Part shown: positions 1 to 21,498 of the stretch, piece by piece | How positions within the stretch are numbered: position 1 is the first letter of the stretch | How the letters are laid out: each line of letters opens with the position of its first letter | The notes under the pieces: model-generated | What the model was told of the DNA's origin: nothing | The model's input: only the letters and a program-made list of their open reading frames with translations | Databases searched by the model: none | Translations under genes and position numbers: made by a program | DNA from: a virus | Direction: 5' to 3' (one strand) | Length of the DNA stretch: 21,498 nt | Virus record (IMG/VR): IMGVR_UViG_3300032073_000312 | Location: 1 to 21,498 of that record

Positions 1-52
1 AAAGTGTGCAAGACATAGTGCCAAACACAATTACAATTAAAATGAGTGGTAT
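1..52 (-). CDS. possible lipoprotein, N-terminal fragment with a non-ATG start
   Basis: An AAGGAG ribosome site (59-64) is followed by an open frame reading IPLILIVIVFGTMSCTL before the window ends. This looks like a short lipoprotein signal peptide: a hydrophobic stretch followed by TMSC as a possible lipobox, with the cysteine codon at 8-10. No ATG, GTG or TTG lies at the right distance. The codons placed to initiate are ATA (50-52) or ATT (53-55). The in-frame GTG and ATG further on would remove most of the hydrophobic segment. It could be an outer-membrane spanin subunit or another small phage lipoprotein, but only about 17 residues are visible. It follows the HTH gene and a GC-rich hairpin. 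A sequencing error in the start codon is an alternative. Confidence 0.3.
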   Translation of the reverse strand, partial: MPLILIVIVFGTMSCTL

Positions 53-63
53 AATAATCTCCT

Positions 64-110
64 TAAAAAAAAAAATTAAGTTATTGCCCCCACCCCCTAA
101 GGGATGAGGG
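64..110 (-). terminator. GC-rich hairpin followed by a T tract, after the HTH gene
   Basis: On the minus strand CCCTCATCCC (101-110) pairs with GGGGTGGGGG (87-96) around a TTAG loop, ten pairs including two G-T wobbles. A run of eleven T on the transcribed strand starts about eleven bases later. The gap before the T run is long for a standard intrinsic terminator. The hairpin begins nine bases after the HTH stop codon, so termination or 3'-end protection is likely. Confidence 0.55.
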
Positions 111-118
111 AAAACAAT

Positions 119-352
119 TTAAATATCTGTTAAACGGGGATTATTATCATTAAGAGTGCGAATCCAATTCTTAACAGAACGGACATGGCAACCCATCTCA
201 TTAGAGACAAGACTTGCAGGTTCACCATTCATAACACGGCTAGCTGCAACGATTCGCTCATAATTAGTCCAACTACGATTACTTGTTGTAAAGGGTAAGC
301 CCCGAACAAGGGTGTAGTTTGAACCCTTAGATAGTTGATTTATTAAAGCCAT
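119..352 (-). CDS. small helix-turn-helix DNA-binding protein
   Basis: A 77-residue protein. Residues about 31-68 fit a homeodomain-like helix-turn-helix: YERIVAASRVMNGEPASLVS, a turn at NEMGCHVRS, then the recognition helix VKNWIRTL. This pattern is common in transposase-type and resolvase-type HTH domains and in small phage regulators. No catalytic domain follows, so it is a stand-alone DNA binder, probably a regulator. The start is supported by AAGGAG seven bases upstream of the ATG. A perfect inverted repeat, AGACCA-TG-TGGTCT, lies 28-41 bases upstream of the ATG and could be its own operator. A hairpin follows the stop codon. The family is not identified more closely; a role as a small terminase-like DNA-binding subunit cannot be excluded. 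Confidence 0.7.
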   Translation of the reverse strand: MALINQLSKGSNYTLVRGLPFTTSNRSWTNYERIVAASRVMNGEPASLVSNEMGCHVRSVKNWIRTLNDNNPRLTDI

Positions 353-379
353 AAGAGATCTCCTTATTTATTGGCGTTT

Positions 380-393
380 AGACCATGTGGTCT
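380..393. promoter_or_regulatory. inverted repeat upstream of the HTH gene, candidate operator
   Basis: AGACCA and TGGTCT are perfect inverted arms separated by two bases, centred about 34 bases upstream of the HTH start codon. The position suits autoregulation by that protein. It could equally be an RNA hairpin at the end of the structured region that follows upstream. Confidence 0.35.
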
Positions 394-399
394 GAAGTG

Positions 400-872
400 C
401 TCTGTAATACTCTTGGGAGAAAAAGAATTACAGAGTCAATCACAACACACGGTTGTTGAGCAGTTTTTTACAGTGTTACTCAGCACTTTCTCCTTGTAAA
501 GCTGTTTTGAACTGATACCTTACGTATCTCATTCTCCCAACAGCGGGGAATTTCTCTAAGGTCAGGGGTGCTTCTCAGGAACAAATTGCCTCCACATTCT
601 CCCCTGACACTAACGCAACTTAGATTGCGGCTTACTCGCTTCGGCTGTTTTTTTACGCTGCGACACGCTTCCATCATCGGTGCTTACGCCCACCGACTAG
701 GAAAGTAGCTAACTCTCCGTGGCTCCTCTATTAAGCAGAATAGGCAAACAAAACTATGTGATACCGTTTGGATACTTTTGCTAGTTCTATCACTAAACTA
801 ATTACAGGTTATAAGCTTATCGGTAATCAGCCGCACTTATAAGGAGTAATCTGCCTATTCAACATAATAGAG
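400..872 (-). ncRNA. candidate large structured RNA, class unknown
   Basis: This gene-free stretch lies between the 48-aa gene (stop at 883) and the HTH gene (start at 352) and is locally richer in GC than its surroundings. It holds many complementary segments. 726-733 pairs with 865-872 (8 bp), continued after a symmetric 4x4 internal loop by 738-746 with 852-860 (9 bp). This closes a domain containing 758-763/788-793. Further hairpins are 700-706/712-718, 677-682/691-696, 614-618/625-629, 561-568/601-608 (8 bp), 514-518/524-528, 481-489/498-504, 443-447/454-458 and 400-408/427-435 (9 bp). The 700-718 hairpin has a G-U pair only when read on the minus strand (an A-C mismatch on the plus strand), and the 677-696 hairpin can close on a GUAA tetraloop there, so minus-strand transcription is favoured. 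Ends are uncertain. I could not match it to tmRNA, RNase P, a group I intron or a tRNA. Confidence 0.55.
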
Positions 873-882
873 AAGATTGATG

Positions 883-1029
883 TTATTGTGTTGAGTCTTT
901 AATCGCAAAAGCTTTATCTTTTTTGCGACTTCGTTTAGCTTTGCTTCCTTTTTTAGGAGGCACAACCTGTGGCGGCTTGCGGTTTTGTAACATAGCTTTA
1001 GCCACAGGGTTTATAACACCGACTTTCAT
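883..1029 (-). CDS. small basic conserved-type phage protein (48 aa)
   Basis: A 48-residue protein beginning MKVGVINPVAKAMLQNRKPP and ending in a lysine/arginine-rich tail (PPKKGSKAKRSRKKDKAFA). The pattern NPVAKA...QVVPPKK recalls a family of very short basic proteins found in many T7-like and marine phages, usually of unknown function. That is from memory and not verified. The ATG overlaps the stop of the preceding 57-aa gene as ATGA, which implies translational coupling. The basic character suggests nucleic-acid binding, but nothing shows this. The structured RNA begins within about ten bases of its stop codon. Confidence 0.6.
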   Translation of the reverse strand: MKVGVINPVAKAMLQNRKPPQVVPPKKGSKAKRSRKKDKAFAIKDSTQ

Positions 1030-1199
1030 TGGAGTTCTTCCAAACCCTCTTCAAGAAGTATTTGAAGTGGAGTTGGTTCTGGTTCAGTATACTCTACGTT
1101 AACATAAGTATGAGACCATTTTTCATCAAGCTCTTTAATTAAATTAGAAAAGCTTATTGCTTCTAAATGTTCGGGGGAATAACGTTTAGCACGACTCAT
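1026..1199 (-). CDS. hypothetical protein (57 aa)
   Basis: A 57-residue protein starting MSRAKRYSPEHLEAISFSNL and ending ILLEEGLEELQ. It is not recognised. The first residues are basic and the rest acidic, with a PEPTP linker around residues 40-44 and a leucine/glutamate-rich C-terminal helix. Its ATG overlaps the stop of the 53-aa gene (ATGA), and its own stop overlaps the start of the 48-aa gene in the same way. These tight junctions on one strand are the main reason to call it real, since it is too short for composition to decide. Confidence 0.55.
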   Translation of the reverse strand: MSRAKRYSPEHLEAISFSNLIKELDEKWSHTYVNVEYTEPEPTPLQILLEEGLEELQ

Positions 1200-1357
1200 G
1201 AGTAAGTAATCCCAAGAACATCATCGCTAGCACCTCCCATGCTTGAAAATCGTTTCCAACAACCTTCAACTGCTTCTTCTTTGGTTTCTCCGTAACATAT
1301 TATGGATCTTTTTTTACCACTTGTTTGTACCCAGAAAGTTAAAGTTGCTACTTCCAT
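1196..1357 (-). CDS. hypothetical protein (53 aa)
   Basis: A 53-residue protein starting MEVATLTFWVQTSGKKRSII and ending GASDDVLGITYS. The first half looks like two beta strands (VATLTFWVQ and KRSIICYGE) followed by a helix (TKEEAVEGCWKRFSSM). This is an alpha/beta small-domain pattern, and nothing more specific is seen. The start ATG shares bases with the stop of the 30-aa membrane peptide (TAATG), and its stop overlaps the next ATG. It therefore belongs to the chain of coupled tiny genes 1449-883. Function unknown. Confidence 0.55.
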   Translation of the reverse strand: MEVATLTFWVQTSGKKRSIICYGETKEEAVEGCWKRFSSMGGASDDVLGITYS

Positions 1358-1449
1358 TATTTGTCTCCCAGTTTTTCTAATATTGCTACTATGATTTCTA
1401 GTGATGCCAATGCTATTAAAAACATTGCTGCGCCTACTACTGCACCCAT
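1357..1449 (-). CDS. 30-aa single-TM peptide
   Basis: A 30-residue peptide, MGAVVGAAMFLIALASLEII followed by VAILEKLGDK. Nearly all of it is one hydrophobic helix with small residues (G, A) at the start and a charged C-terminal tail. It has a good ribosome site (GAGGAG, eight bases before the ATG) and couples to the next gene through TAATG. Small inner-membrane peptides of this kind occur in phage lysis or host-takeover regions. The holin, antiholin or membrane-modulator role is open. Confidence 0.5.
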   Translation of the reverse strand: MGAVVGAAMFLIALASLEIIVAILEKLGDK

Positions 1450-1464
1450 TGGTTTTCTCCTCAA

Positions 1465-1707
1465 TTAATTAATAGTTTTTGGTTTTTCTTTAAAAAAGAT
1501 TTCTACGTTATTTCCTTCAAAATACATTCCTATGATTTCTCTTGAAATTCCATTTTCATCTTCTGCTTCGATTCTTGAAAGAAATTTATTAAGTTCAAAA
1601 CTTCTGTAAACAGTCATACCTGAACCTTCTGAGTCGAAGGGATCTGGTAACTTTCCATTATTATAGTCTTCTTCTTTTATTGTAGTAAAAAATTTTTCGA
1701 AAGACAT
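1465..1707 (-). CDS. hypothetical acidic protein (80 aa)
   Basis: An 80-residue, mostly acidic protein starting MSFEKFFTTIKEEDYNNGKL and ending FEGNNVEIFFKEKPKTIN. It looks like a small alpha/beta protein. I do not recognise a family. The ATG follows GAGGAG at normal spacing. It is the first gene after the second copy of the promoter-like 32-bp element (1731-1762), so it probably heads a transcript that continues through the 30-, 53-, 57- and 48-aa genes. Confidence 0.65.
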   Translation of the reverse strand: MSFEKFFTTIKEEDYNNGKLPDPFDSEGSGMTVYRSFELNKFLSRIEAEDENGISREIIGMYFEGNNVEIFFKEKPKTIN

Positions 1708-1730
1708 TTTTTTCTCCTCTAAGGTTTTCT

Positions 1731-1762
1731 ATTATAGATGCGTTATTTTTCTCACTTTTTTA
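1731..1762 (-). promoter_or_regulatory. promoter-like 32-bp element, copy 2
   Basis: This is identical to 3044-3075 except for one base (1745 against 3058). On the minus strand it reads TAAAAAAGTGAGAAAAA, then a C or T, then AACGCATCTATAAT. It starts nine bases after the stop of the 56-aa gene and ends 24 bases before the start of the 80-aa gene, and sequence similarity stops right after CTATAAT. The TATAAT matches a sigma70 -10 box, but no -35 box is found at 16-18 bases. The long conserved core suits a single-subunit phage RNA polymerase promoter better. The activity is inferred. Confidence 0.6.
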
Positions 1763-1770
1763 AGCCGCAC

Positions 1771-1941
1771 TCACTCTTCGTCGAGCCAGTACGGATAGTT
1801 TTCATGGTAATCACACTCGGCTTGAGTCCAGCCAGTAGCAGCGTCTACAGGTTTATTGTAGTAATCGTAGACGAATGACTCGTAGTGAAATTCCTTATGG
1901 AAATTTTCCATTAAGTCTGCTGTAGTTTCGTAATTTTCCAT
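1771..1941 (-). CDS. hypothetical acidic, aromatic-rich protein (56 aa)
   Basis: A 56-residue protein starting MENYETTADLMENFHKEFHY and ending ENYPYWLDEE. It is very rich in glutamate, aspartate, tyrosine and tryptophan. The start is set at 1941 because GAAAGGAT lies a normal distance upstream; a TTG five codons earlier would put the ribosome site inside the gene. No family recognised. A strongly negative small phage protein can be a DNA mimic or an inhibitor of a host protein, but there is no direct evidence for that here. Confidence 0.6.
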   Translation of the reverse strand: MENYETTADLMENFHKEFHYESFVYDYYNKPVDAATGWTQAECDYHENYPYWLDEE

Positions 1942-1982
1942 AATATATCCTTTCAAGATATGGCTGAATCATTTTATATGTT

Positions 1983-2198
1983 TTATTCTATAACATCTAA
2001 GTCTAAATTCATGTCTGGAATGTCCTCTACAAAAACATTTGAATTTACATTTATTTCATTAGCATATAACATACGACCTATATCATCATCTGACATCCAC
2101 CTAGCACACATCATTATTAAGTCCCTCTGAGTTATTTCATTTCTTGGATTTCCAATTCCATCCATTAAGTCTAATAGCTTTTCTCTATTATAATGCAT
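1983..2198 (-). CDS. hypothetical protein (71 aa)
   Basis: A 71-residue acidic protein starting MHYNREKLLDLMDGIGNPRN and ending DIPDMNLDLDVIE. Residues about 23-45 (ITQRDLIMMCARWMSDDDIGRML) look helical, with a short helix-turn-helix feel, but no confident DNA-binding motif. The ribosome site AAGGAAAG lies six bases before the ATG. It begins ten bases after the end of the SleB hydrolase gene and is probably co-transcribed with the lysis cassette. Confidence 0.6.
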   Translation of the reverse strand: MHYNREKLLDLMDGIGNPRNEITQRDLIMMCARWMSDDDIGRMLYANEINVNSNVFVEDIPDMNLDLDVIE

Positions 2199-2207
2199 TT
2201 GCTTTCC

Positions 2208-2606
2208 TTATTGTTTGTAGAACAAGTGTGTTCCAAGTTTACCTAGGTACTCCATATCTCTTACCCAGTAAGGCTTGACATATTCTGCATGGTAGTGCGT
2301 TGCCCCTGTTTTTGGAATAACACGTTCAGAGGAGCCACTTAAAATTAAAACAGCCGCTTGAGAAATTTGCTCCCAAGCTTGCTGATCTAAATAAGACATA
2401 CGGGTAGGATCGTCATGTATTCCATCGTGTGTCCAGCTAAACTGTTTCTTCTGCCAAACAACTTCACAAATTGTGTCTGGAAAACGATTGCTATTAACAC
2501 GATTTAAGGTTACTTCTGCTACCATAAGTTGACCAAATTGTGGTTCATTACGAGCTTCAAAAAACATATTTAAAGCAAGACAGGTTGCTGCTGCTGTTAA
2601 AATCAT
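2208..2606 (-). CDS. SleB-type cell wall hydrolase (endolysin candidate)
   Basis: A 132-residue protein matching the Hydrolase_2/SleB family of peptidoglycan hydrolases (lytic transglycosylase or amidase type). The family pattern covers almost the full length: CLALNMFFEARNEPQFGQL at residues 9-27, with the likely catalytic glutamate E17 in FFEAR; AEVTLNRVNSNRFPDTICEV at 30-49; QFSW at 55-58; and the end motif THYHAEYVKPYW around residues 103-114. It has no spore-coat region or LysM domain, so it is a bare catalytic domain. The hydrophobic N-terminus is part of the fold rather than a clear signal peptide. AAGAGG precedes the ATG. A three-TM protein and a 39-aa membrane peptide lie just upstream, which makes a compact lysis cassette. 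Confidence 0.85.
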   Translation of the reverse strand: MILTAAATCLALNMFFEARNEPQFGQLMVAEVTLNRVNSNRFPDTICEVVWQKKQFSWTHDGIHDDPTRMSYLDQQAWEQISQAAVLILSGSSERVIPKTGATHYHAEYVKPYWVRDMEYLGKLGTHLFYKQ

Positions 2607-2615
2607 TTTAACCTC

Positions 2616-2735
2616 TTAATTTATTTGCTCTGCAGTTATAAAGGATTTATCACTACAAATTATAGACATTAATTGGTATATAACTCCCCAAGCAAATAAG
2701 GCAAGGAAAAGCAGTATCCAATCAAATTTTATCAT
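2616..2735 (-). CDS. 39-aa single-TM peptide of the lysis cassette
   Basis: A 39-residue peptide starting MIKFDWILLFLALFAWGVIY and ending CSDKSFITAEQIN. Residues 4-26 form one strong transmembrane helix. The C-terminal tail has a single cysteine and is polar. Its ATG overlaps the last codons of the three-TM gene in another frame, and its stop lies ten bases before the SleB start, so the three genes are coupled. Antiholin, small holin or spanin subunit are the main options. The lack of a lipobox at the right place argues against an outer-membrane spanin. Confidence 0.6.
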   Translation of the reverse strand: MIKFDWILLFLALFAWGVIYQLMSIICSDKSFITAEQIN

Positions 2736-3018
2736 TACTTACATTCTCCTTCACAGGAAGTTTGTCTAGTGTCCAGTTTAAGAACTTTCTATAAGCTGTT
2801 TCTTGTTGTTCATCATCTTTTATAACGTGAGAAATTATGTCAACTAAAAACAAACCTAAAATAAAAACACTTGTCTTTGGCGATACAGCAAGAGCAATAC
2901 CTAAAGTTACACCAACCCAAAGGATAGGCACACGATATAGTTTTTTACCCATTACAGCTTTTGCCCAAACAAGTCTTGTTAAAGTTCCGATTGATAACGC
3001 GATTAATGCGGCATACAT
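2722..3018 (-). CDS. three-TM membrane protein, holin candidate
   Basis: A 98-residue protein. Hydrophobic segments lie at about 2-18 (YAALIALSIGTLTRLVW), 34-49 (VPILWVGVTLGIALAV) and 53-69 (TSVFILGLFLVDIISHV), followed by a charged tail (DDEQQETAYRK...). Three helices and a polar C-terminus fit class I-like holins. The start is placed at 3018, where AAAGGAAAG lies upstream at proper spacing. The ATG nine codons earlier has no ribosome site. It is the first gene after a terminator and the promoter-like element, and two genes upstream of SleB. The context is the main support for holin; it has no named family that I recognise. Confidence 0.65.
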   Translation of the reverse strand: MYAALIALSIGTLTRLVWAKAVMGKKLYRVPILWVGVTLGIALAVSPKTSVFILGLFLVDIISHVIKDDEQQETAYRKFLNWTLDKLPVKENVSNDKI

Positions 3019-3043
3019 TTTACTTTCCTTTAATTGTTTATTC

Positions 3044-3075
3044 ATTATAGATGCGTTGTTTTTCTCACTTTTTTA
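3044..3075 (-). promoter_or_regulatory. promoter-like 32-bp element, copy 1
   Basis: First copy of the element also found at 1731-1762, with 31 of 32 bases the same. It lies just after the strong terminator that closes the tail operon and 26 bases before the start of the holin-candidate gene, which is where a new promoter would be expected. The minus-strand core AACGCATCTATAAT has a loose resemblance to the T7 promoter core (ACGACTCACTATAG). No sigma70 -35 box is visible. Confidence 0.65.
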
Positions 3076-3090
3076 TCTGACTTTTTTGTT

Positions 3091-3120
3091 AAAAAAGGCC
3101 ACCCCATTAGGGATGACCTT
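3091..3120 (-). terminator. intrinsic terminator after the tape measure gene
   Basis: On the minus strand AAGGTCATCCC pairs with GGGGTGGCCTT around a TAAT loop, eleven pairs including two G-T. The T-run at the foot of the stem is six bases long. It starts six bases after the tape measure stop codon. This is the clearest intrinsic terminator in the window and separates the tail operon from the lysis cassette. Confidence 0.9.
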
Positions 3121-3125
3121 ATAAG

Positions 3126-6100
3126 TTAGCCTTTGTAGTTGCTCTCTTTGTTTTGAGAGTTAACTCCGCTGGCAATAGCTGGTAACATCTTTATTATTTC
3201 TTGTCTTGTTTGACGAGATATATCGCCTGTTATTGACAAGTTTACAACACTAGAATTTCCTTTTGAATTTCCGTTTAAATAGCTGTTTACTTTATCTGTA
3301 GGGACAACTAATTCGCCTGGAGTTAACATGGCAGGAACTGAGTCTTGTCCGACTCTTGACATGCTTGTATTAGGAACAATTCCTCCATTAGAGAAAGGAA
3401 TAAAGCTAATAGCTTTGCTAATCGCACTTCCCCAATCAAATTCAAACAAATTTTCAAACAACTTATCAAAAGTAGATTTTAAACTTGCTGCTTTAAAGAA
3501 AGCCTCAGTGAAAGAATCTACAACAGTGTCTATAATCTGATTGCTAATACTGTCTAATATTGTATTAAAGAAGTTAGCAATAGTAGATTGACCTTTTATT
3601 AGAGTTTTAAAGCCTTCTGCAAAAGAATTTTGTATTGAATCAGTTGCCGCCTCTGCTCTTACAGTTAGGTTTTCTACTTGCTGTCGTCTTTTATCTAACA
3701 AATCATTTATACGTTGTTGATTTTCAAGATCGTTAGCACCTAAAGAATTCAATTCTTCTTGTAGATTAATTATATCTAAAGATAATTCTTTTACTCTTTC
3801 ACTTTCAAACAATAAGTTAGGATCCATGCCCATAGACTCAAAACCAATTTGAGCTTGCTCAACAGTTCCCCCTCTAGTAAGCTGATCAAAAATTACAGCT
3901 CTTTGATCTTTTATGATTTTCAGAGCGTCTTTTCTACTTCTAGAATCTGCTAAAGAAGATTTTATTATTTTCTTCTGAGCAACTTCTACTTTCTTTAAAG
4001 CGCCTTCTATAGTTAAGATCGATCTTGTACTTAAACTAGATGCCTTTGCAAGATCAAATGCAAAATTACTGTCGTTAAGACCACCTACTAGCTTTTCAAA
4101 AATAGTTTCGCTAGAAGTGCTTATGCCTTTACCAGTGCCTTTGAGTATTTCTTCAATAACTTTTTGGAATTTCTTTGACGAAGCGGCAATCTCTTTAGCT
4201 GAAAGGCCTTCTATTATGCCATTCATATTGTTTGCTTCACTTAGTCTTTGCATAAGCAAAGAAAGTCTTCCAACCTCCTCCTGAGCATCAATTAACTTTT
4301 TAAGGGTAATTGCGTCAAGAGTTAGTATGTCATTTATATCAAAAGTAAGATCGTCTACAGAACTCATAGCTTCTTGTAAAAGACTAATTCTATTAGTTTC
4401 TGATAAACCAAGTTGATTACTCAAGTCAACAAGATGCCTTAAGTGCTGATCTTGAGCTAATATTGCGTCATTCTGAAAATCAATACTTGTGATTCTGTCT
4501 CTGTCTTGAAGCTCTGTATTTTGCTGTATATTAAATAGCTCGGTTTCAAGAACTTTTCTTTGTTTAAGGGAATCATTAATCCTTTGTATTATTGCGTAGG
4601 ACTCTGTGTCATTAAAATTTTGAAGATTTAAACTAGAACTTATACCTATATCTTCAAGCTGTCTATTGACGTCAGTTATTGCGCCTTTGTCTATTTCTAC
4701 ATTTGTTAAAGAAATAACAGCTTCTTCAAACTGTTTTAATCTTGAGCCGTATGCTTGTATTAGCCCCTCATCAACACCTCTTAACATTGAGTCTAAGGCT
4801 GCACTAGCACTGCCTTGAGAAAAATTTATTCTTTCAAGGTCATTTCCTTGAAAAATTTCTCTTTCATCTCTCTCTAATCTTGACTGCATTAGTCTTAGAG
4901 TACGCATTTCTCCCATGTCTATATTAGCAAAGGCAAGACCGCTGACTTCTCCTCCTAAAATTTCAGACATTCTTGGTTCAAGTGCAGCTCTACCTGTCTG
5001 CATTGATTGAATGCTTCTTAATGTAGTTCTAAGAAATGTAGCATCTCCTAATTCTAATTGAGAATCAGAGTTGTTATCTAATGCTGCTAATCTTGCTCCC
5101 GCAGAAGTTCTGCTAAAAAGATCTTTTAAACTATTAAAGAAGGTACTGTCATTCATTGCTAACTCATTAAGTTGAGCGCCTACGTCAGAATCTATTACCC
5201 CTCCCCCAAATCTTATTTCTTCAAGGGTTGCTGTTAATGCGTCAGGAAGTCTTAAATCTGCTTCTAATAAAGCAGTAGCAAAAGCTTCAGCTATTGCAGG
5301 AGTATCCAACCTTTCGGCTGTAAATTTACCTGCATTTATATCTTTAAGTAAATTTTGCCTAACTAAGTCTACACCTTCTAAATCGGCTTTCATAAAGCTA
5401 GGAAGGAGGTCTGAAAGTTTAAAGGGTTTTACAAGCCTAATTGCACTTGAAAATTGATCTGACAGACTTGCAAGGCCAGCCGCCCCTTGGGAGGCACTTC
5501 GGCTGTCTGTGTCATTTACTGCATATACTGCAGTCTCAACTGCTCTTGCAGCAGCTTCAATATCTTTTCTAGTTTCTTGAGAAATTTCTCCGTATCTGAT
5601 TCTTTCCTTTTCTGCTTTATCTCTATTTTTATCTAATGTTTTAACAGCTCTTTCTATCTTGAGAAGATCTTTGTCATCAGCATCAGAAATATTAGCATCT
5701 GCTAACTTAGAACTTAAATTTATTTTAAAGCCTTTTCCTAGGTCACTCTCAATCATTCTGAGATCTTTAACCATTTTCTTTCTAACATCAGAAAGGTCTT
5801 TTCCAAGTAGGTTAAATCTAGCACCAATATCGTCAAATACGTTTTTAGTCTTTTCTTTAAAAGAGTCTCCTGTACCAAACAGAGCAATCGATAACGCCCC
5901 TGCCGTAACAGCTACTATTGCCGCTACTAGACCAATTATCATTGCAGGGATTGCGGCTATAAGACCACCAATAGCTAAAGAAAATCCAGTAACTAAAGTA
6001 GTCACTAAGGTTGTTGCAAAGCCTGATAAAGCAGCTGTGATTACAGAAACAAATCTTAACTTGCCAAGCATACCAAGTAATTTTCCTAAAGCAGGTATAG

Positions 6101-9100
6101 CATAACTAAGTATAGTATCTCCAAAAGATAATACTGCTAAAGCAGCTAATCCAAAGCCACCAGATAATGCAGTTTCTGCACCTGTACCCGCACTTGCCAT
6201 TCCAGCAAATGCTGTTGTTACAACACCCGCTATTAAGCCAATTTTTCCAAGTCTTTTAAGAGAAAATTTACTAAATCTGCCAACAGAGTTTGTTGCCTTT
6301 TTAGTTCCTGTTCTCCAACTAGTTGCAAAACCACGAGTAGTTCTCATGTTCATACTGCCAATTTTTGAAAGAAGGCTTGTGCTGCCTGCTGCAGTATTTC
6401 CAATAAGAGCACCAATAATGCTTTGCCCTCGTGCCATTAAATTCAAAGAAGAAATTCTAGTCATTGCAGCAGCAAGAATTGAGTTAAAAGTTCCTACAAT
6501 AAAGGCTAGCTTCTTAGGATCCCCTAGTATTGCGCTTTGTACTAAAGACGCACCAATACCAACTATTGCGGCCCCTGTAGTGCCTATTAAGTCTCCTAAT
6601 AATAACTCAGCTCCAACAACGTAACTAGCAAGACCCGCTAGACTGGCTATTCCTCTTCTTTTATTCTGTCTTGCAAGACCAGCTGCTAAACCTCCCATTT
6701 GAGCTTTAGATGCGCCAATAATTTGTTTACTTGTATTAGCAGGATTACTACCAACAAATAAATCATAAAGCATACCCGTACCACGAGCAGCACCTATTGA
6801 CGTTAGACTTGTTTTAACAAAGCCAATTAACGCAGTTCTTATTTTTTTAAAGAAAACGGCTGCAGCTAAACCACCATATAAAATAGTAGTAAGCAAACCA
6901 CCGCCTGGAAGGAAAGACAGTATTTGAGCAGGAAGCCCTATTATACTATTTCCTATTGATTCGGCAAGACCCTTACCAAAGGCATTAGCAACACTTAGTA
7001 GTGTTCTCAATATTTTTGGTATGTTTGTTATAATAGTGTTTATACCTTGTCCTATTGCATTTCCAAGGCCTCTTGCAACTTCTTCAAATACACCGCTTCT
7101 TAACAGTGCGCCATCAAAAGCTGCGGCTACTGCTGTGAATACAGATATAAACAACAAAGGGCCTAACTTAGCAAAAGTCTTTTTAAATAGACTAGGACTA
7201 ACTGCTTTTGTTAAAGCCGCTGCAATACCTAAAGAAATAAACGATGCAATCTGAGGAGATATCTCTCTTATTGTCGTAAAGCTTTTTCTAATTGAAATTG
7301 ATATAACGTCAGCTAATTCTTGACCCATTCCGAAAGCAGCTTCTTTAGCTGCCCCTGCTCTTATTTTTACCTTAGATACAGTAACAGAAAGACCTTCGGA
7401 TGAAAAATTGCTAGAGCTAAAGTTGTCAAAAACACGTTTAAATATTTCTGAAACCTTAGATCCAAAGTCAGATACAGCTCTTGTAGTTTTTGGTAAAAAT
7501 TCTAAAGCTCTGTCATAGATACCTTCCATAGTGTCTGTCCACCAAGAATTACCTATAACTTCATTATATAACCAAAAGAATTTTCTTTCAATAAATTCTA
7601 ATGCTGTTTTTACATAGTTTACTGTTTGAGAAAGATATTTAACAGTTACATCATAAATTCCTAGCATTGTAGTATTTACTCTTTTAAATACTTTGCTAAG
7701 GCTTCCACCAAACGATTTGTTTATTGCGTCTCCAACAGCAACGAAGAATTGGCCTAACTTTCTTATTTGAATTTGTAAAGCTACTACTAATTCTGTTGCT
7801 AATATATTTCTTTTTATTTCTTTAAAAGCTTTTCCTAAAACGGCTGATGCTTTTCCGAATCTCTCAAAAGAAGTATATCTTAACCTGAGAAGGCTTCTGT
7901 CTATAATTCCAAGGAAAATTCCAGTTTCATATAAAGCAACATTTAAGGATCTGAGAACTTTTTCACCAATATTTCCAAAGTTATACCAACGTTTTCCATA
8001 CCTGTCAATTACTTCGCCGAGAGTATATAAATTGTCTCCAAATTCTTTCAAATTTGAGGAGTTAAATATAGAGCGTATAGCCCCTGAAAACTTAGTGTCA
8101 GTTATTCTTGCAAAGATTGCTTCAACGTCTAGTCCAAATCTTCTGAGGGCTGCACTAGCAAATAAAAAGGCCCCAGCAACATTTAATTGAATTACTTGAC
8201 CAAAGTCTCTAAAAGGCGTTATTACTTTTGGAATAGCATCAAGAGCACGGTTAAATATAGCACTAATGATACGAGCCAGCCCTCTGCCTACAGATATTAT
8301 TCCTGTAAAGGTATCAGCGAAAGCTCTCCCTGCGCCTACAATTCCTGAAACTAAGGATGAGCGATTGCCTTCAATAGCGTCGGTTATTTTATTTATACGG
8401 CTAGTAAAGGCAGCTGTAATTCCTAGTTGTTTACTTACTTCACCTGTAACCCTTCCAATCTGATCTCTTAAGACAGACAGTGCTTGATTTGATGTTTGTT
8501 CAACAAGTTCAAATTCTTTAGCTAGTTTTTCGGACTGACTTAGCAAAGCTTCAAAGACCACATCAGTAGTAATCTTACCTTGTTCTGCTAGTTTTCTGAG
8601 AGAACCAAAAGGAACTTCCATAGCATCTGAAATAACTCTTGCAAGCCTAGGAGCCTGTTCTAATACTGAGTTAAGCTCTTGACCACGTAATTGACCAGAA
8701 GCTAAACCTTGCCCTAACTGGAACAAAGCAGCACGAGTTGATTCTGCACTTCCTCCAGAAATAGAGGTAGCTAGACCAACTGAAGTAATTGCTTTGTTGA
8801 CTGCTTCTGCTGATTTACCTGCATCTTTAAGAGCAATACCAAATCGGTTATATGTTTCTACAGTTGCGTCAATAGGCGATCGAGTATCTTTAGCGATCTT
8901 GTATAGACTATTCAACTGGTTATTCATTGCCTTTCCTCGACCAGTAACTAATGAGATTCTATTCTCAAGGTTAGTCAGGGAGTCTGTGGCACCATTAATT
9001 CCTTTAGTTATTGCTGTACCTGCAAAGGCTGCACCAATACCGATAGCAAGTCTTCGAAATGCTGTGTTTAATCCTGTGGTTGTTCTTTCAATTCGACCAA

Positions 9101-9176
9101 CCGATTTCTCTAAACGTCCTAAGTCTCTTTGTGCTTGACGACTATTAGAACGTACTCTAATTTCTACACCACTCAT
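3126..9176 (-). CDS. tape measure protein (2016 aa)
   Basis: The long tail-length ruler that lines the tail tube. Residues about 66-220 match the tape-measure N-terminal domain (for example RSPIDATVETYNRFGIALKD, then GGSAESTRAALFQLGQGLAS and GQLRGQELNSVLEQAPRLAR). Residues about 620-1110 contain several hydrophobic stretches, such as GLIAAIPAMIIGLVAAIVAV, which may form membrane-spanning segments on ejection. Residues about 1130-1900 are rich in predicted coiled coil. The C-terminus has the usual GGIVPN...GQDSVPAMLTPGELVVP motif of lambda-like tape measures. By the usual ratio of about 0.15 nm per residue, 2016 residues imply a tail near 300 nm. No lysozyme or peptidase motif was noticed. AAGGAG precedes the ATG. 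It follows the gp10-like gene after a strong hairpin and is followed by a terminator, with no tail-tip genes behind it. Confidence 0.95.
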   Translation of the reverse strand: MSGVEIRVRSNSRQAQRDLGRLEKSVGRIERTTTGLNTAFRRLAIGIGAAFAGTAITKGINGATDSLTNLENRISLVTGRGKAMNNQLNSLYKIAKDTRSPIDATVETYNRFGIALKDAGKSAEAVNKAITSVGLATSISGGSAESTRAALFQLGQGLASGQLRGQELNSVLEQAPRLARVISDAMEVPFGSLRKLAEQGKITTDVVFEALLSQSEKLAKEFELVEQTSNQALSVLRDQIGRVTGEVSKQLGITAAFTSRINKITDAIEGNRSSLVSGIVGAGRAFADTFTGIISVGRGLARIISAIFNRALDAIPKVITPFRDFGQVIQLNVAGAFLFASAALRRFGLDVEAIFARITDTKFSGAIRSIFNSSNLKEFGDNLYTLGEVIDRYGKRWYNFGNIGEKVLRSLNVALYETGIFLGIIDRSLLRLRYTSFERFGKASAVLGKAFKEIKRNILATELVVALQIQIRKLGQFFVAVGDAINKSFGGSLSKVFKRVNTTMLGIYDVTVKYLSQTVNYVKTALEFIERKFFWLYNEVIGNSWWTDTMEGIYDRALEFLPKTTRAVSDFGSKVSEIFKRVFDNFSSSNFSSEGLSVTVSKVKIRAGAAKEAAFGMGQELADVISISIRKSFTTIREISPQIASFISLGIAAALTKAVSPSLFKKTFAKLGPLLFISVFTAVAAAFDGALLRSGVFEEVARGLGNAIGQGINTIITNIPKILRTLLSVANAFGKGLAESIGNSIIGLPAQILSFLPGGGLLTTILYGGLAAAVFFKKIRTALIGFVKTSLTSIGAARGTGMLYDLFVGSNPANTSKQIIGASKAQMGGLAAGLARQNKRRGIASLAGLASYVVGAELLLGDLIGTTGAAIVGIGASLVQSAILGDPKKLAFIVGTFNSILAAAMTRISSLNLMARGQSIIGALIGNTAAGSTSLLSKIGSMNMRTTRGFATSWRTGTKKATNSVGRFSKFSLKRLGKIGLIAGVVTTAFAGMASAGTGAETALSGGFGLAALAVLSFGDTILSYAIPALGKLLGMLGKLRFVSVITAALSGFATTLVTTLVTGFSLAIGGLIAAIPAMIIGLVAAIVAVTAGALSIALFGTGDSFKEKTKNVFDDIGARFNLLGKDLSDVRKKMVKDLRMIESDLGKGFKINLSSKLADANISDADDKDLLKIERAVKTLDKNRDKAEKERIRYGEISQETRKDIEAAARAVETAVYAVNDTDSRSASQGAAGLASLSDQFSSAIRLVKPFKLSDLLPSFMKADLEGVDLVRQNLLKDINAGKFTAERLDTPAIAEAFATALLEADLRLPDALTATLEEIRFGGGVIDSDVGAQLNELAMNDSTFFNSLKDLFSRTSAGARLAALDNNSDSQLELGDATFLRTTLRSIQSMQTGRAALEPRMSEILGGEVSGLAFANIDMGEMRTLRLMQSRLERDEREIFQGNDLERINFSQGSASAALDSMLRGVDEGLIQAYGSRLKQFEEAVISLTNVEIDKGAITDVNRQLEDIGISSSLNLQNFNDTESYAIIQRINDSLKQRKVLETELFNIQQNTELQDRDRITSIDFQNDAILAQDQHLRHLVDLSNQLGLSETNRISLLQEAMSSVDDLTFDINDILTLDAITLKKLIDAQEEVGRLSLLMQRLSEANNMNGIIEGLSAKEIAASSKKFQKVIEEILKGTGKGISTSSETIFEKLVGGLNDSNFAFDLAKASSLSTRSILTIEGALKKVEVAQKKIIKSSLADSRSRKDALKIIKDQRAVIFDQLTRGGTVEQAQIGFESMGMDPNLLFESERVKELSLDIINLQEELNSLGANDLENQQRINDLLDKRRQQVENLTVRAEAATDSIQNSFAEGFKTLIKGQSTIANFFNTILDSISNQIIDTVVDSFTEAFFKAASLKSTFDKLFENLFEFDWGSAISKAISFIPFSNGGIVPNTSMSRVGQDSVPAMLTPGELVVPTDKVNSYLNGNSKGNSSVVNLSITGDISRQTRQEIIKMLPAIASGVNSQNKESNYKG

Positions 9177-9195
9177 GGTTGCTCCTTAATAAAAT

Positions 9196-9239
9196 TGCCC
9201 CCCAATGATTTCTCGATAATGAGAAGCCATCAGAGGGCA
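9196..9239 (-). terminator. long hairpin between the gp10-like and tape measure genes
   Basis: On the minus strand TGCCCTCTGATGGCTTCTC pairs with GAGAAATCATTGGGGGGCA around an ATTATC loop: 19 positions with a single mismatch and several G-U pairs, followed by ATTTTATT. It fills the 70-base gap before the tape measure ribosome site. It is probably an attenuating terminator or RNA-processing site that lowers tape measure expression relative to the upstream tail genes. G-U pairing supports the minus strand as the active one. Confidence 0.65.
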
Positions 9240-9246
9240 GAATTAT

Positions 9247-9573
9247 TTAATTAGGGGTTATGATTCCTATAGTCATAAGTACTTGTTCGATAAAATACTT
9301 AGGCGCTTGTTTACTAGATCCATTATTCAAAAACTCTATATGGTCTACATCGTTAGATATAGTACCTTCCGTATAACCATCTAGTCCGCGATAATGTTTG
9401 CTTTTCCATCCCAAACGGGCTTCACCTGTATCAACAGGTGTAACAATTCTTAGTGTTTTTGTAGCATGAGAAATTTTTTCTTTTATGCTAGAGTTACCAA
9501 GCCTTCGGACCTCGTCTCTAACTCTTTCCATTTCTCTGCCGAAGTTAACTACTTCTACACTTATCTTTGTCAT
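9247..9573 (-). CDS. HK97 gp10-like tail completion/minor tail protein
   Basis: A 108-residue protein with the pattern of the HK97 gp10-like family: an N-terminal helical segment (FGREMERVRDEVRRLGNSSI), then RIVTPVDTGEARLGWKSKHY at about residues 44-63 (the TPVDTG motif is typical), a strand with DHIEFLNNGSSKQAPKYF, and a helical end. The family is thought to act at the head-tail joint or the tail end. The start at 9573 shares bases with the stop of the GT frame (TAATG) and has an AAGGAGG site; an upstream TTG would place that site inside the gene. Its position after the chaperones rather than in the neck cluster is less usual. Confidence 0.7.
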   Translation of the reverse strand: MTKISVEVVNFGREMERVRDEVRRLGNSSIKEKISHATKTLRIVTPVDTGEARLGWKSKHYRGLDGYTEGTISNDVDHIEFLNNGSSKQAPKYFIEQVLMTIGIITPN

Positions 9574-9920
9574 TATTTTCCTCCTTGGTTGGGATTCCAA
9601 CCTGAGTCGTCTCCGTTTCTAGCTCTTAACATCATGTCAAGCACTTTACCTTTTGGGACAGCCTTATCAGGTACTTGTGATTTTTCTTTATTTCTAGCCA
9701 TAAGGCTTAATGTAGGAAACAAGCTTTCTGCTTTTTCCTTGACGCCTTGTGTCCTCAAATAGAGGTACGTCCTTTGATCTTCTCTCCAACCAATAGGACG
9801 CCTGTTAAAAAACTCAATCCATTTTAGTAGCTCATCGTATGGCATCTCATCATAGAGTTGATAAGCAGTAATGCCTAAGTTATAAGCTATTTCAAAAATA
9901 GATTCCTCTTGAGGTGTTAG
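9573..9920 (-). CDS. tail assembly chaperone T part, made by -1 frameshift from G (GT fusion)
   Basis: The -1 frame is open from the slippery site to the stop at 9573 (115 codons). It gives LTPQEESIFEIAYNLGITAY joined to MPYDELLKWIEFFNRRPIGW and a charged, flexible tail. The helical start, with the YDELLKWIEFFNRRPIGWRE stretch, looks like the T domain of lambda-like tail assembly chaperones. Ribosomes shifting at 9920-9926 would yield a GT protein of 217 residues (102 from G, 115 from T) that binds the tape measure and recruits tail tube subunits. The ATG at 9845 has no convincing ribosome site, which favours the frameshift over separate initiation. It precedes the gp10-like and tape measure genes, the expected place for a chaperone pair. 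Confidence 0.85.
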   Translation of the reverse strand, partial: LTPQEESIFEIAYNLGITAYQLYDEMPYDELLKWIEFFNRRPIGWREDQRTYLYLRTQGVKEKAESLFPTLSLMARNKEKSQVPDKAVPKGKVLDMMLRARNGDDSGWNPNQGGK

Positions 9921-10225
9921 TTTCCCGCCTCTTCTGCTCCACCTGCGAGTCCAGAATATTCTAACACTGTATTAGAAACTTCATTTAGCTCTGCAATGGG
10001 GAAGGTATTAAAATTCTCATCGGTTAGTTCGTTAGCACCGACAACTGCAAGACGAATGACATCACGCAATAATCCTAGCTGAGAGTCTTCTGACTTGGAC
10101 TTGGTTGTCTTTTTAACCATGTCCTGTACTTTAAGAACTTCAGCCACAGATAATTTGCGGATTTCAACTTCATCGCCCATAAATGGGACTTTTTTAGTAA
10201 TTACTTTTCCAACTAAGTGTTTCAT
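9917..10225 (-). CDS. tail assembly chaperone G
   Basis: A 102-residue protein starting MKHLVGKVITKKVPFMGDEV, with a beta-rich start followed by helices (VEIRKLSVAEVLKVQDMVKK) and a G/A/E tail ending at a stop directly on the slippery site. This shape is typical of the G component of G/GT chaperone pairs. The start is placed at 10225 because GAGAAAGATATT precedes it; the longer frame would overlap the upstream gene and lacks a ribosome site. It is expected in large excess over GT. Confidence 0.8.
   Translation of the reverse strand: MKHLVGKVITKKVPFMGDEVEIRKLSVAEVLKVQDMVKKTTKSKSEDSQLGLLRDVIRLAVVGANELTDENFNTFPIAELNEVSNTVLEYSGLAGGAEEAGN
9920..9926 (-). promoter_or_regulatory. programmed -1 frameshift site GGGAAAC
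   Basis: The minus strand reads GCG GGA AAC TAA in the zero frame. GGGAAAC is a canonical X XXY YYZ heptamer, the next codon is the G stop, and the -1 frame continues for 115 codons. Purine-rich SD-like sequence (GGTGGAG, AGAGG) lies just upstream. Two hairpins follow: CCTC-AA-GAGG five bases downstream, then CTATTT-TTG-AAATAG. Lambda uses GGGAAAG at the same gene junction. Confidence 0.88.
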
Positions 10226-10241
10226 AATATCTTTCTCTAAC

Positions 10242-10481
10242 TTAATTAATTTTATCTTTTTCAGCAAACAACTCAGTGTTGTTAGCTTGAAAATCGTCTA
10301 GCATTTTTCTGCAAGTATGTAGCACAGATAATGTTTCAAAACACTCTCTACCCTCAACTGAATTCTCTTCAAAGTCCTGAAACCTTTCAAAACTCTTTCT
10401 AATGCTAATATCAATACTTCTACGCATATGTCTAAAAGTTGTACGCATAACGAAGGTCTTACTAAATGGTTTTTCGTTCAT
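10242..10481 (-). CDS. hypothetical protein before the tail chaperones (79 aa)
   Basis: A 79-residue protein starting MNEKPFSKTFVMRTTFRHMR. It is basic at the start and mostly helical, with cysteines in ECFETLSVLHTCRKMLDDF. Not recognised. It sits between the major tail protein terminator and the G chaperone, whose ATG is 17 bases past its stop codon. AGAAAGATAT lies before its ATG, as also seen before G. A tail-assembly role is plausible only from position. Confidence 0.55.
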   Translation of the reverse strand: MNEKPFSKTFVMRTTFRHMRRSIDISIRKSFERFQDFEENSVEGRECFETLSVLHTCRKMLDDFQANNTELFAEKDKIN

Positions 10482-10502
10482 TTTATATATCTTTCTAATA
10501 CT

Positions 10503-10533
10503 AATAAAATAAAGGAAGCCCGTTAAGGCTCCC
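10503..10533 (-). terminator. intrinsic terminator after the major tail protein gene
   Basis: On the minus strand GGGAGCC pairs with GGCTTCC (seven pairs, one G-T) around a six-base loop, followed at once by TTTATTTTATT. It lies between the major tail protein and the 79-aa gene. It is probably partial, because the chaperones and tape measure downstream need expression at lower levels than the tube protein. Confidence 0.8.
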
Positions 10534-10536
10534 TTC

Positions 10537-10555
10537 TTCTTAAACGTCAGCTATT
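10537..10555 (-). repeat. 19-bp direct repeat, copy 1, after the major tail protein
   Basis: The minus strand reads AATAGCTGACGTTTAAGAA, identical to 20752-20770. The first bases overlap the TAA stop of the major tail protein gene, and the terminator hairpin starts four bases later. The two copies lie in the same context: stop codon, repeat, hairpin. Function unknown. Confidence 0.8.
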
Positions 10556-11120
10556 AAGAAGCTGCTATAGTTGCTGGGCCAACAAAGTCAGTCTGTGCTG
10601 ACAACGTGACAGTAGCAGTTGTTGTATCTGTTAAAGCAGGGTTAACTAAGATAGCTTCGATTTTACCCGTAAAGTAAAATTCTGTGTTATTCTTAGCAAG
10701 TGTAGTACCTGCCCCTTCGTTCTGTGTACAAGCTTCTTCAGTCATTAAAAAGCGGAAAGCTATTGACTTGCCGATTAAAGAGTGAAGCTTTTCCATGTCT
10801 GATGCGACATAGTTAACAGTAACTTCTAGGGTAGGCGCATCAGCTTGCCCTTGTACCTGTGAAGAGGTCTTCTGACCATAAACAGGAACATTAACAATGT
10901 TTGCTGGTGTACCGATTGAGGGAAATTCACGAACAGAAGGCATTCGAAGGTGATTGGCAACGCCACTCACTTGTCCGTTTGCTGAGTCTGCTGTTCCTGG
11001 AGTTGATCCCACAAAAATTGCAGCGTATTCAGCTGCTGTGTCTACGGTAGCAGGAATTACTTCTGTTGTCATATCAAGATATGAGAAGATTCCAGCCCCT
11101 AGGGACGAAATATGTGCCAT
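10554..11120 (-). CDS. major tail (tube) protein
   Basis: A 188-residue, beta-rich protein starting MAHISSLGAGIFSYLDMTTE. Features expected of tube subunits are present: a conserved-looking centre NIVNVPVYGQKTSSQVQGQA leading into LEVTVNYVASDMEKLHSLIG, then a strand-rich C-terminal half (FYFTGKIEAILVNPALTDTT; TATVTLSAQTDFV). It sits after the tail terminator and before the chaperones, as in most siphoviruses. Its own terminator fits a highly expressed structural gene. The ribosome site is CGGAG. Confidence 0.82.
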   Translation of the reverse strand: MAHISSLGAGIFSYLDMTTEVIPATVDTAAEYAAIFVGSTPGTADSANGQVSGVANHLRMPSVREFPSIGTPANIVNVPVYGQKTSSQVQGQADAPTLEVTVNYVASDMEKLHSLIGKSIAFRFLMTEEACTQNEGAGTTLAKNNTEFYFTGKIEAILVNPALTDTTTATVTLSAQTDFVGPATIAAS

Positions 11121-11123
11121 TTG

Positions 11124-11525
11124 TTATTCTCCGTATATTTTAAATGGTATGAGGTATCGTGCGCTATATAGCGACTTATTGGCAGGGTCTAGCCCTTCCA
11201 TATTTAAGTAAGATGTTGAAAGCTCTGTTCCATTGGTTAATGTTTTATTATCAAAAATTACGTCAAGTATATCTGATATTGCCATAATCCTCTTTTGTCC
11301 TTCCCCTGCTCTAACAAGTATTTTTACAACAACAATTCCTGATAAGGCTTTGCTGCCACCATGAGCATAGTTTTCACTGTTGCTAGGTAAAACACTTAAT
11401 CGACAAAACTCAGCCCCTGTTGTTACAGCGCCTTGATAATTGTCGGGATAGATAGGTATACTGTGTGAAGTCCAAGAAGATCCAGCGAAGATTCCTTCTA
11501 TATCTGACTGTACTAAGTCATACAT
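11124..11525 (-). CDS. tail terminator protein
   Basis: A 133-residue protein starting MYDLVQSDIEGIFAGSSWTS, with an N-terminal helix, central strands (GIVVVKILVRAGEGQKRIMA) and a helix (ISDILDVIFDN). The end SLYSARYLIPFKIYGE is typical of lambda gpU-like/DUF4128-like terminators that cap the tube and join it to the head. It overlaps nothing but starts two bases after the preceding stop, using the AAGGAGG that contains the end of that gene. The next gene is the tube protein, as expected. Confidence 0.72.
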   Translation of the reverse strand: MYDLVQSDIEGIFAGSSWTSHSIPIYPDNYQGAVTTGAEFCRLSVLPSNSENYAHGGSKALSGIVVVKILVRAGEGQKRIMAISDILDVIFDNKTLTNGTELSTSYLNMEGLDPANKSLYSARYLIPFKIYGE

Positions 11526-11526
11526 T

Positions 11527-11862
11527 TTAAACCTCCTTTGTGAGCATAGCTTCTATTGTAAAGCCATTATCTACATAGTCAATAATATTGTATGCTTTGT
11601 TTTCTACTGTTAACGTATCATAACTAGAAATATTTATTCCTGATTTCATAAGTGCTTTTATAGTAAAACCCTCACCAGAAGGTTTATCTGTAGACTGTAT
11701 GATAACTGAAACAGTTAAGGTTGAAGTTGTACTTACTGTACTGCGAGTAGCAAAGTTATAGCTAGCTACAGTTTTATTTGATAATGTTCCTGTCTTAACT
11801 ATGTCTCCTGCAGCAGTAAAGGCTCTATTAACAGAACTTGTTATTTTTGCTGAAAGTGCCAT
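11527..11862 (-). CDS. head closure (stopper) candidate
   Basis: A 111-residue, serine/threonine-rich beta protein starting MALSAKITSSVNRAFTAAGD. The order NFATRSTV..TVSVIIQSTDKP and the ending DTLTVENKAYNIIDYVDNGF suggest the small barrel of head-tail stopper proteins (SPP1 gp16/HK97 type). The assignment rests mainly on its place between the connector and the tail terminator. Its ATG overlaps the stop of the connector gene (TAATG), and its own stop lies inside the ribosome site of the next. Confidence 0.6.
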   Translation of the reverse strand: MALSAKITSSVNRAFTAAGDIVKTGTLSNKTVASYNFATRSTVSTTSTLTVSVIIQSTDKPSGEGFTIKALMKSGINISSYDTLTVENKAYNIIDYVDNGFTIEAMLTKEV

Positions 11863-12368
11863 TAGTTAGATCTCCACCAACTTGTACCCATTCCCGATAC
11901 ACCTTTTCTAATTAAGGGTCGGAGTGGTTTCATAACAATATTTGGAGAAATAGAGATTCTTGTGACATCATTGTTCGTGTCACTTAGGCTAATATTTCCA
12001 ACACTTATAGACTCAAAAGTTTGCACTGTTTGAGCTAGAAGATCTTCATTGTTTAATAGATGGAGTGCTTGTTCGTAAACAGCAACTTTAACTACATTTG
12101 GAATTACATTATTTGCAATGGTAATACTTTGGCCCATTCTGTCATCAAAATAAATAACATTTTTACGAGGCCAAGCAAGAGCTTGGGAAGAACTAACAGC
12201 AGATCCAATCCAAGGATTGTTGTCAATAAGCTGTGTAGCGGTAACTAGCGCATCTTCTCTAGTTGCTGTTGCAGCTGTATCCCAGCTAGCAGCATCAATA
12301 CGAGTTTCAAAGTAAGTGCTAGCATCTGCTACTTCTGCATAACTATTAGTGTTAAGTGCTAAGGCCAT
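11862..12368 (-). CDS. head-tail connector/adaptor (DnaT_2-like)
   Basis: A 168-residue protein starting MALALNTNSYAEVADASTYF. The pattern YAEVADASTYFETRIDAASW...ALVTATQLIDNNPW...ALAWPRKNVI is that of phage proteins annotated as DnaT-like (DnaT_2), which sit directly after the major capsid gene and serve as the first connector ring on the portal. The C-terminal part (PNIVMKPLRPLIRKG) is basic. The strong AGGAGG site and the position between major capsid and stopper agree with this. The DnaT name is a family label and does not imply primosome activity. Confidence 0.72.
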   Translation of the reverse strand: MALALNTNSYAEVADASTYFETRIDAASWDTAATATREDALVTATQLIDNNPWIGSAVSSSQALAWPRKNVIYFDDRMGQSITIANNVIPNVVKVAVYEQALHLLNNEDLLAQTVQTFESISVGNISLSDTNNDVTRISISPNIVMKPLRPLIRKGVSGMGTSWWRSN

Positions 12369-12385
12369 TAGTTCCTCCTAGCTTA

Positions 12386-13501
12386 TTAAGCGTGATAGAT
12401 AGGCAGAATGCCCAAGTTAAGCGCAGACATCTTACGAGTATACGAAGCAGCTGCCGCGTAAGTAGTATTAGTTGCAAACGCGTTTGTAGCACCAGACCAG
12501 TCATAACCCATTGGGTGCATGATAAATCCATAACGGTACCAAATGTTTGTTGATCCACCACCAGTGTAAGAGGCCGCATCACGGTCTACTTCAACAGGAG
12601 TTGGTGCAGGTACAGGAGCAAAAGAAATAGCTCCAGGCTTTAGCAAGAAAGAACACTTAACTGATCGTGTGTTCAAGTCATTAGTTGGGCCAGCAGCAAA
12701 TTGATTTGCACGAGTCATAACTAAGCGGAACTTACCACCAAAGATAGTCTGGAAATCCATGTTACCTTCTGTGATACGTGTTTCGTCTACTAAGTTAGCA
12801 GCACGCATTTCAGCCATAACTTCAGGTGAAGTAACTAGATACATAAAGTCTGGCTCATGGTCTTTGAAGCCCATGCCTAAAGCTTTAAATAAACGCTCAC
12901 CACGAGCAGCACCTGTTGAAGATGCGTCAAATAGTTTACGCTCAGTAGCTAAGTTAGTTGCTGCAGCACCAAATTCGCCAAGGGCGTTGACGTCTACAAA
13001 CATACCTGTAGCTGCCGCATCTGGGTCTGTTCCGTATGCAATTAAGCCTCCGTTTCCAGAACCGCCTTTGTCACCAAGAGTTACCTCTGAAAGAGCAACG
13101 CCCTTCAAGATAGCCATAAGTGCGTCACCTTCGTCATCTCCACGTACTTGTGCAAAGTCACGAGCAATTTTTGCTAGCCCGTCTTGCTTTGAGATAACTT
13201 CTTGTAGGTTTACTTGCTGTGCGCCAAATGTACGCATGGTCTTGATATAGTTAGCGATATCAGTTGAAACATCTGTATATGTACCGTCAGTTGCACTTGA
13301 CAAAGAAGGAACATTGATGTTAGCCGATAAAGGCTTGTGATATCTGAATTGTCCAACAAAAGATTCGCCACTGGCGTTAATGTCGGGTCGAGAAGAAACA
13401 ACGCCTGTGGCATTGAGTTTCTTGGATGATGTATAAGCTTCATCAGCGTAGGCAGATATTGCTACCGCTACGTTTTGAAAGTCTGTATTTGTAATAGCCA
13501 T
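12386..13501 (-). CDS. major capsid protein
   Basis: A 371-residue protein starting MAITNTDFQNVAVAISAYAD. It directly follows the scaffold gene and precedes the connector, which is the standard place for the major capsid protein. Supporting segments are a long helix (IANYIKTMRTFGAQQVNLQE), LAKIARDFAQVRGDDEGDAL, ...FLYLVTSPEV-type strand-helix units around residues 210-230 (DFMYLVTSPEVMAEMRAANL), and the C-terminal YGFIMHPMGYDWSGAT. This resembles HK97-fold capsid proteins of the larger (350-400 residue) class. There is no N-terminal delta/protease region, so maturation depends on the separate scaffold. The ribosome site is AAGGA. Confidence 0.85.
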   Translation of the reverse strand: MAITNTDFQNVAVAISAYADEAYTSSKKLNATGVVSSRPDINASGESFVGQFRYHKPLSANINVPSLSSATDGTYTDVSTDIANYIKTMRTFGAQQVNLQEVISKQDGLAKIARDFAQVRGDDEGDALMAILKGVALSEVTLGDKGGSGNGGLIAYGTDPDAAATGMFVDVNALGEFGAAATNLATERKLFDASSTGAARGERLFKALGMGFKDHEPDFMYLVTSPEVMAEMRAANLVDETRITEGNMDFQTIFGGKFRLVMTRANQFAAGPTNDLNTRSVKCSFLLKPGAISFAPVPAPTPVEVDRDAASYTGGGSTNIWYRYGFIMHPMGYDWSGATNAFATNTTYAAAASYTRKMSALNLGILPIYHA

Positions 13502-13532
13502 TTTAAATTTTTCCTTATAGAACTATTATATA

Positions 13533-14213
13533 TTAATAATTAAATGATCCTAACTGGCCTTTTGATGCTAGCCCCAGAACTTCTTCTTGAGTCATCTCTG
13601 ACAAGGACTTCTTTTTGTCCATGTTAGGTGCTCCTGAAGGTTGTCCTGCCCCTGCCCCTGTGTTTCCTTTAACACGGAATAGGAAGGAATTATCTTCGTC
13701 TTTTGAGTAAGAGGTAACAAAGTCTTGAATATTTATTCCTGACTTATGAACCCAAGTACCGTTTTCATTTTGAATAAGTTGCTCAACAATATCACGATAG
13801 GCTAGTTGACGAGAGCGATCACTCCTGAAATCTAGCATAGCAAGTGTAGAACTAACAACACTGTCACGATTAAGTTTAGTGTTTTCCTCTTCAGATACTT
13901 TTAATTTAGCTTGAGATTCGGCAAGTTTCATTTCTAAAACTTCCTGAAGTTTTCCCTCATCTTCCAGACGTTTCATCTGTTCTTGCTTTTGATTGTTCTC
14001 AATCTCAGCAGCTTTTTTAAGGGCTTCATCTCGTTCATTAGCCATTCTGTCCATGTTTGTCTTCATTTTTAAAAGACGTTCTTGGACTTCACGCTCAATC
14101 GGATCAACCTCGTTTTCAACGGGGGCCTCTTGAACTTGTTCTTGTTCTTGTTGTTCGGCCTTGATAGGCTCATCAGAAGTTACTTCTTCAATTACTTTAT
14201 CTTCTTCACTCAT
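13533..14213 (-). CDS. capsid scaffolding protein
   Basis: A 226-residue, strongly acidic, helical protein. The first ~40 residues are glutamate/glutamine-rich (EQQEQEQVQEAPVENEVDP), followed by a long coiled coil over about residues 45-120 (VQERLLKMKTNMDRMANERD...). After that come a small region around RSRQLAYRDIVEQLIQNENG and a short basic and then hydrophobic tail (MDKKKSLSEMTQEEVLGLAS). This fits phage scaffolds, whose C-terminal helix binds the capsid subunit. The start is at 14213 with AAAGGA before it; an upstream TTG would put the ribosome site inside the gene. It sits between the MuF-type gene and the major capsid gene, as in SPP1. Confidence 0.8.
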   Translation of the reverse strand: MSEEDKVIEEVTSDEPIKAEQQEQEQVQEAPVENEVDPIEREVQERLLKMKTNMDRMANERDEALKKAAEIENNQKQEQMKRLEDEGKLQEVLEMKLAESQAKLKVSEEENTKLNRDSVVSSTLAMLDFRSDRSRQLAYRDIVEQLIQNENGTWVHKSGINIQDFVTSYSKDEDNSFLFRVKGNTGAGAGQPSGAPNMDKKKSLSEMTQEEVLGLASKGQLGSFNY

Positions 14214-14298
14214 TTTTTTTCCTTTCAAGCACAGCTTGATTTAAATTTTATACTGGATTACAAATCCATTTCTTTTGGTCTTAGGCTATTACAAATAA

Positions 14299-17200
14299 CT
14301 AAGGCCCAATTCCATACCAGTCTTGTCCTTGTTTCAAGGGAGCTAGTATGTCTTTTCGTGTTATCTTATCGGGAGGATCAATTAGGCCAAGCTCTATTGC
14401 TTCTGCTAAGATTCTCTTATAAGTCTTATTAGATAAACCCTGTCTACGCATTTCTTTTAAGGTTTTTCTTATTGTTTCCCCTTCAAGAGCATCAGCATAG
14501 ATGGATCTTAAAGCGTCTTTTGCTCTTTGTGCCTCACCAATATTGGTAAAAAAAGCATCGTGAATAGTACCAGTTTCCACGTTGTTCTTCCGACCCCAAA
14601 GGTGGAAGCGTCTCACAATAACTGCGTCATTACTGTGATTACCGTTAACACCTAATCCAATAGACGCATTTGCAACAGAAGACTTTCCTAAAAGTTTTCC
14701 ATCAGGTGCGCTAGATTCATAGATGTTGGCAATTCTTCGTCCTGTAACTGAATCGGTAAATTCAATTCTTTCTTGTAATTTAGGACGATATCTCTGTGTT
14801 ATTATTTTCCCGTCAAAAGTGACCCAAGGTATATCAACCTTTTCAGTTTCTAATACAAAAGACTTAGCTGTTCTTTTCCAGAAATTAATAAAATTATCAG
14901 TTACTGGCGCACGTTCAGCTAAATTTTTAGACATTATTTTTGAAATTTCAGTAAACTCTTTTGGGCCTATTAAGCCTCTCCTAGAGTTCATAAGTTTCTC
15001 AACAAAGTCTGCTGTATCGGGATGAACCTCTTGAGCTTGTTTTAATAGTGTACGACCTAGTGGTTCGTTGTTATTTATCATCTCAATTAATTCTGTTCTA
15101 AAACTCTTTAACTCGTTACTGGTATTTAAAGCACCTATTCTTTCTGATAGCTTTATTTTACCATCAATTATTCTAAGTTGTTCACTTAGATTTGATTTAG
15201 TAACTGTCGTATATCCTTTGCTGTTTAAAACTTTAGAAAGTTTGTCTGCAATATTTGCGGTTTTTGTTGCCTCTCCTGCACCGTAGAAAGATACCATGTT
15301 TTGTGCTTTTGCAGCCTTTGCAAGATCTTCCCAAGTTAAATTGGCGTCCCTTAAAGCAGGTATCTTTAAAAAGTCAGGATCATTTACTGTGTCTATTGCA
15401 ACTAAATCATATAGTCTATTTTTTTGATTTGTTGCCAAAACATTAGATGCCATAGATACTTTTCTGTCTCCTGTTGAAAGCCCTATTATTTGAGCGCCTG
15501 AAGATGAAGCATCGTTTTCTATCATTAACTTTGTTTTGTAATTAGACAATAAATTTGTATTTCTAAAGTCTCCATTAACATGATCATTAACTCTTTTGTA
15601 TTCTAAAGCCATTCGTGCTAATTTTGGAACTTCTGGCCCTTCTAACTCGCGAATAAGAGGATGTTCAAGAAACTCCCTCATTCTTCTATCTCTTTGAGTT
15701 TTGTTTTGAAGAAGACCACCTAGCTCTAATATCTTAGATTCATTCCTTTTGAATATCTCTCGTCTACCTGCTTGAGTTAATGCTTCAGTTCCTGGCCCTA
15801 TCATAGCTCCTAGTTGAATTTTTAATTCATCTACAGCCAAAGGACTCATAGATACTGACTTGCCAGAATTTAAAAAAGGACGTACCATTTCTCCCCCAGT
15901 TGGGGTTAGGTAGCCTCTATGATAAACTCTTCCACGAGAATCTAAAAAAGCTAAAGTCTTAAAATTTTTACCTCGTTGTCTATGCCACTTAGCAGTAGAC
16001 ATCATTCCATATCCTTGTTCTCCACGATTAAGGACTTCATGCCTAAAACTATTAATAGAGTCATAGTATTTTGAGTTACCTCTTGGGTCTCGAAATCTAA
16101 CAATATCATCCATGAAATCAAAAAATTCTGGGTCTACACTGTATTCGCTGTTCATAACATGGTTCATCATGTTAGCCATATCAGCATCTATTTGTTTAGG
16201 ATTATAGTCAGGAAATTTTTCCGCTGAGATTAAAGGAATACCTGTGTCTTGTCCTCTGGCATTAACATACGTTTTTTTATTTGCTTTTACATAAAGACGA
16301 TCTCGATCAGAAACCACCCCTATTCTACGAGCAATAACTGTTCTACGCTCAGCCTCTTGAAGTCTTAATAAGCCCTTGTCTATTACAGTTACTTCTCTTG
16401 ATATTGTATCAGCCCAACCTCCAGAAGCCCTTCCTGTTTCAAGGTCTAGAACACCTCTCCTAGTTTTGCCTCTAAATTGAACTCTTATCATGTTTTGGTC
16501 AACTAAAAATTTTAATATTTTAGAGCCTTCTGCATGATTACTTTTTAAAGTATGTTTAGTAAAAGGAATTATGCTTTTAAAGTCTTCAGAAAATTTTTTA
16601 CCGATATTTATAGCAAGAGCATCATAGTCTGTAGATTGACCACTTGCAATTAACTTAACAGACTTAGTAATGCTATCTAAAGCTTTATCATCAAATATTT
16701 TTGAAGTAGGTTTTTTCTTTGCATGAAAAAATTCTAAGTCTAATATCCTTCTTATAGACTCCCTGCCCCTAGCGTAATTTAATACAGTCCAGTTATCAGA
16801 GGGGTCTCTGTTATATTTTTTTACAAAAGAAGTGTATTCCTTATTAAAGGGAATATCTTTTTTAATTCTTTTTATAACGTCTTTTTTAGATTGATATTTT
16901 GAACTAAATTTTTGGAAGTAAGATCTTAGTGGCGCTCTTCCTGAAAGATATAATTTAGTTGCTAATTTTTTTCCTTCAGTGGATCTCCAATTATCAATAT
17001 ACCTTTGGTCTTTTAATAGGTTTTTTTGTATATCGTTAAAGTTGTAGTACTGACCCATTATTTGAACTTTAGGCGTGTCTGAGCCTTTAGATAAATAACT
17101 TACAAACATTTGGGATTTTTGTCTAGACCTTGTGTCTAGTAGTCTAGAAACGTTTTGAACTGCAAATCTGTTTTCAGCTCTGACTACAGAAGAAAAATCA

Positions 17201-18678
17201 CTCCAAGGTTTTTTATCTTTGGCGTATCTTTCAAATACAACTCGTAGGTTTTCTATTACTACTGTTTGTTGATTTAAAGATATTTTGTCATCTAAACCAG
17301 CGGCTGTACTTTGAATAAAATCTTTTTGATCTAAAGTTAGTAGTTTAGAATTACGCATAAAATCAATTCGTTCTTGGTAGAGATTAAAGTCTGGGTCATA
17401 TAAGTTATTATTTTTAACTTCACCAGATAGAGGGTCTACAGAAAAATTTCTTTCGTCAAATTCGTTACCAACTCTTCTTCGTGACGCTTGTTTTCCTACT
17501 AAAGTTGTACCTTTGTAGTCAGTTAAACTCATTGTCTTACTAAAGTCATCAGAGTCTAATAAGTATAGCTGTCTTAGATCGGCTTTGTGTTTTGGATTTT
17601 TTATTAAATAATTTGGTGTTTTAGCATTAACTTGAATGCCTACTTCTCTTAATTTTTGTTTTGGAGAATATACAGAAGTAATTAAAGCTGCTTTATTTCT
17701 TAGTGCCTGTATACTCAATCCTTTTCCTTTAGGAGTAACAAACTCACTTGCTTTTATTTTTCCCTGTCTAAACAAATTTGCAGCATCTTCAGACCCTAAC
17801 ATTTTTGTTTGTACAATCATAGATTGGGTTTTTAACCACTCACCAAAAGACTTTATTTTAGAAGGAAGACCATTTAAGTTTAAAATGTCTTTTTTCTTAA
17901 GAACGGATTTCTTTATTCGGGGGTCGGAGACAGGAAGCATATCTTCTTTTGAGGCTATGACGGGAACCATACTGGATCTACAAGACCAATGAAGAGGTGG
18001 CATATATCGCTTATCGCCTACTTCATAAACTTTTCCATTGTGATGAGTACAAATAGGACTAGTTCTAGAGTCTAGTATTGCAGTAAACATATATCCTTTT
18101 ATAACGCCTTTGTTATTTTCCATAACTTTATCTAAAGCTAATGCCTGTGTACTTGTTATAGAAGTTCTGGTCAAGGTTCTAGCTTGATGCTCAGTTATTT
18201 TAGTAGTTTTTAAAACGTCAGATATAATTTCATTTTGGCTTAAGCCTTTGGCTAAACCCGCCTTAACTTTAGTTTGTATTCTAATAAGTTCACCAGAAGA
18301 TATATTTCGTAAATTCTTCTTAAGGGTTTTTGTACCCTTTATATTTGGGCCTGTTATCTCGCCAATTAATTCTTTTGTTTTAGGTTTCTTAACTTTATAA
18401 AAGTCTTTTACCCCTTTAAATAAATTATCTGTATGAAAGTCTAATTGGGATGTAGAAAATTCTCTAAGGCTTGTTTCAGAATGTGATAAAAGTTCTTTAC
18501 CAAATCTGTTTATTTCTGGTTTAACATCAGATCTTATATTTTTTCTTAGTATTCCTGTAAGCTTGTTTCTATGACGTTTTATTATTCTTCTGTTTTGGAG
18601 TTGGACGCCTTCTTCATAGAGCCGAACATCTCCCATATGATCTACAATGCGATCAAAAATTCCATCATTTACACTCAT
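14299..18678 (-). CDS. MuF minor head protein fused to a single-subunit RNA polymerase
   Basis: A 1459-residue protein. Residues about 130-240 are a phage Mu F/SPP1 gp7-like head domain, with RTLTRTSITSTQALALDKVM (168-187) and the C/H cluster DSRTSPICTHHNGKVY...PPLHWSCRSSMVP (203-239). Residues about 450-1459 carry single-subunit polymerase signatures. FLDSRGRVYHRGYLTPTGGE (911-930) corresponds to T7 DWRGRVY, with R917 at T7 R425. ENDASSSGAQ (1054-1063) is motif A, with D1056 at T7 D537. K1124 and Y1132-G1133 are motif B (T7 K631, Y639-G640). TIHDAFF (1371-1377) is motif C, with D1374 at T7 D812. Both metal-binding aspartates are present, so activity is likely. The arginine expected four residues before the motif B lysine is Ala1120, with K1121 beside it. 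Residues 250-450 are an unassigned linker. The order portal, this gene, scaffold, capsid matches the SPP1 gp7 position, implying a virion protein at the portal. The start follows AGAGGG. Confidence 0.9.
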   Translation of the reverse strand: MSVNDGIFDRIVDHMGDVRLYEEGVQLQNRRIIKRHRNKLTGILRKNIRSDVKPEINRFGKELLSHSETSLREFSTSQLDFHTDNLFKGVKDFYKVKKPKTKELIGEITGPNIKGTKTLKKNLRNISSGELIRIQTKVKAGLAKGLSQNEIISDVLKTTKITEHQARTLTRTSITSTQALALDKVMENNKGVIKGYMFTAILDSRTSPICTHHNGKVYEVGDKRYMPPLHWSCRSSMVPVIASKEDMLPVSDPRIKKSVLKKKDILNLNGLPSKIKSFGEWLKTQSMIVQTKMLGSEDAANLFRQGKIKASEFVTPKGKGLSIQALRNKAALITSVYSPKQKLREVGIQVNAKTPNYLIKNPKHKADLRQLYLLDSDDFSKTMSLTDYKGTTLVGKQASRRRVGNEFDERNFSVDPLSGEVKNNNLYDPDFNLYQERIDFMRNSKLLTLDQKDFIQSTAAGLDDKISLNQQTVVIENLRVVFERYAKDKKPWSDFSSVVRAENRFAVQNVSRLLDTRSRQKSQMFVSYLSKGSDTPKVQIMGQYYNFNDIQKNLLKDQRYIDNWRSTEGKKLATKLYLSGRAPLRSYFQKFSSKYQSKKDVIKRIKKDIPFNKEYTSFVKKYNRDPSDNWTVLNYARGRESIRRILDLEFFHAKKKPTSKIFDDKALDSITKSVKLIASGQSTDYDALAINIGKKFSEDFKSIIPFTKHTLKSNHAEGSKILKFLVDQNMIRVQFRGKTRRGVLDLETGRASGGWADTISREVTVIDKGLLRLQEAERRTVIARRIGVVSDRDRLYVKANKKTYVNARGQDTGIPLISAEKFPDYNPKQIDADMANMMNHVMNSEYSVDPEFFDFMDDIVRFRDPRGNSKYYDSINSFRHEVLNRGEQGYGMMSTAKWHRQRGKNFKTLAFLDSRGRVYHRGYLTPTGGEMVRPFLNSGKSVSMSPLAVDELKIQLGAMIGPGTEALTQAGRREIFKRNESKILELGGLLQNKTQRDRRMREFLEHPLIRELEGPEVPKLARMALEYKRVNDHVNGDFRNTNLLSNYKTKLMIENDASSSGAQIIGLSTGDRKVSMASNVLATNQKNRLYDLVAIDTVNDPDFLKIPALRDANLTWEDLAKAAKAQNMVSFYGAGEATKTANIADKLSKVLNSKGYTTVTKSNLSEQLRIIDGKIKLSERIGALNTSNELKSFRTELIEMINNNEPLGRTLLKQAQEVHPDTADFVEKLMNSRRGLIGPKEFTEISKIMSKNLAERAPVTDNFINFWKRTAKSFVLETEKVDIPWVTFDGKIITQRYRPKLQERIEFTDSVTGRRIANIYESSAPDGKLLGKSSVANASIGLGVNGNHSNDAVIVRRFHLWGRKNNVETGTIHDAFFTNIGEAQRAKDALRSIYADALEGETIRKTLKEMRRQGLSNKTYKRILAEAIELGLIDPPDKITRKDILAPLKQGQDWYGIGP

Positions 18679-18706
18679 TTAGTTTCCCTCTGGAAAGTTA
18701 ATTAAG

Positions 18707-18729
18707 TGAGTAGTTTTTTAACTTACTCA
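18707..18729 (-). other. small hairpin between the portal and MuF-polymerase genes
   Basis: On the minus strand TGAGT-A-AGTT pairs with AACT-ACTCA around an AAAA loop: nine pairs with one bulged A. It fills the 61-base gap upstream of the fusion gene. It is AT-rich and not followed by a T run, so a terminator is unlikely. A translation or processing element, or chance in AT-rich DNA, are the options. Confidence 0.35.
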
Positions 18730-18739
18730 GGTTAATTTT

Positions 18740-20311
18740 TTATTCTATTTCAATTTCATCGTCTTGAACTGCGTTAGCTTGAGACAAAGGGTCTGTTTGA
18801 ATTTCTTCTATAGCCTCTTCATCGCTATAATCAGCGGGTAAGAAATCGTTATACTTAGCTATATTTAAGAAAGTTGAACGACTTATTATGCCCATCTGAT
18901 ACCACTCAGATACAAGTCTCATTGCGCCTTCTCCACCTACCATAGGTGCAAAATCACTAGACATTTGAAATTCTAGGTCAGAACTAGAAACTTCTATATT
19001 GTATTTCCAATTAAGCATAAAGGCTATAACTTCTCTCATAGTTCCAGAGACTTTTGCGTTAAGCGTTCCTAGCTGTGCTGTTTGTGAAGCATTTCTTATT
19101 TCTAAAGCAACACCTGAAGCAGCTTGTTCTGGGGATAACATTCTTATTCCCATCTTAGCCATTTCTTCTACAGTAGACTCGATTGCTCTGTCCATGTCGG
19201 AAAGAGCCGCAGTAGGTGTTTCTAGAACACTTATGCTTTCATCCTTTCTAACACGTAGCCAACTTCCTAGCCCTGCGTCCACAATGTCTTGAAATTCTTC
19301 GTCAGTCATGTCAGACTGAACAACAGGAGTATAAGTTGCCGCACCGTATAATAGGTGGTTTCGACGAGATACTTTGTTGTATAAAGAAATTTCTCGATCG
19401 ACCAAAGGCATTAGCACAGGTTCAACGGGATCAAAATGACCATTTAGAGGCCAAGCTGGAATTTTGTTAATTCGCTCTCCGTATATTGTTGGCATAACGG
19501 TATTTACTTTTTTAAATTGTGCCTCTGTAATCATGTCATGATAGTCTTGTGAAGTATCTCCGTTTAAAACTGTTATAACATTGTTAGTATCAGGGTGTTC
19601 ATAGTAATCTATTACTAGCTTTCCATCTTCATCTAAATAGTGATCTGCAACAGTGTCTACGTGATTTGCGTGCCAGGGATTATCATCTTCATATCTAGTA
19701 GTTAGATATCGTGTAACCCAACGACTAAGCGTCTTTTGCCTTGTTAAAGGATGAGTATCTGTTTGTACATTTATAACATTTTCTGCTTTAGTGAGAATAG
19801 GATAAGGCTTTATAAGATCTTTGTCTTCAGGAGACATTTCTAGATAGTCTTCCTCACTTACTGAGGGATGATCCACATAAACCCAAGCTCTAGAAGTTTG
19901 AAGCTCTTCCCAAAGAGCATTGTCTAAAAAATTAAATAAAGAACGACCATCTAAGGTAAAATTATTTTTTATCCATTCTGTTGACATTTCTGGCAAATCT
20001 TCAGGTAGTTTTAAATGAGATTCTTTTCTAAGTAATGCACTTATTAAAACCTTGCAATATTGAGAAGTTAGACCTGGAAGTTCAGCTTCAGACTTGTAAA
20101 AATCATATTGTTTTTGAGTCATGCTTGGAGAAAAAGGAATTAAGAGATTTGTATAATCATAAGTTAAATACTCATCATGTCCTTTTACGTTTTCCTGACC
20201 TTGTAAAACCGCCCTAGATTTTTTCCAGAGTGGTTTTAGTGATTGATAACTATCACTTGGATCAGCAACAGATCTTTTAACACTTTTTGTTGGTTTGGTT
20301 AGCTGTGCCAT
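18740..20311 (-). CDS. portal protein (DUF4055-like)
   Basis: A 523-residue portal, the dodecameric channel for DNA entry and exit. The N-terminal region SYQSLKPLWKKSRAVLQGQE followed by GLTSQYCKVLISALLRKESH, then SLFNFLDNALWEELQTSRAW and VYVDHP, fits the DUF4055 portal type. RINKIPAWPLNGHFDPVEPV, the stem-type helices and ASGVALEIRNASQTAQLGTL (around residues 400-420) follow. The C-terminus is acidic and ends DDEIEIE. The start has AAAGGA ten bases upstream. It is followed by the MuF-type protein, the classic neighbour of portals. No terminase gene is in the window; it is expected further upstream. Confidence 0.85.
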   Translation of the reverse strand: MAQLTKPTKSVKRSVADPSDSYQSLKPLWKKSRAVLQGQENVKGHDEYLTYDYTNLLIPFSPSMTQKQYDFYKSEAELPGLTSQYCKVLISALLRKESHLKLPEDLPEMSTEWIKNNFTLDGRSLFNFLDNALWEELQTSRAWVYVDHPSVSEEDYLEMSPEDKDLIKPYPILTKAENVINVQTDTHPLTRQKTLSRWVTRYLTTRYEDDNPWHANHVDTVADHYLDEDGKLVIDYYEHPDTNNVITVLNGDTSQDYHDMITEAQFKKVNTVMPTIYGERINKIPAWPLNGHFDPVEPVLMPLVDREISLYNKVSRRNHLLYGAATYTPVVQSDMTDEEFQDIVDAGLGSWLRVRKDESISVLETPTAALSDMDRAIESTVEEMAKMGIRMLSPEQAASGVALEIRNASQTAQLGTLNAKVSGTMREVIAFMLNWKYNIEVSSSDLEFQMSSDFAPMVGGEGAMRLVSEWYQMGIISRSTFLNIAKYNDFLPADYSDEEAIEEIQTDPLSQANAVQDDEIEIE

Positions 20312-20325
20312 ACTTTATATATCCT

Positions 20326-20607
20326 TTACCACTTTACCTTGTTAGCCCAGTATGCAGCAGACATTTTGCCTTTTTGTATATTTTTGGCGTGTCTTGCTTT
20401 CCAAGCTAACCTACGGCTTCTATAGGCTTCTGATTCGTTTTCTTTTTTAGGAGATCCAACTGCCCCCTGTGATCCAAATCTTATAGTTTTTATTTTATCA
20501 CCAATTTTAGCAACAACAATATGAGATTTTGTGGAATGTGAAGGGGTTCTCTTTGGCTTGTTAAAACCAGAAACACCTGCTTTGGTTAGTCTATAGTCTT
20601 TAGCCAT
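20326..20607 (-). CDS. small basic conserved-type phage protein (93 aa)
   Basis: A 93-residue, lysine/arginine-rich protein starting MAKDYRLTKAGVSGFNKPKR. The centre reads KSHIVVAKIGDKIKTIRFGS, and the end RSRRLAWKARHAKNIQKGKM is followed by SAAYWANKVKW. The KARHAKNI.KGKMSAAYWA..VKW ending recalls a family of short basic proteins common in marine phages, including cyanophages. This is recognised from memory and its function is unknown to me. It stands directly before the portal gene: its stop codon TAA lies inside the ribosome site of the portal. DNA binding or packaging help is possible from charge and place. Confidence 0.65.
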   Translation of the reverse strand: MAKDYRLTKAGVSGFNKPKRTPSHSTKSHIVVAKIGDKIKTIRFGSQGAVGSPKKENESEAYRSRRLAWKARHAKNIQKGKMSAAYWANKVKW

Positions 20608-20684
20608 TTTGTTTTTCCTATCTTAATAATATATTTAAAAATTATAATAACATATGTTTTAAATATATTACTAGGGGATTAAAT

Positions 20685-20706
20685 GAGGGGGCTTTTGCAC
20701 CCCCTC
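20685..20706 (-). terminator. GC-rich hairpin after the M15 endolysin gene
   Basis: On the minus strand GAGGGGG pairs with CCCCCTC around a TGCAAAAG loop that may close further with GC/GC. It is followed by ATTTAAT rather than a solid T run. An additional inverted repeat AGAGAC...GTCTCT (about 20711-20748) precedes it. A terminator or transcript 3' end is likely. Confidence 0.6.
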
Positions 20707-20751
20707 TTGTAAGAGACCGTCAGATAACTTGAGAGTTGTTCTGTCTCTTTA

Positions 20752-20770
20752 TTCTTAAACGTCAGCTATT
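20752..20770 (-). repeat. 19-bp direct repeat, copy 2, after the M15 endolysin
   Basis: Identical to 10537-10555 (minus strand AATAGCTGACGTTTAAGAA). It lies three bases past the endolysin stop codon and upstream of inverted repeats and the 20685-20706 hairpin, which is the same context as copy 1. Confidence 0.8.
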
Positions 20771-20773
20771 TAA

Positions 20774-21226
20774 TTACATCAGCTCAAAGTGTGGCCCATC
20801 TATGAATGGGCGTCTGTTTTCTGATCGTCTTAAATCAATGTAAGCCATCATAGCGTCTTCTGCTGTTGATGGATAAGTACAAATATCGCCTTCAGACCAT
20901 GCTGCACCCCACTTAATTGCTACTCCAAGTTCTGTAGCTGCTTCTTTCATTGCATCACAAAGATCGTCATAAACATTAAGCTCCCAGCTTGCTACACCGT
21001 CTACATAAGCCATAAGATCTACAGCTTCACCTACAAGGTGCTTTGACTTCATTGTCTGAGATTTTCCTGCAGCAAAAAGTTTTTCTTGTTCCTCTATTGT
21101 TCTCATTCCATAAATCACACCAAAATCAATTTTAGTAAGTTCTATAGCTTTTTTAGTAACTGCTACAAGGCTTTCATTTACCCCTTCTAGCTTTGCTAGG
21201 CTCCTAGTACTTAACGTAAAGCTCAT
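20774..21226 (-). CDS. M15-family peptidase endolysin (VanY/L-Ala-D-Glu peptidase type)
   Basis: A 150-residue zinc peptidase that cuts peptidoglycan stem peptides. The M15 signature is complete: YGMRTIEEQEKLFAAGKSQT (40-59) with R42, zinc ligands H63 (SKHLVGEAVDL) and D70, the WGAAW segment at 106-110, and the final GPHFELM with H146 as the third ligand. The length and layout match T5-type and related single-domain endolysins. No signal peptide or cell-wall-binding domain is present, so a holin is needed. The ribosome site GAAGG precedes the ATG. The upstream partner is a membrane/coiled-coil protein. It sits on the upstream side of the head genes, away from the SleB lysis cassette. Confidence 0.88.
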   Translation of the reverse strand: MSFTLSTRSLAKLEGVNESLVAVTKKAIELTKIDFGVIYGMRTIEEQEKLFAAGKSQTMKSKHLVGEAVDLMAYVDGVASWELNVYDDLCDAMKEAATELGVAIKWGAAWSEGDICTYPSTAEDAMMAYIDLRRSENRRPFIDGPHFELM

Positions 21227-21236
21227 ATTTTTTCCT

Positions 21237-21498
21237 TCATTTATATTGTCTACCCATGAGTAATCTAAGTTTTAGATTTATCTCTGCTAATTGTATTTCT
21301 ATTTCTCTAACTCTCTTAATGTTTTCTTGAACAGAAGCAGGTGGTTTCCAATCATCTATCCAGTCATCATTCTCTTCTATTTCAATAAGCATTAACTCTT
21401 GTTTATGCTCTATAAAAGATAGTCGTTCAGTTACACCAAAATAAGCCCATACGCTTACTGCAGTCACTGCTATTAAGGCAAGCAAGTTTTTTAATGGT
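21237..21498 (-). CDS. membrane-anchored coiled-coil protein, spanin-like, 5' end outside the window
   Basis: The frame is open to the window edge, so the true start lies beyond it. The visible part reads PLKNLLALIAVTAVSVWAYF, one N-terminal transmembrane helix. It continues with a charged helix (ERLSFIEHKQELMLIEIEEN), a DDWIDDWKPP loop, and a second long helix (ENIKRVREIEIQLAEINLKL). This is the layout of inner-membrane spanins (Rz-like): anchor plus periplasmic coiled coil. A short holin-like protein is the alternative. Its stop is ten bases before the M15 endolysin start, so the two are probably one lysis unit. Confidence 0.6.
   Translation of the reverse strand, partial: PLKNLLALIAVTAVSVWAYFGVTERLSFIEHKQELMLIEIEENDDWIDDWKPPASVQENIKRVREIEIQLAEINLKLRLLMGRQYK

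Follow-up and report, generated by a model that had tools for sequence, protein, structure and literature searches.

The window, by which we mean the whole 21.5 kb stretch of DNA analysed here, is a fragment of a virus of bacteria. It has its structural genes in the same order as Bacteriophage DSS3_VP1, and the two capsid proteins share 60% identity. A non-coding gap of 530 bases (353–882) lies between two minus-strand open reading frames (ORFs) at 883–1029 and 119–352. All major genes of the window run on the minus strand, which is therefore the likely transcript strand of the spacer. The features of the locus are the following.

883–1029, minus strand: 48-aa basic ORF, directly upstream of the RNA region.
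729–882, minus strand: window-specific 5′ domain, in which the helix 726–746/852–872 closes two arms; predicted by single-sequence folding only.
553–728, minus strand: conserved core RNA with P1–P6 and a pseudoknot; 165 bits (E = 6e-46) with model R1, of which the window is a seed.
700–718, minus strand: P1 hairpin GGAGAGU/ACUUUCC with loop UAGCU; changes on both sides in six of seven pairs.
677–696, minus strand: P2 hairpin UCGGUG/CACCGA, preceded by an invariant CUAG; 100% paired, one covarying pair.
655–668, minus strand: P3 hairpin GCGU/GCGU, with a run of seven A after it; 100% paired.
630–639, minus strand: P3a, a 3 bp hairpin around AGUA; 3/3 pairs covary, 98% paired.
614–629, minus strand: P4 hairpin CGCAA/UUGCG; 4/5 pairs covary.
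619–624, minus strand: 5′ pseudoknot strand UCUAAG, which is the P4 loop; pairs with 555–560.
561–608, minus strand: P5 helix GUCAGGGG/CCCCUGAC, with covarying pairs.
577–591, minus strand: P6, enclosed by P5, as is the conserved GUGGAG...GAAGC internal loop.
555–560, minus strand: 3′ pseudoknot strand CUUAGA, pairing with 619–624; 4/6 pairs covary, 91% paired.
396–552, minus strand: 3′ domain peculiar to the window, containing the hairpin CUCUGUAAU/AUUACAGAG; predicted by single-sequence folding only.
353–396, minus strand: HTH-gene leader with hairpin AGACCACAUGGUCU and GCCAAUAAAUAAGGAGAUCUC; kept at 89% identity by the closest relatives, which are without the RNA.
119–352, minus strand: HTH gene ORF, the other border of the gap.

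The original prediction was of strong structure in the gap that separates the 48-aa gene from the HTH gene, and of a preferred strand. Both claims are borne out by folding energy: the minus strand of 353–885 folds at −160.1 kcal/mol (z = −4.50, 0/100 shuffles equally good), compared with −143.1 kcal/mol (z = −2.40, 1/100) for the plus strand. The GC content at 500–800 (0.46–0.50) exceeds that of the surrounding DNA (0.35–0.42), as had been stated, and the proposed outer helix 726–746/852–872 is present, with 17 pairs around a symmetric 4×4 loop. The 5′ domain (723–882) is the strongest part of the spacer, with z = −5.61 on the minus and −2.98 on the plus strand; no homologue of 729–882 was seen, and the 3′ arm of its closing helix extends over the outermost bases of the core (726–728). 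The 3′ domain (396–552) has z = −2.17 on the minus strand and about −2.1 on both strands. By energy alone the core (553–728) is not significant (z = −0.83), and comparative evidence was therefore needed.

Relatives were obtained by a degenerate scan with the translation of an ORF internal to the spacer (480–677), which yielded eight virus loci sharing a conserved stretch. At the DNA level these are 77–84% identical to the window over 148–162 bases and carry frame-breaking indels; because indels between homologues shift the internal reading frame, a protein gene at 480–677 was rejected as an explanation of the core. Patterns derived from the core yielded further loci, including two contigs of a Bacteroidetes metagenome-assembled genome (MAG) that resemble the same phages. 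A covariance model, R1, was built from 14 sequences including the window, so that the seeds match by construction, and it scores 25 loci (virus contigs and one mixed bin) at 95–203 bits. L193, outside the seeds, is an independent distant member (35.6 bits, E = 7e-9). The homologues of the core are L143–L153, L157–L169 and L193, whereas L154–L156, and most of the coding sequences that fit the P6 pattern, seem to be chance matches. Across 296 genomes of one bacterial phylum, R1 matched only the MAG with the phage contigs, and blastn against 50,697 phage records gave no match to the spacer.

In alignment A5, which was fitted to the model and whose sequences are related, 93.3% of cells are paired and 23 of 41 pairs show changes on both sides; the covariation score is 0.438, whereas shuffles gave 0.196 (0/500 reached the observed score) and sliding gave no more than 0.112. 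A hand-curated set, aligned by eye, gave 96.4% paired and compensatory changes in 25 of 36 pairs. Eight helices are supported, among them the pseudoknot that the P4 loop forms with the 3′ end, and the stems change with compensation rather than being broken uncompensated. Invariant columns make up 57% of the unpaired but 32% of the paired positions, and the invariant unpaired segments are CUAG, AUGA..GAAG, A7-YAGCCGA, AGUA and GUGGAG...GAAGC. On this comparative evidence the core is almost certainly an RNA family whose fold has been kept by compensating mutations. The large structured phage RNA originally proposed is thus backed comparatively over its central ~176 nt, whereas the extent of ~490 nt rests on the folding energy of one sequence; the comparatively supported part (553–728) differs from the helix stressed before.

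The core is arranged in the order P1, CUAG, P2, P3, seven A, YAGCCGA, P3a with its AGUA loop, P4, P5 around P6, and the 3′ strand. The GUAA loop described earlier for the minus strand does exist, in the P2 hairpin, but is not conserved among relatives. P3 reads GCGG/CCGC and GUGU/GCAC in relatives. P3a, of which two of three pairs form in the window, was first detected by RNAalifold on a MAFFT alignment made without structure, and not by hand. The pseudoknot is UCUAAG/CUUAGA in the window, AUCAAG/CUUGAU in L143, UUAGG/CCUAA in L157 and GCUAGG/CCUAGC in L167; the window belongs to the family both by this pairing and by its R1 score, the latter as a seed. A long form with ~65 extra bases inside P5 occurs at six loci (L158, L159, L164, L165, L166 and L169).

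The family is previously uncatalogued and has no match in Rfam, in keeping with the earlier failure to assign it to a known RNA. The Rfam 15 covariance scan of the window RNA gave no match at gathering and no relevant one at E ≤ 1, and that of the homologues searched gave none except one sub-threshold snoRNA-like match away from the RNA. No described phage RNA of this kind was found in the literature covered, which was partial. GOLLD and ROOL resemble the family in being non-coding, phage-borne and elaborately folded with pseudoknots. In GOLLD, expression rises during lysis. Scans with the GOLLD and ROOL covariance models gave no match in the window, whether at gathering or at E ≤ 1, and none in the homologues, and the core family is therefore not a member of either. 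The core of ~175 nt is also far shorter: one solved ROOL has 659 nt and many GOLLDs exceed 800 nt (PMC12286853). GOLLD is said to lie frequently near tRNA islands (PMC12286853), whereas the present family sits behind the stop codons of operons; a tRNA search of the window found none.

The RNA is single-copy in each record, and its occurrence is patchy. R1 found it neither in 22 window-related contigs nor in DSS3_VP1 and DSS3_PM1 (one match in PM1, E = 0.63, is not significant). Relatives that carry the neighbouring 57-aa and HTH genes have a short spacer at the same place, without the RNA. Related Naomviridae-like contigs were rejected as homologues of the spacer: the RNA is missing from them, and the HTH leader is all that they retain. 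Judged from these sequences, the leader (353–396) marks the boundary of the extra DNA, and its AAUAAAUAAGGAGAUCUC part stays conserved even in front of a different gene. The 48-aa ORF has a weakly similar counterpart (score 46, 1/1000 shuffles equally good) in L115, where a short basic ORF occupies the corresponding position and abuts the HTH start. Between L145 and the window the RNA is 84% identical, and otherwise only an endolysin (38% identical) is common to both; more may be shared, since the contigs are fragments. This sporadic occurrence across several unrelated phage groups looks like that of an RNA gene passed between phages.

The RNA usually starts ~15 nt or less from a stop codon (about 0–15 nt in some ten relatives); in the window the stop codon of the 48-aa ORF marks the start of the RNA region, and the extra 5′ domain precedes the core. 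Downstream follows either an intrinsic terminator (L145, L158, L159, L161, L162 and L168; directly so in L161, L162 and L168) or an unrelated gene (L143, L144, L157, L160 and L167), whose start codon is ~15–35 nt away. The place behind a stop codon and the terminators that follow would both suit a cis-acting element of the 3′ untranslated region (UTR), in which the knotted fold blocks 3′-to-5′ exonucleases and stabilizes the upstream message. We rank this as the strongest rival, although we judge it unlikely: such an element needs only a stable fold, whereas the unpaired bases are the most conserved and remain so across unrelated upstream genes, and in the five loci where a coding gene comes next the RNA is not at a 3′ end. 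Those same five loci, with the RNA just ahead of a start codon, are what a cis-regulatory leader (a riboswitch or attenuator) of the downstream gene would predict. Yet the downstream genes are unrelated among carriers, and elsewhere, the window included, terminators or ~150 nt of other structure intervene, so that a leader appears distinctly improbable.

The neighbouring genes differ from one group of carriers to another while the RNA and its unpaired segments stay, which argues against a cis element, and for this reason we prefer a trans-acting RNA with a conserved partner. Specifically, we give about an even chance to the reading that the core is an accessory RNA gene which acts in trans and moves horizontally. 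The RNA would be read as part of an operon transcript, would fold directly behind the stop codon, where it may be trimmed or terminated, and would then accumulate as a stable species. Hairpins P1, P2, P3 and P3a, and then the pairing of the P4 loop with the 3′ end after P5, give one compact fold. Its invariant unpaired segments may contact a partner from the host or the phage; the most probable partner is a protein or ribonucleoprotein that is widespread in the hosts. Between phages the RNA would move as an optional module. Three points weigh against this trans-acting reading: a prediction limited to sigma-70-type promoters, as distinct from phage-polymerase ones, gave none on the minus strand ahead of the RNA; a cis role in 3′ UTRs also predicts the place behind stop codons; and blastn found no carrier of the core among the 50,697 phage records.

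Two more specific functions were weighed. A packaging RNA acting with terminase is suggested by a terminase small subunit gene (PF03592) within ~3 kb of the RNA in several lineages (L157-like, L159/L165/L143 and L167), the terS homologues being the main protein common to them; L135 has a weak match to phrog_74 (terminase small subunit). The packaging RNA of phi29 type, which is required for DNA packaging, is likewise a phage RNA of similar length, and a terminase gene is near in some carriers. The terminase of the carriers is of the small-subunit type, unlike that of phi29, and the Rfam scans gave no match of any kind in the window, phi29-type packaging RNA included. Neither the window ORFs searched nor the ORFs listed close to the RNA in L193 include a recognizable terminase small subunit; because the link is not seen in the window, it was not adopted as the main reading, and we consider a packaging role very unlikely. 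A compact pseudoknotted fold with conserved unpaired bases would also suit a self-cleaving or self-processing ribozyme, but there is no match to Rfam ribozyme families and no cleavage-site context was recognized, and to this explanation we attach hardly any weight.

Structured phage RNAs without a known job, such as GOLLD and ROOL, are an open problem, and we know of no job for the likewise structured T4 RNAs C and D. The present family offers a compact fold backed by covariation and small enough for probing and pull-down. Since the RNA persists across unrelated phages while genes turn over, its partner should be conserved and findable.

Partial likenesses to other phage RNAs were seen. A hairpin module, GAAGCCGGG(U)CG(A)CUACCGGUAA, links T4 RNA D (species 2 RNA), in Gaprivervirus VR25, with L193; 0/2000 shuffles were as good for the hairpin GAAGCCGGG/CUACCGGUAA shared by VR25 and L193, in a comparison made after it had been noticed. 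A GAAG-hairpin-UAA module is common to L193 and to T4 RNA D with its relatives (L171, 1054–1172, minus strand). The remaining architecture of T4 RNA D differs from that of the window family, and it was rejected as a member, with only the P3-like hairpin in common and a best R1 score of 7.4 bits, which is not significant. An RNA of Streptomyces phages (Bmoc, 93031–93263, beside tRNA-Met) has the GUGGAGC-GNRA-GCNNRGAAGC module in common (E = 0.01); it too was rejected, since one module is shared and the full R1 model fails. Because neither passes the full model, both likenesses are leads only. The Streptomyces region (L170, 2327–2559, beside tRNA-Met) is conserved and non-coding in 63 Streptomyces phage records, where it is unannotated or called a hypothetical protein.

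We regard it as a speculative and rather improbable idea that phages have a broad class of RNAs, so far uncatalogued, which are built from modules and all bind one host component during takeover. Two modules, GAAG-hairpin-UAA (P3) and GUGGAGC-GNRA-GAAGC (P6), would be reused in such a class, whose members would be the window family, T4 RNA D and unannotated RNAs of other phages, those of Streptomyces among them. If real, the class would also offer a way to learn what T4 RNA D does. The GUGGAGC-GNRA-GCNNRGAAGC motif also occurs in apparently non-coding DNA of unrelated phages (L173, L178, L183, L184, L190 and L191), beside tRNAs in L173 and L190 and, across these loci, often inside complementary flanks; these motif-only loci are not significant with R1 and were not accepted as members.

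Elsewhere in the window, a 1459-aa protein (14299–18678, minus strand) carries a Mu F-like head morphogenesis domain (PF04233) at its N terminus and a single-subunit RNA polymerase domain (PF00940, E = 2e-5) at its C terminus. It is possibly a fusion of a virion RNA polymerase with a minor head protein. Relatives also encode a polymerase of 722 aa as a separate protein, downstream of the HTH gene.

Follow-up and report, generated by a model that had tools for sequence, protein, structure and literature searches.

A MuF head protein fused to a T7-type RNA polymerase: a probable virion-carried enzyme in a family of aquatic siphoviruses

Virion RNA polymerases (RNAPs) are known from phages N4 and P23-45. 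The N4 enzyme (vRNAP, gp50, Schitoviridae) is a 3500-aa ejection protein of a podovirus, is proposed to be injected together with the DNA and reads single-stranded hairpin promoters. P23-45 is a long-tailed phage in which the tape measure protein is fused to the virion RNAP, gp96 (PMC10770324). Each of these phages has two polymerases, one in the virion and one outside it (PMC4496689, PMC10770324). Head proteins of the MuF group offer another possible route into the virion: the portal brings SPP1 gp7 into the procapsid, assembly can proceed without this protein but efficient infection requires it, and MuF proteins with C-terminal cargoes have been described (PMC6316719). Delivery of such cargoes at infection has been proposed (PMC6316719, PMC5512222). 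A 2017 survey of polyvalent proteins recorded many of them and found N4-like RNAP modules to be confined to N4-like phages (PMC5512222).

Here we analyse a window of 21,498 nucleotides, the whole of the stretch examined, from IMG/VR record IMGVR_UViG_3300032073_000312, which gave no megablast match against phages. Homologues of the major tail protein, tail terminator and tape measure protein support a long tail, in agreement with the siphovirus setting of the original prediction. That prediction had also placed a MuF domain and a single-subunit RNAP in one 1459-codon frame, which is unbroken in the window (Table 1) and is upheld by profiles, predicted structure and conservation. The protein is matched above the Pfam cut-offs by both Phage_Mu_F (E=1e-13, residues 134-237) and RNA_pol (E=2e-5, residues 1045-1416), and by PHROGs for head morphogenesis (E=2e-45) and RNA polymerase (E=3e-20). 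All 24 family members examined match the MuF profile (PF04233), and MuF-only proteins of other phages, such as a 365-aa protein of Vibrio phage 1.047.O that lacks a polymerase part, align only over about residues 1-330. The MuF part has a confident helical predicted model, and the model of residues 1-546 found no solved structure at E<0.001. The presence of an N-terminal MuF/SPP1 gp7-type head domain and a complete single-subunit RNAP in one frame (hereafter MuF-RNAP) is thus confirmed.

Table 1 Features of the window, listed in the direction of the fusion gene.
Feature	Position	Strand	Basis
Class II element AATAGCTGACGTTTAAG, upstream of portal/MuF-RNAP operon	20754..20770	-	motif search
Portal protein gene, directly upstream of fusion	18740..20311	-	PHROG 145, E=3e-50; order conserved
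MuF-RNAP fusion gene, 1459 aa	14299..18678	-	ORF, Pfam, PHROGs, homologues
MuF / SPP1 gp7-like head-morphogenesis part, residues 1-330	17689..18678	-	Pfam, PHROGs, homologue alignment
Pfam MuF core, residues 134-237	17968-18279	-	Pfam
Mostly helical linker (predicted), residues 331-546	17041..17688	-	predicted model; no solved match
Single-subunit RNA polymerase, residues about 547-1459	14302..17040	-	aligns with T7 RNAP residues 45-882
DxxGR motif, DSRGR, residues 913-917 (DSRGRVY at 913)	15928..15942	-	homologue alignment
Motif A, ENDASSSGAQII, catalytic D1056 (in DASSSGAQII)	15484..15519	-	homologue alignment
Motif B, K1124 to YG1133 (K-x7-YG)	15280..15309	-	homologue alignment
Motif C, H1373-D1374	14557..14562	-	homologue alignment
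Head scaffolding protein gene	13533..14228	-	PHROGs
Major head protein gene	12386..13501	-	PHROGs
Class II element, just downstream of major tail protein gene	10539..10555	-	motif search
Tape measure protein gene; class I sites just downstream	3126..9176	-	Pfam
Class I element, AAAAAGTGAGAAAA-N5-GCATCTATAAT, just downstream of tape measure gene	3044..3075	-	motif search
Class I element, second copy	1731..1762	-	motif search

A predicted structure without the palm fold around D1056 and D1374 would have refuted the polymerase assignment. The AlphaFold2 model of residues 260-1459, built with 22 homologues, has a mean pLDDT of 74 (mostly 76-96 in the palm region) and matches T7 and mitochondrial RNAPs: the best 50 Foldseek matches in the PDB are all to one or the other, with an E-value of about 1e-16 for T7 RNAP, and VIA Z reaches 26.4 for human mitochondrial RNAP and 25.9 for T7 RNAP (631 residues). 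A phmmer search of PDB sequences with the single fusion protein returned nothing. The family profile does pick up T7 RNAP at the sequence level, and DxxGR, motif A and motif C line up in that match. The DxRGRVY segment and motifs A, B and C are present as named in the original prediction and are essentially invariant in 24 homologues; in a 12-sequence set that spans both clades and reaches down to 31% identity, D913, R915, R917, D1056, K1124, Y1132-G1133 and H1373-D1374 do not vary, the one exception being the glycine of DxxGR, which varies in the freshwater clade. The refuting case therefore does not apply: model and alignments show a T7-type palm/fingers fold with an intact active site, from which the capacity for RNA synthesis is inferred.

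The fusion is not restricted to the window. tblastn recovered full-length relatives (61-62% identity) in the Naomviridae phages DSS3_VP1 and DSS3_PM1, where they are annotated merely as 'head morphogenesis' or 'minor head protein', and a split relative in EBPR siphovirus 1. In IMG/VR, the marine type was represented by 105 relatives, later raised to 370, and the freshwater/wastewater type by 48. Among 186 loci, both parts lie in one frame in 161, 20 are cut by contig ends and five are split; the recurrence of one frame in 161 loci and two cultured phages indicates that the fusion is not an assembly artefact and answers the database check of the architecture in its favour. The split genes contain group I introns (Rfam; below the gathering score in EBPR siphovirus 1), and in relatives the intron lies at residue 1129/1130, within motif B. 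No relative was confirmed in bacterial and archaeal genome contigs, and we therefore have no prophage or host link. With several hundred contigs and cultured relatives on Ruegeria pomeroyi DSS-3, this phage group is large, widely found and water-dwelling.

The position of the gene is invariant: portal, MuF-RNAP, scaffold and capsid follow one another in this order in 96/96 loci that span all four genes. A canonical T7-like RNAP is encoded besides MuF-RNAP in 13 of 16 larger records, the remaining three being partial, which gives the family one virion-type and one non-virion-type enzyme; in DSS3_VP1 this second polymerase (RNAP2) is the 732-aa gp080. The idea that MuF-RNAP arose when the phage's RNAP2 was duplicated is unsupported, though the block tree is too short to resolve deep branches. 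Upstream of the portal/MuF-RNAP operon lies a promoter-like motif, class II, with the form AATAGNTGACGTTWAAGAA at both window sites and in relatives, and AATAGGTTACGTTAAAGAGGGGGA in DSS3_VP1. In marine loci, all 60 class II sites are on the MuF-RNAP strand and 51 lie within 0.55 kb upstream of the portal gene; the window site downstream of the major tail protein gene has its equivalent in DSS3_VP1 (29399). Judging from position and resemblance alone, class II is likely read by RNAP2.

A second and longer motif, class I, follows closely on the tape measure gene, both in the window (form AAAAAGTGAGAAAA-N5-GCATCTATAATGA in both copies) and in DSS3_VP1 (35812 and 36259). The pattern AAAGTGAGA-N8-GCATCTATAAT occurs in 79 stretches among 2.9 million IMG/VR viral contigs, and 78 of these belong to the MuF-RNAP family: in 76, family genes are seen directly, and the other two lie in records carrying MuF-RNAP. 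As a side observation, stretch L268 belongs to the record of L034. Every record of at least 59 kb reached via class I patterns (16/16) encodes MuF-RNAP. Strand and order are shared by 105/105 pairs of class I site and tape measure gene and by 59/59 pairs of site and RNAP2 gene, and the version in the diverged freshwater clade, GCGG-N7-GGYATCTTATATGAA, is upstream of RNAP2 in 40/40 pairs, so that class I precedes RNAP2 in 99/99 site-gene pairs. Since the loci overlap and share ancestry, these counts are not independent events. We favour MuF-RNAP as the reader of class I, with some reserve, as this pairing too is inferred only from location and likeness.

Taken together, we propose that MuF-RNAP is a virion-carried RNA polymerase that starts infection, a reading to which we assign a probability of roughly 0.7, with packaging, ejection and promoter pairing all inferred. 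In this model, (i) class II promoters would drive late expression of MuF-RNAP as part of the portal operon; (ii) its MuF part would bind the portal, and a few copies would enter the procapsid, as for SPP1 gp7; (iii) at infection it would leave the head together with the genome; (iv) its T7-type part would transcribe the block behind the class I promoters, comprising early genes and the RNAP2 gene; and (v) RNAP2 would then drive class II promoters, among them that of the portal/MuF-RNAP operon, and the structural genes. Delivery with the DNA is inferred from the invariant position between portal and scaffold, the late-type motif before the operon, the second RNAP and the distinct motif upstream of it; packaging enters the model since an enzyme produced from the late head operon would reach early genes only by being packaged. 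Each virus thus probably injects its own polymerase along with its DNA, an inference made without virion proteomics or transcription data. Against the model, a protein of ~1460 residues would have to unfold to pass the narrow siphovirus tail, and the TATAAT of marine-clade class I sites could be used by host sigma-70 RNAP.

The latter objection can be extended into a different scheme, in which the host's sigma-70 RNAP transcribes from class I and so produces RNAP2, in the manner of T7, while the packaged MuF-RNAP has some other role, such as DNA pulling, or few sites. Class I does contain a perfect TATAAT in the marine clade, yet the surrounding sequence fits it poorly. Class I has neither TTGACA at -35 distance nor an extended -10, some 30 positions, a large share of the spacer among them, are nearly fixed, unlike host promoters, and the diverged clade retains the flanks but has TTATAT. 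Sites entered the conservation analysis through ATCTATAAT, and some of the loci had been collected with the pattern itself; unselected loci agree. Generic scans for sigma-70 promoters (in the early region) and for terminators gave matches at chance level. Moreover, among 104 distinct marine sites there are 66 in which TATAA is followed at once by an inverted repeat of 6 bp or more, with ten different stems, where shuffles lead one to expect 0.8; it is weakly present in the freshwater clade (8/75 sites vs 1.1) and missing from the window's own two sites. A repeat in this place is better explained by an RNA start with a 5' hairpin, or by a DNA hairpin, than by sigma-70, and suits a transcript start right after TATAA rather than a sigma-70 start ~7 bases later, although this is not proven. 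We consider the host-driven scheme unlikely, without being able to set it aside.

It is also conceivable that MuF-RNAP serves only as the late polymerase of the producing cell, with the MuF part merely tethering it to assembling heads and no delivery taking place. The gene does sit in a late operon behind class II. However, a second, canonical RNAP is already available for late genes, MuF proteins are internal head proteins, and the proposals of cargo delivery cited above point the other way, which makes this confinement improbable. Still harder to sustain is the derivation of MuF-RNAP from the N4 (Schitoviridae) virion RNAP family by transfer into a siphovirus. The overall folds are alike, but VIA Z is lower for the N4 enzymes (18.9 for N4 mini-vRNAP, 17.1 for N4 RNAPII), and the family profile gives T7 RNAP 25.6 bits, N4 RNAPII 9.7 and N4 vRNAP below zero. 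The hallmarks of N4 vRNAP, ~3500 aa and an FDG-type motif C, are not met by a protein of 1459 aa, which has HD and DxxGR where N4 vRNAP has FDG and TxxGR, lacks the giant flanking regions and forms a separate clade in a short-block tree. The T7/N4-type label of the original prediction therefore stands for T7 in fold and motifs, and does not extend to the details of N4 vRNAP. Lastly, only the weak Pfam scores of the polymerase part could suggest an assembly or annotation artefact or a dead remnant, a reading refuted, as far as sequence allows, by the 161 loci, the two cultured phages and the invariant active-site residues.

Among described phages, DSS3_VP1 and DSS3_PM1 share with the window the genome plan, the class I motif, a related class II motif and the MuF-RNAP itself. 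A difference lies in the dU-DNA genes of DSS3_VP1, which were not found in 15 other family records, so that no tie between the fusion and uracil DNA is apparent. Our literature search, which did not include Rihtman et al. 2021 on Naomviridae, found no description of a MuF-RNAP fusion. The earlier view that no siphovirus MuF carrier had been reported is to that extent maintained, but a siphovirus virion RNAP fused to a structural protein was already known in P23-45, and the novelty consequently lies in the carrier and the type of enzyme, that is, in MuF carriage of a T7-type polymerase. The two promoter-like motif classes are new in the present analysis. Beyond this, we consider the chances even that the family represents a further, independently evolved virion RNAP system, in which the MuF protein attached to the portal would take a T7-type polymerase through the tail of a siphovirus, transcribe from a ~30-base promoter of its own and produce a second polymerase, so that infection begins independently of host RNAP and transcription perhaps also draws the genome in. 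Our work proposes for a large phage group a start of transcription that does not depend on the host and can be tested; it adds a new polymerase together with promoter-like motifs that are long and specific, and raises the question of how a large enzyme passes through a siphovirus tail.

The comparison with the known systems reveals both shared logic and separate means. N4 vRNAP and MuF-RNAP have in common a single-subunit RNAP fold, a gene in the late region, a second phage RNAP gene as early target and proposed injection with the DNA; MuF-RNAP differs in its size (about 1460-1560 aa), its MuF carrier, its siphovirus setting, its DxxGR and HD of the T7/N4-RNAPII type, and, as far as the sequence shows, a long promoter-like motif of another kind than the N4 hairpins, although inverted repeats adjoin many class I sites outside the window. 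P23-45 likewise combines a virion RNAP fused to a structural protein with a second, non-virion RNAP and two different promoter motifs (PMC10770324), but its enzyme is a two-barrel RNAP related to cellular enzymes and rides on the tape measure protein, not a T7-type palm polymerase on MuF. With the polymorphic and polyvalent MuF proteins, the family shares a MuF N-terminus encoded beside the portal and a C-terminal enzymatic cargo for which delivery is presumed, whereas the cargoes described so far are toxins and effectors, with RNases and RelA/SpoT domains as examples (PMC5512222), and here the cargo is an RNA polymerase. These comparisons suggest separate origins of virion RNAPs, each on its own kind of structural carrier: an ejection protein, a tape measure protein and MuF.

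Group I introns have a hotspot in the gene for MuF-RNAP, the fusion of a MuF head domain to a single-subunit RNA polymerase, and two loci (L173 and L175) each carry several of them there. One intron site lies exactly at residue 1129/1130, in polymerase motif B, and is common to two distant phages. In EBPR siphovirus 1, gp47, gp48 and gp49, annotated as 'head protein', 'HNH endonuclease' and 'hypothetical protein', respectively, constitute a single, intron-split MuF-RNAP gene.

The protein also takes in-frame inserts of unrelated domains (125-200 aa) at two fixed places, and a GExHT... domain occurs at both, in different phages. In L174/L175, the MuF domain is interrupted at its conserved Cys (Cys233) by an intein-like insert containing a LAGLIDADG motif. 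Some relatives have tRNA genes between the portal and MuF-RNAP.

Insertions and neighbouring tRNA genes of MuF-RNAP (L-numbers, viral-contig loci)
Feature	Locus or record	Position
Group I intron	L066	8894-9136
Group I intron	L082 (EBPR siphovirus 1)	23179-23405
Group I introns	L128, L136, L141, L145, L167, L170, L173, L175	
In-frame insert	L053, L061, L058, L070	near residue 252
In-frame insert	L068, L150, L164, L171, L190	near residue 1038
tRNA genes	L066	5290-5519
tRNA genes	NC_055826	21063-21138

At marine sites of class I, the promoter-like motif upstream of the second RNAP gene, inverted repeats lie directly 3' of TATAA, fixed in position but variable in stem, and could possibly form a 5' RNA hairpin or a DNA hairpin. 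The listed start of window ORF 2722-3045 falls within this motif; the true start is probably an internal ATG (MYAALI...) preceded by a ribosome-binding site.

The records G010 and G012 and that of the cultured Naomviridae phage DSS3_VP1 look complete, since direct terminal repeats of ~125 nt stand at their ends.
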